Below are positions 1 to 64,000 of a stretch of DNA of 64,000 nucleotides, piece by piece. The notes below the pieces were generated by a model, which did not search any database, was not told the origin of the DNA, and saw nothing but the letters and a program-made list of their open reading frames with translations. The stretch's first letter is position 1, and every line of letters starts with the position of its first letter. The position numbers were made by a program, and so were the translations under genes. Source of the DNA: a virus; IMG/VR virus record IMGVR_UViG_3300025030_000054, positions 41,688-105,687 of that record, one strand, 5' to 3'.

Positions 1-524
1 ATTTTGGGGTTACTTTTAGTGGAGCCGGTTCTTTTGCTCATGGAGAGATTATGCTAGTGTCTTATGGAGAACCTCAGTGGGTTAACCACGGATTTGGCCG
101 GGGTGGACATTCAGGGGTAGCCTTCCGGTTGTATGTACGGGGTCATCAAGAACAAAGAGATAAAGATAAAGTGAGAGTACCTACAAACATGTGGCCTAAA
201 ATAAAAGCTGCTGTTTTGGCTTATAATGAATTTTATTCTGGTAATAAAGAGGTGAAGAAAGAGAGTAAGGTAGAACCAGTAGTTAAAGCGACTGTTAAAA
301 GTAAGGCTGATAAAGAATCTGACTGGGGCAGAATAACCAAAGAGTCTTTTGAGAAGTGCCTTGCTCAATATACTTCCACACTGGACACTGAATTTATTTA
401 TAGTGACTCAGTAGTAGAAGCGCCGCCAAGTCCACGGTGGCAAGCTACAAGGCGTACCTTTAACACTGATTTAAGGGGCTACATTACTTCTGCCTATTTT
501 TTGGATGACCTTAATGGCGACTAA
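1..524 (+). CDS. Paralogue-family protein, 5' truncated by the window edge
   Basis: The reading frame is open from the first base, so the true start lies upstream; the ATG at 51 is internal. Residues read before that ATG (GSFAHGEI) match the middle of the protein at 3850-4200 (GSAFIHGEGI), and the stretch W-P-K-I-K...AYNEFY around residues 60-70 after the ATG matches the C-terminal signature shared by the genes at 3479, 3850 and 5321. Unlike those, this copy continues about 85 residues past the signature with a Lys/Glu/Val-rich linker and a further tail. Function unknown. The end overlaps the next gene by a few codons. Confidence 0.7.
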   Translation, partial: FGVTFSGAGSFAHGEIMLVSYGEPQWVNHGFGRGGHSGVAFRLYVRGHQEQRDKDKVRVPTNMWPKIKAAVLAYNEFYSGNKEVKKESKVEPVVKATVKSKADKESDWGRITKESFEKCLAQYTSTLDTEFIYSDSVVEAPPSPRWQATRRTFNTDLRGYITSAYFLDDLNGD

Positions 525-711
525 AAAACTTATCAGCCTGAGTCTAACAAAAGATGAAATAGCTCTGCTAGACACTCTTGTAATTATTGCAGAAAATAGA
601 GCTATAAACCCCAAGCAAGTGAACAGAAGTACAGTTATCCGCGACCTTATGGTAAACTCCATGAGAGAGATACAGAGTACTAAAACTTCTCAAGGAGGTA
701 ACAATGAGTAA
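514..711 (+). CDS. Small ribbon-helix-helix-like protein
   Basis: About 65 residues. The N-terminal pattern (KKLISLSLTKDEIALLDTL, then NRSTVIRDLMVNSM) has the short beta strand followed by two helices typical of Arc/CopG-type DNA-binding proteins. This is a pattern judgement. An ATG at 505 is also possible; 514 gives a more natural N terminus and neither has a strong ribosome site. It overlaps the upstream gene's end and the next gene's start by 8 bases, so it is probably translationally coupled. If it binds DNA it is one candidate for reading the AGGTAATTACCT palindromes found elsewhere (inference). Confidence 0.55.
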   Translation: MATKKLISLSLTKDEIALLDTLVIIAENRAINPKQVNRSTVIRDLMVNSMREIQSTKTSQGGNNE

Positions 712-1036
712 AGAAAATGGGGCAGAAAGGGTGACTGTAACTATTGAAGCACCGCCTAGCTTTTCTGTTGTTGAATACATTGAGTTGGTAAAGCAGGAAG
801 GCTACAAAAATGATTACATGAATTTCAACTTCGACCAACTTCTTGAAGATCTTCCTAAAGCCATGAAATCGTTTACAAATGACATAGTAGCCAAAGCAAT
901 ACTTTCGCATAGTTATGGAGAGATGCTGGCAAAACATTTTAGAAATTGGGTCAGGGGAAACATGGACGAGACCTTAGAGTACGCTTGTGGTGGGGCTAGC
1001 ATCGGAGAAGACGAGGAGGGACTTGCTGAATGTTAA
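704..1036 (+). CDS. Hypothetical phage protein
   Basis: 110 residues behind a strong AAGGAGG site. I do not recognise the family. It is mostly helical-looking in the middle (residues 45-90) with an acidic Glu/Asp-rich C terminus ending in Cys. It overlaps both neighbours by a few bases (ATG within the previous stop region, next ATG before its own stop), so it belongs to the same translationally coupled string. Confidence 0.6.
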   Translation: MSKENGAERVTVTIEAPPSFSVVEYIELVKQEGYKNDYMNFNFDQLLEDLPKAMKSFTNDIVAKAILSHSYGEMLAKHFRNWVRGNMDETLEYACGGASIGEDEEGLAEC

Positions 1037-1623
1037 AAGTAGAAAACATCGGAGTGTTTAATATTGAAGGTGCTTTCAGGGGCATGAGAAATCCTTTGGA
1101 AAGTTGGGATAAGTCGGACAATGGAGGACCGAAAGATTTAGCTCTGGCAAAGAAACTAGTAGCTGCTGGAACGGATCATAGTAAATTCATGAGGCAGATT
1201 TTTGTAAGCATGGATATCACTACCTCTATGAGTCTTTGGAGTGAACTTGACACATACAAGGTAAGCACAGTAAGAAACAGCACCAGCCGTATGCACCGTC
1301 TCGGCTCCAGACTTTTAACTGCTGAGGATTTTAGTTGGGACAATGAAGAAGGTATTGTAGAATTGACTCCTTACAGAGAATCTTTTCTAAAGGAAATAAA
1401 TACCCGTATAACAGTTTGGCAGGAAACTAAGGATAAGAATCTTTGGAGGCAGATAGTTCTTGACCTACCTGCTAGTTATAATTTTCTAAGTACTTGGACA
1501 GGTAACTATCAGGTACTGAGAGCAATTTATCATGCCCGTAAGAACCATAAGCAAAGAGAATTTAGAGAGTTATGTGGCGAGGTAATTGCTAAATTGCCTT
1601 ACAGTGAACTTATTACAGATTAA
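1030..1623 (+). CDS. Conserved phage protein, possibly ThyX-like fold
   Basis: 197 residues. I recognise this as a widespread phage protein of unknown function: the patterns RNPLESWDKSD near residue 20, FMRQIFVSMDITTSMSLW near 55-72, TVRNSTSRMHRL near 80-92 and a C-terminal IYHARKNHK...LPYSELI are recurrent in phage genomes. The RQxxxSxDI...NSTSRMH arrangement recalls the substrate-binding region of flavin-dependent thymidylate synthase (ThyX), but the canonical RHRxxSxNExSxRY signature is not intact, so catalytic thymidylate synthesis should not be assumed. Start ATG overlaps the upstream stop; GAGGAGGG lies upstream. Confidence 0.6.
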   Translation: MLKVENIGVFNIEGAFRGMRNPLESWDKSDNGGPKDLALAKKLVAAGTDHSKFMRQIFVSMDITTSMSLWSELDTYKVSTVRNSTSRMHRLGSRLLTAEDFSWDNEEGIVELTPYRESFLKEINTRITVWQETKDKNLWRQIVLDLPASYNFLSTWTGNYQVLRAIYHARKNHKQREFRELCGEVIAKLPYSELITD

Positions 1624-1633
1624 GGAGGAGTCT

Positions 1634-2056
1634 ATGAAAGTCGGTGACATTATAGGGGCTGGAGACGGAACTTTGATAGGCTTAACATGCAGTATTGAAA
1701 GTATACAAGGTAAGCAAATAGATGCTTGGGTTATTAATGGAGAATGGAATATTACTTTCTTTTTAGATAATAGAGCCACTATATGTCACTCTCCAGAAGG
1801 TCCAAGAGAGTTGCCTAGACAGAAAATTATGACAACATTCCCGATTCCTAAAGGACTAAATTATAATGAGCAGTTAGAGTATATGAATAAGCAATTTAGC
1901 AGCAGCCCTATAATTAGGTATACTACCGGCAAACTCTTAATGGTTAGGATGTGGGCATCTAAAATTCAAGATTCTTTAGCAGCAGCCTCAGTAGCATTTA
2001 AAAAGACATGGAAAGGAGAACCAGAAGATATCTCTGATAGCGATATCCCATTCTAA
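1634..2056 (+). CDS. Hypothetical protein with SSB-type acidic C-terminal tip
   Basis: 140 residues. The start at 1634 is preferred over an earlier in-frame codon because TAAGGAGGAG ends 3-4 bases ahead of it. The first half looks beta-rich, and the extreme C terminus is EPEDISDSDIPF, which closely resembles the DDDIPF tip by which bacterial single-stranded DNA-binding protein docks its partners. It sits directly upstream of DNA ligase. It may be a DNA-replication accessory protein or an SSB-like protein; an OB fold cannot be proven by eye. Confidence 0.55.
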   Translation: MKVGDIIGAGDGTLIGLTCSIESIQGKQIDAWVINGEWNITFFLDNRATICHSPEGPRELPRQKIMTTFPIPKGLNYNEQLEYMNKQFSSSPIIRYTTGKLLMVRMWASKIQDSLAAASVAFKKTWKGEPEDISDSDIPF

Positions 2057-2073
2057 AAATTAAAGGAGACTAA

Positions 2074-3432
2074 ATGAAAGAATTTCAAGTGCTTAAAGAT
2101 ATTCAAAATACTACCTCCAAAAAAGAAAAAGAGGCCATCTTGTATTGTAATGATTCAGAGACTCTTAGAAAGATGCTTCTGTACTGTTACTCTCCGCTTC
2201 TCACGTACAGAGTTAAACAGATTGATTTTCCAGATAAATATAACACTGTCCAGCCAGATATTTCTGATGAACTGTTCCGACTACTTGACCTACTAGCTAC
2301 ACACACGGTCGGGACAAATGACGCTAAAGCTATGATTAAAAGATTGCTAGCTAAGTGTACGGAAGATGGTGCTAATTGGGTTTGTAAAATAATTAGTAAA
2401 GACCTTAAGATAGGGATTTCTGAGTCAACCATCAACAAAGCTTTTCCTGACCTTGTGCCTACTTTTAAGGTTCAATTAGCACTTCCGATGACTGAGCCTA
2501 AATCTGGGGAAACTAGGTGGGACACAATTACTTACCCTAACTCTTGGATTCAGGAAGTTAAGCTAGACGCTCTTAGGTGCGTTGCTCTGTGTGATGGTGA
2601 AAAAGTTATATTTAGTAGCCGTGAAGGGTTTGAATTTGAGTCTTTAGATTTCCTGGCCAGCGAAGTTTTGAAGTTAGCTCAAGGTCGTGCTATAGTTTTA
2701 GACGGTGAAATTGTAGCGACTACTTACAATCCAAACTGTAAGGTTGCTAAAAAGAACTTTGAAGCAGGAACTAAATGGGTATTTCCTCAATCAAGTAGCA
2801 TGGTCCGTTCAAGCAAAGGTTCATACACTGAAGAGGAAATGAAAAGGTGCCTTACCTACGTAGTTTGGGATGTTGTTAGTTACGACTACTTTCTGAGCCA
2901 AGGGAAAGAAGGAACTTGCAAGCCTCTAAGGTACCGTAAAACTGAACTGGCGGGTATGTTTGAGGCGACTTCTGAACTTTCTAACATAAAGCGGATTTCA
3001 AGTAGACCTGTAGAATCTAAGGAAGGGGCTGTCGAATATCACAAAGAAATGATTGACCGAGACGAAGAAGGCACGATGCTGAAAGATCTTGATGCTGTTT
3101 ATGAGTTTAAAAGGTCGCCTACTGTGTTGAAATTAAAAGACTTTTTTACAAGTGACCTGAGAATCATAGGAGCAGTAGAAGGTACTAAAGGTTCTAAGTA
3201 TGAAATGTCTTTGGGCACTTTGGTAGTCAGTGACGATGCAGATTTGGTTAGTGAGGTGGGAACTGGAATTGACGACGATCTTAGGTTAAACATGTGGTTC
3301 AGGCATAAACGAGGAGAACTTGTTGGGGGAATTGTTGAAGTAATTTTTCAGGAACGCACGGCAGATAATAGTTTGAGACTCCCTGTGTTCGTTAGAGAGC
3401 GTCCTGAAAAAATGGAAGTTTCGTGGGGCTGA
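2074..3432 (+). CDS. ATP-dependent DNA ligase
   Basis: 452 residues, close to the size of T4 ligase. It seals nicks in duplex DNA during replication and repair. Motif I is EVKLDALR with predicted adenylated Lys163; the usual Gly after Asp is Ala here. Motif III is VLDGEIV (about 208-214), motif IV EEGTMLKD and motif V TVLKLKDF follow in order, with an OB-fold-sized C-terminal region. The N-terminal 130 residues match the helical DNA-binding domain of T4-type ligases (GANWVCKIISKDLKIGIS). A good AAAGGAG site precedes the ATG. It follows the putative SSB-tail protein in one operon. Confidence 0.9.
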   Translation: MKEFQVLKDIQNTTSKKEKEAILYCNDSETLRKMLLYCYSPLLTYRVKQIDFPDKYNTVQPDISDELFRLLDLLATHTVGTNDAKAMIKRLLAKCTEDGANWVCKIISKDLKIGISESTINKAFPDLVPTFKVQLALPMTEPKSGETRWDTITYPNSWIQEVKLDALRCVALCDGEKVIFSSREGFEFESLDFLASEVLKLAQGRAIVLDGEIVATTYNPNCKVAKKNFEAGTKWVFPQSSSMVRSSKGSYTEEEMKRCLTYVVWDVVSYDYFLSQGKEGTCKPLRYRKTELAGMFEATSELSNIKRISSRPVESKEGAVEYHKEMIDRDEEGTMLKDLDAVYEFKRSPTVLKLKDFFTSDLRIIGAVEGTKGSKYEMSLGTLVVSDDADLVSEVGTGIDDDLRLNMWFRHKRGELVGGIVEVIFQERTADNSLRLPVFVRERPEKMEVSWG

Positions 3433-3445
3433 TTGGTAGCAAAAT

Positions 3446-3457
3446 AGGTAATTACCT
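3446..3457. promoter_or_regulatory. AGGTAATTACCT palindrome, copy 1
   Basis: A perfect 12-bp palindrome in the 46-base gap after the ligase gene, 6 bases before the ribosome site of the gene at 3479. The same core occurs at 7916, 9740 (one change), 24840, 37418 and 58652, always between genes. It is a likely protein-binding site (operator) or an RNA-level control site; the binder is unknown. Confidence 0.6.
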
Positions 3458-3478
3458 AAATCTTAAGGAGGGGGTACA

Positions 3479-3853
3479 ATGAAGCACCTTAAAATACGGG
3501 CAGAGTACAGACCTGCCACAAAAGACGTAGAAGTAACTTTATTAGAGCAGTCGCATTTTGGTACTGATTTCGGTAGGATAGAAGATGCTTTTAAGATTGA
3601 TCCAAAAAATAATTGTGTGTTTAAACATAATGGTGTGGCGATTTATAGCCATATCACTTACAATAGAACCCCAATCTATTTTCACAAAAACAAGTACTCA
3701 AACGAAGTAAACAAAATTACCACTTGGATTTGCTTAGGAGATAGTTCCTCAATATTCAAACAAACTAAAGTAGAAAACACAGTGCCGATTGCTGAATGGC
3801 CAGCCTTGAAAGCAGCTATTGAAGCCTACAACGAATGGGGAGTTATCCAATGA
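3479..3853 (+). CDS. HLKI...AYNE paralogue family protein
   Basis: 124 residues, function unknown. It begins MKHLKIR, has EQSHFGTDFG near residues 23-32 and ends with EWPALKAAIEAYNEWG. These three blocks are shared with the next gene and with 5321-5665 and the truncated gene at position 1, so this is a four-member paralogue family. Composition looks beta-rich with a terminal helix. A very strong AAGGAGGGGG site precedes the ATG and a palindrome copy lies just ahead of that. The stop overlaps the next start (ATGA). Confidence 0.65.
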   Translation: MKHLKIRAEYRPATKDVEVTLLEQSHFGTDFGRIEDAFKIDPKNNCVFKHNGVAIYSHITYNRTPIYFHKNKYSNEVNKITTWICLGDSSSIFKQTKVENTVPIAEWPALKAAIEAYNEWGVIQ

Positions 3854-4200
3854 AACATTTAAAAATTAGAGGGGAACTTGTAAAAGAAGCTAAGGATAAA
3901 GTTAAAGTAACCATTCTGGAACAGACGCATTTCTTTAGAGAGTTCGGTAATGTTACAGATAAAATGGCTGGCTCTGCCTTTATTCATGGAGAAGGGATTT
4001 TGCACAGCGACGGAGAAGAGCCTTTATACAGCGGCAAAAATTCATACGCCGGACCTGACGCAAAGTACTACCACTGGCTATTTGTTAATGGGCAATCACA
4101 CCACAAAGGCGATGTTGTGGAACCTATAACACTAGAGGCTTGGGCAGTTTTGAAAGAAACTGTGAAGGCTTACAACGAATGGGGAGCAGATCAACCTTAG
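3850..4200 (+). CDS. HLKI...AYNE paralogue family protein
   Basis: 116 residues. The start is the ATG of the ATGA overlap with the previous gene; an ATG at 3835 would only add residues from the neighbour's frame. It shares MKHLKIR, EQTHF...FG and WAVLKETVKAYNEWG with its upstream paralogue, so the pair looks like a tandem duplication that has since diverged strongly in the centre. It lies immediately upstream of RtcB. No known domain recognised. Confidence 0.65.
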   Translation: MKHLKIRGELVKEAKDKVKVTILEQTHFFREFGNVTDKMAGSAFIHGEGILHSDGEEPLYSGKNSYAGPDAKYYHWLFVNGQSHHKGDVVEPITLEAWAVLKETVKAYNEWGADQP

Positions 4201-4213
4201 AGGAGAAACTACT

Positions 4214-5317
4214 ATGTCGATTTTAGATAAATTTGCCTCACTTATTCCACTTGAAGATTTAGAAGAAGGAGCTAAACAACAAATTTACAACATCCTGAAA
4301 CTTGACTGTTTAAAGAAACTTGCATTGATGCCAGATGCCCACCAAGGCTATGATATGCCTATTGGTGGAGTGGCTTTGCTAGACGGATTTATCTCAGCTA
4401 GCTTCGTGGGCTATGATTTGGGATGCGGCGTATGCCATATAGCTACTGAAGAAAACGCAGAAGACTACTCAAAAGATGATTTACAACACATTTATAAGAC
4501 TATCCACAAGACTATTCCGACAGGGTTTTCTTCACATTATCATTCTAAAGACTATCTTCCTAAGTTTAAGTCTGCGATTCTTGATAAACAGACCACTGAC
4601 AGAATAGCAGAGAAGGTTGACTTTCAGCTTGGTACACTAGGCGGTGGAAACCACTTCATAGAAATTGGAAGCAATAGGAAAGGTAAACTGGCGGTAACTA
4701 TCCATTCTGGCTCTAGGAATGTGGGACATACTATCGGCGGGGCTTATATGAAGATGGGTCGTATGTTTGAACTTTCTTCGGAACTAGGTCAGTCTTACCT
4801 GAGAGACATGAACTACGCACTTGACTGGGCTTTGGAAAACAGAATGCAAATGATGCGGAAGGTTTTAGAAGCAATTGGGATTAATAATAAAAATATAACG
4901 GTAGTCTTGAAGGACGTTATAAACGAGAACCATAATCATGCTGTAGTTACTTCTGAAGGTGTTTTGCACCGTAAGGGAGCTACTCCTGCTGATTTAGATC
5001 AACTTGGTATTATTCCGGCTAACATGCGAGACGGAGTTTATATTACTAGGGGTTTAGGTAATACCGAATTTTTGTCATCAGCTAGTCACGGTTGCGGTAG
5101 GCTTATGGGAAGGAACGTAGCTAAGAAATCTCTAGACTACGATGAATTCGTAACTCAGATGGAAGGTATTGTATGCTCCACCGACAGAAGCATTTTAGAT
5201 GAGGCTCCAAATGCCTATAAAGATGTTAACTATGTGCTTGATGCTCAAGTTGGTAGGACTGTGGAAGTTGTTGATTTTATTAAGCCTTTGCTAAATATTA
5301 AAGCAGGAGGAGACTAA
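4214..5317 (+). CDS. rtcB: RtcB-family RNA ligase
   Basis: 367 residues, similar to short bacterial RtcB proteins. RtcB joins RNA 2',3'-cyclic phosphate or 3'-phosphate ends to 5'-OH ends using GTP and divalent metal. The family blocks are clear: MPDAHQGYDMPIGG (residues 38-51), GYDLGCGVCH (metal-binding Cys region), GTLGGGNHFIEI, HSGSRNVGH and, near the C terminus, ASHGCGRLMGR in the guanylylation region. In a phage the likely role is repair of tRNAs or other RNAs cut by host defence nucleases (inference). It is flanked on both sides by members of the HLKI...AYNE family with 4-14 base gaps. Confidence 0.92.
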   Translation: MSILDKFASLIPLEDLEEGAKQQIYNILKLDCLKKLALMPDAHQGYDMPIGGVALLDGFISASFVGYDLGCGVCHIATEENAEDYSKDDLQHIYKTIHKTIPTGFSSHYHSKDYLPKFKSAILDKQTTDRIAEKVDFQLGTLGGGNHFIEIGSNRKGKLAVTIHSGSRNVGHTIGGAYMKMGRMFELSSELGQSYLRDMNYALDWALENRMQMMRKVLEAIGINNKNITVVLKDVINENHNHAVVTSEGVLHRKGATPADLDQLGIIPANMRDGVYITRGLGNTEFLSSASHGCGRLMGRNVAKKSLDYDEFVTQMEGIVCSTDRSILDEAPNAYKDVNYVLDAQVGRTVEVVDFIKPLLNIKAGGD

Positions 5318-5320
5318 CCA

Positions 5321-5665
5321 ATGAGCAGACACCTAAAAATAAAAGCACAATTAAATCTAGATAAAAAGACAGCAACTCTCACGTGGATTTCTCAAACTCA
5401 TTTTGGAAGTAATTTTGGAAATAGTAGGCCGGTTGGTAGTTATATGTTTGACAGTAGCTCCTTCAATATTGGCAACTTTAGTCTTGTAAGTCATCCTGAC
5501 AACGAGTTCAGAAAAGCGAGGTTAAGCCTGCCTAGTAATAAAAATAATAAATGGTTTTTGGTACCTTGTCGAATCAATCCGTGGAATCCAACCACTACAA
5601 TAGAAGTAGAAGACTGGCCTTGGATTAAAAAACTGGTGGAATCTTACAATGAATTTTACAAATAA
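5321..5665 (+). CDS. HLKI...AYNE paralogue family protein
   Basis: 114 residues, start 4 bases after the RtcB stop behind an AGGAGG site. It carries HLKIKAQL at the N terminus, SQTHFGSNFGN near residues 27-37 and DWPWIKKLVESYNEFYK at the very end, making it the third complete member of the family that brackets rtcB. The middle is Ser/Asn-rich and unlike its paralogues. Function unknown. Confidence 0.65.
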   Translation: MSRHLKIKAQLNLDKKTATLTWISQTHFGSNFGNSRPVGSYMFDSSSFNIGNFSLVSHPDNEFRKARLSLPSNKNNKWFLVPCRINPWNPTTTIEVEDWPWIKKLVESYNEFYK

Positions 5666-5679
5666 GGAGGTACCTAAAA

Positions 5680-5997
5680 ATGATAATTGACTACTGCAAA
5701 GATGGAGAAGCTGTTGGGGATCTTAGTGCTAAAGATTACCTAAGAAAGAAATATGCAGAATACCCAGATTGGCACATTCACACTTCTTCAGAATGTGTTG
5801 TTGATGCAGCTAGGGCCATGGTGGCCGAAGGTGAACTTCCGGCTGATAAAATAAAGATTTGGCATGAGCACAAGTTCGTTAGTAAGATAGATAAATACGG
5901 TAAACTGACTCAGTGGCCTAAAGGACTTTGCGACTTTTCCTTTGATTGCAATGTGAGAATTCTAAAAGCGGCTTCTGTCAATAGGAAAACACCATGA
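5680..5997 (+). CDS. Hypothetical protein
   Basis: 105 residues behind TAAGGAGG. I do not recognise it. It contains several His and Trp residues (DWHIHTSSE near residue 30, WHEHKF near 62) but no clear metal motif. It overlaps the next start by 4 bases (ATGA) and is part of the rtcB-to-helicase string. Confidence 0.55.
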   Translation: MIIDYCKDGEAVGDLSAKDYLRKKYAEYPDWHIHTSSECVVDAARAMVAEGELPADKIKIWHEHKFVSKIDKYGKLTQWPKGLCDFSFDCNVRILKAASVNRKTP

Positions 5998-6302
5998 AAA
6001 TGCAATCTACCAGAGAAAAATACTTAGTAACTAAAATGGGAATCCAATACAAACACTGCACAGATAACTACGTATTTACTGGTCAGGGTATGTGGACCGA
6101 AGGAGAGTATTTTTACAAACTATTTAAATGGGCACAGAACAGTTCTTGGTGGGGTTATTTGAAAAGGGATTATATAGGCGACGAGGGGGATGGTATTTTA
6201 GGCCCGCTTTACTATCCTATTGACGAATCCTACATAGACGCTGAGATGCTGGCTAATGCAATCTACTCCTATTTTCTTAAGAAAGAGGAGGTTCCATTTT
6301 GA
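5994..6302 (+). CDS. Hypothetical protein
   Basis: 102 residues, rich in Tyr and Trp. No family recognised. The ATG at 5994 overlaps the previous stop; a second ATG at 6000 is equally possible. Its stop overlaps the TTG start of the helicase gene that follows, indicating coupled translation. Confidence 0.55.
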   Translation: MKMQSTREKYLVTKMGIQYKHCTDNYVFTGQGMWTEGEYFYKLFKWAQNSSWWGYLKRDYIGDEGDGILGPLYYPIDESYIDAEMLANAIYSYFLKKEEVPF

Positions 6303-7615
6303 TAGAGGTTAGGCATGTCGCTCGCGTCCAACTACCTGAAGATGAAAATGTAAAAGCCCTGATTTTAAACCTATTTGCGTACACTTCCAGAAATGGAGAA
6401 TCTTTTCACAACTACTCTTACAAAGATGGAGTAGCATATTTTCCCCCTTGTCTTCCAAAATTAGAGGTAGTTGCTAGTCTGTTAAATGAAACGGTAGTGG
6501 ATAACAGGAGCCATGGGCAGACTATATCCTCGCCTTTCATACTAAATCCAGAATTCACTTTAAGGGATTATCAAGTTGAACCTGCCAGACAACTTTTCGA
6601 CGACACAAGAGATAATAAATCAGCAACTTTAAGTGCAGGCTGTGGAACTGGAAAAACTATAGTGGTATCTCACGCGGCTGGTCGCTTAAATAAGAAGATC
6701 CTAGGAATTTTAGATCAGTCGAACTTATTCCAAAATTGGGCGATTGCTTTTGATCTTATCTACGGCAAAAAAATTCAGCAACTAAAATCAACGGACATTG
6801 TATTCTCAGACGTATGCATAACAACGTTTCAGATGCTACACAGGAACCCTGAGTTACTTTCTAGGATTAGGAAAGAATTCGGCTGTCTAATTTTAGATGA
6901 GTGCCATGTTGTAAAGGCTACTACCTTCAAACAAGTTTTATCCAGACTAGATACGCAATACCGTGTAGCATGTACGGCCACTTTCTTCAACAAAAACCTA
7001 CCTTTAGGGATTCTTGAGGACTGGCTTGCTCCGGTGTCTGTTAAGATGGTAGATCAATATGCCTTAACTCCAGAGATACGTTGGATAGACACAGGAGTCA
7101 TTTGGTCTTCAGAAGAACCTATGGACTATGCTTCCTACGTTCTTCCAGCACTTGCAGCAGATGCCAAAAGAAACGCTGTTATATTTAGTATACTAAAACA
7201 ATGCCTAGAAGAGAAACGTAGAACTATAGTTTGCTGCATCACAGTAAAACAGGCTAACTTTCTACATGAGATTATGGTCAAATCTGGCGCACGATCTACC
7301 GTGTACACTGGAAGTACTACTGCTAAGAGGGACTTGGAAGTCAAAACTAAAATGAATTCTGGAGAGTTAGACTTCATTTTTGCTTCCATGAAATTTAATA
7401 AGGGAACAGATATAGATACAGCGGATTGCATGGTTTTGGTAAGACCCAACAACAATCTTAAAGACACTCAACAATTAACTGGGCGAGTAGTTCGGAAGGT
7501 TGAAGGGAAACCAAAGCCCATAGTTTATGATTTTGCTGATGTAGGTTACTTGGCAGAAATCTTCGTAAGAAACCGTAAAAAGTTCTATAGGAGCCTTAAC
7601 TACGAAGAAGGGTAG
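6299..7615 (+). CDS. Superfamily 2 helicase, UvsW-like
   Basis: 438 residues from a TTG start behind AGAGGAGG and overlapping the preceding stop. Motif Q/Ia region LRDYQVEPA, Walker A GCGTGKT (about 114-120), DECH box (about 200-203), TATF motif III, then the second RecA domain with VYTGST and FNKGTDIDTAD and a QLTGRVVRK motif VI. T4 UvsW unwinds branched DNA and drives replication-fork and recombination intermediates; the phage T5 D10 protein is comparable. Expected to act in late replication or recombination together with the SbcCD-like and RuvC-like proteins encoded further on. Confidence 0.85.
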   Translation: MIEVRHVARVQLPEDENVKALILNLFAYTSRNGESFHNYSYKDGVAYFPPCLPKLEVVASLLNETVVDNRSHGQTISSPFILNPEFTLRDYQVEPARQLFDDTRDNKSATLSAGCGTGKTIVVSHAAGRLNKKILGILDQSNLFQNWAIAFDLIYGKKIQQLKSTDIVFSDVCITTFQMLHRNPELLSRIRKEFGCLILDECHVVKATTFKQVLSRLDTQYRVACTATFFNKNLPLGILEDWLAPVSVKMVDQYALTPEIRWIDTGVIWSSEEPMDYASYVLPALAADAKRNAVIFSILKQCLEEKRRTIVCCITVKQANFLHEIMVKSGARSTVYTGSTTAKRDLEVKTKMNSGELDFIFASMKFNKGTDIDTADCMVLVRPNNNLKDTQQLTGRVVRKVEGKPKPIVYDFADVGYLAEIFVRNRKKFYRSLNYEEG

Positions 7616-7707
7616 GCTAGGGTATGGGGGAGTTAAAAAGTCCCTCTACAAGCAATCCTCGTTCGTTTTAGAGGTGGTTGTGGAGGATAATATGGAGGAG
7701 TTTTATT

Positions 7708-7911
7708 ATGAGAAATATTGTGACTGAAGAAGAGGCAGCTACGAAACGGTGCCCTCAACTCATGGGTAGGTCTGATCTTGTAAATCGGTATTGCAAAGGA
7801 TCTGACTGCATGGCTTGGCGGTGGCATTCTGAGGAGACACTAGAGAAGGGCTATGGAGAGAAAACTGTGGTACTAAAATATGGGTACTGTGGTAAGGTGC
7901 CTTTAACATGA
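7708..7911 (+). CDS. Small Cys4 protein of the CxGxxCMAWRW type
   Basis: 67 residues, start chosen because GGAGG ends 9 bases upstream; an in-frame TTG at 7678 lacks a good site. CPQLMGR near residue 15, YCKGSDCMAWRWH near 28-40 and GYCG near the end give four cysteines that could bind zinc or an iron-sulphur cluster. I recognise the pattern from many phage genomes, where it has no assigned function. The 92 bases upstream (7616-7707) hold no gene and no clear signal. Confidence 0.65.
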   Translation: MRNIVTEEEAATKRCPQLMGRSDLVNRYCKGSDCMAWRWHSEETLEKGYGEKTVVLKYGYCGKVPLT

Positions 7912-7915
7912 AATT

Positions 7916-7925
7916 GGTAATTACC
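7916..7925. promoter_or_regulatory. GGTAATTACC palindrome, copy 2
   Basis: The 10-bp palindromic core flanked by T and TAAAA, in the 32-base gap between the Cys4 gene and the phosphoesterase, ending only a few bases before the AAGGAG ribosome site. Placement matches copy 1. Confidence 0.6.
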
Positions 7926-7943
7926 TAAAAAGGAGAAAATAAT

Positions 7944-8693
7944 ATGGCATTAGTTTCGGGCGACAGCCATGGTAACCTCAACCGCTTAAAAGCATTCCTG
8001 AGATACAAACCTGAAGAGGAACACATTCTAACAGGAGACCTAATGGACTCCTACATAGCGTCCGACACAGGTATTATAGAGACCTTTCAGTTGTTTCAAA
8101 AATCAGATGCATTAGCAACATGGTCGAACCATGATACGGTTTACCTAAAAAACTGTCCTGGACAACTGATGTGCTCAGGTCATCGTACTAACCCAATTTT
8201 CGGTCATCTGATAAACGGCAGCAAGGATAAATACAGAGGGTCGTTTGTAAGAGATGGCTACCTGATAACACATGCAGGAGTTGTGGAAGAGATTGGTAGT
8301 AGGTTCTCTGACCTAGAATCTTTAAGCGAGTATATAAACACTGAGATAGATAAGATTGTCTATAACGAGGAAATTTGGGTAGATAGTCCTTTGTCGGATG
8401 TGTTTAATATCTCTGTTGTGAGAGGAGGTTACCATAAGTACGGCGGACCTCTATGGGCTGATTACAGAAGAGAAAAATATGATTGCACCAAGAATCAAAT
8501 CTTTGGACACTCTCATTCGGAAACTTTGAAAATCTTTAACTACGGAGATGATGAAAACGAGAGGAAGCATGTCGCTGTAGATTGTAGTGAGTTTAGCTGT
8601 TTTAACACCAAGACTGGCGCAGCAGAGGATTTCATGTTTCCTGCTTTTAAAGATGGTCCTGCGGTAAGAAAACTGTTGGAGGTCGGGTACTAA
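7944..8693 (+). CDS. Calcineurin-like metallophosphoesterase
   Basis: 249 residues. The bimetal phosphoesterase motifs are present in order: GDSHGN (6-11), GDLMDS (31-36), SNHD (about 56-59, in place of GNHD/E), THAGV (about 111) and GHSHSE (about 185). These coordinate two metals for phosphomonoester or phosphoprotein hydrolysis; similar genes in T5 and lambda are Ser/Thr phosphatases, but the substrate cannot be read from sequence. Strong AAGGAG site; the stop overlaps the next ATG (TAATG). Confidence 0.8.
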   Translation: MALVSGDSHGNLNRLKAFLRYKPEEEHILTGDLMDSYIASDTGIIETFQLFQKSDALATWSNHDTVYLKNCPGQLMCSGHRTNPIFGHLINGSKDKYRGSFVRDGYLITHAGVVEEIGSRFSDLESLSEYINTEIDKIVYNEEIWVDSPLSDVFNISVVRGGYHKYGGPLWADYRREKYDCTKNQIFGHSHSETLKIFNYGDDENERKHVAVDCSEFSCFNTKTGAAEDFMFPAFKDGPAVRKLLEVGY

Positions 8694-8866
8694 TGGTCAG
8701 AAAACAATTTACTTTGTTGGATTCTTTAAGATATCCAGAGAGCTACAATTCAAATTATCTTGAAGGCTCATATACAGAGGACGGTTCATTACATTTTTAT
8801 GGGTATTGGGATGAACGTAAGAAATGTTGGATACCTCTGAGCGAGCTGAAATACTATTCGGAATAG
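8693..8866 (+). CDS. Hypothetical small protein
   Basis: 57 residues beginning MVRKQFTLLDSLRYPESY and ending WIPLSELKYYSE. The ATG overlaps the stop of the phosphoesterase gene (TAATG) and GGAGG lies 9 bases ahead, so it is probably translated despite its size. Aromatic-rich, no recognised family. Confidence 0.5.
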   Translation: MVRKQFTLLDSLRYPESYNSNYLEGSYTEDGSLHFYGYWDERKKCWIPLSELKYYSE

Positions 8867-8875
8867 GGGAGGGTT

Positions 8876-9088
8876 ATGATACGTGTAGAAGTAGACTTAT
8901 CTGACATTCCTAAATGGGCACAGACTAATGATACCGACGCCTTCTCGTGCTATATTGCTGGAGAACTCAGTGCAGCAGGTATTCCTATAGTTGGAAGTCC
9001 TCTGCTGTCTAGGGTAGATTTTACTAAAGGAACGTTACTAACTTGGTACGACTATGAAAATGATAGGAATATTTACTTATGGAAGTAG
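8876..9088 (+). CDS. Hypothetical protein
   Basis: 70 residues behind GGGGAGGG. Starts MIRVEVDLSDIP, mixed alpha/beta looking, no family recognised. It ends inside the ribosome site region of the next gene. Confidence 0.5.
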   Translation: MIRVEVDLSDIPKWAQTNDTDAFSCYIAGELSAAGIPIVGSPLLSRVDFTKGTLLTWYDYENDRNIYLWK

Positions 9089-9099
9089 AGGAGGACAAA

Positions 9100-9318
9100 A
9101 TGAAATGGAAAAAGAAAGAGAAGATTTATCCTAAGGAATACTCGACTAGACAAAGATATATTTTTACTTGGTATCCTGTAACAATAAGCGGAGAAACTCG
9201 TTGGCTATGGTTTTACAAAGTGGAGGAGATACATTATTACGGTACGTGCAGGCTTCTTGGAGATGAGAAATTCTATCCCGAGTTTGGATTTTGGAGCTAC
9301 AGCCGGTGGATTGACTAA
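9100..9318 (+). CDS. Hypothetical basic aromatic protein
   Basis: 72 residues. Start at 9100 follows AGAGGAGG with ideal spacing; an upstream in-frame ATG at 9079 would lie inside the neighbour. Lys-rich N terminus (MKWKKKEKIY) and an unusually high share of Trp, Tyr and Phe. Function unknown. Confidence 0.5.
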   Translation: MKWKKKEKIYPKEYSTRQRYIFTWYPVTISGETRWLWFYKVEEIHYYGTCRLLGDEKFYPEFGFWSYSRWID

Positions 9319-9329
9319 AGGAGGGTAAA

Positions 9330-9572
9330 ATGAATTCTAAAAAAGAGATTTGGATAACTAATAGCGGTGAAGTTCTAGATGTTGATGAGATGACCGAAGA
9401 TCATGTTAGAAATACCCTGAAGATGTTGATAAAGCAAATTAGGGAAGGCAAGCTTGGTTGTCTGGGGTACCATCAGGATAGGATAAATATGGAGAGGCGT
9501 ATGGAAGAACTGAGGGAGATTCATCCTAGTCTTACTACTGGGATTAGGGAGTATGGTGTGGATGGTGGGTAG
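9330..9572 (+). CDS. Hypothetical protein
   Basis: 80 residues behind AAAGGAGGG, last gene of the first rightward operon. Charged and mostly helical-looking with a Gly-containing C terminus. The 3' end and following DNA are rich in GTAGGG-like runs. Function unknown. Confidence 0.45.
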   Translation: MNSKKEIWITNSGEVLDVDEMTEDHVRNTLKMLIKQIREGKLGCLGYHQDRINMERRMEELREIHPSLTTGIREYGVDGG

Positions 9573-9642
9573 GGGTTGTGTTAGGGAGTGGGTAGGGACT
9601 AAGGCAGTTGTTAGGTAAACCTTATAGTCTATATTATATATC

Positions 9643-9659
9643 TCGTCCGAAACGGACGA
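9643..9659. promoter_or_regulatory. Perfect 17-bp palindrome (TCGTCCG-AAA-CGGACGA)
   Basis: Seven-base arms around AAA, lying exactly where transcription from the leftward consensus promoter at 9664-9692 should begin (about 9657). It could be an operator blocking that promoter, the 5' hairpin of its transcript, or a weak terminator for the rightward operon; there is no long U run on either strand, which argues against a simple terminator. Confidence 0.5.
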
Positions 9660-9663
9660 CCTT

Positions 9664-9692
9664 ATTATACCACAGAAATGGCTTTTTGTCAA
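9664..9692 (-). promoter_or_regulatory. Perfect consensus sigma70 promoter, leftward
   Basis: On the minus strand TTGACA (9692-9687) and TATAAT (9669-9664) are separated by exactly 17 bases, both hexamers matching consensus at every position. It points into the 3' ends of rightward genes; no leftward gene is visible downstream, so it would make antisense or non-coding RNA. Confidence 0.65.
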
Positions 9693-9739
9693 GCTTTTTC
9701 TTCAATGAAATGATTATTTTATTTTAATGTTCTGATTTT

Positions 9740-9749
9740 GGTAACTACC
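9740..9749. promoter_or_regulatory. GGTAACTACC near-palindrome, copy 3
   Basis: Matches the recurrent core except for one central base, with the same TTTT left flank and CTAAAA right flank. It lies between the two divergent sigma70 promoters of this intergenic region, a typical place for an operator. Confidence 0.45.
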
Positions 9750-9770
9750 TAAAATTTAAGGAATAAGGAC

Positions 9771-9814
9771 TGTCAAGAGAATTATATTTAGTGATTTGTA
9801 TAATTCTCTTGACA
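9771..9814. repeat. 16-bp perfect inverted repeat
   Basis: TGTCAAGAGAATTATA at 9771-9786 and its exact reverse complement at 9799-9814, with a 12-base loop. The right arm contains the TTGACA -35 of the rightward promoter at 9809. As RNA on the minus strand it would form a long hairpin after the GIY-YIG gene stop. It may be a regulatory site, a terminator lacking a U tract, or an insertion boundary. Confidence 0.6.
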
Positions 9815-9838
9815 GAATTGGGTTTGGTGTGCTATAGT
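9809..9838 (+). promoter_or_regulatory. Sigma70-type promoter, rightward
   Basis: TTGACA (9809-9814), 18-base spacer, TATAGT (9833-9838). The first rightward gene downstream is the replicative helicase at 11267, but the oppositely oriented GIY-YIG gene intervenes. The promoter probably served the helicase operon before that gene inserted (inference). Confidence 0.55.
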
Positions 9839-11154
9839 GGATTATTGGTTGTGTTGTTTTGTCGGTTTCTTACTACATGCCCATTACGTCTGACTGCATC
9901 TACGACAACACCCCCTCCGACATTGAAATCCTTGGAGATAGATAAAGCCGATTCTCCTGCCAAGTACCTCGTCACAGCAACGGCTTCTTGTTCCTTAGTT
10001 AGTGCAAATTTACACATAAGCGGGCGCATAGGTGTGTTCTTTTTGGCTAAAATTACATGCACAGAGGAGGATGATATACCAAACTTAGCAGCTATGCTCT
10101 CTGCATTGGCCCCTTCTAGGTATAATTTAACAATTTCATCGCCGTATAAGTCTATTAATTTTGGCTTAGGTTCTTTCTTGGGTTTTGGTGTGCACTCAGG
10201 TCTGCCATATACGTCATATAGGTAGTTACGAACCCTTTTAGCATTTAGTCGCAATAAGTCGCCAATAGCTCCTGCGGTAAGTCCTTCGGTATATTTTGTT
10301 CGAATTTGACTTAGTAACTGCTCGTCCCAATTGTGATCGCGAATAATTCCACGTGACCTTAGAAGTTTTGCTGTAGCTGCTTTAGGCACTTTGTACTTTC
10401 GTACGATAGCTTCAACTGACATACGATTTTCGTAATCTTTTATGATATTTTCTTTATTGTGCTCAAGGCGTTTATCACAAGCTCTAAGTCTTTTAGCTCC
10501 TTTCAGAATACTGCTGACTCTGGATTGGTTTACTTTAGTATGGGTTGATATTTCTTTTCTAGACATACCGCCATCGTGTAAAGTTTTAATGTAATTTATT
10601 GTTTCGTCTGGTATAGCACTATAAAATGAGTTTGATCGAGGCTGAATTCCCTCACGGTCTAAAATGTTTCGCACAGTTTTGTGAGACACTTTATATTTTT
10701 TACCTAGAGTAACCGTAGAGGCTCCATTTAGATATTCTTTAACTATTTCAAGTTCGTCTTCAGGAGAGTATTTGTGAGGCTTCAGCTTCCCTCCAGCGCC
10801 TCCATGGTGTACATTTAGAAGTGGGTTACTTTTGTCTATTATCTTCCTTCCGATACTCTTTATTGCCTTAGTCTCTAATAGGTAAGCTTCATCTTCGGGC
10901 ATATTGTCTTTCAATTTAATTATATAATCTCTTAGATCGAAGCCACTATCAATGATTTTCAGTATTAGCTTGTGCTTGGCTGTCTTATTTTTATTCTTAG
11001 CCTCAGAAATATGATTGTACATTCTGATCTTACTGCCCTTTCCGACATAAAATGGTTCATACTCTGTAACTAGACCTATATCTGGATACACAAAATTTCC
11101 TTCCACCAGCGGATTGAGGTACACATAAATATAGAAATTACGTTTTTGTTTCAT
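9832..11154 (-). CDS. GIY-YIG homing endonuclease with helix-turn-helix array
   Basis: 440 residues and the only leftward gene in the early half. N-terminal GIY-YIG nuclease: FYIYVYL (7-13), FYVGKG (35-40), Arg44, Glu94 in LLETKAI and NVHHGGAGG (114-122). The rest, from about residue 128, is a series of five or six helix-turn-helix repeats of about 45-55 residues (for example GASTVTLGKKYKVSHKTVRNI; NAESIAAKFGISSSSVHVIL), more than in usual free-standing homing nucleases. It cuts intron/intein-less alleles in relatives and spreads itself. AAGGAG precedes the ATG and a phage-type promoter lies 65 bases upstream. Confidence 0.85.
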   Translation of the reverse strand: MKQKRNFYIYVYLNPLVEGNFVYPDIGLVTEYEPFYVGKGSKIRMYNHISEAKNKNKTAKHKLILKIIDSGFDLRDYIIKLKDNMPEDEAYLLETKAIKSIGRKIIDKSNPLLNVHHGGAGGKLKPHKYSPEDELEIVKEYLNGASTVTLGKKYKVSHKTVRNILDREGIQPRSNSFYSAIPDETINYIKTLHDGGMSRKEISTHTKVNQSRVSSILKGAKRLRACDKRLEHNKENIIKDYENRMSVEAIVRKYKVPKAATAKLLRSRGIIRDHNWDEQLLSQIRTKYTEGLTAGAIGDLLRLNAKRVRNYLYDVYGRPECTPKPKKEPKPKLIDLYGDEIVKLYLEGANAESIAAKFGISSSSVHVILAKKNTPMRPLMCKFALTKEQEAVAVTRYLAGESALSISKDFNVGGGVVVDAVRRNGHVVRNRQNNTTNNPL

Positions 11155-11218
11155 AACTACTCCTTATAAAATATGATCTGGCTACCAATGTTTACCCCTC
11201 ACAACTCTTCCTTACCTT

Positions 11219-11247
11219 ATTATATACGTAAATGGGTAATAACTTAT
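11219..11247 (-). promoter_or_regulatory. Phage-type promoter (ATAAGT-17-TATAAT)
   Basis: Minus-strand TATAAT (11224-11219) preceded by GTA, with ATAAGT 17 bases further upstream. The -10 and spacing are the same as in the promoters at 17111, 33854, 44476 and 54007. It reads into the GIY-YIG gene, whose ATG is 65 bases downstream. Confidence 0.5.
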
Positions 11248-11266
11248 CACTTAAAGGAGAAACAAA

Positions 11267-12637
11267 TTGTCAAAGATAGCTAACGTGCAGTATGAAATAC
11301 TATCTCTCAAAAAACTTCTAGACTCTAGAGATCCAGAGCTACTTAATAGACTACATTTTGATCTGTACTCTAACGCTGAACTAGCAAATATTTTGAAGAT
11401 ATCTAGTATACTGTATATGGACACTGGAAGACTGCCTAGCTGGGACCATCTTAAAGCGGAGATAGTAAACAGGGTATTACAGACTGACAAGCAAAACTTT
11501 TACCTAGGGCTGCTTCAAGATATCAAGGACAAGGACGCGGCAGACATAAGCACGGAAGACATAATTAAGAACTTGAAGACTCAAAGACAGTTCAGGCAGA
11601 TACTGGACTCTGCTGGCAAACTAGTAGGGTCTGTGGAAAGTAGAGATGCTAACGCAGCAGTAGATATTATGAAAGAATTGTACCAAGACATGTTTTATCA
11701 AGACTCTCAAGAATCCCTTGAATCTTCTGACTTAGTGAATATGGCAGGTAAGACAACGAGTATAGATTGGGAGACGACTGGCTACGACTCTATAGATGAG
11801 AGAGGTGGGATTTGTAAGGGTGGTTTATGGTACTGCTTAGGTGCAGCTAAGAGAGGTAAAAGCACATTAGCTCAAGGAATGCTGACCCATGCACATGAAA
11901 AGTACGGTGGAAGTTCTTGCTACATGTCATTTGAAATGTCAAAAATCGAGGTAAAGTCTAGGATACTGGCTGCCAAAAGCTCGACAGATATCGGCCTTGT
12001 AATAAGTGGATTGCTAAGTCAAACTGAGAGACTGAATCTAAGAAAAGCTGAGGTGGATCTTCTGATAGGACTTACTCCAAACGCAGAAGACTTTTGCGAG
12101 TACACTAGTCAGTTAAACGATGCAGAGTTTTGGGCAGAGGCTTGGCAGAATTTTGCGCCAAAGGATGATAGGGTCTACATTATCGACGATGCAGGCGATT
12201 GGGCTGATACGTTTACTAAGATGAGATTGTTGGCTACACTCAAAGGAGTCAAGCGATTTGTCATAGATTATCCGATGCTCATCCCTAGGGCATCGGGACC
12301 AGAATTCTCTAAATTATCCACGTGGGAATATCATTTGGAAATGTCAAAGCAGTTAAAAAGTTTTGCTAGAAATACTGGCACTAGGATCATAGCCCCTGCG
12401 CAGTACAAAGAGGGGGAGGATAAAATTTCTTTTGCTAGTAATATTATCAACGATTGCGACGGAATGATTGCTTTGTATGAAGATGACGGAGACAAAGATT
12501 ATGGCGAAATGGGTTGCGTGTCAGTTAAATTTAAAGCATACAGGAACTATATCACAATACCAAGTCAGCCGACACTTCAGCCTTTCAAACTACTTAAAGA
12601 ATTAAACTACTCTAGATTTGCTAATTTCAACTTCTAA
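11267..12637 (+). CDS. DnaB/gp41-like replicative DNA helicase
   Basis: 456 residues from a TTG start behind AAAGGAG. It unwinds the replication fork ahead of the phage polymerase and should work with the primase encoded at 15328. The RecA-like domain has Walker A GAAKRGKST (about 192-200) after GGLWYCLG, SFEMSK (as in DnaB family motif 1a) and Walker B FVIDYPML (about 331-338); the N-terminal 150 residues are helical as in DnaB/gp41 N domains. The DnaB-type arginine-finger region is in the C-terminal 60 residues. First gene of the replication operon. Confidence 0.85.
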   Translation: MSKIANVQYEILSLKKLLDSRDPELLNRLHFDLYSNAELANILKISSILYMDTGRLPSWDHLKAEIVNRVLQTDKQNFYLGLLQDIKDKDAADISTEDIIKNLKTQRQFRQILDSAGKLVGSVESRDANAAVDIMKELYQDMFYQDSQESLESSDLVNMAGKTTSIDWETTGYDSIDERGGICKGGLWYCLGAAKRGKSTLAQGMLTHAHEKYGGSSCYMSFEMSKIEVKSRILAAKSSTDIGLVISGLLSQTERLNLRKAEVDLLIGLTPNAEDFCEYTSQLNDAEFWAEAWQNFAPKDDRVYIIDDAGDWADTFTKMRLLATLKGVKRFVIDYPMLIPRASGPEFSKLSTWEYHLEMSKQLKSFARNTGTRIIAPAQYKEGEDKISFASNIINDCDGMIALYEDDGDKDYGEMGCVSVKFKAYRNYITIPSQPTLQPFKLLKELNYSRFANFNF

Positions 12638-12650
12638 GGAGACCAAAACA

Positions 12651-13028
12651 ATGCCTAAAACAATGACTAAACAAATCCCCAAAACCCATTCCCCAATCTT
12701 CACCAAACCAGACCTATCAACCCTCTACCACAAAGACGACTGCCGATACTACTACGATCCTGAATTTTGTACGTGCGGTGCAGATGCTTTTGCGGAGCTA
12801 GAATTTTACAAAACTGCTTACAAGGAGTTAGAAACAGCACTCCAAAAACAACAAGAAGAACATGAACAGCTCAACGAAACTAATAAGAAATATAAACAGG
12901 CGTTGGGGAAGATAGCCATTGAGGAAGCTAACTTGATTAACACCGATGGAGGGCATTACCGTTACGAATACTGTGAGGTTTGTACAGTTATTATCAAACT
13001 AGCCGCAGAAGCACTTAGTACAAAGTAA
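12651..13028 (+). CDS. Hypothetical coiled-coil protein with CxC
   Basis: 125 residues. Start 12651 has AAGGAG with good spacing; an upstream in-frame codon lies within the helicase gene. Pro/Thr-rich N terminus, then DDCRYYYDPEFCTCGADAF (cysteines near 31, 40 and 42), a coiled coil from about 50 to 90 (KTAYKELETALQKQQEE...) and a YCEVC pair near residue 108. Possibly a small metal-binding protein. Function unknown. Confidence 0.55.
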   Translation: MPKTMTKQIPKTHSPIFTKPDLSTLYHKDDCRYYYDPEFCTCGADAFAELEFYKTAYKELETALQKQQEEHEQLNETNKKYKQALGKIAIEEANLINTDGGHYRYEYCEVCTVIIKLAAEALSTK

Positions 13029-13040
13029 AGGAGCCAAAAA

Positions 13041-13223
13041 ATGATCTATGAAAATTCCCAAGAAGGCAAATGTCCAAAATGTTCTAACCCACATCTAGAT
13101 TCATCAGACGTAGAATTTGGTTCAGATTGGGTATCTCACTCAGTATTCTGTGACATTTGCCATTGGTATGGTTCTGAGGTTTATTCTACAAAATTTCTAA
13201 GAATGGAGGATGGAGAGAAATGA
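13041..13223 (+). CDS. Zinc-ribbon microprotein
   Basis: 60 residues with CPKC near residue 11 and CDIC near residue 37, the usual two-knuckle zinc-ribbon arrangement. Strong AAGGAG site; stop overlaps the next ATG (ATGA). Could bind nucleic acid or a host protein. Confidence 0.6.
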   Translation: MIYENSQEGKCPKCSNPHLDSSDVEFGSDWVSHSVFCDICHWYGSEVYSTKFLRMEDGEK

Positions 13224-13609
13224 TCCTAAGATGCCCACTGAACGCACAAATTAATGCACTAATCTGCATATACACCTGCACAAAAAGTGTGAAAGAAGTA
13301 TGCAAGGTTTACGAACAGAACTATGACAAGATTACCAAGCTGCTTATCGAACAGAAGTACCTTGATAAGTATGGTATTCCAGGGCACGTTCTACCAAAAT
13401 CTAGGCAACCTAAAAAAGAATCTAAGAGGAAACCAAAGGAAACTACAGCTACAGTTAAGCCAGCTAAAGAAACTAACCCAAAGACTGCTAAACCTGCTAA
13501 AGACAAAGAGGCAGTTCCAGCAGCTTCGGTAAAACCTAAAAGGAAACGTAGAACGAAAGCTGAGATGGCTTTGGCTAGGAATAAGGAGTACCGTAAGGGG
13601 GCAGCCTGA
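13220..13609 (+). CDS. Hypothetical protein with Lys/Pro/Ala-rich basic tail
   Basis: 129 residues. The first 55 residues look like a small helical DNA-binding unit (VKEVCKVYEQNYDKITKLLIEQKYLDKYG), then a long low-complexity Lys/Pro/Thr/Ala region ending in KRKRRTKAEMALARN. The RRTKAEM type of tail is common in phage and plasmid DNA-binding proteins. It lies in the replication operon and its stop overlaps the following reading frame. Confidence 0.55.
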   Translation: MILRCPLNAQINALICIYTCTKSVKEVCKVYEQNYDKITKLLIEQKYLDKYGIPGHVLPKSRQPKKESKRKPKETTATVKPAKETNPKTAKPAKDKEAVPAASVKPKRKRRTKAEMALARNKEYRKGAA

Positions 13610-13698
13610 ATAAGTTCAATCACAAAAAGAACTACATAAGACCTTTAAGTAAAGAGTACACAGACCTTGACGCAGCAATATTCAAGAAGTACCTTCAC

Positions 13699-14424
13699 AT
13701 GCCTAAAGTATACTTGAGAGGCATTATAAGAAGGTATCCTAAGAATCTTAACGAAGTCCCTTTGGTGCTTCACAAGCTGCTTGAACAATGTGACTCTTAT
13801 ATTTGGAAAGGAGTTAAGATGGAACGTAGTAAAGAAGAAATGATTGCGGCTGTTAAGATGAAAATCTCCGGCGTTCCTCCTGCATATTTACTTAGAACAG
13901 AACTTCCAAGCACTTGTGGAACTAACCTTAAAGTCTATCACAGCATATTGGAAGCACCAGAGTCACTTTCTAAATTAGGTAGGTTGTTGTATTTTCACAG
14001 TGGGTTTGAGGACAATTCTCTTCTAGCAGCGTCTAACATAATTAAGTCAGGTGTCACAAAAGGCTTAAAGTGCAAGATGACTTCTATGCCTCAGTTCATG
14101 GAGGAGCTAAAGACCTTTGAAGCCTCTAAGATATTGACCTCCCTAGCCGAAGCAGATATCTCTTGTCTGTATATGTTGGGAACTGTTTATGTTAAAGCTG
14201 AATCAGGGTTCACAGAGTCTTCTTTATTGACCTTCATAGACCAAAGGAGGGTGAACAAGAAGGCAACTATTTTGTCATCCCACCTAACACCCGCTGAGTT
14301 CAAGACGAGATTCAAAATAGACCTTGATAAGCTAGGGGCAATTTGTTTCAAGATGGAAGATGATGGTGTGGTAAATACTGTGTCGCAGTTAGCTAAAGAA
14401 CTTGCAGCGTTGAGAGGGGACTGA
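13699..14424 (+). CDS. Possible degenerate helicase loader (DnaC/IstB-like, P-loop missing)
   Basis: 241 residues from the first ATG, but that ATG has no ribosome site and the frame is open back to 13606, where a CTG overlaps the previous stop (CTGA) 5 bases after AAGGGGG; the real protein may be 272 residues starting there. It lies between helicase and primase. The stretch ESSLLTFIDQRRVNKKATILSSHLTPAEF closely follows the sensor-1 region of DnaC/IstB-type AAA+ loaders (ll..ii..R...pTiitSNl..el), yet no Walker A or acidic Walker B is visible. Role as helicase loader is an inference from position and this pattern. Confidence 0.5.
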   Translation: MPKVYLRGIIRRYPKNLNEVPLVLHKLLEQCDSYIWKGVKMERSKEEMIAAVKMKISGVPPAYLLRTELPSTCGTNLKVYHSILEAPESLSKLGRLLYFHSGFEDNSLLAASNIIKSGVTKGLKCKMTSMPQFMEELKTFEASKILTSLAEADISCLYMLGTVYVKAESGFTESSLLTFIDQRRVNKKATILSSHLTPAEFKTRFKIDLDKLGAICFKMEDDGVVNTVSQLAKELAALRGD

Positions 14425-14426
14425 AA

Positions 14427-14606
14427 ATGGGCGTAAGTATTAACTGCAAATCAAACGATAGAGGCACTTGGTGTGTAAACAGAAATGTAAAGCGAAGTCT
14501 GTTTGGCCTCGGTGCCCGCTGCTGTGTACTGTTCGATAATTGTTCCAGTAGCTGTCCCTTTCAGGAGAAAGTACTTAGGCCAGAATGTCCACCTCCCCGC
14601 CCCTAG
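14427..14606 (+). CDS. Cys-rich microprotein
   Basis: 59 residues with eight cysteines (NCK, TWCVN, ARCC, DNC, SSCP, PECPPP) and a Pro-rich end. AGGGGA lies ahead of the ATG, which is 2 bases after the previous stop. The regular cysteine spacing suggests a metal-binding fold. No family recognised. The C content is higher than in neighbouring genes. Confidence 0.5.
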   Translation: MGVSINCKSNDRGTWCVNRNVKRSLFGLGARCCVLFDNCSSSCPFQEKVLRPECPPPRP

Positions 14607-14633
14607 AAAACTAAATTATTGAGGAGAACAACT

Positions 14634-14879
14634 ATGCCAACAATTTTCATAAAACCTGTAGACTACCTAGTAAGCACCAAAGGAATTGGTATTGACGTTT
14701 ACAACCAAGATGATTACAAGTTGGTTGGGTGTACTTACTTATCAGTGAGTGATGCAAGGAATTTGGCTTGTGAGATTTTAAAGCAGTGTGAGCGGTTTGA
14801 CAGTGAGTTAGCTAAGAATAAAGAAGTTGATGGCAAAACTTTTAGCGAGCTTGACTTTAAAAAAGACATGTTGTTTTAA
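14634..14879 (+). CDS. Hypothetical protein
   Basis: 81 residues. ATG 14634 follows GAGGAG at proper distance; an in-frame TTG at 14619 overlaps that site and is unlikely. Beta-looking N terminus, helical from about 40 to 60. Function unknown. Confidence 0.55.
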   Translation: MPTIFIKPVDYLVSTKGIGIDVYNQDDYKLVGCTYLSVSDARNLACEILKQCERFDSELAKNKEVDGKTFSELDFKKDMLF

Positions 14880-14904
14880 AAATAATTTAAATAGGAGGTT
14901 ATAA

Positions 14905-15318
14905 ATGAGCCAAGAAATTATAGAAGGCATTAAAGTGCTAAGTGATATGATTAAGAAGTGTCAAGAAGAACTGAAGGTTATTTTGACTGACACTGAAACA
15001 CCACTGGCAGAGCGTTGGGAGATTTATAAGCAGACGGTAGAAGAAGATATTATTAGTGAGGTTGATAATTACGGTCCAAGCCTTAGAATCTTAGATAAGA
15101 TGGGTATTGACAGCCCTTACGACTACCTATACTGCGATAGATATGCTACTAAGGATTATCTAGATATAGTGGACACTCTGAGAGATAAAATTGCGACAGA
15201 GCCTAATAAACGAGGAAGTTTATGGAAAAGCGTAGATCTTACTAGAGAAAACATCAACAAGGTAAAAGAAGAAATCCTCAGCAAATTCCCTGAAAGGGGC
15301 TTTACCTATGACTGGTAG
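14905..15318 (+). CDS. Hypothetical acidic helical protein
   Basis: 137 residues behind TAGGAGG. Mostly helical, acidic, with YDYLYCDRYATKDYLDIVDTL in the middle. I do not recognise the family. It ends 9 bases before the primase start and is likely co-translated with it. Confidence 0.55.
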   Translation: MSQEIIEGIKVLSDMIKKCQEELKVILTDTETPLAERWEIYKQTVEEDIISEVDNYGPSLRILDKMGIDSPYDYLYCDRYATKDYLDIVDTLRDKIATEPNKRGSLWKSVDLTRENINKVKEEILSKFPERGFTYDW

Positions 15319-15327
15319 GTAATAACT

Positions 15328-16266
15328 ATGGAAGTCCTAGAAATCTTAGACAGCAGGGGTATCCCCTATGTTCACCGAGGAGACAATGAATACGCTATAG
15401 TCTGTCTCAACGCAGCAAATCATCAAGGAGGTTTTGATAGCAAGCCTAGTTTAAACATCAATGTGGAGAAACTTCAAGCCTTCTGTTTTAGCTGCGGATT
15501 CTCAATGTCAGAAACAGGATTGACTCGCTGGCTTATTGGAGGGGAACTAGAAGATTTATCCTTGCAGACTATGGCTCTAAGGGCTAAGATAAATCGCCTG
15601 AAATTGGAAGAGACTAAAGATCTTTCAGAAGCTAGGCAGATATTCATTCCACCTGGAGAACCTTGGGCCGAAGATGGGTATAGGGGGATCAGTTTAGACA
15701 CCTACCAAAAACTTGGGGCTATAAAATGTACAAGAGGTTTTTACAGTGACCGGATAGTGTTTCCTATTTATCTGCGTGGGGAATTAATTGGAGTGGATGC
15801 TAGGGCGCTGCTGGAAGGGATGCAGCCTAAGTACCAGAGAAATAAAGGATCGCTAGTAAAATCTACTTGGCTGTATCCTTACGATTTGGTTTGCGAGAAT
15901 AAGCCTGAGTATGTAATTCTTTGTGAAGGAATATTCGACGCTATAAATTTAGTGGATAAGGGCTTTGATGGGCTATGTTTCTTCGGCACAAACAACTTCG
16001 GGTTAACCAAACTTAGGCTCTTACTAGCTACTGGTTGCGGTGAGGTCATATTATTTTTAGATAAAGACGAGGCTGGCCAGGAAGCGCAGAAACGGATAGG
16101 TAGTATGTTAAGCGACTGGTTACACGTTACTGAGGCTTATACAGGTCACCTGAAAATAAAACCGATAGACTCTTTAGCGAAAGGAAAGTTAGTTTATCAG
16201 GACTGTGGCGAATTGACTAGAGAAGAGATTTTAGAGGCTGTGGAAAATAGAACTAAATTTAAGTAG
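15328..16266 (+). CDS. DNA primase (zinc-binding plus TOPRIM)
   Basis: 312 residues. N-terminal zinc site Cys26, His32, Cys53, Cys56 in the pattern CLNAANH...AFCFSCGF, typical of DnaG-type primases; TOPRIM core with CEGIFDA (about 198-204) and LFLDKDEAGQEA (about 243-254). It lays RNA primers for lagging-strand synthesis with the helicase at 11267. It is shorter than bacterial DnaG and lacks a helicase-interaction domain of the DnaB-binding type that I can see. The ribosome site is weak (GGTAGG). Confidence 0.88.
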   Translation: MEVLEILDSRGIPYVHRGDNEYAIVCLNAANHQGGFDSKPSLNINVEKLQAFCFSCGFSMSETGLTRWLIGGELEDLSLQTMALRAKINRLKLEETKDLSEARQIFIPPGEPWAEDGYRGISLDTYQKLGAIKCTRGFYSDRIVFPIYLRGELIGVDARALLEGMQPKYQRNKGSLVKSTWLYPYDLVCENKPEYVILCEGIFDAINLVDKGFDGLCFFGTNNFGLTKLRLLLATGCGEVILFLDKDEAGQEAQKRIGSMLSDWLHVTEAYTGHLKIKPIDSLAKGKLVYQDCGELTREEILEAVENRTKFK

Positions 16267-16350
16267 TTAAGGTATCTGAGAATTAAACTATAAGGAGGTA
16301 CAGAATGAAGATGCAGCAAAATCGGTATTTACCAATTTCTAGGAGCATCA

Positions 16351-16737
16351 ATGGCATTAACGGAACAAGAAACGAGGCAAGAGGCGGAAAAGTTCTTAGC
16401 TTGGCTGCGACGAAAATATCCGGCGTATGGGGCACAGGTAAAGGTGATGTACATAAACAAACCGGAGTTGCAGCCAAAAGTGGAGGCAATGGTTTACCAG
16501 TACGGAAACGTGTTTAAGGTTCATGTCGCTACTAGAAGAGACTTTAAGTTTGTTCTACGTGGTGTTGCACATGAATTTGAACATGTTCGGCAGGTTGTAA
16601 ATGAAGGGGTACCTATAAATAAAATTAGGGTTAATCAAGAAAAAGCAGCTTGGTTTTTTGCATTACAAGCCCTCAGAGAATACAAGAAAGAAGACCTTAA
16701 AAGATGGACTAGAATTACTGGTGAGGAAGTTACTTAA
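16351..16737 (+). CDS. Small HExxH zincin-like protein
   Basis: 128 residues with VAHEFEHVRQV near residue 71, an HExxH zinc motif followed by a helix, as in M78/ImmA-type and SprT-like small metalloproteases. No signal peptide, so it would act in the cytoplasm, perhaps against a host regulator (inference). TAGGAG precedes the ATG. A stronger AAGGAGG site sits 46 bases further upstream ahead of an ATG (16305) in another frame, whose 70-codon frame overlaps this gene and looks non-natural; it might be a leader. Confidence 0.65.
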   Translation: MALTEQETRQEAEKFLAWLRRKYPAYGAQVKVMYINKPELQPKVEAMVYQYGNVFKVHVATRRDFKFVLRGVAHEFEHVRQVVNEGVPINKIRVNQEKAAWFFALQALREYKKEDLKRWTRITGEEVT

Positions 16738-16756
16738 AGGATAAAAGGAGAAAATT

Positions 16757-17065
16757 ATGTCAGAGAATTATTACGGAGTAGGGACTAGTATGCCGGGCGG
16801 GAGTTGGCTCTTTGAGGGTATATTTAGTTCAGAAAAATTGGCGGTAGAGGCTATTGAAGAATTACGTAATATGGTGGGAGTCTCACCTAACGGAGAAATA
16901 GCGCCTGAAGACATGTTTGTAGCCTACCCAGTTGTGGTGGATGATTTTTATGGCAGCTATGACATATATAATTTTGAGGTGTACTACAGACCTTTGAGAG
17001 AGACTAAGGAAGAAGGACTTAAAGGTTTGATGGAGTATAAGAAATCTGTGGAAGAGGCTTACTAA
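16757..17065 (+). CDS. Hypothetical protein
   Basis: 102 residues behind AAAGGAG. Starts MSENYYGVGTSMPGGSWLFEGIF; a central SSEKLAVEAIEEL helix. No family recognised. It closes the operon: about 115 bases without a gene follow, holding the phage-type promoter at 17111. Confidence 0.55.
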   Translation: MSENYYGVGTSMPGGSWLFEGIFSSEKLAVEAIEELRNMVGVSPNGEIAPEDMFVAYPVVVDDFYGSYDIYNFEVYYRPLRETKEEGLKGLMEYKKSVEEAY

Positions 17066-17110
17066 GGGAATTAAAATAAGCATAACCGTTATAAAACGAT
17101 TATTGATGGA

Positions 17111-17139
17111 ATAAAAAGTTGGGTGACCTGGTATATAAT
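17111..17139 (+). promoter_or_regulatory. Phage-type promoter (ATAAAA-17-TATAAT)
   Basis: ATAAAA at 17111-17116 within AATAAAAAG, 17-base spacer, TATAAT at 17134-17139 preceded by GGTA. The same arrangement recurs at 33854 and, on the minus strand, at 54007. There is no TTGACA-like -35. It drives the small HTH gene, HNH gene and DNA polymerase. Confidence 0.55.
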
Positions 17140-17179
17140 AAGATAGAGAAGTACAAAACTATCTTAGGAGAAGTATACC

Positions 17180-17356
17180 ATGTTAATTTCGTCAGGCACC
17201 GTATGGAAAAAATTTGAAATTTCGAGAGTAAGTTTAGAAGACTGGTTTAATAAAGGACTCATAAGACGCTTCCCGACTCCGGGGGGACATTATAGGTACC
17301 TTGAAAAAGAAATAATGGCTGTCCTCAATGTTACCGCTGAGGACTTACAGAAGTGA
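17180..17356 (+). CDS. MerR/excisionase-type helix-turn-helix protein
   Basis: 58 residues. The sequence W-K-K-F-E-I-S-R-V-S-L-E-D-W-F-N-K-G-L-I-R and GGHYRYLEKEIMAVL is the classic small winged-helix of excisionases and MerR-type regulators (normally GGHRRY). AGGAG lies 9 bases ahead of the ATG. It is the first gene behind its own promoter and its stop overlaps the GTG start of an HNH nuclease. It may regulate that nuclease, or direct a nuclease or recombination function to DNA. Confidence 0.65.
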   Translation: MLISSGTVWKKFEISRVSLEDWFNKGLIRRFPTPGGHYRYLEKEIMAVLNVTAEDLQK

Positions 17357-18414
17357 TAGTTGATGAGTGGGTTGACGTGATTTGGAACTCTAGCACTAAA
17401 GACTACTACATTAATTTAGGGTATAAATACACCAAGCTGAGAGGTCCGTTAAAAGTACGAGTAGAACACCTTACTCAGGGGTCCAGCCAACTAGTGACTG
17501 TTCAGTGTGATTTTTGCGGCAAAGTGATTAAAAGACCTATGTACAGATACAACCAAGTAACTAAAAACCAAACTACTGGCTATAGATGCAGAGATTGTTT
17601 TGAAGGGAACTTTGAAAAGGTACACTCCGAATTCTTAGCAAGAGGGCTCACTCCGCTATTCACTGAGTATGTAAACTGTAAAGAGACTTTAGAGTATGTC
17701 TGTAAAAAGCATCCAGATAAAGTACAACGGACCAACTACGATAATTTTTCTTCAGGGCGTGGTTGTATGTTATGCGGTTGGGAATCTACAAGGTACTTTA
17801 AATTATCCAAGATTGAAGACATCAAAGAAGAATTTGCTAAAGACCCTAGAGGCTACATTCTTTTGAGTGAAAGTTACACGTCGCTAAAAGACAAGCTGCT
17901 GTATATTTGCCCTAAGCACCCCCAGGAAGTTATGAAAATTTCTTTAAACAATTATCGAAGAGGTAAAGGTTGCAGACTGTGTGCCTTTGACCGCCAAAGA
18001 GGTGCTGGGAATGGGAATTATAAAGGACTTTCCACTATTACTAAGAGTTTAAGGTTACACATAATACCGTGGGTCTTGACAGCCTTGAAAGAAAGTAACT
18101 TTACATGCTCTCTGACTGGCGTTAGGGGAGTGCCTTTGGAAGTTCACCATGAGTACTCCTTCTCGGCTAGTAGAGACTCAGCACTAAGGGCAACCGGATT
18201 TAGAAAAAATGCAGTCAGAAATGAACTTTCTGAAGAGCAGTACAGTGAGCTGGTAAAGGTATTTGAGAATATTCATAACAGACACGCACCTAAAGTTATA
18301 CAAAAGCCTTTACACAAATTATTTCACAAGTACTACGGAAACCGCAATAACACACAACAACAGTTTGAAGAATTTGCGTCTGATTTCTCAAAAGGTTGGT
18401 TACTATTTAGCTAA
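17353..18414 (+). CDS. HNH endonuclease with repeated zinc knuckles
   Basis: 353 residues from GTG overlapping the previous stop. The N-terminal two thirds carry zinc pairs CDFCG, CRDC, CKKH, CMLCG, CPKH and CRLC in two related units (VCKKHPDKVQRTNYDNFSSG and ICPKHPQEVMKISLNNYRRG), then a C-terminal HNH: CSLTGV, VHHEYSFS and LHKLFHKYYG. This looks like a free-standing homing endonuclease placed directly before the DNA polymerase gene, a favoured target for such elements. It ends within the polymerase ribosome site. Confidence 0.75.
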   Translation: MIVDEWVDVIWNSSTKDYYINLGYKYTKLRGPLKVRVEHLTQGSSQLVTVQCDFCGKVIKRPMYRYNQVTKNQTTGYRCRDCFEGNFEKVHSEFLARGLTPLFTEYVNCKETLEYVCKKHPDKVQRTNYDNFSSGRGCMLCGWESTRYFKLSKIEDIKEEFAKDPRGYILLSESYTSLKDKLLYICPKHPQEVMKISLNNYRRGKGCRLCAFDRQRGAGNGNYKGLSTITKSLRLHIIPWVLTALKESNFTCSLTGVRGVPLEVHHEYSFSASRDSALRATGFRKNAVRNELSEEQYSELVKVFENIHNRHAPKVIQKPLHKLFHKYYGNRNNTQQQFEEFASDFSKGWLLFS

Positions 18415-18424
18415 GGAGGTTAAA

Positions 18425-20944
18425 TTGATTGTAGCAAAGATAGGCAGCAAAGTAAACTTGTTGATACTTTACGATTCTCCGCAACACCAAAACTGGATAA
18501 CTAAAGGAGAAGTTACCTCAGACGGACTTGGAAAATTCTATACAGACGCAACTACACAAGCTGGTATAGATTTTAACGAGGTTGCTATTTGCTGCCTATC
18601 TGACGAGAAGGACGGAAAGGCAGCAGGGTTCAAAGCTAAAGAAGCATACATCCAAGAGCTGATAGAAGTCTATGCCCCCAACTTGATCTTGCTGCCTTCC
18701 TCAAAAGCATTTGAAATATTTATGGGAATGAAAGGAGCAAGTAAATTTTACGGGAGAGTTCTGTACAACGAGAAACATAACTGTAAAGTAATAACTATGC
18801 CTCCTCACTCTATGCTTGTTTACAAACCAGACATTCAGCCTCTGATAACTTCCTCTCTGAGAACCGTTAAAGTAGAAATGGACTTTCCTGAGTTAAGAGA
18901 AGAAGAACGGCCCGACAAGCAGTATGTAATGATTGACACTATAGCCAAATTTAGATCAATGTTTAGGTTCTACAAAGAAAACGTATTTAGCTTCGCTATA
19001 GATACTGAAACAACGAGCCTTAGATTTAACAGCGGAAAAGTTATCCTCATTCAGTTGAGCCACAAAGATCATTTTGGGGCAGCGATACCAACTCCCGATT
19101 ACGGAGCTAAGTGGGCTGATGAAGAGTGGGCCGAAATAGTTGCAGGGCTTAAAGAACTTATAGAAGACGTTAGGAGGGAGAAACTCGTAGCTAATGGTTA
19201 CTTTGACTTTAAGTTTTTGGAACACTGTTACGATATTAAACTTCCGAAGGAAAATGTCTTCTGTGTGTTAATTGCGAGTTTTCTCTGTGATGAAAATCGG
19301 GAATCTCATTCTCTAAAATTCTGTGCGTCAACTCTCTTAGACGACAAAACCGCTGTCAACTATGAAGCCCCTTTAGATGACTTCAAAGACAAGTATTGCA
19401 AAGAACATAAAATCAAGAAGAGTGAGTTCACTTACGATTTAGTTCCACCGGATACCTTGTTTACTTATTCTTGCATGGATGTTGATTTCACATTTCAATT
19501 GGCAAGGTACTTTAAAGAAGAACTTAAAAAAGAAGAACAAGAACAGGTCTTTAAAGATGTAAGTTCTTATGCTTGGGCTTTGGCTAGGATTGAGCAAAAT
19601 GGCTGGAAGATTGACATGGAAGAAGCCCAAAGGTATAAAGAAGAACTAACCGGCAGGATAGCGGAGCTGGAAGAAAAAATTCAAGACCTAAATGAAATCA
19701 AAGCTGCTACTAAGGTCTTGTCTGCGGCAAAGTTAGTAGCTGAAAATGCTAAAAGAAAAACCAAATTAAAAGCACTTAAAGAGCCTCTCAAGTTTCTGGT
19801 AAGCAGTCCTAACCATAAACGTGTGCTTTTTAAAGACGTGCTTAGGTTCCCTGAAGTAAAGAAAACTAAGAAAGGTTCTTACGCAGTAGATAAAGAATGC
19901 TTTGCTATTTGGTGTGAAAAGTATCCTACAGTTCCTTCTATAAAAGTTATTAGAGAGTTGGAGGAACTTACTAAAATGCGTAATACATATGTGAACGCAT
20001 TGTTAGAAAAATCTGTAGACGGAAGAATTCACTGCTCCTACCGAGTAGCTTTTCCTAAAACGGGACGTATTTCAGCACTTTCGCCCAATCTCCAGAACAT
20101 TACAATGCACTCAGAAGAGAGTAAAAAACTCAGGAGATGTTTCACTGTAGACAAAGGAAACATGCTGGTACTTTCGGACCTCTCAAACGCGGAGCTGAGA
20201 CAGGTCGCTGCCATAAGCGGTGATGCAGTAATGAGCGAAGGCTTTAAAAATGGACAAGATCCCCACTCTACCACAGCAAAAAGTATTTTTAATCTTGAAG
20301 CGCCTGTTGAGGAAATTAAAGAAAAGTTCAACGAGTATAGACAGCTAGGTAAAGTCCTAGGCTTCTCTGCACTTTACGGCGGAGGTGGTTCTCTGATTGC
20401 TAAACGGGCTAACATTGAGGTCGAGGAAGCAGAAAGGCATCTGTCGGAATACTTTAGAAAACATTCTGGAATTGCCCAACTCTTTAAAGACAACACAGCT
20501 TTCGCCAAAGAACACGGTTACGCGGTTGCAATCTCAGGTAGACGTAGAAGGGTTCCGTACATCAATTCGGAAGATAAATATTTGGTTCTGAGAGCAGAAA
20601 GACAAGCCAACAACTTCTTAATCCAGTCTGTTGCCTCGGACTGCATGTTAAAATCCATTGTAAATATGATTACCGAGATTGATGAACTCAACCTCCCTAT
20701 TAAACTCATCAACGTGATCCACGACAGCGTTGAAACGGAAGTGCCTGAGTACTACGTCAACGAAGCCGCAGCATTCATAAAGAGGCATCTGGAAGTCTGG
20801 CATTTTGGGTTGAACCCAGGATTTGACATGAAGTGTGACGTTGAGGTAGGTTATACGTGGGCCGATCTTGGTGCTTACAAAGAAGAGAGTTATGCTGAAC
20901 TTGCTGTAGAAATCGACCCAGAACAAGAGGAGGAAGAAGAATGA
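18425..20944 (+). CDS. Family A DNA polymerase with 3'-5' exonuclease and UDG-like N-terminal domain
   Basis: 839 residues from a TTG start behind AAGGAGG; an upstream in-frame ATG lies in the HNH gene. Residues 1-160 (LLILYDSP...GKFYTDATTQAGIDFNEVAICC...PNLILLPSSKAFEIF) resemble the uracil-DNA-glycosylase superfamily fold. Exonuclease: AIDTETTSL (Asp193, Glu195), NGYFDFKFL (about 260), YSCMDVDF (about 349). Polymerase: motif A DLSNAELR (Asp585), motif B RQLGKVLGFSALYGG (about 637-651), motif C IHDSVETEV (about 764), where the usual HDE is HDS. No 5'-3' nuclease domain; that is supplied by the gene at 22202. Main phage replicase. Confidence 0.9.
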   Translation: MIVAKIGSKVNLLILYDSPQHQNWITKGEVTSDGLGKFYTDATTQAGIDFNEVAICCLSDEKDGKAAGFKAKEAYIQELIEVYAPNLILLPSSKAFEIFMGMKGASKFYGRVLYNEKHNCKVITMPPHSMLVYKPDIQPLITSSLRTVKVEMDFPELREEERPDKQYVMIDTIAKFRSMFRFYKENVFSFAIDTETTSLRFNSGKVILIQLSHKDHFGAAIPTPDYGAKWADEEWAEIVAGLKELIEDVRREKLVANGYFDFKFLEHCYDIKLPKENVFCVLIASFLCDENRESHSLKFCASTLLDDKTAVNYEAPLDDFKDKYCKEHKIKKSEFTYDLVPPDTLFTYSCMDVDFTFQLARYFKEELKKEEQEQVFKDVSSYAWALARIEQNGWKIDMEEAQRYKEELTGRIAELEEKIQDLNEIKAATKVLSAAKLVAENAKRKTKLKALKEPLKFLVSSPNHKRVLFKDVLRFPEVKKTKKGSYAVDKECFAIWCEKYPTVPSIKVIRELEELTKMRNTYVNALLEKSVDGRIHCSYRVAFPKTGRISALSPNLQNITMHSEESKKLRRCFTVDKGNMLVLSDLSNAELRQVAAISGDAVMSEGFKNGQDPHSTTAKSIFNLEAPVEEIKEKFNEYRQLGKVLGFSALYGGGGSLIAKRANIEVEEAERHLSEYFRKHSGIAQLFKDNTAFAKEHGYAVAISGRRRRVPYINSEDKYLVLRAERQANNFLIQSVASDCMLKSIVNMITEIDELNLPIKLINVIHDSVETEVPEYYVNEAAAFIKRHLEVWHFGLNPGFDMKCDVEVGYTWADLGAYKEESYAELAVEIDPEQEEEEE

Positions 20945-21321
20945 TATTTTGTGAAAATTGTAAGCATCTCCTGTACCCAAATTACCTTAATTATTATCCA
21001 CCAGCAAATGTAAAGACAGTCTTTGTAGACCCGACTTATAAAGAAGATCCTGATCGTCATTTGCTACAAGAACGGAGAGAAGGTTATACCATTTCACCAA
21101 TCTGCAACCACTCACAGTGCTTTGAAACATCAACCAAAATAACTCCTGTAACTAAACTTATCACCAAAACTAGAATCAAAGGACAAGCGCAGCTAAACAG
21201 GCATAACAACTGTAGGTTCTTTGAGGCTAAAGAGACTAAGCCTATCAGCTATTCGGAAGGCGGTTCAGCAGCAATAGTAGAAGCGCCTAAGCAAAAGCCG
21301 CGGTACAAATTCTGGCTCTAA
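20941..21321 (+). CDS. Hypothetical protein with Cys pairs
   Basis: 126 residues, ATGA overlap with the polymerase stop. CENC at residues 4-7 and CNHSQCF near 54-60 suggest a metal site; a basic middle (TKLITKTRIKGQAQLNRHNNCRFFEA) and a Pro/Lys-rich end. Function unknown; position suggests a replication accessory protein. Confidence 0.55.
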   Translation: MIFCENCKHLLYPNYLNYYPPANVKTVFVDPTYKEDPDRHLLQERREGYTISPICNHSQCFETSTKITPVTKLITKTRIKGQAQLNRHNNCRFFEAKETKPISYSEGGSAAIVEAPKQKPRYKFWL

Positions 21322-21349
21322 TTCAAGGGCACTATGAGGAGAACTAAAC

Positions 21350-21517
21350 ATGAGTAAAGTATTCGATATCTCAAAAACATGCATAGTGAAACCTATATTT
21401 GACGGCAGTAGCTTGTACGAATTTTCATGCGGACACTGTGTATTCATCGAAGGGAAATCAATTCTTTCCTTAGATAAGTGCCCTTTCTGTGATAAGCCAG
21501 TCAACTCGTTAACCTAG
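21350..21517 (+). CDS. Zinc-ribbon microprotein
   Basis: 55 residues with CGHC near residue 27 and CPFC near residue 44. GAGGAG lies ahead of the ATG. One of several tiny two-knuckle proteins in this part of the genome. Confidence 0.5.
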   Translation: MSKVFDISKTCIVKPIFDGSSLYEFSCGHCVFIEGKSILSLDKCPFCDKPVNSLT

Positions 21518-21560
21518 TATCATAAACTTAATTAACTCTTACTCAAAAGGTGGTGATAAA

Positions 21561-21686
21561 GTGTCAACAGTAGTACGGTGTGATAAGGAACGTTGTAAAT
21601 ATAACGACGAAGGAGAATGTGTGGCTCAGGTTATTGAACTAGACGAGGAGGGAACTTGCCTTGATTTCGAAAAATTTATCGGATAG
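21561..21686 (+). CDS. DUF1540-like four-Cys microprotein
   Basis: 41 residues from GTG behind AAAAGGTGG. The pattern VRCDKERCKYNDEGECVAQVIEL followed by TCLDF matches DUF1540-type small metal-binding proteins (CxxxxCxYNxxxxCxAxxI...C). In bacteria these are abundant but unassigned. The 3' end overlaps the following frame by 26 bases. Confidence 0.5.
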   Translation: MSTVVRCDKERCKYNDEGECVAQVIELDEEGTCLDFEKFIG

Positions 21687-21981
21687 CCGGGGTTCTTTTT
21701 TAAGGTCTGACACTAAATGCTGGATTAGTTCTAGTCTATTCTTCATGTGTATCGAGAAGCTTGGCCTCAATGAAAAGATCTATTATATTCCGTCTGGTAT
21801 TGAGTGTACCAACGAAGAACTTACATACTACGTGGATCATTTATTTGACGAACTAGGCCACTTAGAAATGCGTAAGGACTACTGGACAGAGACCGAAAAG
21901 GATGCTAGAAACTATGTGACTAAGATCGGCTTTGCATTGAGAAACTGGTCTAAGGAGGGATTCGGAGTGAAACTAATCTGA
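21661..21981 (+). CDS. Hypothetical protein
   Basis: 106 residues if started at the TTG at 21661, which has GAGGAGGG about 11 bases upstream inside the previous gene; the first ATG (21745) has no ribosome site and would shorten it by 28 residues. Central helix ECTNEELTYYVDHLFDELGHL. Not recognised. Its stop overlaps the next ATG. Confidence 0.45.
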   Translation: MISKNLSDSRGSFLRSDTKCWISSSLFFMCIEKLGLNEKIYYIPSGIECTNEELTYYVDHLFDELGHLEMRKDYWTETEKDARNYVTKIGFALRNWSKEGFGVKLI

Positions 21982-22205
21982 TGGTATACTTAAATAGGTA
22001 TTGTGTAGGTTGCCGAAGGTTAATTCCAGAAGACACCAATAGCCCTATCTTAGTTATAGGACAGGCTACCGTAAAGTGGAATAAAAAACAACATAAACAC
22101 TCCGCTAAAACTGACGGAGAATACGACTGCTTCTGTGAAATCTGCGCAGGTAGAATGATGGAGCTTATTAAGGCTCAACGGGAAAAGGGAGTGAAGGTAC
22201 TATGA
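21981..22205 (+). CDS. Zinc-binding small protein
   Basis: 74 residues with CVGC (8-11) and CFCEIC (about 50-55), a likely zinc site separated by a basic stretch (KWNKKQHKHSAK). Overlaps the previous stop and the next start by a few bases, so it is translated with the flap endonuclease. Confidence 0.55.
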   Translation: MVYLNRYCVGCRRLIPEDTNSPILVIGQATVKWNKKQHKHSAKTDGEYDCFCEICAGRMMELIKAQREKGVKVL

Positions 22206-23164
22206 CAAATGTGTTAGTCCTAGACGTACTTAACTGCGCGTTTACTTTGAAGCATGTTAAAGAGAAAGACCCTCTGTGGCGATTCATAACAGACATTAGA
22301 AACATTATCAGTGCTAACAAAATTCAGAAATGTATCCTAGCAACTGATACAGGGCAGAGTCAGTTCCGTCTGTCAATGTATCCTCAGTATAAAGAAACAA
22401 GGCGGGCTAGAAGAGCATCTGCGACAGATGACGAGAAGAAGGAATTGCAGGAGTTCTTTGAGGTAGTTAATCAATTCAAAGATATGGCTCCTCTGTTTGG
22501 TATGGAAGTTGCTACTGTAGATAAAACTGAAGCAGATGACATTGTGGCTTACTTTGCAATTAATTCTGAGGTTGGCAACTACAAGGCTCATATTCTAAGT
22601 TCAGATACTGACCTCTTTCAGCTGCTCAGGCCAACAGTTGTTCAAAGGTCTTACGCAGAGAAAATGAAGCTGGGCGATACTGACATTCCGCCTCAGATAT
22701 GGATCACAGAAGACAGGTTTAAGGAAGTATTTCAAATGACTCCTGCACAATACATGGAAGCTAAATCTATCTCAGGCGATACAGGCGATAGTATTTATTC
22801 CCCTGAAGGCGTTGGGAAGGAGACTGGCTTCAAACTTATCAGGAAATATGGAAGCATCTCTGAGGTTGAAAAGAACGTAGACGAACTGGAAATTCCTAGG
22901 TTCTCTTCAAAAGGCAGGGAAGCACTTAAGAAAGATTTCTGGATGGTTCACCGGAATGTAGAACTGGTAAGCCTTCTCCACACACCTGAAACATTCCAGA
23001 AGATTTTTGGAGAGGGGTTATCTAAGCTAGAAGACATACTAGCTAGGGTAGATGAACCGCCAAAAGTTAACGAAGAAGCGTTGAAGGAATATTTGTTTGC
23101 GACTGGTAGGGTTAACGTCTACTACGATTTCGACAATTGGGTAAGGCCATTTTATGGGAGATAA
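22202..23164 (+). CDS. 5'-3' exonuclease / flap endonuclease (FEN family)
   Basis: 320 residues, similar to T5 D15 and T4 RNase H. Removes RNA primers and 5' flaps, replacing the 5' nuclease domain absent from the phage polymerase. Seen: LVLDVLN N terminus, YKETRR basic region (about 62), EADDIVAY (about 114), SSDTDLFQLL (about 137) and the helix-hairpin-helix SGDTGDSIYSPEGVGKETG (about 191-209). The acidic metal-binding residues are in place. The ATG overlaps the upstream stop. Confidence 0.88.
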   Translation: MTNVLVLDVLNCAFTLKHVKEKDPLWRFITDIRNIISANKIQKCILATDTGQSQFRLSMYPQYKETRRARRASATDDEKKELQEFFEVVNQFKDMAPLFGMEVATVDKTEADDIVAYFAINSEVGNYKAHILSSDTDLFQLLRPTVVQRSYAEKMKLGDTDIPPQIWITEDRFKEVFQMTPAQYMEAKSISGDTGDSIYSPEGVGKETGFKLIRKYGSISEVEKNVDELEIPRFSSKGREALKKDFWMVHRNVELVSLLHTPETFQKIFGEGLSKLEDILARVDEPPKVNEEALKEYLFATGRVNVYYDFDNWVRPFYGR

Positions 23165-23165
23165 G

Positions 23166-23333
23166 ATGATTCCTGAACCACCACAACCGCCACCTATGCG
23201 TATCATTATAGAAGGAGTTGACCCAAGAATAACCAACCCACGAAAGTGCAGTAAGTGTGGGTCAAAGATGAAATGGCGAGGAATTTTTAAGAAAAGATGG
23301 GAATGTGGGTGTGGCAACGTAGAAGCATCTTAA
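23166..23333 (+). CDS. Zinc-ribbon microprotein with Pro-rich start
   Basis: 55 residues: MIPEPPQPPPM, then CSKCGSKMKW near residue 28 and ECGCGN near the end, a short zinc ribbon. GGGAG lies ahead of the ATG. Function unknown. Confidence 0.5.
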   Translation: MIPEPPQPPPMRIIIEGVDPRITNPRKCSKCGSKMKWRGIFKKRWECGCGNVEAS

Positions 23334-23359
23334 CTTCTAAATTAAAGGAGAATACTAAA

Positions 23360-23572
23360 ATGCAGCTAGTTATTGATTGGAATTACGACGAGTACGATTG
23401 TGAGGATTGTGGAATTACTGACTCTACGGGAGCCTATGCTACATTGGACGGAGAAATGGTTTTTAATAATCGAGCTTCAGCGAGTTGTTTTGGCGCTGTT
23501 TACGTTACCAGGGAAGAAGTTTTGGAAGCTGCTTTGAAGAAGTTGGGTGTGGAAATTATCGACAACTATTAG
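23360..23572 (+). CDS. Hypothetical acidic protein with CxxC
   Basis: 70 residues. Start 23360 follows AAAGGAG; an upstream in-frame start (23297) lies in the previous gene. YDCEDCG near residue 12 and a third Cys near 43. Very acidic. Unknown. Confidence 0.5.
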   Translation: MQLVIDWNYDEYDCEDCGITDSTGAYATLDGEMVFNNRASASCFGAVYVTREEVLEAALKKLGVEIIDNY

Positions 23573-23581
23573 GAGGGCTAA

Positions 23582-23785
23582 ATGAACTGGCAAACTAGAG
23601 TGCTGGAAGACGGAAAAATAAAATTAGAAGGCTCTTCCTACGATGGAGCTGGGGCTGTGATATACACCAAAGCAGATAAAACGTGTGACCTATTTGAAAT
23701 AACTCAGTATGGTACAGCAGAACTCTTCTATAATAACTACCCATACCTTGTAGAAGCTGTTCAAGTAGCTGAATCTTGGACTTAA
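23582..23785 (+). CDS. Hypothetical protein
   Basis: 67 residues behind AGGAGGG. Beta-looking with aromatic residues (YGTAELFYNNYPYL). No family recognised. Last gene before the strong promoter of the ssDNA-binding protein gene. Confidence 0.5.
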   Translation: MNWQTRVLEDGKIKLEGSSYDGAGAVIYTKADKTCDLFEITQYGTAELFYNNYPYLVEAVQVAESWT

Positions 23786-23804
23786 AAATAATTTAAAATA
23801 AAGC

Positions 23805-23833
23805 TTGACAAACTACCGACCATGTGATATACT
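23805..23833 (+). promoter_or_regulatory. Strong sigma70 promoter of the putative SSB gene
   Basis: TTGACA (23805-23810), 17-base spacer, TATACT (23828-23833). Expected transcript start about 23840, giving a leader of about 115 bases. This is the only TTGACA promoter in the window placed right before an abundant-looking protein gene. Confidence 0.75.
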
Positions 23834-23849
23834 GGGTCTTCAAATTGAG

Positions 23850-23882
23850 AAAAGGAGGTGATGCTTGTTGCTTGCTCGTTAA
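23850..23882 (+). promoter_or_regulatory. Strong leader Shine-Dalgarno with possible micro-ORF
   Basis: AAAAGGAGGTGAT, nearly perfect complement to the 16S 3' end, sits about 10-20 bases after the predicted transcript start but about 95 bases before the real gene start. Tiny frames follow (ATG 23861, 18 codons; TTG 23865 or 23868, 4-5 codons). It resembles 5' mRNA-stabilising Shine-Dalgarno elements known from Bacillus cry3A and phage leaders; that role is inferred. Confidence 0.45.
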
Positions 23883-23955
23883 ACCACTCCCAAAATAACT
23901 CTAACTTAACACTCTAACAATTACTCAAAACATTACTCTAAGGAGAATCACTCAA

Positions 23956-24828
23956 ATGGCTAAAACTACTAATGACAAAATTACCGCTGCATACGAAGAA
24001 ATGATGAACCTGCTTTCCCCCGAAGAACGTGCTGCGCTTAAGCAGATGACTGGTCAGGATCAGGGAGGCGGTGGTAGCAAAACTCCTATCGTCAAAATCA
24101 ACTATAGGGAGAAGACTGCACAGGACGGCACCAAGATCGCTAAAGGCAACTTCTGTGTTGGTCAGAAAAATGCTACGGTAGACGGTAAGACTGTCATGCT
24201 TACAGCTGGTACTGACTTGGGTTCTGAACTCACAGCCGTAATTCTTAAGAAAGGGCAACAGTTCAGTTTCTGGGATAATGATGCCAAGAAGCGTTGCAGC
24301 TCGCAGGTTATTTGTGAGCGTGGTGAGGTGCCTACCGGATATAATCTTAAAAATGTCTGCAACGATAAAAGCTGTCCTCGTCGTAAAGATGGAATTGACA
24401 AAGGTGATAAATGCACCTGTCAGTACGTGGTTTATCTTCGTCTCCCTGCTGGTACTAAACTGCCTGACGGGACACCTTGCGAAGTTGCTATGATGTACAT
24501 CAAGGGTAACTCTTACATGCCTTTCCAGACTTACATGGAAACTGAACTGAAGAGTATCCCGTCCATCGCTGTCAACACTATTCTGTCTACCGAAGAGTGC
24601 GAGCAGGGAGCCACTCTGTTTTACGAACTGAAATTTGCTAAAGGCGCTCCGGTTACTAAGGAAGTGTTCACTGAGAATTTTCAGATGGTAAGTGGCATTA
24701 ACAAGCAGCTCGTCGAATACAAAGAAGAGCAGGCTAAAAAGATGCTGGAAGGTCCGAAAGATTCTTCTGGCGGTAATTCTTACGGCAATGCTACTGTTGT
24801 TAATGACGAGGATAACATTGTCTGGTAG
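23956..24828 (+). CDS. Putative single-stranded DNA-binding protein
   Basis: 290 residues behind TAAGGAG, with its own strong promoter and its own terminator, the arrangement expected for an abundant stoichiometric protein. The codon choice looks more regular than in neighbours. Central region 60-200 is beta-rich with a four-Cys cluster (VCNDKSCPRRKDG...KCTCQYVVYLRL, about 134-156) reminiscent of the zinc subdomain of gp32-type proteins. The C terminus is Gly/Ser/Asn-rich then NDEDNIVW, an acidic tail with terminal aromatic residue as in many phage SSBs. Assignment rests on context and tail. Confidence 0.6.
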   Translation: MAKTTNDKITAAYEEMMNLLSPEERAALKQMTGQDQGGGGSKTPIVKINYREKTAQDGTKIAKGNFCVGQKNATVDGKTVMLTAGTDLGSELTAVILKKGQQFSFWDNDAKKRCSSQVICERGEVPTGYNLKNVCNDKSCPRRKDGIDKGDKCTCQYVVYLRLPAGTKLPDGTPCEVAMMYIKGNSYMPFQTYMETELKSIPSIAVNTILSTEECEQGATLFYELKFAKGAPVTKEVFTENFQMVSGINKQLVEYKEEQAKKMLEGPKDSSGGNSYGNATVVNDEDNIVW

Positions 24829-24839
24829 ACTGGTAATTT

Positions 24840-24851
24840 AGGTAATTACCT
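24840..24851. promoter_or_regulatory. AGGTAATTACCT palindrome, copy 4
   Basis: Perfect 12-bp copy, 12 bases after the SSB stop and 4 bases before the terminator stem. A half-repeat GGTAATTTA directly precedes it. Confidence 0.55.
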
Positions 24852-24855
24852 ATTT

Positions 24856-24883
24856 AGGAGGGTTTCGGCCCTCCTTACTTTTT
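24856..24883 (+). terminator. Intrinsic terminator after the SSB gene
   Basis: Stem AGGAGGG / CCCTCCT around TTTCGG (24856-24875), followed by a T-rich tract TACTTTTT. It isolates the SSB transcript from the operon that follows. Confidence 0.75.
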
Positions 24884-24904
24884 AACTGATAAGGAGACTA
24901 TAAA

Positions 24905-25234
24905 ATGTTTAGCATTTTCAACCGTAAGGTAGATAAGAAATTCAATGATGCTATTTTGGGGATTGGTAAGTACGTAACTAAATTTGAAGAAGCTGCTAAA
25001 GCCGCCGAGAAGGAGATTCAGGCAGAAGAAGATAAGCTAGGTAAAATCGTAGACCGCGCCGACGAAGCTACTGAAAAGGCTTACGAGTTGTACCGTCAAC
25101 TTGAAATCAAAGCGATTGAGAAAGTTGACGAAGCGACAGCTAAAGCAGAAGCCCGTAAAGCAGAACTTCTGGCTATTGTAAATAACGCTAAGGTAGTAGC
25201 AGAAAGTTATAAGAAAGTTTACCTGTCTAACTAA
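24905..25234 (+). CDS. Coiled-coil protein
   Basis: 109 residues behind AAGGAG. Nearly entirely alpha-helical, with Ala/Glu/Lys heptads from about residue 25 to 100 (EEAAKAAEKEIQAEEDKLGKI...). No enzymatic motif. It heads the recombination operon (SbcD/SbcC-like). Could be a structural or scaffold-like partner. Function unknown. Confidence 0.6.
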   Translation: MFSIFNRKVDKKFNDAILGIGKYVTKFEEAAKAAEKEIQAEEDKLGKIVDRADEATEKAYELYRQLEIKAIEKVDEATAKAEARKAELLAIVNNAKVVAESYKKVYLSN

Positions 25235-25246
25235 CCGGATAACTAC

Positions 25247-26218
25247 ATGAATAGTAAATTCTTAGCTGTAGCAGATTGTCATTTCAAGTTTATCAACGGG
25301 GTAAACAAGACATGGCAACGAGCCAGATACAAAAAGTTCATAGATGATATAGTTGCTAAGTGTGTCGAAGAAGGCCTTATCCTCATAATTGCCGGAGACA
25401 CATTTGAGTCAATAAACCCTAAGAGAGACGAGCTAAAGACTTTTCTGTACTTCCTGCACTCCTTAGAAAAGAACAAGATAACTACTCTCTTAGTAAGTGG
25501 CAACCATGAGACGATTTCATCAGGCTGTAGTATTTTGGACTACTTAGAGCTGTCTAGGTTCTCTAACTTATACTACAGGAAAAATTACATAGCAAATGAC
25601 ACGACATATCATCTGGTAAATCACGATAGCATCCATTCTTACAAGCCAACTCTGAACAAGCACAACGTACTCATCTCACATTTCCGTTGCACAGTAAACA
25701 AATTTATAACCGAAGAAATTAACGTAGCTGAATTTACTAACCCCTATGATCTATGTATTGTAGGGGATATTCATTCTCCGTTTGATTTTGGCAATGTATG
25801 GTACTGCAACAATCCAATCAACAAAGAATTTGAAGCAGAACCTAACTGCGGTTATTTAGAAGTCAGAAGGAAACTTACAGGATGGGACGTTCAGCGAGTA
25901 CCTACATACTATCCTGCTTTGGTGTTTAAGAAGTGCAACGCTAAGGAGTATGATACGTTAGCTATTAAGGACACTGAAAACTTCTACAAAATAGAAGTGG
26001 CAGGTAGTCCTCAAGAGCTGCGTTTGGTACAACCTATTCCTAACTCCATTCTTCATAAAATTCCTTTAGTACCAGCTTCACTAAAGGTCGAAGAGGGAGA
26101 CTCCGAAATAGTTGGGAGCACTGGCGGGGAAGAAGGACTTATCAGCTACATGAAATCAATGAAATATTCAGATCAACTTGTGTCAGATATGCTAACTGAA
26201 TTGGGGAGGGAACTGTGA
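25247..26218 (+). CDS. SbcD/Mre11-like nuclease subunit (gp47/T5 D12 type)
   Basis: 323 residues. Metallophosphoesterase nuclease motifs: ADCHFK (8-13), GDTFES (about 49), SGNHETI (about 84), SHFRCT (about 145), GDIHSPF (about 174). It pairs with the ATPase encoded next to process DNA ends for recombination-dependent replication. Weak ribosome site. Its stop overlaps the partner's GTG start, as expected for a stoichiometric complex. Confidence 0.85.
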   Translation: MNSKFLAVADCHFKFINGVNKTWQRARYKKFIDDIVAKCVEEGLILIIAGDTFESINPKRDELKTFLYFLHSLEKNKITTLLVSGNHETISSGCSILDYLELSRFSNLYYRKNYIANDTTYHLVNHDSIHSYKPTLNKHNVLISHFRCTVNKFITEEINVAEFTNPYDLCIVGDIHSPFDFGNVWYCNNPINKEFEAEPNCGYLEVRRKLTGWDVQRVPTYYPALVFKKCNAKEYDTLAIKDTENFYKIEVAGSPQELRLVQPIPNSILHKIPLVPASLKVEEGDSEIVGSTGGEEGLISYMKSMKYSDQLVSDMLTELGREL

Positions 26219-28089
26219 TAGTATTCAAAAAGATAATCGCTAAGGACTGCTTTGCTTTTGAGTACTTGGAGTTCGATTTTATATCTGGAATTCATAGCAT
26301 TGTAGGAGTTAACGGAGCAAGTAAGACAAGTCTGCTTCTAGCACTGTCGCAAGGATTATTTAACAAGAACCCTAAGAACACAAGGATAGATGATGTATCG
26401 AATTACATTACAGGCCAGCCTTATGAAATTAAAATCTTCTTCGATAAAGACGGGGATCAATTTGAAATCACTAACTCCAGAAAAAGTGGAAGCATCAATG
26501 TCAAGGTTAATGGAAAGGACATTTCCCTCAAAACCATTCCACAAAATCTAGAGCTGATTAAAAGGATTATTGGAGACGAGTATTCGACGTTTATTAATGT
26601 AACTTACCAAGCCTCTGATTCAGCACTTGACTTGCTGGAGGAATCTAGTGATGCAGCTAGAAAGAACTTCATCAACAAGATTCTTAAGTTTGACGAGTTA
26701 GACGAGAAGCTGGCCAACTGTAAAGAGAAACTGAAAAGACTGAAACTGATCCACAAAGATAAGCAGGACCAGCTAAGTCAATGGCAAGGTAATTTGCTGC
26801 CAATGCGGGAAGTAGTTGAGAAGGTTGATACCACTAAGTTAATTGAAGAAGTAACTCTCAGACTAAAGGCAAGGGACTCAGCAGACTGGTACAGAAACGA
26901 CAGGTCTATTGCTAAGGTTGAAGAAGCCGCTAAAAGAAAAGCCTACAACGAGTACAAAAATGCAGTAGCTCAGATAGATATTGTAAGGGCTAAGTTAAGT
27001 GCTATTGAGGTGCCTTCTAGGAGTTCTGAGGTAGTTGAGAAAGAGCTTGCAAAATCAAATGAAGAATTAGCTAGGGTTAGATCTTCTTACAACGAGGCAG
27101 AAAATAAGCTAAGTGAACTTCAAGAGCCTGAGCTAACTTGTTCTAGATGTGGCCAGTCAGTAGCCGCAGAGCAAGCCCTCACGATGTATCAAGAAGATGT
27201 GGCTAAGTTTACTTCTCAGCTAAACGAAGCAAAGCAGGAAAAGATTAGGCTGTTAAATACCTTAAATGAACTCTTAGAACAAAAGAGAGTGTGGTCTGCT
27301 ATATCTGAGTTAAGCAGCAGGAAAGATATTCTAGAAAGTGCTTTGGTAGTTGTCGAAGAGGCTGATGAAACAAGTTATAACAAGGCTTGTGCTGACCATG
27401 ATTATGCTGTACAGAATTATCAAGAAGCCGTAGAAGCGCACACCAAAGCTACGAATGATCTGAATGCAGCAATTAGGCACAACGACATGTCAGCTATGAT
27501 GGAAAAGCTAAACAAGGAAGCGGCTGAGTCTAACAAACAAGCTACGGTAAGGATTAATAAACTCACTGAAGAACTACAAGAAGTAGAAAAGAGAATGGAC
27601 CTACTAGACAACTGGACGAGAATCCTTGGGCCTAATGGTTACAGAGTCCATAGCATGAGCCGGTTCCTTAAAGTGCTAAATCAGACTATGGATAAGTACG
27701 CAGATATCATTTCAGGTGGGAGGATTAAATGTACCTTCTATGTTACTGAAGAGGGTAAGGTAGACTTCTCCGTAGTGGACCCTGATAAGAAGGTGCCGTT
27801 TGCTAATTGGAGTAAGGGAGAGCAAGCTAGGGTTAAACTTGCATGTCTCTTTTCGGTCATTGAATTGTTGGAAGTTATGGGTTCTGCGAGTTACAATGTG
27901 TTAGTGCTTGATGAAATATTTAGTGCGCTGGACGATGAAGGAAAGGAGGGATTATTTGAGGTACTTTCTTATTTACGATCTAATGGTAAGTGCATCTACA
28001 CTATCAGTCACACACCTTTGGTCAATCCTGTGGTGTTCGACAGTGCTATTCAAGTGGTGAAGGAAAATGGATTGGCTAGGATAATTTAG
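26215..28089 (+). CDS. SbcC/Rad50-like ATPase subunit (gp46/T5 D13 type)
   Basis: 624 residues from GTG overlapping the nuclease gene. Walker A GVNGASKT (31-38), in which the usual second Gly before Lys is Ser; long coiled coils from about 160 to 490 with a zinc hook CSRCGQ near 309-313; ABC signature WSKGEQARVKLA near 535; Walker B LVLDEIFSALDD near 562-573; H-loop SHTPLV. Works with SbcD-like subunit to resect or clean DNA ends. The Walker A substitution is unusual for the family. Confidence 0.85.
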   Translation: MIVFKKIIAKDCFAFEYLEFDFISGIHSIVGVNGASKTSLLLALSQGLFNKNPKNTRIDDVSNYITGQPYEIKIFFDKDGDQFEITNSRKSGSINVKVNGKDISLKTIPQNLELIKRIIGDEYSTFINVTYQASDSALDLLEESSDAARKNFINKILKFDELDEKLANCKEKLKRLKLIHKDKQDQLSQWQGNLLPMREVVEKVDTTKLIEEVTLRLKARDSADWYRNDRSIAKVEEAAKRKAYNEYKNAVAQIDIVRAKLSAIEVPSRSSEVVEKELAKSNEELARVRSSYNEAENKLSELQEPELTCSRCGQSVAAEQALTMYQEDVAKFTSQLNEAKQEKIRLLNTLNELLEQKRVWSAISELSSRKDILESALVVVEEADETSYNKACADHDYAVQNYQEAVEAHTKATNDLNAAIRHNDMSAMMEKLNKEAAESNKQATVRINKLTEELQEVEKRMDLLDNWTRILGPNGYRVHSMSRFLKVLNQTMDKYADIISGGRIKCTFYVTEEGKVDFSVVDPDKKVPFANWSKGEQARVKLACLFSVIELLEVMGSASYNVLVLDEIFSALDDEGKEGLFEVLSYLRSNGKCIYTISHTPLVNPVVFDSAIQVVKENGLARII

Positions 28090-28098
28090 GAGGAAATT

Positions 28099-28353
28099 AT
28101 GTGTGAGAAACAATATGGCGGCAGAAGTCCTTACGATGACCGCCCCTTTGGGGTACGAGAGACGGGTAGTAAAAAATCAACTAACTTGCTCAAAAAGACT
28201 TTTGGTTGGACAATGATAAGCATAGCAATTTCAATGTATGTGGTGACAGTTATCGTAGGACTTGGGGGAGGTTTTCTGGCAGTACTGATGGCTTTTGGGG
28301 TAGTTGTCTTCTTAGGGCTAATCTTCTGGGGCACTCACCTACTAACCAGCTAA
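28099..28353 (+). CDS. Small membrane protein with two transmembrane helices
   Basis: 84 residues behind TAGGAGG. A hydrophilic N terminus (about 30 residues) is followed by two hydrophobic helices (about 36-57 and 60-82) separated by Gly residues. It could be a superinfection-exclusion or inner-membrane protein; its early-region position argues against it being the holin, though that is not excluded. No signal-peptide cleavage site is evident. Confidence 0.55.
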   Translation: MCEKQYGGRSPYDDRPFGVRETGSKKSTNLLKKTFGWTMISIAISMYVVTVIVGLGGGFLAVLMAFGVVVFLGLIFWGTHLLTS

Positions 28354-28354
28354 C

Positions 28355-29860
28355 ATGCTAGAAATAAAAGAAACAGACGTAGGCAAAATCATAGAGCTAA
28401 CCATAGAGATGCAGCAAGCTAAATTTTATCCTGCTAAAAGAAAAATTCTCATATCATCTTTAACGTCACTAAAAGAATCTGAGAAATGGTTGCTCAATTT
28501 TTGTTGTTGGCAGTGCTTGTTCAACTCAAGGTTCAAGGCTATAGATGCAGATAAACTCTGTCTGTATGAACCAGCAAAAACCAACAAAACTACCTTTCAA
28601 GACTTCCTGAAAATAGTTAAAAAGTTTGATAGTAAAAGAGTTTCACCGTCGCGTTTAAAACCACTGCTACAATTCCTAGCAAACTGTGACGAGAAGCACC
28701 GAAACTTTTACCTAGCACTCTTTACCAAGGACTTTATAAACTATTTTCCGGCACTTGAAATACAAACCCTATTAGACTTAGACAGCATCAGTGGGGAGAA
28801 AGTGTACGGAGAACCTGAATATCTCAAGACTAGTTTTTCTGAGCTACGTTACCCCGTATCTCTACGTAGAATATCATCTAAAAAACTGACTCCTTATATC
28901 ATTGCTAAAGAGCCTCTGTCAACGATGCTGCTAACAAAAACAGAAGAAGGGTACAAAAGAGTTGTCAAATCGCCTCATATAAAGATTGACATAAAACTTT
29001 CAACAACTCCTAGATTCGCTGTTGCTGGTTTCTATGATTCCGACACGTATTATCCTACGGACTGTTTTAGTTATTGGGAAAGTTGTGCTGTGTATCTTAA
29101 GGGGATTGATCTTGACCAGCACCTTTATAGCAACAGAATAAGTGACCTAAATAACTTCGTAGATAGGAGCATGTTGGTACACACAGATTCTTCTAAGTCA
29201 TATTTTGCAACGTCTGAACAGGAAGTCATAGATGCAATTGCAGACTTGGCTAAAGGGTCAATGATTTCAGATATCTTGGTTTTGGATTCTGAAAGCACTC
29301 GTACAGGGGAAGCCTACCGAATTATTTGCAGAACTGCTTCAGGTATTATTGAGAGTGTGTCTGAGAATTACATTTCTGTGTGGGCTAATGGTGAGCTAGT
29401 AAATTGCTACTATAAGTTTGAAGGTAAAGAACAGGCTCTGCTGACTGCTCCTGAATTACTTAAAGACCGTGTGATGGAATTCTATTACGTCAAAATAGGT
29501 AATACCGAATACTCCATCGGTAAGGGGGTGTGCTGGCATCGTGAAAGGTGGAGGGAGATGAGGCTGAGAGGGACTAACATATGGATTGATAAATGTGCGT
29601 TGTGTGGCTCCACCCAACACAAACACGCTAACAGAGGTGTCTGCATTTCCTGCGAAGCCAACCTCCATTACTACTATGATACTTACGGCGTGGGAAACTG
29701 GATACAGCCTAGCCAGCAAATGATTAAGAAACGGTACGAGTCAGTGTGGAAGCCTAGTGCTTTGAATTTGGTTAAGTACAGATATAAAGGGACAACCCTA
29801 GAAGCTAATGAAACGGGTGAGTGGAGATTCACCCAAGGAGATTTGAATGAGCAAGACTAA
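28355..29860 (+). CDS. Unknown protein, N terminus resembling the DNA-ligase helical domain, C-terminal zinc ribbon
   Basis: 501 residues. The segment LLQFLANCDEKHRNFYLALFTKDF (about 107-130) parallels the ligase at 2074 (LLAKCTEDGANWVCKIISKDL), and the N terminus has similar helical spacing, but no KxDG nucleotidyltransferase motif is visible. The C terminus (about 412-436) has CALCG...HANRGVCISC, a zinc ribbon, followed by a Trp/Tyr-rich region. It may be a non-catalytic ligase derivative or an unrelated helical protein. No good ribosome site precedes the ATG (translation likely coupled). Confidence 0.5.
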   Translation: MLEIKETDVGKIIELTIEMQQAKFYPAKRKILISSLTSLKESEKWLLNFCCWQCLFNSRFKAIDADKLCLYEPAKTNKTTFQDFLKIVKKFDSKRVSPSRLKPLLQFLANCDEKHRNFYLALFTKDFINYFPALEIQTLLDLDSISGEKVYGEPEYLKTSFSELRYPVSLRRISSKKLTPYIIAKEPLSTMLLTKTEEGYKRVVKSPHIKIDIKLSTTPRFAVAGFYDSDTYYPTDCFSYWESCAVYLKGIDLDQHLYSNRISDLNNFVDRSMLVHTDSSKSYFATSEQEVIDAIADLAKGSMISDILVLDSESTRTGEAYRIICRTASGIIESVSENYISVWANGELVNCYYKFEGKEQALLTAPELLKDRVMEFYYVKIGNTEYSIGKGVCWHRERWREMRLRGTNIWIDKCALCGSTQHKHANRGVCISCEANLHYYYDTYGVGNWIQPSQQMIKKRYESVWKPSALNLVKYRYKGTTLEANETGEWRFTQGDLNEQD

Positions 29861-30203
29861 AGAAACCAAAGAAGAACTTTACAACATGTCTCAAGAAGAC
29901 CTGATCGAATTGCATAGAAGTACAACTGCTAAATGTCTGGAAGTTATGATGAAGAAGAACAATGACTATACTTCTGGAGGTAGCGTCTTTGCTAATTTTA
30001 ACGGGTCAACTGCCTTAGGAGTTCATCCTGTAATTGGGATTCTGCTAAGGTCTCTGGACAAGTTTAAAAGGATTCAGACCTTCGTAACTACTGGAGGGTT
30101 GGCTGTAGAAGGTGAGGGAGTTTTGGACGCTATAGATGACGTGGTAAATTACATGATACTTGCTAAAGGGATTATTATTGAACAGCAGCGCAGAGGTAAG
30201 TAA
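29847..30203 (+). CDS. Nmad1 / DUF1599-like protein
   Basis: 118 residues behind AAGGAG. KKNNDYTSGGSVFANF (about 36-51), GILLRSLDKFKRI (about 65) and a VLDAIDDVVNYMIL end (about 95) are the DUF1599 pattern (K..DYG...F.NF...R..DK..R...E...D...Dl.nY). The family, named nucleotide modification associated domain 1, is found beside DNA-base modification and nucleotide metabolism genes in phages; its reaction is uncertain, possibly MazG-like nucleotide handling. Confidence 0.7.
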   Translation: MSKTKETKEELYNMSQEDLIELHRSTTAKCLEVMMKKNNDYTSGGSVFANFNGSTALGVHPVIGILLRSLDKFKRIQTFVTTGGLAVEGEGVLDAIDDVVNYMILAKGIIIEQQRRGK

Positions 30204-30367
30204 TGACTAAAAATGACTGTAGTGTTATCTCGTACATAGATGAAGAATGTTCCTGTGTAAGGACTTTTAAGTATTGGTACCTAGGCGCAGCACAGCAGAA
30301 AGTAGAGGCTCTGAAGAAACTTGGCTATAAGTATGTATGGTGTTTTAAAGGTAGCCGTCAGATATAA
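30203..30367 (+). CDS. Hypothetical microprotein
   Basis: 54 residues; the ATG overlaps the previous stop (TAATG) and AGAGG lies upstream. Cysteines at CSV, ECSC and WCF. Ends YVWCFKGSRQI. Not recognised. Confidence 0.45.
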   Translation: MTKNDCSVISYIDEECSCVRTFKYWYLGAAQQKVEALKKLGYKYVWCFKGSRQI

Positions 30368-30378
30368 AAGGAAAACTA

Positions 30379-30912
30379 ATGATTATAGGCATAGATCAAT
30401 CAAAGCGAAGCACGGCTGTTGTCTGTATGGATTTGGCAGGTAGGGTAGTTGACTTCCTTTTGATAAACCCTTCTAAAGAACTTGACGGAGAAATTTTAAT
30501 AGCTTATCAATGGGATCTTATAGATAGTTTTGTAAGTGCTTACCGAAGTGATTTGAAGGGTATCGCTCTAGAAGGACTCAGCTTTAATTCTGTAGGCTCT
30601 GGGAAAGATTTGCTTGCAGGGATATTTTGGGCAGTTCGGCTAAACTTGTATAAGAAGTTTCCTGAAATACCTGTCGGAGTTATTCCCTCTGCAAGTTGGC
30701 GTAGCGCGTTAATTGACAAAGAGAAGCGGAAGAAGATTAAAGAGTTAGGTATAAAAGATGGTCTTAAAAGGGCTACTGTAGATGAACTTCCTTTTGAGGT
30801 GCGTGTTAGATTTGAGAATTATATTCGTGAGAATGGAATTAAGAAAGAGGCGTTGTGGGATTTGGCTGATGCATTTGGGATAGCGAAGTATAGACTGGGT
30901 TTGGAGAGCTAG
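30379..30912 (+). CDS. RuvC-like Holliday junction resolvase
   Basis: 177 residues. RNase-H-fold acid residues: IGIDQSKRSTAVV (Asp5), IALEGLSF (Glu about 72), and a C-terminal ALWDLADAFGIAKY (Asp about 157 and 160). The layout matches RuvC-type phage resolvases, which cut four-way junctions before packaging. Good AAAGGA site. It sits downstream of the recombination nuclease pair and the helicase it would cooperate with. Confidence 0.75.
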   Translation: MIIGIDQSKRSTAVVCMDLAGRVVDFLLINPSKELDGEILIAYQWDLIDSFVSAYRSDLKGIALEGLSFNSVGSGKDLLAGIFWAVRLNLYKKFPEIPVGVIPSASWRSALIDKEKRKKIKELGIKDGLKRATVDELPFEVRVRFENYIRENGIKKEALWDLADAFGIAKYRLGLES

Positions 30913-30941
30913 AAATTAGAATTTTGGTAGGAAGGTGTTTT

Positions 30942-31853
30942 ATGGGCGGTAAAGTAAAAGATTTGGTGGGAAAGACTTTTGGCCTGTGGACCGTAAAGTA
31001 CATGACCAAAAAGATCACAGGATACGGAGCCTATTGGCATTGTGTTTGTGAGTGTGGTACTGAGAGGGAAATTAGAGGGTCTGCACTAAAGAATAGATCG
31101 GTCTATTCTTGCGGTTGTAAGAATCGCAGGATACTAGCCGCTGAGAGGTTTCCAGAAACGGGATCTAAGGAGTACTACTCAGAGGTCATAGCAAAAGCAG
31201 CAGACCCTTCGGGGCTAAGGATAGGATCACTTACAATATTAAACTTAGTGCCCAAAGAACAAAGAATGCGTAGCAGGGATAGAGACGTAATTTGCAAATG
31301 TGACTGCGGTAAGATTATTCAGAGAAGTGTGCACAGTTTGAAGAGAACCCACTCCTGCGGGTGTCTTCGCACTCCTAACTTAAAAGGCAAAACGTTTGGG
31401 CGTATCACAGTAACGTCAGAACCCTATAAGCTAGATGGAGTTTTGGTGGCGGATTACTTATGCATTTGTGGCAATACAGGGTCTGCTCCAAACACCGTGC
31501 TACATAGGGGCGGAACTACCTCATGCGGTGTAGGTATTTGTCACTACAGTTATAACCCGACGCTAACCGAAGAGGATAGAGTTAGAGGTAGGAAATACGA
31601 AGAGTATTATGAATGGAGAAGAGGAGTATACGCTAGGGATAATTATGTGTGTGTTGTTTGTGGTACTAAAGGGGATATACAGGCACATCACATACTAGCG
31701 TATAAAGCCTACCCAGAACATCAGACTGTATTACCTAACGGCATAACTCTTTGCAGACCCTGCCACGAATCTTTTCACGATGTGTATGGTAAGGGAGATA
31801 ACAACCTAATGCAGTTAATAGAATGGAACCCACTAAAAGGAGTATTGACTTAA
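30942..31853 (+). CDS. HNH homing endonuclease with CxCG repeats
   Basis: 303 residues. Start chosen at 30942 behind TAGGAAGG; an in-frame TTG at 30924 is less likely. Three recognition-type repeats containing CECG/CGC, CDCG/CGC and CICG/CGVG with a GKTFG...TV lead-in (familiar in phage AP2/HNH nucleases), then an HNH at the end: CVVCG, AHHILAY, CRPCHESFHDVYG. Probably a free-standing homing nuclease between the resolvase and the HD gene; its stop overlaps the next ATG. Confidence 0.8.
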   Translation: MGGKVKDLVGKTFGLWTVKYMTKKITGYGAYWHCVCECGTEREIRGSALKNRSVYSCGCKNRRILAAERFPETGSKEYYSEVIAKAADPSGLRIGSLTILNLVPKEQRMRSRDRDVICKCDCGKIIQRSVHSLKRTHSCGCLRTPNLKGKTFGRITVTSEPYKLDGVLVADYLCICGNTGSAPNTVLHRGGTTSCGVGICHYSYNPTLTEEDRVRGRKYEEYYEWRRGVYARDNYVCVVCGTKGDIQAHHILAYKAYPEHQTVLPNGITLCRPCHESFHDVYGKGDNNLMQLIEWNPLKGVLT

Positions 31854-32443
31854 TGACCAGTATAGCAGAAACATTCTTCAGTCAGGAGTTAAATGATATG
31901 ACTGATGATTCAATTCGTAATTTTTCGACTTATGTTTTAGATAATGCTCCACACTATTTTTCGTTGTGCCCTGCGTCTTCTTCAAAACGATATCACTCTA
32001 AGCAGTCTAATCAGATGCCTGGAGGACTAATAAACCACACAAGGGCGGTGGCTTATTTTATCGGAATACTTTGTAGAGGTTATAACATTGAGGGTAAAGC
32101 TAAAGATAAGATAGTAGCATCTGGACTTTTCCACGATGAACTTAAGCTTGGTTTGCCTATGCAGCGTTACACAGACCCTCACCACCCACGTAAAGGTGCA
32201 GACTTTGTATACTCCCTTTACAAACAATATACAGCAGAAGGGGGTGTAGTTGACAAAGATGATGTTATAGAAATTTGTAGAGCTTTGAATTTTCATCATG
32301 GCAGGTGGACCGAAGAAAAGTATCGTAAAAAATTTCCTGAAGAATATACTACACCAGAACTTATACTTCACCTAGCAGACTTAATCTCAGCGGGTAAAGA
32401 AGTAAACCTAGAGTTCCTAGAGCAGGCTTCTCTAATAGGCTAA
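31853..32443 (+). CDS. HD-domain phosphohydrolase
   Basis: 196 residues; ATG overlaps the HNH stop and AAAGGAG is 10 bases upstream. HD-domain residues: NHTRAV (His near 58), GLFHDELKLG (HD near 90), NFHHGRW (about 147) and HLADLIS (Asp near 173). Such enzymes hydrolyse nucleotides or cyclic nucleotides; in phages they may adjust dNTP pools or remove host signal nucleotides. The substrate cannot be read from sequence. Confidence 0.75.
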   Translation: MTSIAETFFSQELNDMTDDSIRNFSTYVLDNAPHYFSLCPASSSKRYHSKQSNQMPGGLINHTRAVAYFIGILCRGYNIEGKAKDKIVASGLFHDELKLGLPMQRYTDPHHPRKGADFVYSLYKQYTAEGGVVDKDDVIEICRALNFHHGRWTEEKYRKKFPEEYTTPELILHLADLISAGKEVNLEFLEQASLIG

Positions 32444-32471
32444 AAAATTCTCCAGCAAGGAGGCAAACAAA

Positions 32472-32651
32472 ATGGTTAATAAAAATGATAACACAATTAA
32501 CAACCAAAGCAACAAACTAAAAGACCTTTACCAGCAAGCCAAGGAGGTTGAGGAGCGGCTGACTTCTCTGTCTAAAAATCAAAAGTACCTTCTTAAGAAA
32601 CATGAAAGGCTGTGTAAAGAAATTATAAGGGAGGAAAAGAAACGTGGGTAA
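32472..32651 (+). CDS. Small coiled-coil protein
   Basis: 59 residues behind AAGGAGG. Asn-rich start then a charged helix with heptads (LKDLYQQAKEVEERL, KNQKYLLKKHERL). Stop overlaps the GTG start of dUTPase by 8 bases. Function unknown. Confidence 0.5.
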   Translation: MVNKNDNTINNQSNKLKDLYQQAKEVEERLTSLSKNQKYLLKKHERLCKEIIREEKKRG

Positions 32652-33090
32652 GATTAATGTTAAGATCAAACAAATGAAAGATGGTAGGCATCCCCTCCCT
32701 AAATATGCTCATAAAGGTGACGCAGGAGTTGACTTCTATGCTTACCTTGATGAACCCCTCAGACTGTTTGCAGGGGACCGAGCACTCATCCCTTTGGGCG
32801 TCGCTGTGAGTTTGCCTGACGGGTACGAACTTCAGTTGCGCCCTAGGTCTGGGTTGGCACTTAAGAAAGGAATTTCGCTCTGCAATGCGCCAGGCACTGT
32901 GGATTGCGGATTTTTGAACGAAGTTGGCGCTATTATTATCAATCACGGCTCTGAGATGGTAGTCATCAACGACGGCGAACGGATCTGTCAAGGAGTTTTT
33001 AATGAATATTCAGAAGCAACATTCGAAGAAGTCGATGAACTGGATGACACCGAAAGAGGCACTAACGGTTTCGGAAGCACAGGGGTCTAA
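32644..33090 (+). CDS. dut: dUTP pyrophosphatase
   Basis: 148 residues from GTG behind GGGAGG. Trimeric dUTPase motifs in order: DAGVDFYA (27-34), RPRSGLALKKGI (about 66-77), NAPGTVDCGFLNEVG (about 82-96, less canonical than GTIDSDYRGE), NDGERICQ (about 112) and ERGTNGFGSTG at the C terminus. Converts dUTP to dUMP, keeping uracil out of phage DNA. Its last 89 bases overlap the start of the ClpP-like gene in another frame. Confidence 0.9.
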   Translation: MGKINVKIKQMKDGRHPLPKYAHKGDAGVDFYAYLDEPLRLFAGDRALIPLGVAVSLPDGYELQLRPRSGLALKKGISLCNAPGTVDCGFLNEVGAIIINHGSEMVVINDGERICQGVFNEYSEATFEEVDELDDTERGTNGFGSTGV

Positions 33091-33838
33091 TATTTATACT
33101 CCTAAATTTATTGGCAGGAAAACCTCTTGGACAACTAAACAAACTACCGAAACAAATAACTGCAATCACCGACCAGAGACTACTGGAGATTTGATTCAGG
33201 ACATTTACAGAGAACACCTTCAACATAGGCAAATTATAATCAACGAAGTAATTACCGACCAGTCCGTTAGCACGGTAGCCCTTCAGATTATGAAATTCAA
33301 TGAAGAAGATGACGAAAGAACTATGTGTGAGGTAGGATATGATAGAATGTCCAATCCTATAACTTTGAAAATCTCTTCTGATGGTGGGCATGTTGATGCT
33401 GGTTTAGCTATTATTTCCCAGATCGTTTCAAGTAATACTCCTGTGATTGGCGTGGCGGTTGGTGCTTGTTCCTCTATGAGTGCTTTGATTCTTGTAAGTT
33501 GTCATGCCAGATTTTGTGGGAAATATAGCAGAATTATGCTACATAGCCTGTTCGGTGGCAATGCAGATAAATTTAGAGGACTAACTGAGCACGCCGACGA
33601 GGTAACTAAACTCCAAGCGGTTCTGGATTCTATCGTTACAGATCGCACTCTAATTACCCAAAAAGAGCTGGATGAACTGCATGACAGAAAACGTGACTGG
33701 TTCTTGAACAGCAGTGAAGCTGTTGATTTGGGGGTAGTTGATGAAGTAATTGGGGTAGGAATTCAGATGAGTCCTATGAAAGCACGTAAAAAGAATGTGA
33801 AGGCTGCTGGTAAAGGGAAGGGTAGGGTTGTGGGTTAA
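33002..33838 (+). CDS. ClpP-like serine protease (S14 family)
   Basis: 278 residues; ATG 33002 has a perfect AAGGAG at ideal distance although it lies inside dUTPase. ClpP core: SSDGGHVDAGLAI (about 123), GACSSMSALIL with nucleophile Ser (about 158-161), RIMLHSLFGG with catalytic His (about 179) and a later Asp. Around 90 extra N-terminal residues and a Lys/Gly-rich basic C terminus are unusual. In T5-type phages a ClpP homologue also lies in the early region, not with capsid genes; it may act on a phage precursor or on host proteins. Confidence 0.8.
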   Translation: MNIQKQHSKKSMNWMTPKEALTVSEAQGSNIYTPKFIGRKTSWTTKQTTETNNCNHRPETTGDLIQDIYREHLQHRQIIINEVITDQSVSTVALQIMKFNEEDDERTMCEVGYDRMSNPITLKISSDGGHVDAGLAIISQIVSSNTPVIGVAVGACSSMSALILVSCHARFCGKYSRIMLHSLFGGNADKFRGLTEHADEVTKLQAVLDSIVTDRTLITQKELDELHDRKRDWFLNSSEAVDLGVVDEVIGVGIQMSPMKARKKNVKAAGKGKGRVVG

Positions 33839-33853
33839 TAGTATTTTAAGGTA

Positions 33854-33882
33854 ATAAAAAGATAGTGTTTTAGGTATATAAT
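33854..33882 (+). promoter_or_regulatory. Phage-type promoter (ATAAAA-17-TATAAT) of nrdD
   Basis: AATAAAAAG (ATAAAA at 33854-33859), 17-base spacer, TATAAT at 33877-33882 preceded by GGTA. Base for base it shares the -35 block and -10 block with the promoter at 17111. Confidence 0.55.
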
Positions 33883-33894
33883 TAAGTGTCACTA

Positions 33895-33926
33895 AAAGGG
33901 GTGGGTCAAACCGCCCCTTTAATTTT
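33895..33926 (+). terminator. Hairpin between clpP-like gene and nrdD
   Basis: Stem AAAGGGG / CCCCTTT (33895-33901 with 33914-33920), extended by GG/CC inside, followed by AATTTT. It can terminate the upstream operon, but it also begins within 5-6 bases of the start predicted from the promoter at 33854, so it may instead be a 5' hairpin on the nrdD message. Confidence 0.55.
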
Positions 33927-33951
33927 AACTTTAGCAAGAGGAGTTTTAAAA

Positions 33952-36885
33952 ATGTACTATGTCCCGATAAGTTACACAAGAGAATTTGTAGACCTGATGA
34001 TGTACCTAAAAACAAAGTATGGCCAGAAGTTGTTTGATCTGGAAGGTATAGGCAAGCAACTTGATATGTGCAAATTCTCTAAGGATTTTTTCTCAGCTAC
34101 TACTACGGCAGATGCCAGTGTAGACGCAAATGCCAACGTCACAGACACTTCCAATATTGCTTACGGTATTGAACTACCTAAACCTTATTTCAAACTCAAT
34201 AGCTATTTCATGTTGTGGAAGCATATGAGAAAACTATATGGCATGGAGGTTGCCAACTCTACTATAGAGCAGCAGCTTACAGGGTCGGTATACGTAAATG
34301 ATTTTCTTGGAATCGCTGCTGGAAGTCCGTACTGCTTTAATTACAGTACCTACGATATCATGCTTCTGGGCCTACCTATGGTGGATAAAATTAAGTCGGT
34401 AGCCCCCAAATACCTGTATAGTTTCAAAAGCCAACTTGAGCAGTTTGTTGTAATTGCTTCTAACTCTACCCTCGGTGCTGCTGGGCTGGCTGATCTTCTG
34501 ATTGTAATGAGCTACTATGTCAAAAATATTCTAAGTACTAAATCAGATGCTGGATTTTCTTTCAAGGATGAGGCGGCTTGCTGGAACTACGTTAAAGAAA
34601 CTTTGGTGAGTTTTATCTACACTATTAACCAGCCAATGCGAGGCAATCAGTCACCGTTTACTAATGTATCTATTTATGACTCAGAGTTTTTGAATTCTCT
34701 TTGCCCCCAATACGTGTTTCCTGACGGCAGCACTCCAGATATATACTTAGTTCAGCGGATTCAGGAACTCTTCTTGGATGTTATGAACTCAGAAATGAAA
34801 CGCACTCCTGTGACTTTCCCAATTACCACAGCTTGCTTCTCTGTAAATGACGATAAGAAAATTACGGACGAAGCATTCATTGAGTTCATCGCTGAAAAGA
34901 ACACAGAGTTTGGCTTTATCAATATGTACATAGGTAAGAGTTCAACGCTCTCAAGTTGCTGTTTCACTGGCGATCAAAAAGTTCTCGTGAGGGATAGCTA
35001 TGCGGGTGTGAGGTTAATGCCTATTGAGAAATACGCCACCACCCCCTTTGAAGAAAAACCTAACGCAACCGTATACCATGATGGGTCTTGGGTTAAAGGC
35101 AAAACGGTAAAAACTAAATACACCGGCAAACTGTACACTATCAAAACTGCTAATAAAAAAGAAGTCACTGTGACTGCCGACCATATTTTTCCCACACAGA
35201 ATGGGGATAAGAATGCTGCGGATATCACTTTAGATGAAATGTTACTTTTTAATAGTTCTCCACTCACACCAGCTATGAGGGGAACCCAAGAGTTAACCTA
35301 CGAAGACGGTCTGTTGATAGGTGCTTACTTAGGAGATGGAAGTATTTATTACAGAAACAATGGGGCATCTGTTGAAGTTACTATGTCGGTAACTGAGGTG
35401 AAACTTGAAAGACTGCCCTTCTTGAAGTCTTGGAATATTTACCCTAGCAAAAATAATGTGGTATTTGCTAAGAGCTATTCTTTAGAAACAGCAGCTAAGA
35501 TTGAAGAGTGGGTTACTGTGGGTAGAGCGCCAGATAAGCGTTTGTCTATGCAGGTACTAGACCAACCTTACGAGTTTAGAGAAGGAATTTTAGACGGACT
35601 TTACGCCACTGACGGAGGCAATAGCAACCGAATTTATACCACATCAGAAGGTCTGGCAGAGGACTTGGAAGTCCTTCTTACCAGCCTCGGAAGACAGAGT
35701 ATAATGGACGTGTCTGACAGGACTGACGAGCCTGTAGTGATTAGGGGAGAAGAGTTCAACAGAAACTACCCGCTACATTGTGTGAGATGGTACGCCCCTA
35801 AAAATTCAAGAAAACAGGAAGGTATATATCTTAAGAGAAATGGTAATACCTATTTCAAGGCAACTGAGATAGCCGTGAGGGAGGTTGTTGAAGAAGAAGT
35901 TTACTGCTTTGAGGTTCTAAATACAGATGAGCCGTATTTCACGCTACCTAATGGAATTATAACCCACAATTGTCGCCTCAGAAGTGATACAGATAACGAG
36001 TACTTCAATAGTTTTGGTTCTGGTAGCTCTAAGATTGGCTCATTGGGTGTTACTACAATTAATCTTCCGAGGCTTGCTTTTAAAACAGCAGGGCTATCAA
36101 AAGATACTGCCGAACGAGAAGCCTATTTCTGGAGTGAGCTTAAAGAGTTGGTAGGCATTGCCGCTAGAGTCAACCACACTAAGCGAGATATCGTAAAGAG
36201 CAGAATTGACAGTAATAATCTGCCGCTGTACTCTTTAGGTTTTATGGACCTATCTAAACAATACTCAACGCTAGGGGTAAACGGTCTTAATGAGTGCCTA
36301 GAAATTTTAGGGCTTAACATTTTGGCGAGTGATGGGCAAGAATTTGTTGTTCGAATACTCGAAACCATAAACTCTGAAAATGATAAATTCCAAAAGGCTT
36401 ACAAAACTCCCCATAACTGCGAGCAAATTCCAGGAGAAAATGTCTCTATTAAACTTGCAGATAAAGATAGGTTTATGGGGTATAACGATAGGTACGAACT
36501 TTATAGCAATCAGTTTATACCCCTCACAACTAAAGCTGACCTGCTAGACCGTATTCATCTTCAAGGTTTGTTTGACAGTCATTTTTCGGGTGGCGCTATT
36601 TGTCACTTGAATATTGAAGAGAAGGTAGAAGATACTAAGAAAGTAGTAGAACTTATCAAGATGTGTGCAGAGAAGGGTGTAATTTATTTTGCCTTAAACT
36701 ACAATCTGCAACGTTGTTCTGAAGGCCACATGTCTGTAGGTAAGAAGGAAACTTGTGGGGTATGTGGCGGGGAAGTGATAGATAACTATACAAGGGTTGT
36801 TGGGTTCCTGACCAATGTAAAGAACTGGCATAAGGTAAGACGCGAGCAAGATTATCCTGAAAGACAGTTTTATAAAGAGGCTTAG
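33952..36885 (+). CDS. nrdD: Class III anaerobic ribonucleoside-triphosphate reductase, with intein
   Basis: 977 residues, about 640 after intein removal, matching phage NrdD. Start 33952 follows AGAGGAG; an upstream in-frame start would cross the hairpin. The protein reduces ribonucleotides to deoxyribonucleotides in the absence of oxygen. N-extein ends ...STLSSC and C-extein begins CRLRSD, i.e. the insertion is at the conserved CCRL region. C terminus has a zinc site (CSEGH...CGVCG) and the glycyl-radical site in RVVGFL. The intein (34960-35970) is described separately. Confidence 0.92.
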   Translation: MYYVPISYTREFVDLMMYLKTKYGQKLFDLEGIGKQLDMCKFSKDFFSATTTADASVDANANVTDTSNIAYGIELPKPYFKLNSYFMLWKHMRKLYGMEVANSTIEQQLTGSVYVNDFLGIAAGSPYCFNYSTYDIMLLGLPMVDKIKSVAPKYLYSFKSQLEQFVVIASNSTLGAAGLADLLIVMSYYVKNILSTKSDAGFSFKDEAACWNYVKETLVSFIYTINQPMRGNQSPFTNVSIYDSEFLNSLCPQYVFPDGSTPDIYLVQRIQELFLDVMNSEMKRTPVTFPITTACFSVNDDKKITDEAFIEFIAEKNTEFGFINMYIGKSSTLSSCCFTGDQKVLVRDSYAGVRLMPIEKYATTPFEEKPNATVYHDGSWVKGKTVKTKYTGKLYTIKTANKKEVTVTADHIFPTQNGDKNAADITLDEMLLFNSSPLTPAMRGTQELTYEDGLLIGAYLGDGSIYYRNNGASVEVTMSVTEVKLERLPFLKSWNIYPSKNNVVFAKSYSLETAAKIEEWVTVGRAPDKRLSMQVLDQPYEFREGILDGLYATDGGNSNRIYTTSEGLAEDLEVLLTSLGRQSIMDVSDRTDEPVVIRGEEFNRNYPLHCVRWYAPKNSRKQEGIYLKRNGNTYFKATEIAVREVVEEEVYCFEVLNTDEPYFTLPNGIITHNCRLRSDTDNEYFNSFGSGSSKIGSLGVTTINLPRLAFKTAGLSKDTAEREAYFWSELKELVGIAARVNHTKRDIVKSRIDSNNLPLYSLGFMDLSKQYSTLGVNGLNECLEILGLNILASDGQEFVVRILETINSENDKFQKAYKTPHNCEQIPGENVSIKLADKDRFMGYNDRYELYSNQFIPLTTKADLLDRIHLQGLFDSHFSGGAICHLNIEEKVEDTKKVVELIKMCAEKGVIYFALNYNLQRCSEGHMSVGKKETCGVCGGEVIDNYTRVVGFLTNVKNWHKVRREQDYPERQFYKEA
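34960..35970 (+). mobile_element. Intein with LAGLIDADG homing endonuclease in NrdD
   Basis: 337 residues, in frame. Starts with Cys (CFTGDQKVLV, block A), has TVTADHIFPT (block B TxxH), endonuclease motifs LLIGAYLGDGS and GILDGLYATDGG (two LAGLIDADG-type helices), then block F/G VYCFEV...GIITHN and Cys +1. All splicing residues (Cys1, the block B His, HN at the end, Cys+1) are present, so splicing should be active, and the two acidic residues of the nuclease appear intact. Confidence 0.92.
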
Positions 36886-36892
36886 AGTATAA

Positions 36893-37351
36893 GTGAGATT
36901 CTTAACTACACAGTATACTCTTTCTAAAGGTGCATTAGAAATTTACTTTTCAGGTTGTAAAGGACCGCATTGTAGGGGTTGCCATAACCCCGAAACTCAG
37001 TCTTTTAGTTTAGGTACAGAAGTAGGTGCTAAAGAACTATCTAGCATTATTAAGGCTAAGGTGCAGTCTTTTGGTACGCTTATAGAAAGTATAATGATCT
37101 TAGGGGGCGAGCCTCTAGACCAACCACAGAAAGAACTAGAAGAGTTTATTCAAGCACTGTCAGATCTTAACCTACCTATCTGGCTGTTTACTAGGTATGA
37201 ACTTTCACAAGTACCTTTTAGTTTGCGTATAAAGTTCAGTTATATTAAGACTGGAAGGTACCTCGAAGAGTTCAAGGGCGAAAAGACTCAGTACGGCATT
37301 ACGTTAGCAACTAGCAATCAAAAAATTCATAAAAGAGGTTTAGACTACTAA
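36893..37351 (+). CDS. nrdG: Anaerobic ribonucleotide reductase activase (radical SAM)
   Basis: 152 residues from GTG, 8 bases after nrdD. Radical-SAM protein that installs the glycyl radical on NrdD. The cluster motif is SGCKGPHCRGCHNPE, i.e. CxxxxCxxC, one residue longer than the CxxxCxxC of E. coli NrdG; GGEPLDQ (about 64) is the SAM-binding GGEP. Last gene of the rightward half, followed by a bidirectional terminator. Confidence 0.88.
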   Translation: MRFLTTQYTLSKGALEIYFSGCKGPHCRGCHNPETQSFSLGTEVGAKELSSIIKAKVQSFGTLIESIMILGGEPLDQPQKELEEFIQALSDLNLPIWLFTRYELSQVPFSLRIKFSYIKTGRYLEEFKGEKTQYGITLATSNQKIHKRGLDY

Positions 37352-37356
37352 CAAAC

Positions 37357-37390
37357 AAAAGCCCCTACAAACTATCTTGTAGGGGCTTTT
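37357..37390. terminator. Bidirectional terminator between converging halves
   Basis: AAAAGCCCCTACAA / TTGTAGGGGCTTTT, 14-bp perfect stem with loop ACTATC; A-run and T-run on the two sides make it work on both strands. It separates nrdG (rightward) from the lipase gene (leftward). Confidence 0.9.
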
Positions 37391-37417
37391 CTCATTCATC
37401 CGAAAAATCATCTAAAT

Positions 37418-37429
37418 AGGTAATTACCT
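37418..37429. promoter_or_regulatory. AGGTAATTACCT palindrome, copy 5
   Basis: Perfect copy between the converging genes, after the lipase stop. Its flanks (AAAT left, AAATC right) are identical to those of copy 1 at 3446. Confidence 0.55.
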
Positions 37430-37455
37430 AAATCATCGTAAAGTCATTAACCCAC

Positions 37456-38034
37456 CTAAAACTTCCTACCAACAAACTTGTTGTAGTAGCTAATAGAGTG
37501 ATCGCCAACATCCACCAACTCCTCACCACTATCCCCGTCTGCAATACCTACCCCTTCACATTTATGTTCAAAAAGAAATTTAGGTATCATCGCCACCGGA
37601 TCGTCCTTCATGAAAATTCTAACATGATCTACAGAGGACTCGAAAGACCAGTATTTAAAGTACACTCTAGGCGACCCGAAGGTAATGCAACCAACTCCTA
37701 ATTTCTCAGCGAATAAAGTAGCAACAGCACCTCCCAAAGAATGACCTGTAAAAATTATCTTCCGGTTATCTCCCAGCTCCTTTAGAATCTTAGGGCTAAG
37801 TTTATTAAAAGCTCTGACGAAGCCCCACGTACTAAAGAAACTTCCAAACTTCCAAGGGATAACGTTAATGTCCCTAGCAGCATTTCTAGCATTTGAGGTT
37901 CCTCTTATAGATACTAAAGTTAAGTCTGCTAAGTGTGTGATGGAATAGCCTAAGTCTTTAACCTCTGTGCAGTTATCATAGACCTCTTCAGATAGTTTGC
38001 CGCACAGTTTTATTAGTTCGTTTGTAATTGGCAT
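37456..38034 (-). CDS. Class 3 lipase-like alpha/beta hydrolase
   Basis: 192 residues. TGHSLGGA nucleophile elbow (Ser about 96), a GSPR loop (about 119), KDDPVAMIP acid region (Asp about 143) and DHSISYY (His about 179) give the triad of class 3 lipases (VSIRGTSN is the oxyanion strand). No signal peptide. It is the last late gene, downstream of the endolysin, so it might act on host or bacterial membrane lipids at lysis; that is inferred from position. AAAGG is a modest ribosome site. Confidence 0.75.
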   Translation of the reverse strand: MPITNELIKLCGKLSEEVYDNCTEVKDLGYSITHLADLTLVSIRGTSNARNAARDINVIPWKFGSFFSTWGFVRAFNKLSPKILKELGDNRKIIFTGHSLGGAVATLFAEKLGVGCITFGSPRVYFKYWSFESSVDHVRIFMKDDPVAMIPKFLFEHKCEGVGIADGDSGEELVDVGDHSISYYNKFVGRKF

Positions 38035-38080
38035 GGTGGGTACCTTTAAAATTATTTTTTACTAATAGTGCATTTTTTAC

Positions 38081-38109
38081 TTGACTTTTTGCCGAAAATG
38101 TGCTATAAT
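38081..38109 (+). promoter_or_regulatory. Strong sigma70 promoter facing non-coding DNA
   Basis: TTGACT (38081-38086), 17-base spacer, TATAAT (38104-38109). It reads rightward, against all late genes, into 38116-38530 where no open frame of 60 codons or more exists on either strand. Confidence 0.75.
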
Positions 38110-38115
38110 AAAACC

Positions 38116-38530
38116 ATGTTGACTTGAAAGGTTAACAAGAAAGATTTTTATCTTTCTAAGTAATTTAAATATTACTAAACAGAAAAACTAATTACTACTT
38201 AGTATCTCAACGAAGCGTAGCGGAGTTGAGCAACAAATTAAACCTTCTAAGTCTTAAACAAGTTGTTAGCTAAGTTATCTAAAGGCAAATTCTATACCTA
38301 AAATCTAACAGCCTTCAGGCTTACTTGAAAGTAGACTTTGCTTTGTTCAGTCGCACAAGTGCTCCTGAACTTATTATAGAAATAGTAAATATTTGAAAGG
38401 CTACTACAGGTTAGTAACTATACTTCAGAAGGCTTTCCATACTACTTGTCTCAGACCTTCAGAAGACTTTCCATACTACTTGCCTCAGACCTTCAGAAGA
38501 CTTTCCATACTATCTCCCGTCCCGCCCAAA
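38116..38530 (+). ncRNA. Candidate structured non-coding RNA or origin region
   Basis: About 415 bases without a gene, starting at the expected start of the promoter at 38081. Local hairpins: AGAAAGAT/ATCTTTCT (38138-38157), AGTAAT/ATTACT (38159-38176), CTCAAC/GTTGAG (38206-38230), AGCC/GGCT (38310-38321) and a two-step stem GTTCAG-GCA/TGC-CTGAAC (38345-38370). The end carries 34-bp tandem repeats. No tRNA fold and no clear terminator seen. It could be a long phage RNA, or an origin with promoter-primed synthesis. Confidence 0.45.
38423..38512. repeat. 34-bp tandem repeat, about 2.6 copies
   Basis: Units start at 38423, 38457 and 38491; the first two differ at two positions and the third is cut after 22 bases. 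Each unit begins with CTTCAGAAG, itself an odd-centred inverted repeat. Such iterated sites are seen at replication origins and in repeat-bearing RNAs. Confidence 0.8.
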
Positions 38531-38533
38531 TAA

Positions 38534-38959
38534 TCACTCAACCTTCAGCTTCCCAGCTCGCCACAATTCCCTCTGGCGCCGCCAACTCGGGTCCTCAATA
38601 TGCGGTAAATCCAAGAAGCTCTTAAAATAGAACCCAGCAGTCAGACCTAACTTAACTGCTATATCAGCCATTATTTTAAACAGTTTTTTATTTGCAGACC
38701 AGTCGAAGTTTTTACCGTCCGCTGTCAAAGGCCATAGATCAACAGCTAGTCCGTAGTTATGAGCGGAACTTCCCGGAGGCGCGTTACTAACTACTTTTCC
38801 TGGAGTCGTCCTGCCTTGGGCGTAGATAGCTTTCTGATGTGCCATTGTTCGTCGCCCATCACTAATTCCCCACTTCCTTCCAGTAGCCTTCTCAGTCTGC
38901 TTTATAAGTTCCTCTACCTTTGCCTTAAATGCTGGTTCAAGGGTATCTATCTTCCTCAT
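38534..38959 (-). CDS. Endolysin, M15 (VanY-like) peptidase
   Basis: 141 residues. Start at 38959 follows TAGGAGA; earlier in-frame codons lie in the glycosyltransferase gene. The M15 metallopeptidase pattern is present: SDGRRTMAHQKAIYAQGRT, SSAHNYGLAVDLW (zinc His and Asp) and LPHIED (second His). It would cut the peptide stem of peptidoglycan for release. No signal peptide, so a holin is needed; none is recognised in this window. Confidence 0.8.
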   Translation of the reverse strand: MRKIDTLEPAFKAKVEELIKQTEKATGRKWGISDGRRTMAHQKAIYAQGRTTPGKVVSNAPPGSSAHNYGLAVDLWPLTADGKNFDWSANKKLFKIMADIAVKLGLTAGFYFKSFLDLPHIEDPSWRRQRELWRAGKLKVE

Positions 38960-38969
38960 TTTAAATCTC

Positions 38970-40634
38970 CTAAAATAATCCCAACTCTTTATAATCGCCC
39001 CAGTACTCTTCCACGCTAACATAGTTCTTGCTATAAAGGTCGCAGTGGTTTGTAAAGTTCTTTCCGTGGTTAATATGAACACTAGAATTAATACAATGCC
39101 AAGGGTTTCTCACTAAATCAGGCTCAAGCATTACCTGACCTCTTAGCAAAGCCTCTTTAACTTTACTCTCAAAATGACCTATAGCATCACTAAAAAGCAT
39201 GGTCATCTGGTGCAAAGGAATAGAGTCATGCACATGCTCATAGCTCTGAAAGCCCTCAGAACATACTCCTTTTAAGTTAGTATTATAAATCACCCCACTA
39301 TCAAAGTTAGGGTAATCGAAGTAGCCCTCTGGATAAAGTACGTCATGTTCTAAGAAACTCACATATTTGTAAGACCCAGTGGCTTCCGCTCGGTAAAGTA
39401 ACTGAAGGATCTGCAAAGTAATGTTTAGATGGTTGCTACTCTGGGTCTGCGCTATGAGTTCTGGGAAAGGATTATTTTCAATAGTTTTCCAAGTGCTTGT
39501 TAAAATGTCTGCCTTGCCCTTAGATATCCTCTCCAAATTACCTAAAACATTACTCACAACACTATCGTCATTATTATTTGTATAGAATATTCCAAGCCTG
39601 TTACAAGTGCCTTCTGGGATAATTAGATAGTCATTTTCAGGGATTACTTTAGAGTACTCAACGTCATCCAGTTTGTACTTAACCACTAGGTGCTTTAGTA
39701 TGCCTTCTTGGGGGTCCCACCCGGCTAGGCTATTATTCACGCAAACATTAAGGCCACTACCTCTAACCAACCGCCTAAGATTAGCTGTTACGTTAGCCCC
39801 ACCGTATGATGCTTCTATAATCTCTAATTTCACAGTCTTATCCTTTGCAGCGGTTATTTGAGCAGCTATTGAGTTAACCCTATCAGCACCAAAATGTTCT
39901 TCGATAGGCTTTAAATCAAGTCCGAGTTCGTTGAAACCTATGATATAATTCCTAATCCTATCGTCGTAAATCATAGGGTAAGGTATATCTCCCATACCAG
40001 TTTTGAAGAGATGCACCCAAGACAGGAATGGAAGGCAGATAGTTTTATGCCCTGCCTTTCTATACTTACTGTGAATGTAACCCTCTTCCCCACCAAAGCC
40101 TGCAAAGTCTGGGTTAAATCCTAGCCAAGCATCTTTCCTACAAGCAAATAGACCAAGACCCTGCATAGGAATTTCGTAGGGTTCTGAGTTAGGGTCTATT
40201 GAAGCAGCTCGCCAAGTCCCCCACATACCACTTGCCCACTCATCGTTGAAAGCGTCTGCATAATTAACTAGATCGTCGTATCTCAACGGACCTTGCAGAA
40301 GATCTTTACAGTCAGGATTTTTAGAAGTCCAATCTTTAAAGCTAGCCATAGCACCTTCTGTAAGTAAAACATGGGTATCAATGCACATAACCCAGTCACC
40401 TAGAGCCTCTCTAAATACAAGGTCTCTAGGTGCCGAAGTTCCTGTTTTTTCTGTGTAAAGAATGTAGCGAGTTCCGTAGGTACCGTCTATAAAACTTTTT
40501 AGACGCTTATCACCATAGTTGTCTATCACTAAAATCTCAGTGTCTGTCATATCTTGGTACATTAAGAGAGATTGGACAGTGAACCAAACTTCAGTAAAAT
40601 TATTATAACTCGCCATTCCTATAGTTAGTTTCAT
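38970..40634 (-). CDS. GT-A glycosyltransferase-like protein
   Basis: 554 residues. N-terminal family 2 glycosyltransferase: LTIGMASYNNF (3-13), ILVIDNYGD, CIDTHVLLTEG (DxD-like site replaced by DTH) and a GGEEGYI acceptor-side motif (about 180). A middle beta domain (KLEIIEASYGGANVT...) and a C-terminal domain with FLEHDVLYPEGYF follow. It may glycosylate virion proteins or DNA; position among tail-fibre genes suggests virion decoration (inference). It overlaps the upstream gene by 4 bases. Confidence 0.65.
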   Translation of the reverse strand: MKLTIGMASYNNFTEVWFTVQSLLMYQDMTDTEILVIDNYGDKRLKSFIDGTYGTRYILYTEKTGTSAPRDLVFREALGDWVMCIDTHVLLTEGAMASFKDWTSKNPDCKDLLQGPLRYDDLVNYADAFNDEWASGMWGTWRAASIDPNSEPYEIPMQGLGLFACRKDAWLGFNPDFAGFGGEEGYIHSKYRKAGHKTICLPFLSWVHLFKTGMGDIPYPMIYDDRIRNYIIGFNELGLDLKPIEEHFGADRVNSIAAQITAAKDKTVKLEIIEASYGGANVTANLRRLVRGSGLNVCVNNSLAGWDPQEGILKHLVVKYKLDDVEYSKVIPENDYLIIPEGTCNRLGIFYTNNNDDSVVSNVLGNLERISKGKADILTSTWKTIENNPFPELIAQTQSSNHLNITLQILQLLYRAEATGSYKYVSFLEHDVLYPEGYFDYPNFDSGVIYNTNLKGVCSEGFQSYEHVHDSIPLHQMTMLFSDAIGHFESKVKEALLRGQVMLEPDLVRNPWHCINSSVHINHGKNFTNHCDLYSKNYVSVEEYWGDYKELGLF

Positions 40635-41869
40635 ATTAGACTCTTAGTTCCCACGCTTGTTTTAATTCTAACTGCTCCCTCATTTGAATACAACGCAAAT
40701 GATAGAATACCGTTAGATGTTTTAATTCTTAAAGGCCCGTTTTGAGATGTTTGAACAGGCACTTTAGTTGACCCTGCGAGTAATGTTATAAATGGTATGA
40801 AAGGTGCTGCTGTAGTGGTTGTAGTTGGATTACTTGTTGTCGTAGCTTGTATAGTTGTAGTTGTCGGTTGAACTGTTGTAGTAGCCGCCAAAGTTGTTGT
40901 AGGAACTAAGGTAGTTGTGGTAGTTGGAGCTACGGTTGTTGTAGGGGCAGCTGTTGTGGTAGCCAGCGTAATCACCACCGTATCGCTCACCCCTGCGCTC
41001 ACATTCCCCGCCGCGTCCTTGGCCCACGCCCAGAGCGTCTTGATCCCTGCTTCCGCAAACGTGTGCGTCTCAGGTGCCGTCGCGCTCCATCCTGAGTCTC
41101 CTGCAAGCGGTGGGGTTGCTGACTCGGTGAGCTTGTAACCTGTTACTGCTACATCGTCCGTTGCGAGTAGAGATGTGATCGGGACGGTGAGGGTGGTTGA
41201 GGTTGCGGGGATAGTGAAGTAGGTAACGGCCGGGAAAACTATCGCACCATCTGCCGCCAAAAACGGTGTGAGTGCAGACATGATGCCAGTGACCAAAACA
41301 TCCTTCGCCGCCGCGTTGACATGTACGCCGTCAACCAGATAATCAGCTTTCCAGTTGGCGTTGACGGTCATCGCCGTCTGCCAATTGACAAACGGCAGAC
41401 CCCATTCTGTCGCCAGAGATTGCAGCCTATTGCGTAGCGGATCGGTATCGGTCAGATTTCTGTGGTAGGTGAAGCCATCTGTTGATTCCGCATGTGCGGG
41501 CGCAGCCACAAGCAACATGAGGGGATAGCTTGCCATCCCGTCCAAGAGTGCGCGATAATCCCTCACCCTCTGTTCGTAGGCGTCAGGGTTATAGCGTGTC
41601 GGATTTCCAGAGATAAAGTTGTAGTATCCGTCATTGGTCCCGCCGTGAAGGAACACAACCAAGTCAGGCGCAAACGGTGTTACTTGAGTCGAGAAGTTGT
41701 TCAGCGCATCGTAAGAAGTAGACCCCCCAACCCCACTGTTGGTAATAGTGTATGTTGCTGCCGGATATGAATCATTGAGCGCGGCCTGTAGCTTAGCCGC
41801 TAAATCCCCAAAGGTTGCGTCGTTGTATTCGGTGTTGCTGTCGCCTACTAGGGTTATTTTGGTTGTCAT
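40631..41869 (-). CDS. SGNH esterase with Ig-like domain and Thr/Pro linker, fibre or spike
   Basis: 412 residues. SGNH hydrolase: VGDSNTEY (8-15), SGVGGS, HGGTND (about 75-80) and DGVHVN (about 187), a lipase/acylesterase fold often used to deacetylate surface polysaccharide. Then an Ig-like module ending TLWAWAKDAAGNVSA, a PTTTT-rich linker (about 300-360) and a C-terminal beta domain. The SGNH and Ig portions are visibly more GC-rich than neighbours, a sign of recent transfer, and resemble Geobacter proteins. Virion attachment and receptor processing is the likely role. Confidence 0.7.
   Translation of the reverse strand: MTTKITLVGDSNTEYNDATFGDLAAKLQAALNDSYPAATYTITNSGVGGSTSYDALNNFSTQVTPFAPDLVVFLHGGTNDGYYNFISGNPTRYNPDAYEQRVRDYRALLDGMASYPLMLLVAAPAHAESTDGFTYHRNLTDTDPLRNRLQSLATEWGLPFVNWQTAMTVNANWKADYLVDGVHVNAAAKDVLVTGIMSALTPFLAADGAIVFPAVTYFTIPATSTTLTVPITSLLATDDVAVTGYKLTESATPPLAGDSGWSATAPETHTFAEAGIKTLWAWAKDAAGNVSAGVSDTVVITLATTTAAPTTTVAPTTTTTLVPTTTLAATTTVQPTTTTIQATTTSNPTTTTTAAPFIPFITLLAGSTKVPVQTSQNGPLRIKTSNGILSFALYSNEGAVRIKTSVGTKSLI
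40805..40970. repeat. Thr/Pro-linker coding repeat 1
   Basis: Degenerate repeats of a GTAGTTG-type unit (minus strand) encoding TTTxAPTTT in the SGNH fibre gene. Same unit as in the next fibre gene. Boundaries approximate. Confidence 0.7.
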
Positions 41870-41877
41870 TTTGTCCC

Positions 41878-44415
41878 CTAGTACTCTTTGTAATTCGTTA
41901 CTGTGAAATCTGAAGCATTACTATCTGTATAAAAGTCCATACCTAAACACTCATAAAAAGTTGACCCTGCGTCTTTTATGTCTATGCCAAAAGTTAGCCA
42001 ACCTGTAGTTGCTAGCTGAGTACGGCTTGAATTTAAGACTGACAGCTTTGCCGTAGTGCCGCTAACTTCCAGTTTCGCAATATAGGTTGTCCCTGCCGTT
42101 ACTGTAGGGGTGTCAATGACACCTGAATATGTATCAGATGGTGTGTACCACCTCAGCCTAAGAACATTAGTACTTCCCGTACCAGCCGGTGATGCATACA
42201 CCCATAATCTACGTGTAGATGCGATAGTCGCACCATCCCCAACGACCGGAGCGGAAGATTTTTCAACAAGGCCGAATATATCACCGCCTCCTTCCGTGAA
42301 TACAGAAGCAGCAACAGAAAATGTTACTTCGTAACTCCTCACATTGGCTTTGCTGAAATTCTTAGAATACATAAAAGCAGCTTCCCATCCCAATGAAAGG
42401 ATTCTTAAGCTGGATGTTTCCGAAACCGACCCCCCATCCCCGGTGACTACTTGCCACTTAGCTGTATCAAGTGACGAATTGTTAAAATTATCGGAGTATA
42501 ACGGCGGAGTCCCGCTAACCTCCGCCGACTCCGTACTCCCCGCCCCGTTGATAGCCGCGAGGCTGTAATAGTACGTGGTCCCGTTGGTGCGCCCTGTGTG
42601 AGTGTACGGGAGGGTGACGCCGGTTATCGTATTGCTACGGGTGCCTGCTACTGTGCCCCATTTGAGGTCGTAGCTGGTCGCGCCGGTGCCGCCGGATGTT
42701 AGGGCGATGACGTTTTGAGTGTCGCCGGGGGTGACGCTGATGACCGGCTGAGTGGGAGCGGCTGCGGTTGTGACAGTAAACGTATCGCTAACCCCACCAA
42801 TGGTAAGTGTGGTATTTACTGCTGTACTAGCACTGCCAGAACTTGTCACCTTGACCTTGACAGTATCACCATTGATGACCGTTCCCGATGTGCTTGTGTA
42901 CGCTCCACCATTCTTGCTGTATTCGCCACCTGTTATCGAAATAGTAGCAGCATCATTTATTCCTGCTACAGTGATCGTGTTGGACTCTGTAGCTGTACTC
43001 ACCGCAACGCCTGTCTGATCGGTAAAGGTGAAAGCATCGGGAGTCGTATCTGCCACTACAGTAACGACAGAGAAAGTATCAGTCACATCACCTATGGTTA
43101 AGAACGCTGTCGCTGAACTGTTATACCCAGTAGAGCTGTAAAGCTGTACCCTTACGCTGTCGCCGTTTACTACAGTTCCGTCCACATTTGTGAATGCACC
43201 CTCATTGACAGAATACCAGCCACTGAGTACGTGAATGGCAGCAGGTGCATTTATACCAGAGACAGTTATCGGAGCCGAGGTAATCAGGGTGTTTAGTGCT
43301 ACGCTTGATTGATCCACGAAGACGAATCCATCGGGCGTCGTATCTGGTGCTACTGTAGTTGTCGGACTTGCTGTAGTTGTCGGTGCTACTGTAGTTGTCG
43401 GTGCTACTGTTGTGGTAGTAGTTGTTGTAGGCACTGCAGTAGTTGTAGCTGCTAAAGTTGTAGTCGTAGGGTTAGCCGTAGTTGTCGGACTTGCTGTAGT
43501 TGTCGGTGCTACGGTAGTCGTAGTTTCTATTAACGTAGTGACGGTGAAAGAGTCTGTAACTCCGCCTATGGTTAAATACCCAGTCGTTACAGTCCCATAG
43601 TCAGGAGAACTGTAAAGTTGTACTTTTACGGTATCCCCATTCACCACTGTACCATCCGCATTTGTAAACGGGCCGTCATTGATAGAATAATTAGCGCCAG
43701 TTATACTTATCGGAGTTGCCGTATTAATACCATCCACAGTTATACCAAAGAACAGTGTAATTAAGCTATTCCGGGCTACATTCGTTTCATTGATAAAATT
43801 AAATGTATTAGGAGTGGTATCTGGTACTGCTGTAGTTGTTGGAGCCACTGTTGTAGGTACTGCTGTAGTTGTGGCTGCTACTGTAGTAGTAGTTGGTGCT
43901 ATAGTTGTAGTAGTAGGTACTGCCGTAGTAGTAGGTGCTACAGTAGTCGTAGGTGCTACCGTAGTTGTAGGTGTTACAGTAGTTGTTCCTAACAAATCGG
44001 TCCTAATAACAAACGTATAGCCTTGTGCAAACAACGCATCTTCCTGCACTTGTGTAGAAGCCTCTCCTACAAGTATGCCGGACTGACCAATCCTAGCATC
44101 CAGTTTCCGAATTACTTCTTGGGTTAAATGAAAGGCAAACTCGCTGTCACCTGCATAAATTTCTGCAAGCCCCAAGTTAGGAGTCCAGTCAGTAGTTATC
44201 TGGTAAGAAGAACCAGCTACGGAAATTCCAGCGTAGTTAGGGCTGATCTGAATTTGGGTGTTACTATCCACAGATATAATACCGTAAATAGCGGCTACTC
44301 CGTAAACTTTAAAAGTATCCCCAACACCAACCTTACTGAGCCAAGAAGTTCCCACCCCAGTCACTATATTTGTACCTTGATCTACTGATACTGTACCAAC
44401 CTGATACTGTGCCAT
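41878..44415 (-). CDS. Modular tail fibre protein
   Basis: 845 residues. N terminus (GTVSVDQGTNIVTGVGTSW...GDTFKV) is a widespread phage tail-attachment module. Then Thr/Pro linkers alternate with three tandem Ig-like units of about 95 residues starting DTTPN/D (about 210, 380 and 475), each closing xLTIGgVtDtFsVtT. A fibronectin-III-like module (about 570-660, GC-rich DNA) precedes a C-terminal lectin/glucanase-like beta sandwich (DNFNNSSLDTAKW). Host recognition is the likely role. Preceded by phage-type promoter at 44476. Confidence 0.75.
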   Translation of the reverse strand: MAQYQVGTVSVDQGTNIVTGVGTSWLSKVGVGDTFKVYGVAAIYGIISVDSNTQIQISPNYAGISVAGSSYQITTDWTPNLGLAEIYAGDSEFAFHLTQEVIRKLDARIGQSGILVGEASTQVQEDALFAQGYTFVIRTDLLGTTTVTPTTTVAPTTTVAPTTTAVPTTTTIAPTTTTVAATTTAVPTTVAPTTTAVPDTTPNTFNFINETNVARNSLITLFFGITVDGINTATPISITGANYSINDGPFTNADGTVVNGDTVKVQLYSSPDYGTVTTGYLTIGGVTDSFTVTTLIETTTTVAPTTTASPTTTANPTTTTLAATTTAVPTTTTTTTVAPTTTVAPTTTASPTTTVAPDTTPDGFVFVDQSSVALNTLITSAPITVSGINAPAAIHVLSGWYSVNEGAFTNVDGTVVNGDSVRVQLYSSTGYNSSATAFLTIGDVTDTFSVVTVVADTTPDAFTFTDQTGVAVSTATESNTITVAGINDAATISITGGEYSKNGGAYTSTSGTVINGDTVKVKVTSSGSASTAVNTTLTIGGVSDTFTVTTAAAPTQPVISVTPGDTQNVIALTSGGTGATSYDLKWGTVAGTRSNTITGVTLPYTHTGRTNGTTYYYSLAAINGAGSTESAEVSGTPPLYSDNFNNSSLDTAKWQVVTGDGGSVSETSSLRILSLGWEAAFMYSKNFSKANVRSYEVTFSVAASVFTEGGGDIFGLVEKSSAPVVGDGATIASTRRLWVYASPAGTGSTNVLRLRWYTPSDTYSGVIDTPTVTAGTTYIAKLEVSGTTAKLSVLNSSRTQLATTGWLTFGIDIKDAGSTFYECLGMDFYTDSNASDFTVTNYKEY
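43363..43523. repeat. Thr/Pro-linker coding repeat 2
   Basis: Tandem short units encoding PTTTVAPTTT in the 845-residue fibre, with 15-18 base near-identical units, prone to length change. Boundaries approximate. Confidence 0.7.
43815..43990. repeat. Thr/Pro-linker coding repeat 3
   Basis: Second linker block of the same fibre gene, between the N-terminal attachment module and the first Ig-like unit; the same repeat vocabulary as block 2. Boundaries approximate. Confidence 0.7.
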
Positions 44416-44475
44416 ACAAGTCTCCTAACAAACTATCTAATAAATTGTCCTAAAACAAATAAATCATTTCATACT

Positions 44476-44504
44476 ATTATATACCCTCTAGGCATAATAA
44501 ATAT
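44476..44504 (-). promoter_or_regulatory. Phage-type promoter (ATATTT-17-TATAAT) of fibre genes
   Basis: Minus-strand TATAAT (44481-44476) preceded by GGGTA, with AT-rich ATATTT 17 bases upstream. Weakest -35 match of the five, but the -10 block is identical. It lies 60 bases before the fibre gene start in a 112-base gap. Confidence 0.45.
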
Positions 44505-44527
44505 TACTTTGGCAAGTACATTTAATA

Positions 44528-45058
44528 CTAGACCCACTTAATTGCTTCTACTTCCTCTACTGTCTCAGCTAATTCTATTTGAGTTTTTAATGCTCTGGCC
44601 TTTTGATGTATAGCATTACCTCTCAAGGCCATAGTTATGGGAATCTGAACCATCTGAGATTTATCCATAGTTACTGTAGAGCTGTCCTGGCAAGTCCACT
44701 CAATAGAAAACTCTGGAACAACTTGAGCTGCCTGAACTGCTATACTAATTCTTCGGATAGCTGCTAAGTCTGAATCAAAACGTTTGTCTAGGTAATCAAA
44801 GCCAGAGAGTTCTTCTACATCTCTGGCTTTTTTGATTTCATCCCATTTTATTTCTTTGGCTCTAAGCAAAGTCAGTGTAGACTGCACCACAGGAACTCCA
44901 TTAATTATGTGGGTAGCCTTCTCCATCTCCAATAGATTTTCTGGGCTGGCTTTAAAGTGCAGAAATTTATGGATGGCGGGGTCACTGTTATAGTCTGCTG
45001 AATCATCATCATAAATTCCCACTTTCTTTCCAGTTATTATTTCATATACACAAATCAT
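44528..45058 (-). CDS. DUF4376-domain tail protein
   Basis: 176 residues. C-terminal half follows the DUF4376 pattern: KWDEIKKARDVEELSGFDYLDKRFDSD...I...W, then a helical end with TQIELAETVEEVEAIKW. Members sit next to tail fibre genes and are thought to help fibre assembly. Overlaps the next upstream gene by 4 bases. Confidence 0.65.
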   Translation of the reverse strand: MICVYEIITGKKVGIYDDDSADYNSDPAIHKFLHFKASPENLLEMEKATHIINGVPVVQSTLTLLRAKEIKWDEIKKARDVEELSGFDYLDKRFDSDLAAIRRISIAVQAAQVVPEFSIEWTCQDSSTVTMDKSQMVQIPITMALRGNAIHQKARALKTQIELAETVEEVEAIKWV

Positions 45059-48000
45059 CTGACAACTCCCTCTATAGAAAACACAACTTTCGTTATTTCC
45101 TTTATCCCAGAAAATCCTGCTATATTAGCGTGCAAGGCTACGGTATGAGAACCTGAATTAAGGTAAACCCTATTGCTAACCGCATTGCCTCCTAAGTACG
45201 CTCCAGCACCACCATATTGATGTGAATCTATAGTTACGCCGTCTACTTTTATTTCGTAGTAGTAGTGCTCATCGCCAGACACTGCCCCGTCTTTGGTAAC
45301 GTAAGTCATAAGGTTATAATAAGCCGAATGTCTTACTGTAAAATTATAAGAAGCAACCAAGGCTGGGTTTATGTTGTTGTTTATACCATTGTAAAAATTT
45401 GTGTCTATAGAGGCGTACCGCTGCACTGAAACAGCTTCTCCGGCAATTTGCAAGGTATCTACATAGGCATCTCCAGTGTATATCTTGTTACCGTCTATGG
45501 TAGTTGTGCCTGGCCTTGTCCACTCTGATACTGTTGTAGCCGCACTAGCCGCATTATCCCTTACAGTAGCTGCCAAGGTTCCGCCCACTTTAGCTACGTC
45601 ACTGGCGTATACCATGTTGTCTGTATCAGTTACTTGAATAGTTCCGAAAGAAGTTACGACAGAAACGTCCCAGCCTGCTTTCCAAGTATCTATATCGTAG
45701 TTAGAATAACCCGCGATAAAATTCTTTACGACTACTTTAGGGTGTGCCCAAGAAGCATTAGTCTCCCCAATCCAAACACACGCCTTGGTTCCATCGTGTC
45801 CGAAACGTATAGCATGAGATGCACTAGACTGTCCTATAATAGACGCAGAAGTGTTTACCCAGTAACCTCCTGAGTAATTATACCCGCCAATCAATGCGGT
45901 AAAGTATTGGTTGGTGGTGTAATTGTAAACATCTACAGAAAACTGAAGCATCGTACCAGACCATAATACCGGCAATGATATCTTAATAGCTCCAGTCGCA
46001 CTACCAGTAATACTGTAAGTTCCACCTACTGGTCTTGCTATGGTGGTTAAGCTATCTTCAGTGGAGTTTGCCATAGAAGCTGCTTTAACAGCTACCGCGT
46101 TAAGTAAGGCAGTTCTAGCATCGTAGTAAGCCTTCCAGCTTGCCCTAAAGGTTGACCCTACGATTACAGTAGTAGTACTTGCACTAGCGTCTGAAATCCA
46201 AGAGGGTATTCCACTAGTCCAAGTTACTCCTGCATTTAAGTAATCGGCTAAACTCTGAAAAGCGGCTGTGTAAGTAGCCTTTTCTGTAGGTAATCCAAAT
46301 GAGGTAGCTTGGGTTTCTATTCCAGCCTTTTCAGCAGATATTACCTCCCACTCTCTCCTAACCGTGTACTTTTCATTGGGCGTTAGTTTACTGTCAGAGG
46401 CGATATCTGATACTAAACTATTAACTGTGTTTGCTGTGTTCACTGCGTTGGTTGCATTTTGAGAGGCAGTTGCAGCAGCTCCCGCAGCAGTATTTGCAGT
46501 ACTATTTGCCGTGTCTGCTACAGTCTTTGCTTTGGTAGATATGGCATTTAATAAGATAGTTCGATTGTAATAATAGGTGCTCCATTTTGACCTAAAAGTT
46601 GCTCCTACAATAGTCGTGGTGGTTGGTATGTTAGCGTCAGTTATCCAAGAAGGAACTCCACTACTCCATGCCGCGCCATTGTTAAGGTAGTTTGCAAGAG
46701 CCTGAAAAGCATTTATGTAGTTAGCCTTTTCTGTAGTTATTCCGAAGTTCTCTGCCTGAGTATTTATCCCACCCCACTCGCTAGCAACAACATCCCACTC
46801 TAGTCTTACAGACTGCTTTTCGGTAGCCGTTAGTTTGCCATCAGACGCTATTTCAGCAATTAGTGCATTAGCTGTTTCGGCTTCGTTTAGAGCATCTGCT
46901 ATAGACTCATTTATATCTTCCACTGCGGGAGTCCATGCAGTAGCCGTGTTACCTATTTCTACTTTTAATAACTTGACTATAGGTTTTACTCCAGTACCGT
47001 AAGTACCGTAGAACGAAAGATGGCAGATATCTCCATTATATCCAGCAGGGTCATATGAGAAACTTCCAGTTAAGGAGAAATACTGATACTCTGTTGTAGC
47101 ATTCACAACTAAAGAAGTGTTTATAAGGTATTTTCCCAAACTATAGACTACTACCTGACCAGGGATGGTAGATTTTAACAAACCAGAAATAGTTACAGGC
47201 TTCCCTAAGTTGGCTATTGCAATACTGTTAAGATCCACTGGTAGGTACTCTGTAACAGAAGTTCTTTCTACGTCACTGCCTGCTAATAGGTTTCTCCCAC
47301 CAACCACAATAGCACTGTTATCTACTTCAATTGTTTGTCCGGCAGCATTTTTAGGGTTTGAAGTGAAATGAACTGTCCCATAGAAATCACCGCCCATGAG
47401 CTGAAAAGTGCCTGTCTTATCAAACTTCCAGCCAGCCTGTCCAGCAACATAGTTAGTGCTTTGAATATAGTTGCCTATCTTTGCATTGTCTATGTCCCCC
47501 TCTTTTATTGCAGCTTTGGCTATATAAACTGTTCCTTGGTCAACTATGAAAGGAACTAAAGGCGTAGCTCCCGGACCTGCATCCACAATAGAAAATCTGT
47601 CAGCAAGAATTTCTACATTGCTAGTTACTCCATCACTCCACAGACCTATTCCAGCGATCTTACCGTTAGCATCCACCTTCAACATCATCTTAGCCTCTAC
47701 CGCAGAGGTTATAGCTCCGTCAATTGCTGTAGTAGTTTCGACAGTAGTAGAGTAGTTGATTAGTGCAGAAGCTGTGTTATTGTTTGCCGTAGCTACCGCG
47801 CCAGAAGTAGCAGTAGCTATAGCTGAGTCCGCGTCTACTTTTGTATAGTAGCTTGCTAACGAAGTTGCCAGCGAACCAGTACTAACTAGAGAAGAGGTAG
47901 CCCCAGTTATTGCCGTAGCAGTTGCAGAGTCCGCTTCGGTTTTTGTGTAGTAACCAGAAAGCGCCGTAGCAAGTGTACCGTTAGTGACTGACTCAGAGGT

Positions 48001-48525
48001 CGCGCCAATTACTGCTTCAGAGATTGCAGTGTCGGCTTCCACCTTAGTATAGTAGTAGTCCAATGCTGCGGCTCTGGCTTGGGCTTCTCCAGATACCGCA
48101 GCAGCTCTATCTAAAATCTCTTGGGCTAGTCTATCTAACAAACCAACTTCAGGGGAATCTATCAGGTCTATTCTGCTACTAAGTTCCGAATGCAATTCGC
48201 TTTCAGTAATCTGCCCCGAAATCATTTCTATAATATCTGGGATAGATCTTACCGTGACACTCTTCTCTTCTGAATAGTTTAAACTTAGAAAATCAATGTT
48301 TTCTGGATCTTCAAAACTATCGTAAGCAGCTACCTTAATGTAGTACACCCCGTCATCTGAAGGTATAGTTACAGAAGTATCAGGCCCAACACTAACCATA
48401 TTACTTTCAGAAGGCGTAAAGCCGCTCTCTAAAGATGCATTGATTACGTAACCTACCACGTCAAGGTCAGGTGCCGGATTAAATGTTACTACATAATTTT
48501 TTATTCCAGCTTCTAAGTTTATCAT
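45055..48525 (-). CDS. Tail tip/central fibre protein with DUF1983-like domain
   Basis: 1156 residues. N-terminal fibronectin-III-like domain (to about 95), then helical repeats with YYTKxEADSAIAxA, then MLKVDANGKIAGIGLWSDGVTSNVEILADRFSIV (about 280), the DUF1983-type region of phage lambda J C termini. Two tandem copies of about 115 residues begin ASDGKLTATEKQSVRLEW (about 560) and ASDSKLTPNEKYTVRREW (about 700). A C-terminal beta domain ends the protein. It completes the tip together with the J-like gene upstream. Confidence 0.75.
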   Translation of the reverse strand: MINLEAGIKNYVVTFNPAPDLDVVGYVINASLESGFTPSESNMVSVGPDTSVTIPSDDGVYYIKVAAYDSFEDPENIDFLSLNYSEEKSVTVRSIPDIIEMISGQITESELHSELSSRIDLIDSPEVGLLDRLAQEILDRAAAVSGEAQARAAALDYYYTKVEADTAISEAVIGATSESVTNGTLATALSGYYTKTEADSATATAITGATSSLVSTGSLATSLASYYTKVDADSAIATATSGAVATANNNTASALINYSTTVETTTAIDGAITSAVEAKMMLKVDANGKIAGIGLWSDGVTSNVEILADRFSIVDAGPGATPLVPFIVDQGTVYIAKAAIKEGDIDNAKIGNYIQSTNYVAGQAGWKFDKTGTFQLMGGDFYGTVHFTSNPKNAAGQTIEVDNSAIVVGGRNLLAGSDVERTSVTEYLPVDLNSIAIANLGKPVTISGLLKSTIPGQVVVYSLGKYLINTSLVVNATTEYQYFSLTGSFSYDPAGYNGDICHLSFYGTYGTGVKPIVKLLKVEIGNTATAWTPAVEDINESIADALNEAETANALIAEIASDGKLTATEKQSVRLEWDVVASEWGGINTQAENFGITTEKANYINAFQALANYLNNGAAWSSGVPSWITDANIPTTTTIVGATFRSKWSTYYYNRTILLNAISTKAKTVADTANSTANTAAGAAATASQNATNAVNTANTVNSLVSDIASDSKLTPNEKYTVRREWEVISAEKAGIETQATSFGLPTEKATYTAAFQSLADYLNAGVTWTSGIPSWISDASASTTTVIVGSTFRASWKAYYDARTALLNAVAVKAASMANSTEDSLTTIARPVGGTYSITGSATGAIKISLPVLWSGTMLQFSVDVYNYTTNQYFTALIGGYNYSGGYWVNTSASIIGQSSASHAIRFGHDGTKACVWIGETNASWAHPKVVVKNFIAGYSNYDIDTWKAGWDVSVVTSFGTIQVTDTDNMVYASDVAKVGGTLAATVRDNAASAATTVSEWTRPGTTTIDGNKIYTGDAYVDTLQIAGEAVSVQRYASIDTNFYNGINNNINPALVASYNFTVRHSAYYNLMTYVTKDGAVSGDEHYYYEIKVDGVTIDSHQYGGAGAYLGGNAVSNRVYLNSGSHTVALHANIAGFSGIKEITKVVFSIEGVVR

Positions 48526-48534
48526 AAATTATCC

Positions 48535-51500
48535 TTAAGTTAGTCTAGCAGGTACTGGGTTAGTCACTTGCAAGGTTTTTGGTGCAGACTCTCTTCCCAA
48601 CCTATCTACTGCAATTACAGTAATACTGAAAGTTCTAACTGGCCTACCTGCACCGTCTACATAATTTTGCTCATATTTATAGTCGTAATGCTCATCATAG
48701 ACCTTAGTACTATGCCTCACAGAACCATCAGCATTTTTAATGGTTATCTGATATTCCTTCAACCAAGAATCTGCTGTGGCTGTTGCTAGGGCACTGTCGG
48801 TAGCTAGATCGTTGAGATTAAAGTCAACTACGGCAGGTTTTCGCCAAGTGAATTTAGCATCCTTCCCAGCAAACTCCGTAGTATTTCCCTGACCTACTAA
48901 CTGAAGCCCAGACACGCCCTTTATAAACTCAGTGTTATCTATGTAAGGAGTTATGTAGAGAGTGTAGTAAGGAGTCAGGTCAGTATCGCCCAAAGCCTCT
49001 GCTATACTCTGCCTAGTTCCATCTGTGTAAACCGAGATGCAGATAAACTGGTATTCTCCTTCTACTGTTATCTCCGGAATATTAACTACTCCAGTTTTGT
49101 CTATAGGAGTCTCAGCATAAACTCCGTTAATTCCGTAGTAGACAATAACACCAGCCCAGCCTAATTGAACAGGCTTAGAGTAGTAAACCCTAGCACCAGT
49201 CTTTAAGTTACCCGTAGAATCAACATACACAGTAGACTCTGCGAACACATTCTTAACTGACCTCTTAATGGCGTCTAAGCTGCTGTAGTTCGGCATCACT
49301 ATAATTGGCAGGTCGGTAATATCGTCAGCGTCTGTATAAATCTCATCTAAGTATTCTACACAAGTAACTTCTATAACTTCGTCTTTATCTCTCTTTAGTG
49401 AAACAAATTTAAAGGGCTTTACGGTGTTTGTAATGTCGCCTACAATGTACAAATCATCCTTCGCTGGGGTATTTACAGGAATCTCGTCTAAGGTAAATTC
49501 TCTACAGATGCCCATATTACTTGGTGTAACCGCAACTATCTCTGGAGACTTGCCTTTACAAACTAACTGCATAGAATGTAAAACAGAAACATCTGAACTA
49601 ATTTCTACATCGTCACTTACAGTTATTAGTCTAGTCTCTGCATCATAACTTACTACCCTTCCCCCAAACCCCCATTGAGGAACATCGTGCTGTACACCTA
49701 TCACGTCCCCTACCGTAGATAGTAATCCATAAGTAGAAGTCTTGAAAGAAACCGAGGTAGTTAAAAGCTGACCAACCCTGAGAGCGTATTTAGCAAGTGA
49801 CTTAGCTTGGTCCTCTCCGGTAACGCCTATCAACTGCAAGGTCTTTTTGCTCTCTTCCTTAGTAATGTCTAACTGATAATCTGGATCTTCCAAAATCAAA
49901 GTATCCTGATCGTAATCCTTCTCTTTATTATTGAACTGTACTTCATATACGTTAGGAAGTTGCTTGAAAGACATACCTGTTTCGACATACTCTTTGATGT
50001 TGCTCATGTTAAAGAGTTGGCTTATGGGTTTGGGTCTATCAATATCAATGAAAACAACCCCTTCAGTGTAATACAAGGTGGCTCTCATCGAAGCGCATAT
50101 AATAGTCAACCATTCGATAGCTGTCTTAGACTGGTCTATTACTATGTTGAGGCTGAATCTAGGTCTAGCAGATTCGTAGTCGTCACTGGTAGGGTCCGTT
50201 ACTAGCGTGCCGTCAGGTGTTATCCTCTCGTCACAGTACTGAGCCATTTGAAAGAAGTTGGCCTTCATCAACCCAAGTTTGGAGGATGAAATTTTAAAGT
50301 AGTCTTTTAAGCCATACCTCTCGTTCATTATCAAATCATACAGACACCAAACTGGATTATCGGTCCATTCTTTATCTGCTTTGAATAGTCCGTTATAGGC
50401 ATCTGACATGTACCTGCGAGTTCCGTTATAGAACTGTGGTAGTTGAACCTTAGTACCTTGTATGACAGATGTTATTGTAGGCAACCCGCCGGATATAAAC
50501 TCAGTCGCTTTGATACTCAACCCTAGAAGTGCTGTGTGGGGGTATATAAGCTGTTCTTGAATCTCCTCAATAACATCCTTAACATAAACGTTATCTACTA
50601 TCAAGAGATTATCTGAGTTACTAGGAGTGACCCTAATAAGTTTTACATCGTATGCGCCATTTTCCCGTATAGGCACTACGAAGGTTTGCTCAGACTCTGA
50701 TTTAGTTTTTCCTCTTATGCTGACTATAGTGTGTTTTTTTGTAATACCGTCTGAGTAAAATTCTGAGTACGAATCTCCTGTGCTTAATTTCCAGTATACT
50801 TTTATATCGACTGTGGTGTCTAACAGTTCGCCCTTTTCACTCTTATATATTGCTGGGGCCGCCAAGTTTATTTTAAGCGCATCGACTGGTGTTGAAGTAG
50901 ATACAACCACACCGTCAGAGGTTGGGTCTATCGTAGAGTCTTCAGTGTTGGTTACTAAAAGATTATACGAAAAAGAGTTCTTAACTCTGTTGAAGTACTC
51001 CATTGACGAGGTAACGTCCGTATTTAATGCGCCAGAGTTTCTTATGACGTACTTATCCACGTAACCGTCTAAGGTAGCAGCCGAACTAGGTACTGGGTAT
51101 CTGGACACTTCAAAGCGCGGGTCTGCCGCAAGCGTGTCATACCACACCTCAGTAAACCCACCAGCCCAAGACTTAGGCGTTACTACTTTAATTTTATACA
51201 TCCCAGTGGTGGGGAATACTACATTAGCTTTTGTGGGTTCTAGGTAAGCGCGTAAGTTATTAAAAGGTTTTCTTGGAATAGCAACTGGACCTACTCTATT
51301 GGAATAGTCATCCGAACTTGAAGCCTCCTTCCAGTAAATATAACATACCTCATCTGTCTGATCTGGGTACGTACCACTAAATGCACCTATATAAACATCT
51401 ACGCTAGTAGCTGCGCTTTCTAATGTGTACTCTAATTCTAAATGAAAACCTGTAGGTGCTTCTAGTCTGTCAAAGGTTCTAATTACAGGTACAACTGTGC

Positions 51501-52272
51501 TAGTTGCGTCGTCGGCTATCACCAACTGCGAATCTGGGGCAGTTTGAAATTTAGTACCTAACCGGTATGAAGCACCGATATCTGACTCAGGAAACGTATT
51601 GACACTTCTGTTATTAATCTCTATAGACTTAGGATCTATGGCTTGAATTTCTCCCTCACATAGACCTATTTGTACGCGCAGCCAACTTGAGTTTCCAGTA
51701 GTACCTACCCCTATTACGTCATTATAGGCGTTGAGTATGTGTCCGCCTATCCTGTGAGTTCCGTACACAATCCCTATCGGGGTGCCTAATACGGTAGTAT
51801 TTTTAATGCCTGAGAAGGTATAAGTAGCTGAGGTATTAGAGCCAGAGTCGAAAGTAGGTAAAAGAGGCTGGCCTGCTATTAACTCTCCGACACCGCCCAA
51901 AGCCAAAGAGATACCAAAACCTACTACATAAGGGTTCCACCCCGAAAGATACCCGCCTACAACAGCTATAACCACCCCGGCTATAATCTTCCCTACCCCA
52001 TTCTCCCCGTAAGGTACGTCACAACCTACTTCAAGTATATCTTCAGAACTAACCTTCCGGTGTATTTCCTTTACATCTGTTATGTATTCTCCGTTTAATT
52101 TAAAAGAAGTTTTATCGGCTTCCTTACCATTATCTGCTACCAAAAATACATGCAGTTGAGGATAATCATTTAAAAGACTCTCTAACACAGCACGCAGAGA
52201 ATCACCTTTGACCTCTATAGTCTCCTGAAAACTTGTATATTTAAAAAAGTATGGATCAAATTTAATTATCAT
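48535..52272 (-). CDS. Tail tip protein, lambda I-J fusion-like
   Basis: 1245 residues from 52272 (AAGGAT upstream; overlaps NlpC gene stop by 11 bases). Residues 1-140 look like lambda I: a ubiquitin-like start then a Gly-rich hydrophobic segment (GKIIAGVVIAVVGGYL, ISLALGGVGELIAG). From about 170 the lambda J region begins (PIGIVYGTHRIGGHIL), with the baseplate-hub-like domains and two C-terminal fibronectin-like domains. It forms the hub and host-contact tip of the tail. Confidence 0.8.
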   Translation of the reverse strand: MIIKFDPYFFKYTSFQETIEVKGDSLRAVLESLLNDYPQLHVFLVADNGKEADKTSFKLNGEYITDVKEIHRKVSSEDILEVGCDVPYGENGVGKIIAGVVIAVVGGYLSGWNPYVVGFGISLALGGVGELIAGQPLLPTFDSGSNTSATYTFSGIKNTTVLGTPIGIVYGTHRIGGHILNAYNDVIGVGTTGNSSWLRVQIGLCEGEIQAIDPKSIEINNRSVNTFPESDIGASYRLGTKFQTAPDSQLVIADDATSTVVPVIRTFDRLEAPTGFHLELEYTLESAATSVDVYIGAFSGTYPDQTDEVCYIYWKEASSSDDYSNRVGPVAIPRKPFNNLRAYLEPTKANVVFPTTGMYKIKVVTPKSWAGGFTEVWYDTLAADPRFEVSRYPVPSSAATLDGYVDKYVIRNSGALNTDVTSSMEYFNRVKNSFSYNLLVTNTEDSTIDPTSDGVVVSTSTPVDALKINLAAPAIYKSEKGELLDTTVDIKVYWKLSTGDSYSEFYSDGITKKHTIVSIRGKTKSESEQTFVVPIRENGAYDVKLIRVTPSNSDNLLIVDNVYVKDVIEEIQEQLIYPHTALLGLSIKATEFISGGLPTITSVIQGTKVQLPQFYNGTRRYMSDAYNGLFKADKEWTDNPVWCLYDLIMNERYGLKDYFKISSSKLGLMKANFFQMAQYCDERITPDGTLVTDPTSDDYESARPRFSLNIVIDQSKTAIEWLTIICASMRATLYYTEGVVFIDIDRPKPISQLFNMSNIKEYVETGMSFKQLPNVYEVQFNNKEKDYDQDTLILEDPDYQLDITKEESKKTLQLIGVTGEDQAKSLAKYALRVGQLLTTSVSFKTSTYGLLSTVGDVIGVQHDVPQWGFGGRVVSYDAETRLITVSDDVEISSDVSVLHSMQLVCKGKSPEIVAVTPSNMGICREFTLDEIPVNTPAKDDLYIVGDITNTVKPFKFVSLKRDKDEVIEVTCVEYLDEIYTDADDITDLPIIVMPNYSSLDAIKRSVKNVFAESTVYVDSTGNLKTGARVYYSKPVQLGWAGVIVYYGINGVYAETPIDKTGVVNIPEITVEGEYQFICISVYTDGTRQSIAEALGDTDLTPYYTLYITPYIDNTEFIKGVSGLQLVGQGNTTEFAGKDAKFTWRKPAVVDFNLNDLATDSALATATADSWLKEYQITIKNADGSVRHSTKVYDEHYDYKYEQNYVDGAGRPVRTFSITVIAVDRLGRESAPKTLQVTNPVPARLT

Positions 52273-52666
52273 TTTGATTATCCTTGTGCCTAAGTATGCA
52301 ATGTACTTTGCCATGCCACTGACCACTTCTGTAAGAATGAACTGCTGTGCCTACTTTAGTGGTATGTACAAAATACTCAGAATCTATTATTACACCTAAA
52401 TGCTTAGGGATTCTGTGTTCGATTAAAACTACTACGTCGCCGGTTCTAGGAGAGTCGGTTATTTTATAGAAACCTTCAGACTCATAGCGGTCAAGTATCA
52501 GGTTGTCTTTTAGATTAAACCAATCCTCAACATAATCAGCGTCTGGAAGGTCTATTCCGAATTCCTTAGAGTAAATGAGTTTGACCAGTCTGTAGCAATC
52601 GGCACCTTCTCCGATACCTGAGCCTCTAAACTTATATGGAATTTTCAAATACTCTAAGTAATTCAT
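52262..52666 (-). CDS. NlpC/P60 peptidase, tail tip (lambda K C-domain-like)
   Basis: 134 residues. GADCYRLVKLIY places the catalytic Cys near residue 24, HLGVII the His near 89, with a following His. NlpC/P60 cysteine peptidases cut cell-wall peptides; in lambda K this domain helps the tail tip reach the cytoplasm. Here it is a separate gene after the L-like gene. Confidence 0.8.
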   Translation of the reverse strand: MNYLEYLKIPYKFRGSGIGEGADCYRLVKLIYSKEFGIDLPDADYVEDWFNLKDNLILDRYESEGFYKITDSPRTGDVVVLIEHRIPKHLGVIIDSEYFVHTTKVGTAVHSYRSGQWHGKVHCILRHKDNQNDN

Positions 52667-52667
52667 G

Positions 52668-53309
52668 TTAGAAATTTATCCTTCTGGTTTGTGTAGGAAT
52701 CCCAGGGAAGCCGCCGAACCTAGCCTCATTACCTTTCTGCCTACAACTATCTAAGTCTTTAGTGCAGGTACTCTCTGCCCCCGCGTACATACAAGTTTCT
52801 GGATCTTTAAATCTCCAATAACACATGTGAGTAAACCTTCGTCTAGGAATTTTTATACTAAAGTCACACACAGGGTCTAACTGAAACTGTATAGTCTGGT
52901 CTGTTGCTGTGTAGCTGTCGATTATAAAAGAATCTTCTACGCAAGACAAAGGATCGGGAGACTCACCAGAATCCAGAAAACGCTCAAAGACAGTTTTAAC
53001 TTCTACCCGAATTCCCCTTAGCCCTTTAAACTGTTGTAAGTAAGCCTGAAAGGTTCTCTCTGGGTTTGCTACAACAAGGCTTGCCTTATTTATCTCTCCA
53101 GTCCCTGTCATCTCTATGCCATTAAAAATGACTGGAAATTTTATGTAGGTAACTCCATCGTAAATTACATCTTCGTTAGCATCTACTATACTTACGCTAG
53201 TAGGCTCGGGAGTCGTAGGAATATCAACGAAAGTAATTAGATGGTAGAGTTGGCCTTGTTCTGTTTTAGTTGTTTCTTCTCTAAATAATGCGCTTAAGTC
53301 TCTAGCCAT
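52668..53309 (-). CDS. Minor tail protein L-like
   Basis: 213 residues. C-terminal CYWRFKDPETCMYAGAESTCTKDLDSCRQKGNEARFGGFPG is the four-Cys signature of lambda L (metal or iron-sulphur cluster binding). It assembles at the tail tip with M-, K-, I- and J-like proteins. Its start overlaps the JAMM gene by 16 bases. Confidence 0.85.
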   Translation of the reverse strand: MARDLSALFREETTKTEQGQLYHLITFVDIPTTPEPTSVSIVDANEDVIYDGVTYIKFPVIFNGIEMTGTGEINKASLVVANPERTFQAYLQQFKGLRGIRVEVKTVFERFLDSGESPDPLSCVEDSFIIDSYTATDQTIQFQLDPVCDFSIKIPRRRFTHMCYWRFKDPETCMYAGAESTCTKDLDSCRQKGNEARFGGFPGIPTQTRRINF

Positions 53310-53599
53310 AAATAATCATCCTTTGTTACTATCAGAAATTTGTAAGGGAATCTTCTGGCAGCTTCTAGGTCTGCCTCAGAAGGTTTGCAATCATAGGGAT
53401 GTGTGTGCCATATAGCAACCACCTTAGCACCTGAATTCAAAAGACTAAACCAACTGAACTTATCAAACACAAATGCATCTTTATTTCTGGACACATTCGC
53501 AATCTCAATCGTGGTTTCGTCTTCTAAAATTACCCCACACCTTTCACTTACTAAATTTGATAGTGCTTGTAATTTTCTAAGTGATTCCTCAGAAAGCAT
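53294..53599 (-). CDS. JAB/MPN metalloprotease (lambda K N-domain-like)
   Basis: 101 residues. JAMM motif: Glu in CGVILED (about 26), WHTHPYDCKPSEADLE (His-x-His-Pro...Ser-x-x-Asp, about 64-79). In lambda this domain is fused to NlpC in protein K; here it is a free-standing gene placed between the M- and L-like genes. Start shares a base with the previous stop. Confidence 0.8.
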   Translation of the reverse strand: MLSEESLRKLQALSNLVSERCGVILEDETTIEIANVSRNKDAFVFDKFSWFSLLNSGAKVVAIWHTHPYDCKPSEADLEAARRFPYKFLIVTKDDYLWLET

Positions 53600-53976
53600 T
53601 ACAGAACCTCTTCTAGTTGAACGTCCAAGGAGTACAGAGGAGTCTTGAAGTTATGTGCGAAACTCTTGGCAGCAAAGGCTTCCATTTTAAACCTGACAGT
53701 GAACTCTTCTTTACTTACGGGATCAGTCCATTTAAACGCTGAGTAAGAACCTTTCCTAGCTATGTAAAAGTCCTTCAAAGTTTTGTACTGTGTGTCTGTT
53801 AGCGCCTTGTAGGAGAAATCAAAGGTCTGTTTAAGCCTACCTTTGGGCCTGACTTCCTCAATCCCACTGTCAGACATAAATGAAATATTATTACTCTTGA
53901 TTCCGTATGAAATAGGAAGCGAACAATTAGGCATAGGCTTTCCTGTGGTTGTGTCGGTAGTCGGGTACGTTTCCAT
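53599..53976 (-). CDS. Minor tail protein M-like
   Basis: 125 residues matching the lambda M pattern: central DFSYKALTDTQYKTLKDFYIARKG, then AFKWTDP...EEFTVRFK and a C-terminal LDVQLEEVL. First gene of the tip operon, directly behind the promoter at 54007 and a GAGAGG ribosome site. Confidence 0.75.
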   Translation of the reverse strand: METYPTTDTTTGKPMPNCSLPISYGIKSNNISFMSDSGIEEVRPKGRLKQTFDFSYKALTDTQYKTLKDFYIARKGSYSAFKWTDPVSKEEFTVRFKMEAFAAKSFAHNFKTPLYSLDVQLEEVL

Positions 53977-54006
53977 TACTCTCTCCTGTCTATGTCTTTC
54001 TACTCT

Positions 54007-54035
54007 ATTATATACAAACTGGTTACGTATTTTAT
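54007..54035 (-). promoter_or_regulatory. Phage-type promoter (ATAAAA-17-TATAAT) of the tail-tip operon
   Basis: Minus-strand TATAAT (54012-54007) preceded by GTA, with ATAAAA at 54035-54030, 17 bases upstream. Third exact ATAAAA-17-TATAAT case. It sits between the tape-measure terminator and the M-like gene. Confidence 0.55.
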
Positions 54036-54050
54036 TACTTGAGCAAAGAA

Positions 54051-54082
54051 AAACCCTACTAAATTTTTGTTTAGTAGGGTTT
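54051..54082 (-). terminator. Terminator after the tape measure gene
   Basis: 13-bp stem AAACCCTACTAAA / TTTAGTAGGGTTT with a short loop, followed on the minus strand by TTCTTTG and on the plus strand by A/T-rich DNA; 7 bases beyond the tape measure stop. Confidence 0.8.
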
Positions 54083-54089
54083 ATTTAAT

Positions 54090-57000
54090 TTAACCTAAAG
54101 CCATTTTTATAGTCTTTAACGTAGAACCCCTCTTTATAATATCCAAGTTGATTACGTTAATTATTTGAGCATCGGTGGTCTGAGGAATGTCATCAGGATT
54201 TACTACGTTAACTATCTGAATGGTTCCGTTTAACCCCCCGCCAGAAGAACTTCCACTGTTATTAGAAGAACCGCCTACCAAACCGCCTGTAGCCATTTTT
54301 CTAATCTTGCCCATGTTAAGGTCATCCATGAAAGTTACTCCCAAGGATCTTACTACATCAGCTTTGACAACATATTCGTCAGGCATTGCCATGATAGGCA
54401 CGGAGTCAATTCCCGGAGTCCCGCCCACTATAAGCCCACCAGATGCTTTCGGAGCGAAGAGACTAGGTGAAGTGTTGAAGGCCGGTTGAGAGATGCCAGA
54501 AGGCGAATTAGCTGCTGCTCCTGCCTGACTTCCCCAAGAATTACTAAATAAACCTACCAACTGCTCTGCGGCCCAAATCACCATAAGTTTGATGTAGTAC
54601 TTCTGAAGTTGGCCCGCAATGTCCTGCATTACTTCCCCTAAAGTTTGCCTGAAAGACTTCCAGCTCCACTCTAGTTTGGACAATTTGCTTATGGATTGGT
54701 CTAGCAAATCAACCATTCCGTTCAGTCCTGAGTTGGCTACATCCAAGCCTAACTGCTGAGAATTACTTTTTACGTCACCCATCCCAAGAAGACCTTGCGT
54801 AGCGCCTTTCTTGAAGTTTGCCAAAGGTCCAGTCTCAGCTTCTTCTTTTCTCTTTCTCCTTATGGCTTCTTCCAGCTCTTTAATTTCTTCTAAAGATTCG
54901 GTTATGAGAACGTACCTGTTGAGCTGCGCGTCCAAAACTTCTTTGTCTATGTCTGTCTTAACCATAGCAGCTTCCAAGGTTTCTATTTCAGTCTGGTAAG
55001 CTTTGGCTTTAGATTCTGTGTTAGCAATCTGAGCATCGAGTATTCCGAGTTCAGCTTCTCTTACTTCAGAAGAAGTTTTGGCTAATTCTTTTTCCAACTC
55101 CAACCTTTTGGTAGTGTTTTGAAGAATCTTGTCAGCGGCTTTTACGTCTTTGTCGGAAGTGTATAGCTTCTCTGCTACTTCCTTTTTGTTGAATTCTGGT
55201 ATTTTCTTGTTACGAAGATCACTACCGTCGCTTGCTAAATAGCCCTTCTCTTCTACCGCTGCGTTCATACTATTCTTAAACGCATCTGGATTCTTCTTTA
55301 TAAACTCTGTGTACTTCTTAGCATTTAATTTTCCAACTTCTGTGTCAGGGAATACAAAAGGATTTTCTTTAGAGGAGTCATACTCAGCCCCTATAGCCGC
55401 AGCCTTGTTTATGTTCTGTTCCTCTTTAAACGCCTTGAGAGTTTCTGTAGTAAGTCTCTTGATATACCACTGTACAGCCTGTTTCTTCTCTTCATAGGCC
55501 GCAGGATCGGTTTCTCCTTTGATATCTTCCATAGCGGCAGAGAGGTTAGTTTCTAAATCTCTGATAAGCATCTGCTGCATGAGTTTGGCATTTGAGTTAT
55601 TAAACTTACGCTCAGCCTCTGCCATGTCAATACCAGTAGGCCCGTTGTTGTGGGTAGGTCTTTCAGCAATACCTGGAGTTGGGGTCTTCTTGGTGGGGGA
55701 CTCAGGCATTTTATACCCCGGTCCCTTTTTCATCAGAGATAAGTCTAAGTTATAAATGTCGTCGGAGGCTCCCGGAACTACAGTCTCCCAACCTATACCT
55801 GCTGCCCTTGAAGTAGAAGCTCTATCCAAGTTTGCTCTGTTGTTAGGGTCGTTCCTGAACCTATCCTTAATCTCCTCTCTGCGGGTTACACTGGCTTCTT
55901 TTATACGGGATAAGGCCGCGTCGTACTGTTCTTTACTGTACTTCCATTTAGCCCCTTCCAGATTCGTCAGTTCCTGCTTCTCTCTGGAGTTTTCGTAGGC
56001 CATGTCAGAATCATAACTTCTACCGAACATGTTCTTTTTAGATTTAGCCCTATTTAATGCATTTATAGAAGAATTATAGGCACTAAGATTCAAATCAGAC
56101 ATCTTCTCCATTTGGTCGTTTGCGCTCTTAATAGACCCCGCAAGCTGCCCATACTTCTCTACAGAGGTGTCTATAACACCATGCAGTGAAGGGGTATCCC
56201 TAACTAGCTTATTAAGTTCCTCTCTATGCTCCTTGGTAATTTGGTTGTTGAGTTCTCCCGCCTGAGTAGCCTTTCCATACATATCCGTGATAACTTGGAA
56301 AGCTCTCTGGGTATCACTCATATCTTTAGTCATGCGTCTAAATTCTCTGTTAGCCCTTTCAGTCTCAGGAGAGAGACTTCCGAATTTAGCTATCAAAGCA
56401 GTTAAAGCTACTCCTGCTACCGTCAGCCAAAGTGTTAAAGGATTGCTCGCCACAAAAGCCGCTATAGCAGTTCTGCAAGTATAAATAGCAGTTCCTACAG
56501 CTAACAACGCAGAAGCAACAGCTAAGACCTTTCCTTCGGTGGTCATTAAGCCGCGAGTAAGGTTCAGTAACGCTTGATACCCTACCCCAATTATTCCATT
56601 AAACTCTGTAATGGAGCCTATCAACTGCACGAAGGTCTGACGCAGAATGTTCATTTTTGCGCCTACGCCTTCCATAACTTTACTGTAAGCGACTAGAGAG
56701 GCATTTCCAAGAGATACGTTTCTTTCCATCTCTTTGAAGTACTCAGCTCCCGCTGTAACTGCCGCAGAAACAGAACGTCCAGCGATCTGACCAAACCCTT
56801 TAAGCAAGTCCTGAACGGGTATTGCCTTGCCTCCGTCAGCAGTTTGTAAAGTCTTTATAATTTCGCTAAACTTATGCAGACGAGGATTTAGCTGATCTAA
56901 CTCAAGGTTGTACGCTTTGGCTAAATCTTTAACACCCTTAGTAGGAGCCATAAGACGAGTAAGCAACTGACCTGTACCAGTACCGATAGTAGAAGCCTTA

Positions 57001-58634
57001 ACCCCCATCTGAGACATGGTTGCTATGATCGCTGTGGTTTCCTGTATCGAGTAACCCGCCTGTTTAGCCATAGGAGCTAAATAGTTGAATACCGTGGAAA
57101 GTTCGTTGACCTCTAGTTTAGCAGAGTTAAGTCCAGCAGCCAAAGTATTAGCAACTATGGAAGAGTTCTTAGCTTCAACTTCCCAGACGTTAAGGGCTGT
57201 AGTCATAACACGAACAGCATTTTCGGCGCTAGACCCAGTTCCTGTAGCGAACATTGCTGTCACTTTGGAGACTAACGGAACGTCTTTTTCACTAACACCT
57301 GACTGTGCTAACAGGTTCATCAGCTTCATAGTTTCCTGAAGATCCATTTTAGAATTTCTAGCAATGGATTCAGCAGAAAGCCCGAAGCGTTTGATCCCAG
57401 CCTCTGAAGCGTTAGATATACCAGCGGTGTCTGCTAAGGCTTGGTTAAATTGCAGCAACTCAGACACAGCAGTTCTAACTTGATTGGATATAGCAAACAG
57501 TACGCCACGGATAGCATAGAACTCTACTAAGTGCTTTGTAACTTGTCCTATAGAAGTACCGAAGATAGTGAACAGGCTGTTAGACCTATTAAGAAGCTGA
57601 TTGTACTCCCGCATAGGAACTAACTGACCGTTCCACATAGCCATGCCTTGAGTACGTAAAGCTTTCATGTAATCTTCGTACATCTTGATTTTAGGAAGAA
57701 GTTTGTTGTACTCTTGGTTCTCCTTCAGAGCCTGCCCGTAAGCTATGGTAGGGTCAGATACCACAGAGTTACGAACAAAGCCACCATTCACAGGATGCAT
57801 ACCACTATTGCGATAAGCACCCATCATAGCGTCGCCGTCTTTGAGCATCTTAGCGACCGCTTGCTGTTTAGCCTTTTCGGTGTTCTTGATGATATCCAGA
57901 TTAAGTTTTGCTCTGTCTTCTTCCTGCTTCATTGCTTCTTTTTTAGCTGCAACAGTCCTCTGAAGAATCTTTACTGTCTCGTCTGCTGAACGTTCCTCCC
58001 CACGACGCCTAGAATCCAACATAGCATCGTGCTTAACATTTAATCTAGCTTCTTCATCTAAGTCTGCCTTCTTACCAGCAGCAGTTCTCCGAAGCATCTT
58101 TAAAGTAGTGTCACCAAGTTCTTCTTCATACTTCCTACGAGTAGCCAGCATAGCATCTTGCTTAGTATATAAAGCAGCTTCTTCTTTAAGAGCAGCTTTT
58201 CTATGAGCCTCGTTCATTCTCTGTGCTGCTGCAAATGCCGATTGCTGCTGCTGGAATGTGACAAATTGACTGCCAAGTTTTACTAAGTTTCCACTGTAGT
58301 TGGTAATCGTGCCGCTGCTTTGAGTAATTACCTTATTCAGCTCGCCGTGATTCAGAGCAGTCTTTGTAATAGCCCCGCTAGTCTCTTTCAACACAGCGTT
58401 GTACTTAGCCGCACCTTGCTCTACTAATTTAAACTGAGCGTTGGTTAATTTAGAGAAATCTAGAGAAGTCTTTTCAGCTTTCTTGGTAGCTTCTTCTACA
58501 GCTTTGATTTGTTTAACCGCCGCATCAACATTTATAGACGCAAACGCTTTTTGAATATCGTCAATTATTTTTTTGAACCCTTCGTTCAGGGATACGTTTA
58601 GTTCTATACCTAACTGTTGCTTTGTATCTGGCAT
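54090..58634 (-). CDS. Tail tape measure protein
   Basis: 1514 residues. N-terminal 250 residues are Lys/Ala/Glu coiled coil with two near-repeats (KQDAMLATRRKYEEELGD / KHDAMLDSRRRGEERSAD). From about 365 to 640 is the TP901-type core (AESIARNSKMDLQETMKLMNLLAQSG...TMSQMGVKASTIGTGTGQLLTRL), then hydrophobic segments around 660-730, coiled coils to 1300 and a Gly/Ser end. It sets tail length; at about 1.5 angstrom per residue a tail of roughly 220 nm is expected. Confidence 0.9.
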   Translation of the reverse strand: MPDTKQQLGIELNVSLNEGFKKIIDDIQKAFASINVDAAVKQIKAVEEATKKAEKTSLDFSKLTNAQFKLVEQGAAKYNAVLKETSGAITKTALNHGELNKVITQSSGTITNYSGNLVKLGSQFVTFQQQQSAFAAAQRMNEAHRKAALKEEAALYTKQDAMLATRRKYEEELGDTTLKMLRRTAAGKKADLDEEARLNVKHDAMLDSRRRGEERSADETVKILQRTVAAKKEAMKQEEDRAKLNLDIIKNTEKAKQQAVAKMLKDGDAMMGAYRNSGMHPVNGGFVRNSVVSDPTIAYGQALKENQEYNKLLPKIKMYEDYMKALRTQGMAMWNGQLVPMREYNQLLNRSNSLFTIFGTSIGQVTKHLVEFYAIRGVLFAISNQVRTAVSELLQFNQALADTAGISNASEAGIKRFGLSAESIARNSKMDLQETMKLMNLLAQSGVSEKDVPLVSKVTAMFATGTGSSAENAVRVMTTALNVWEVEAKNSSIVANTLAAGLNSAKLEVNELSTVFNYLAPMAKQAGYSIQETTAIIATMSQMGVKASTIGTGTGQLLTRLMAPTKGVKDLAKAYNLELDQLNPRLHKFSEIIKTLQTADGGKAIPVQDLLKGFGQIAGRSVSAAVTAGAEYFKEMERNVSLGNASLVAYSKVMEGVGAKMNILRQTFVQLIGSITEFNGIIGVGYQALLNLTRGLMTTEGKVLAVASALLAVGTAIYTCRTAIAAFVASNPLTLWLTVAGVALTALIAKFGSLSPETERANREFRRMTKDMSDTQRAFQVITDMYGKATQAGELNNQITKEHREELNKLVRDTPSLHGVIDTSVEKYGQLAGSIKSANDQMEKMSDLNLSAYNSSINALNRAKSKKNMFGRSYDSDMAYENSREKQELTNLEGAKWKYSKEQYDAALSRIKEASVTRREEIKDRFRNDPNNRANLDRASTSRAAGIGWETVVPGASDDIYNLDLSLMKKGPGYKMPESPTKKTPTPGIAERPTHNNGPTGIDMAEAERKFNNSNAKLMQQMLIRDLETNLSAAMEDIKGETDPAAYEEKKQAVQWYIKRLTTETLKAFKEEQNINKAAAIGAEYDSSKENPFVFPDTEVGKLNAKKYTEFIKKNPDAFKNSMNAAVEEKGYLASDGSDLRNKKIPEFNKKEVAEKLYTSDKDVKAADKILQNTTKRLELEKELAKTSSEVREAELGILDAQIANTESKAKAYQTEIETLEAAMVKTDIDKEVLDAQLNRYVLITESLEEIKELEEAIRRKRKEEAETGPLANFKKGATQGLLGMGDVKSNSQQLGLDVANSGLNGMVDLLDQSISKLSKLEWSWKSFRQTLGEVMQDIAGQLQKYYIKLMVIWAAEQLVGLFSNSWGSQAGAAANSPSGISQPAFNTSPSLFAPKASGGLIVGGTPGIDSVPIMAMPDEYVVKADVVRSLGVTFMDDLNMGKIRKMATGGLVGGSSNNSGSSSGGGLNGTIQIVNVVNPDDIPQTTDAQIINVINLDIIKRGSTLKTIKMALG

Positions 58635-58651
58635 CTCAATCTCCGCTGTAT

Positions 58652-58663
58652 AGGTAATTACCT
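58652..58663. promoter_or_regulatory. AGGTAATTACCT palindrome, copy 6
   Basis: Perfect 12-bp copy between the terminator at 58672 and the tape measure start (58634), just ahead of its ribosome site, as in copies 1 and 2. The only copy among structural genes. Confidence 0.55.
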
Positions 58664-58671
58664 AAAAAGAA

Positions 58672-58722
58672 ATAGCGAACTAAACCCTAGGAGGTTTAGC
58701 CTCGCTTTGTTTAGTTCGCTAT
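58672..58722 (-). terminator. Long-stem terminator before the tape measure gene
   Basis: 14-bp arms ATAGCGAACTAAAC (58672-58685) and its complement (58709-58722), on the minus strand followed by TTCTTTTT. The loop holds CTAAACC, which can also pair with the GGTTTAG part of the 3' arm, and GAGG/CCTC, so two exclusive folds are possible, as in attenuators. Confidence 0.7.
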
Positions 58723-58734
58723 AGTATTATACTC

Positions 58735-59127
58735 TTATTTGTCACCGTACATGGTATCGTAATCATCGCCTAAAGCTGCCCTAAGAAGAGCCTCTTGATC
58801 GTCGGTGATTTCGTCTAAGCCTTCTCCTGAATCCACTTCTACAGACTCCGAAGAACCGCCCCCACCCATACACGCCTGTGCTAAATTTCTTAAAAACTCA
58901 AAGTCAAGCTTTTTATTCTCGTAGAAGATTGTGTTTTTCCTTTTATAGAACTTCAAGATTTCATTCCAAGAATAACCCCACTTGTAGTACAGAGCGGATT
59001 CTGGATTCCAGTTTGAAAGTTCTAGGATAAGTTCCTCTATGGTTACTTGCTCGCCTTCTTTACTTTGCTTTCTAGGTCTTCGCTCATCTCCGGTGTCTTC
59101 TCTGACATGTCGGACATGAGCAGAATA
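58735..59127 (-). CDS. Tail assembly chaperone T-like extension, read by -1 frameshift
   Basis: This frame is open from the slippery site at 59127-59133 to the stop at 58735 but contains no start codon before a TTG at 58956, so it is most simply made as the C-terminal part of a G-T fusion (about 235 residues in total). The extension contains IEELILELSNWNPESALYYKWGYSW and an acidic end GLDEITDDQEALLRAALGDD. It lies immediately upstream of the tape measure gene, where lambda G-T and most long-tailed phage chaperones lie. Confidence 0.7.
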   Translation of the reverse strand, partial: YSAHVRHVREDTGDERRPRKQSKEGEQVTIEELILELSNWNPESALYYKWGYSWNEILKFYKRKNTIFYENKKLDFEFLRNLAQACMGGGGSSESVEVDSGEGLDEITDDQEALLRAALGDDYDTMYGDK

Positions 59128-59441
59128 AAATTTTTGACAATATCCGAAGCGACCTCGAAGAGCTGTAAAGCTTCTGCTGCCGAAAGGGTGCTACAGTCAC
59201 CTTCCTCTACAATCGAACCTTTAGGCCCGTAAGTGCTAAGGAGAATATCGCCTACCGTGGTAAAGTTTCTAGTCAGTGCGTAAGGGTCGGTAGTTACGTT
59301 CCCATACTCGTCCAGCAAACCACCACTGCTTATAAACTGTGTGAAGATCTTTTCAGTCTTTGCGTAGGGGACAGAAAGGTCTACGTATTTGCCGTCTATT
59401 TGAATTTGATACAATTTGTCGCTGACTTTTTGCCATGCCAT
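59043..59441 (-). CDS. Tail assembly chaperone G-like
   Basis: 132 residues beginning MAWQKVSDKLYQI. Small, soluble, acidic and located between tail tube and tape measure, as for lambda G. It probably binds the tape measure protein before tube polymerisation. The reading frame holds A-AAT-TTT at 59133-59127, where a fraction of ribosomes should shift to the T-like frame. Confidence 0.7.
   Translation of the reverse strand: MAWQKVSDKLYQIQIDGKYVDLSVPYAKTEKIFTQFISSGGLLDEYGNVTTDPYALTRNFTTVGDILLSTYGPKGSIVEEGDCSTLSAAEALQLFEVASDIVKNFILLMSDMSEKTPEMSEDLESKVKKASK
59127..59133 (-). promoter_or_regulatory. Predicted -1 slippery heptamer A-AAT-TTT
   Basis: In the G-like frame the codons read AAA AAT TTT, giving X-XXY-YYZ = A-AAU-UUU. 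The -1 frame is open from here for 130 codons into the T-like extension. No obvious downstream stem was identified by eye. Confidence 0.6.
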
Positions 59442-59482
59442 TTTAGTTTCTCCAGTCGTTGAGTTAGTCTTTGTGTATTTTA

Positions 59483-60310
59483 TTAAGCAGCTTCTGTGAG
59501 GGGCTGGTTTTGTTCAGGTTGGTTTAGTGTTTCTATGTAAGCTTGATGCTTAACAATTTTGTCGTATTTTTCAGCATCTACATGTTTTATGTGTTCTATA
59601 AATTCTTCGGGTGACTTTACGTGCTTACTGCGATTACATTCTTTACAAAGAAGCTGTAAGTTACTAGTATCAGAATTTCCGCCCCTAAATATAGAATGAA
59701 TGTGGTCTACCTCATAATATGCGGAAATGTCCTCACCACACAACGCGCAAAGACCTTGCTGATTTTCCATTAATACTTTGACATACTTATGGGTGTGAAG
59801 ACCAGCAGACCTGTCTTTAGCTCTTCTATTGTAGTTGTATATTCTGCATATACCGGGGTTATCTTCTCTCCACTTTCTATGTTTAGCTAGCACCTTTTCT
59901 TTGTTGTTTTTATAGTACAAAGAACCAACTATTCGTATTCTGGTCTTTTTTTCTTGGTAACGCATTCTTGCATATTCTGCTCGTTGTTCTTTATTCTTTT
60001 CATGATAATCTTTGTTGTATGCTGCACGCTTTTCCTTATTAGCCTCTCTATAAGCTCTTCGGCTAGCCTTTACTTTCTCGGCATTTTTCTCATTATACTG
60101 TTTATAATATTCTCTGCGCCGTTCTTTATTGCGCGCTACATACTCTTTCGCGTGGGCTTTAATCTTTTCTTTATTAGCCAGTCTGTACTCTTTCTCGCAA
60201 AGTTTACACTGAGATCTAAGTTTGCCTTTATGCATCCCAAAGAACTCTCTAGTTTTGTACTCCCCACATAAGCTACATACCCGTCCGTCAGGCAACTCTA
60301 CAGTTTCCAA
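59483..60310 (-). CDS. HNH homing endonuclease with NKE-rich helical repeats
   Basis: 275 residues from a TTG at 60310 behind GAGGAG (an earlier in-frame TTG at 60331 lacks one). N-terminal zinc pairs CSLCG and CKLC, then about eight short repeats of the type ANKEKRAAYNKDYHEKN forming a long basic helix, and a C-terminal HNH: CALCGEDI, EVDHIHSI, LLCKECNRSKH. A free-standing homing nuclease inserted between the tail tube and the chaperone gene. Confidence 0.8.
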   Translation of the reverse strand: METVELPDGRVCSLCGEYKTREFFGMHKGKLRSQCKLCEKEYRLANKEKIKAHAKEYVARNKERRREYYKQYNEKNAEKVKASRRAYREANKEKRAAYNKDYHEKNKEQRAEYARMRYQEKKTRIRIVGSLYYKNNKEKVLAKHRKWREDNPGICRIYNYNRRAKDRSAGLHTHKYVKVLMENQQGLCALCGEDISAYYEVDHIHSIFRGGNSDTSNLQLLCKECNRSKHVKSPEEFIEHIKHVDAEKYDKIVKHQAYIETLNQPEQNQPLTEAA

Positions 60311-60349
60311 ATTAAGTCTCCTCAGTCTCAAGATTTAGTCAATTTAATA

Positions 60350-60403
60350 TGCGGGGCTGTGAGGCGACTAACTCTCACACACCTGGCCAGGTGCTGCCCC
60401 GCA
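60350..60403. ncRNA. Compact GC-rich three-way-junction fold
   Basis: Outer stem TGCGGGGC/GCCCCGCA (8 bp), then TGTGAG/CTCACA (6 bp, 10-base loop) and CACCTGG/CCAGGTG (perfect 14-base palindrome), joined with only two unpaired bases. It lies in the 150-base gap after the tail tube gene. Neither strand has a good U run, so it is not a simple terminator. Could be a processed or 3'-protecting RNA element. Confidence 0.5.
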
Positions 60404-60464
60404 ATCTTTGATTTTAGTGCAACTCTATTTATGCTCAATAAAAACGTAGTTAAATCAAATACTT

Positions 60465-61469
60465 CTAGTGAATGTAAGAAAGTTCTTGGTAGATAGGGGC
60501 GTTACGCAGGGCTACGTTATAAGAGTCGCTTTCGCCAGCCACCTCAGTTTGCTTGATTGCGTCTAATTCCCACGGCAGTACAGAAAAATCATTGGTAGGC
60601 CCGAAAGAAGGGAACTGCGTGATACCGCAGTTGGCGATCCAGAACGATACCAAGGAGTTTCCACGAGTACGCATGACTACTTCCACCGGAACAGAGGCAA
60701 GTTCAGAATTGTTGACAACAGTGTCAACCATATCTTTGAGTGCCTTGATGTTAGCATTATTATACTCGTAGCTTTCGAACTTAACGTTAACGGAAGTCTT
60801 CTCAACAATCCTGTCGTACACCTGAGAAGGGAATCCAGCCTCAAGGGTCTTGATACTGTCGATTCGTGGAGAAAAGGATGCACTCTTAACACCACCTACA
60901 GACTCAGCAGAACCAGAGAACATGGAATACGGGCTGATAATACCAGTCTGTACTTTGTTAATCACCGAGCCAGACCAGACAGGCACGATCCAGCTCATAC
61001 CGGCAGCAATCGTAGTAGCAGGAACACCAACGATGGTAGCGCCAGAGTTTTCGGATGCACCAAGCTTCATATCATAAGCTACAGCAGCGAAGGAAGCAAC
61101 CTCTACACCCTCGTCCTTATAACCGTTGGGTGCATAGATATCTACCTCGGTGGAACTGATAGCACGAATGATAAAGCAACCATCATAATCACCGGTATAA
61201 GTTCCGGCAGAAGCCAGAGTCATACCAGTCGGGGTATTGCCAACACCGCCTACAGTCATGTCAAGGGGTTTAACAAGGTCAACGCTGGTTGTAGTCGTGG
61301 TGTCTACCGTGATAGAACTTGTACCGACATACTGCACAGATTTGATAGCTGCGGTACCTGCCGGACGAACCGAAGGGCGACCGATACGGATCTGCGCTAC
61401 ACCAACAAGAACGGAACCTACTTCTTTTACTTGGGGCTGATACTCTTTGCCCAGAGTCGTAATAGACAT
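60465..61469 (-). CDS. Major tail tube protein
   Basis: 334 residues. Beta-rich, low in Cys and with codon choice noticeably more regular and GC-richer than neighbours, as expected of an abundant structural protein. It lies between the tail-terminator-like gene and the tail chaperones, the standard tail tube position. A domain of about 90 residues (about 45-135: VQYVGTSSITV...GYKDEGVEV) may be an inserted surface domain. AGGAG precedes the ATG. Confidence 0.7.
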   Translation of the reverse strand: MSITTLGKEYQPQVKEVGSVLVGVAQIRIGRPSVRPAGTAAIKSVQYVGTSSITVDTTTTTSVDLVKPLDMTVGGVGNTPTGMTLASAGTYTGDYDGCFIIRAISSTEVDIYAPNGYKDEGVEVASFAAVAYDMKLGASENSGATIVGVPATTIAAGMSWIVPVWSGSVINKVQTGIISPYSMFSGSAESVGGVKSASFSPRIDSIKTLEAGFPSQVYDRIVEKTSVNVKFESYEYNNANIKALKDMVDTVVNNSELASVPVEVVMRTRGNSLVSFWIANCGITQFPSFGPTNDFSVLPWELDAIKQTEVAGESDSYNVALRNAPIYQELSYIH

Positions 61470-61497
61470 TTTATTTCTCCTAATTAGTTAAATATTT

Positions 61498-61905
61498 CTA
61501 GTATGTTACACTTATAACTAATGTACGCATCATACCACCAGCCCTGTGTGTAAGCACCTGACTTAAAGATGAATCACTAACGTACATAGTTCCTATCAAT
61601 GTTCCAGTATCGTAACTATACAGATTAATTGGAGTGCCTATGTCAAGCGCATCTTTTACTTTATCTGTAAGTTCATTTAGTTTGTGCTTCGAGTTAGGTG
61701 CGCCTTTCTGTACTGCCAGATGTATAAACCAGTGCTGTACAGGCTGATGCCCCAAATTGTTATCTAAAGAATCTAGAACAACCCAGTTAATAAGGTCAGT
61801 GGGGTCTTCCTGAGAGGTATCTTCCAAGACCACTATGCTATGTAGTAGTGTAAGTTTCTCGTACAAGTGACGAAACATGGAAGCTTCTATATCTTCTATT
61901 TTCAT
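61498..61905 (-). CDS. Tail terminator-like protein
   Basis: 135 residues. Alpha/beta pattern with a QHWFIHLAVQKGAPNSKHKLNELTDKVKDAL core and a C-terminal strand RTLVISVTY; size and place (immediately before the tail tube gene) match lambda U/HK97-type tail terminators, which cap the tube. Based mostly on position. Shares its first base with the neighbour's stop. Confidence 0.5.
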   Translation of the reverse strand: MKIEDIEASMFRHLYEKLTLLHSIVVLEDTSQEDPTDLINWVVLDSLDNNLGHQPVQHWFIHLAVQKGAPNSKHKLNELTDKVKDALDIGTPINLYSYDTGTLIGTMYVSDSSLSQVLTHRAGGMMRTLVISVTY

Positions 61906-62483
61906 CAGCTACCCCACTTTATTTTCTTAATTTCTCTTTCAACAGCTTTGTAAAAACCTTTTCGTATGACTTCTGATTTCTCTGATAATAGAACGTTAAG
62001 TAAGGTGAACAAAGCTCTTCCATTAAATTTAGTTTGACCTTCCGAAGCTGCTACTCCAAATTCAGTTCTGTAAGCATGGTTAAAGGCTTCTGCAAATCTA
62101 GTGCCGTCTATACCAGCAAACATATCTATCTTAGTTCCTGAACTAGTTATCTTAAATGAGTCTCTAGTAGCTTCCTCTGTTTCACCAGATGCTTTCCAGA
62201 CCTCTAAAGTCCAGCCCATCTCCACTTTTTTACCTATAGTAGCCTTAGTGTTCGGCTTCCATTTTACTGATTTTGCCTCTCCTAGAAAACTCTTCAAAGT
62301 TGCTACGCCAGTTACGGTAGTACCCATCCCGCTAATTACAGCCTCAGTGTACCCGTCACCAATCGTTAAAACATACTTGTAGACTTCTCCATCTTTCTTC
62401 AGGAGGTTCTTTTCTAGCAAGGCAGTTTTTTCGTATATCTTCGCTAAGTCGCTAGCGTTTAGTTTCAAAGTTATATTAGCCAT
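61905..62483 (-). CDS. Head-tail or tail completion protein (gp10/Z-like by position)
   Basis: 192 residues. Starts MANITLKLNASDLAKIYEKTALLEKNL, helical, then beta; ends in a basic helix EIKKIKWGS. The location between stopper-like and terminator-like genes suggests the lambda Z/HK97 gp10 role in joining heads to tails. No firm motif. Confidence 0.5.
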   Translation of the reverse strand: MANITLKLNASDLAKIYEKTALLEKNLLKKDGEVYKYVLTIGDGYTEAVISGMGTTVTGVATLKSFLGEAKSVKWKPNTKATIGKKVEMGWTLEVWKASGETEEATRDSFKITSSGTKIDMFAGIDGTRFAEAFNHAYRTEFGVAASEGQTKFNGRALFTLLNVLLSEKSEVIRKGFYKAVEREIKKIKWGS

Positions 62484-63097
62484 TACCTGTTATCGGGAAT
62501 TACATAAAGCATTACTACGTTATCAAGTTCGGCTCTGTTGATGTAGTCTACTTTATATACCTCGCCGTCCTCCGTAGAAATTCTGTCATTGAGTTTAACG
62601 TCCACAGAACTCTGCATGGCTACTTTTATTTTTGATTTGTCAGACTGTCTTTCAGGCAAGTCTAAAGGGGCTTCTGCCATAGGATTTAACATGAGCCATA
62701 TGCCAGTAGCTACGTCAGTAAAATCTGCGGCTGATTTCCTACCAAAAGCGTCTACTGCGGAACCCATCCGAGAGATTGTGCAAGTAGTTGTGACATACAT
62801 TAATGTTCCATCAACGAAGGCAGTGTTACCGGCGGTGTATTCCTTCTTCAAAGACATTACTATGTATCTGTGGCCATCTACTCTATCTACAATCCTAGTA
62901 CCGTCAATAATGTCAGAAGTACCCACCAACCAAGCTTTGTGCATCTTAGTTCTTGCAAATGCTGTGGTGGCCTGAGTATTAACTTCCGTGAACCCTACGG
63001 TATAAGTACCTAGGTCGGCATTATAGATTCTAGGAAGTCCTTCATAAGTGCCCCTAGACTTTAAGAGTCTATTTACGACATGAGCAGCACTCTTCAT
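62483..63097 (-). CDS. Head-tail joining (stopper-like) protein
   Basis: 204 residues. Beta-rich with a DGHRYIVMSLKKEYTAG segment and a C-terminal EDGEVYKVDYINRAELDNVVMLYVIP region. Order with respect to its neighbours (connector, this gene, gp10-like, terminator) fits the head-closure/stopper position. Its stop overlaps the next gene's start. Assignment is by synteny. Confidence 0.45.
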   Translation of the reverse strand: MKSAAHVVNRLLKSRGTYEGLPRIYNADLGTYTVGFTEVNTQATTAFARTKMHKAWLVGTSDIIDGTRIVDRVDGHRYIVMSLKKEYTAGNTAFVDGTLMYVTTTCTISRMGSAVDAFGRKSAADFTDVATGIWLMLNPMAEAPLDLPERQSDKSKIKVAMQSSVDVKLNDRISTEDGEVYKVDYINRAELDNVVMLYVIPDNR

Positions 63098-63107
63098 AAA
63101 GACTCCT

Positions 63108-63659
63108 TTAGTAGATACTTAGGTACTTGTATTGGTCAAGCACATGTTTTACCATTACTGGAATGTCAACCTTATCGTACTCAGCTTTAACCCCTTGGAA
63201 TTCTTCACTGGAAATTCCAATATTCTCAGAAGCTATTCTGTTAAAGTTGATAGCAGCCAGCCAAGAAGCAGCGTAAGCTAGGTCGTTAGGTACTTCTGTG
63301 TGTCCAGCGTTAAAAGTTATCTGGATGTTCCTACTACCGCTAGTAAAAGTATTCCCGTCAGTTGCTTCAAAATACACAGCTCCGTCTTCACTAGCAATAG
63401 ACACGTTATCAGTTAGGTCTGTGTCACTTACCAAAAGTTCAGCTACAGTATTGATAGGAGTTATGCGTAAATCAAGAGTGGCCGAACCGTCTCCGTCAAA
63501 GACTTTGGTGTAGTCCTTAGCCAAGATTTCCCATCTGCAATAGTTCTTAATTATCGCATCAACCATATCTATAAGCATAGTTATGGTGGCTGTTTCGGCT
63601 ACAGTCAGCGAACTCTTATTTAGAAACTTCTGTACATTTGCTAGTGTAGTGAAATTCAC
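63108..63659 (-). CDS. Head-tail connector (gp6-like adaptor)
   Basis: 183 residues. N-terminal helices TLANVQKFLNKSSLTVAETATI / MLIDMVDAIIKNYCRW followed by strands and a C-terminal helix DVPVMVKHVLDQYKYL-like end are the pattern of HK97 gp6/SPP1 gp15 adaptors (Phage_connect/gp6 family). It bridges portal and tail. Confidence 0.7.
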   Translation of the reverse strand: MNFTTLANVQKFLNKSSLTVAETATITMLIDMVDAIIKNYCRWEILAKDYTKVFDGDGSATLDLRITPINTVAELLVSDTDLTDNVSIASEDGAVYFEATDGNTFTSGSRNIQITFNAGHTEVPNDLAYAASWLAAINFNRIASENIGISSEEFQGVKAEYDKVDIPVMVKHVLDQYKYLSIY

Positions 63660-63671
63660 TTAGAGTACCTC

Positions 63672-63908
63672 TTAGCCTTTTGCAGCCTTTTTAGTAAACT
63701 TGACGTTAGACGTTTCAATTACTGGGTCGTTGTGTTCAATCACAAGTTCAGATTCTTTTTCTTTTTTGATTACCTTAAACTTGTCAGGGTAGTCTGCAAC
63801 AATGCTGGCTTTGTAAGCATCAGACATATCTGCAAACATTTCTGTACTTTCCCCTGCTTTGATTCTGTACAGAGTATCGGAATAATCCTTAATGCAAAGT
63901 AGTTCCAT
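63672..63908 (-). CDS. Small structural-region protein
   Basis: 78 residues, MELLCIKDYSDTLYRIKAGE..., acidic/lysine-rich end. A small gene between capsid and connector in many siphoviruses has this type (short beta hairpin, KAGE, then YPDKFKVIK). Function unknown. Confidence 0.5.
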   Translation of the reverse strand: MELLCIKDYSDTLYRIKAGESTEMFADMSDAYKASIVADYPDKFKVIKKEKESELVIEHNDPVIETSNVKFTKKAAKG

Positions 63909-63932
63909 TTTATAATCCCTCTACTAATAAAA

Positions 63933-63957
63933 AGAGGGGCTGACTAGCAGCCCCTCT
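63933..63957 (-). terminator. Terminator after the capsid gene
   Basis: Stem AGAGGGGCTG / CAGCCCCTCT (10 bp) with loop ACTAG; the minus strand continues TTTTTATT. It lies between the truncated capsid-like gene and the 78-residue gene, limiting read-through from an abundant message. Confidence 0.85.
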
Positions 63958-63971
63958 AGCCCTTTGTTCAA

Positions 63972-64000
63972 TTACACGTAGTTTACGCCCCAAACAGCAG
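63972..64000 (-). CDS. 3' end of the upstream gene, probably major capsid protein
   Basis: On the minus strand the last nine codons read ...A-V-W-G-V-N-Y-V then TAA at 63974-63972. Its place before a strong terminator and ahead of the connector genes is that of the major capsid gene. Only a few residues are visible, so the assignment is by position. Confidence 0.4.

Follow-up and report, generated by a model that had tools for sequence, protein, structure and literature searches.

What is encoded in the 499 nucleotides (38035-38533) that separate an M15-type endolysin gene from a class 3 lipase gene in this phage, and what might a near-consensus promoter directed into them serve? The window analysed in our study, a stretch of 64,000 nucleotides, comprises positions 41688-105687 of a 105,687-base IMG/VR virus record, which we call G000 and which is known from this metagenome record alone. 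Its genes form two large opposed blocks, one running rightward to 37351 and the other leftward from 37456, with the tail-type and lysis proteins in the leftward (- strand) block. The window encodes a family A DNA polymerase, whose distant matches include T5-like phages, an SbcC-like protein and NrdD/NrdG, and our search of G000 yielded no tRNA genes; G000 is a distant T5-like phage, and the 499-nt block sits in its lysis cassette. Because this organization is T5-like, we infer by analogy that the rightward genes are early and the leftward genes late. The two genes flanking the block are the following:

37456..38034, - strand: lipase (class 3) gene (Pfam PF01764, 1.5e-14)
38534..38959, - strand: endolysin gene of the VanY / peptidase M15 family (Pfam PF02557, 2e-9; PHROG endolysin, 6e-24)

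The endolysin reading frame is open to 39082, and the start at 38959 was chosen after the orthologue in a relative, G003. An earlier sequence-only reading had described here some 500 bases without a reading frame, in a genome whose gaps are usually under 50 bases. The first statement is borne out: by a crude gene call the block is the longest of the 73 inter-ORF gaps in the window (the runner-up has 287 nt), and it contains no credible ORF. The second is fair as regards the median gap of 10 nt but not when taken strictly, with 22 of the 73 gaps above 50 nt. The longest stop-to-stop frame in the block has 54 codons, ORFs of at least 40 aa begin with TTG only and all overlap the repeats listed below, and no block ORF is in common with the related locus of G003. 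Such a lack of encoded protein is what a phage cis-antisense RNA would present. As a separate observation, G003 has a 7-codon mini-ORF with a Shine-Dalgarno sequence that has no counterpart in G000.

The predicted promoter and its hairpin domain

The block can be divided into these elements:

38042..38080, + strand: A/T-rich, UP-element-like stretch (TTTAAAATTATTTTTTA...GTGCATTTTTTAC), common to the G003 locus
38081..38109, + strand: extended -10 sigma70-type promoter, TTGACT-17-TATAAT (11/12, TG before the -10 box); activity predicted
38116..38232, + strand: structured 5' domain of the predicted RNA, by fold z-score; start at about 38116 deduced from the -10 box
38117..38137, + strand: hairpin H1, 9 bp including G-U pairs, from folding, with a G003 counterpart
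38138..38157, + strand: hairpin H2, 8 bp with a 4-nt loop, from folding; G003 has an 8-bp stem and 4-nt loop of different sequence in the same place
38159..38176, + strand: hairpin H3, 6 bp, weak, from folding; match to the third stem of G003 uncertain
38177..38205, + strand: A-rich linker, which may form a competing weak helix of only -1.4 kcal/mol
38206..38230, + strand: hairpin H4, from folding, whose apical end contains AACGAAG, as does the apical part of a 9-bp stem in G003
38233..38422, + strand: part without significant structure (z = -0.80 for 38233-38420, 188 nt), not convincingly alignable to G003
38421..38533, + strand: C-rich, G-poor tail, a possible Rho-utilization stretch (37 C vs 13 G in the last 113 nt)
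38423..38512, + strand: 34-bp direct repeat in 2.6 copies (96% matches), absent in G003

The rightward promoter and its orientation against the late genes had both been pointed out beforehand, and our analysis agrees on the two counts, with the promoter on the + strand and the late genes on the - strand. A promoter sequence that opposes the adjacent gene is also what a cis-antisense RNA would have. G003 carries a 12/12 promoter in the same place and the same orientation. Sites of at least 11/12 with TG number four in the window among the matches listed, and the block site is the only one of this kind inside the late cluster, in G000 as well as in G003. In five related records we identified 42 such sites, most of them with a Shine-Dalgarno ORF no more than 330 nt away; the block sites of G000 and G003 have no such ORF and show the two highest hairpin scores of the set. 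The A/T-rich upstream stretch recurs at one further strong promoter each in G003 (92334) and G001 (10990), the latter being a close relative described below. The block promoter thus appears to belong to the class that this lineage places before early genes, and the RNA is probably early, a timing suggested by the likeness of the promoter to sites that precede ORFs. When viral contigs were scanned for the promoter pattern, sites of this flavour turned up in many unrelated phages, for the most part before ORFs, and no further homologue of the RNA was found.

Local hairpins following one another had been proposed for the block as a whole, and this stands for its first part only. The segment 38116-38232 folds at -27.6 kcal/mol (z = -3.90, with none of 200 shuffles as good), whereas 38233-38420 does not stand out from its shuffles, and the whole 418 nt from 38116 onward, which at 35% G+C are among the lowest 3% of 418-nt windows, reach only z = -1.58. 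When the whole phage was tiled with 25 shuffles per window, 0.9% of 1806 windows had z <= -3.9; by this tiling method the domain scores -4.55 on the + strand and -1.83 on the - strand. The counterpart domain of G003 has z = -4.39 (0/200 shuffles), and there the opposite strand folds nearly as well, which speaks against the rightward-RNA reading proposed below. Summed stem length also exceeds that of shuffled sequences, with p = 0.001 in G000 and 0/2000 in G003.

The layout is common to both phages: a 9-bp hairpin at the predicted start precedes a stem of 8 bp closed by a 4-nt loop, a third stem of 6 bp follows, and A-rich sequence leads to the final hairpin. In H1, aligned by hand with G003 (TTCATAAC/GTTATGAA), two double-sided changes and one one-sided change keep all pairs, a count that is our own hand reading and depends on the alignment, MAFFT having put the gap elsewhere. 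As the carriers are two genomes, this covariation rests on one sequence pair, aligned partly by hand, and MAFFT misaligned H1, H2 and H4. H2 and H4 keep the layout with nearly complete turnover of sequence, a pattern that could also mean independent hairpins. The loop sequences common to the two phages are the purine-rich loop of H1 and AACGAAG in H4. The sequence-only reading had looked to relatives for kept pairings or repeats; G003 supplied the hairpin layout but lacks the 34-bp repeats.

These repeats, seen beforehand as 2.6 copies at the end of the block, were recovered as such. The tail that contains them bears on where the RNA would end. Rho binds C-rich, G-poor RNA, and Rho-dependent termination in the tail is plausible, but the argument is weak because the C-over-G excess is equalled by 1.3% of late-region windows (0.6% of phage + strand windows). 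We found no intrinsic terminator on the + strand from 38116 onward before a weak candidate near 41440, so the rightward RNA could be much longer. Elsewhere in the window, short tandem repeats (18-bp and related units) occur at 43346-43983, within a tail-fibre-like ORF.

Relatives and the exchanged cassette

Two records found by a lipase search, G001 and G002 (L002, L003), encode lipases 89-90% identical to that of G000, and for most proteins common to G002 and G000 the likeness is far greater than between G003 and G000. Homology to G000 stops at 38046 in both and is regained at 38956 (G001) or 38960 (G002); between these points both carry a different endolysin, which ends a few bases from the lipase, and the block is absent. 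The replacement, in the one tested, has a CHAP domain (PF05257, 3e-8). The exchanged segment is therefore as follows:

38047..38955, no strand assigned: exchanged cassette (block plus endolysin), with a CHAP endolysin instead in G001 and G002

Comparison of these genomes shows that the block and the M15 endolysin are lost or gained together, as one exchangeable cassette, which adjacency alone could explain.

G003 (L004) was found by the endolysin search; it is syntenic with G000 over much of the genome, mostly at 35-80% protein identity, and the two endolysin genes are 70% identical in nucleotides. Its locus reads endolysin, 321-nt gap, a 117-aa ORF and then lipase. In a more distant relative, G010, the endolysin gave no M15 match and the locus lacks the block, and relatives sought through DNA polymerase, tail protein, NrdG and lipase (G010 and more distant phages) include none with the block at the locus, a result that covers the nearest of the 80 lipase loci. 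A search of phage GenBank records with 36500-40500 found no related DNA, the block giving only short chance or promoter-like matches, and the endolysin search of bacterial genomes gave no match.

Two other genes of the window also differ between these phages. The DNA polymerase (18263-20944) is 72% identical to that of the distant G003 and only 38% to that of G002, although most other G002 genes are much closer; these identities point to an allele replacement. The NrdD ORF (33886-36885) has 999 aa, as against 661 in G002 and 632 in G003, a putative insert of roughly 340 aa that is intein-like by its length.

Possible roles of the block

In our judgement the block is probably a phage non-coding RNA gene whose RNA exists. 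The earlier proposal of such an RNA gains support from the G003 promoter, the matching hairpin layout, the lack of ORFs and the strand-asymmetric fold in G000; only the first ~120 nt are structured. Host RNA polymerase would use the promoter at 38081-38109 to make a rightward RNA from about 38116, which would open with the chain of hairpins, approach the end of the endolysin gene in antisense orientation and probably terminate, dependent on Rho, in or soon after the C-rich repeats. Pairing by this RNA, colliding transcription or both would then keep the lysis region silent until late. Predicted transcription heads away from the lipase and into the endolysin antisense strand, and the predicted RNA would be complementary at every base to the stretch of late mRNA that separates the two genes; because of this perfect complementarity, silencing of the lysis region seems the most likely function, and we prefer it since two reported cases, the PAK_P3 antisense RNAs and PAK_P4as15, fit. 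The assignment is tentative, and we place it slightly short of even confidence. It is important to note that the shared loops, AACGAAG in H4 and the purine-rich loop of H1, would be unnecessary for pure pairing in cis, and that T5 has strong sigma70 promoters before early and late genes alike (PMC7472727), which makes an early timing of the RNA less certain.

The same loops, kept within a structured 5' domain, are what would be expected if the same RNA were made and acted in trans, its hairpin domain binding a protein or pairing with other phage or host RNAs and its endolysin neighbourhood being incidental. Trans-acting small RNAs are encoded by other phages (reviewed in PMC12197685), but the domain is known from two genomes only and has no Rfam match, and when it was compared with the translation starts of orthologous phage genes no target ranked high in both phages; we regard a role in trans as somewhat unlikely. 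Close relatives manage without the block, its 3' half cannot be aligned and lacks significant structure, and the repeats are peculiar to G000, all of which would suit a relic of an earlier gene order that has moved with the endolysin cassette and now has a weak function or none. G003, however, retains the promoter boxes and the hairpin layout although the endolysin genes differ at 30% of their bases, and a relic is to us an improbable explanation.

The hairpins might instead serve the late leftward mRNA, in intercistronic stability or processing, with the + strand promoter a separate matter, as they are partly self-complementary on both strands and the two strands fold about equally in G003. 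We give this little credence: the fold in G000 is biased to the + strand (z -4.55 vs -1.83), and in both phages the domain starts right at the predicted + strand start site. The least credible proposal, and one already made from the sequence alone, is a replication origin with RNA-primed initiation and the 34-bp repeats as iterons. A/T-rich DNA with a promoter and direct repeats would suit an origin, but the repeats are not kept in G003, the block is missing at the locus in G001 and G002, and in G000 and G003 alike the cumulative GC skew reaches its maximum instead of its minimum about 1 kb from the block. The skew argument is weak because the gene-direction switch at that site can itself cause skew; the absence of the repeats and of the block are the stronger points against an origin.

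Silencing of the lysis region by an antisense RNA can be compared with reported systems. The closest reported precedent is PAK_P4as15, which the review PMC12197685 describes as an endolysin-associated cis-antisense RNA of about 550 nt, present in PAK_P4 and not in PAK_P3, and proposed to delay lysis. On that account, the two share an endolysin-linked antisense arrangement and absence from a close relative, a likeness of description; PAK_P4as15 comes from expression data whereas the block RNA is predicted, and the latter would have a structured 5' domain and begin in an intergenic block of its own. In PAK_P3, early antisense RNAs over late structural genes are proposed to shut these genes early (PMC4933390), and they resemble the block RNA in being aimed at the late region. 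However, 19 of the 20 PAK_P3 antisense RNAs lie within genes (PMC4933390), whereas the block RNA would start in a 499-nt gap, from the one near-consensus promoter of this type that the late region has.

No Rfam family matched anywhere in the window at gathering score, and with E up to 10 the block gave only two sub-threshold matches, to unrelated families. The large phage RNAs GOLLD and ROOL had not been recognised in the sequence-only reading, and neither covariance model matched; the block resembles them as a phage-associated non-coding RNA but differs in having only about 120 nt of structure. Since no Rfam family matches, the RNA family would be new if real, while its kind, a phage antisense or non-coding RNA beside an endolysin gene, has already been reported. 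That it constitutes a new structured phage RNA family with a four-hairpin 5' domain, conserved in layout and variable in sequence, which is passed on together with a particular endolysin and either times lysis or has a trans effect on the host, we consider possible though doubtful. Should the RNA be made and keep the lysis region silent, part of the control over when phages of this T5-like group lyse their hosts would lie in an exchangeable cassette of RNA and endolysin, for which G000 on the one hand and G001 and G002 on the other, near-identical phages with and without it, offer a natural comparison. The RNA would in that case also be a non-coding RNA lacking an Rfam entry that could be used to search further relatives.

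Other candidate RNA promoters

Our study also noted strong promoters at other sites. In the window, a 12/12 leftward promoter at 9692-9664 (- strand) would direct an RNA towards 9330, antisense to a small rightward gene (9330-9572) and into a C-rich, G-poor stretch; this promoter is also present in G001 (10990, - strand) and G002 (34908, - strand). Outside the window, L036:3266-3451 and L036:18948 contain further near-consensus promoters, some of them divergent, and the RNAs predicted from 3451 (+ strand) and 18948 (- strand) are identical in the 30 bases that follow the -10 box (AAGTCGAGCGTCAAGCGAAGACTACCTATA). The strongest fold z-score in the phage, -9.1, belongs to L036:3394-3510 (+ strand). 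At L036:7020-7225, a 12/12 promoter is followed by about 170 nt without an ORF and then by a G+C-rich hairpin and a T run, a candidate small RNA or attenuated leader. Finally, L078:510-720 (55303 in G010, + strand), which is also found in L096, has a strong promoter between two leftward ORFs, a 5' hairpin, three copies of about GCCTTGCTGTAT and then a G+C-rich hairpin with TTTT, and is a candidate for another non-coding RNA.
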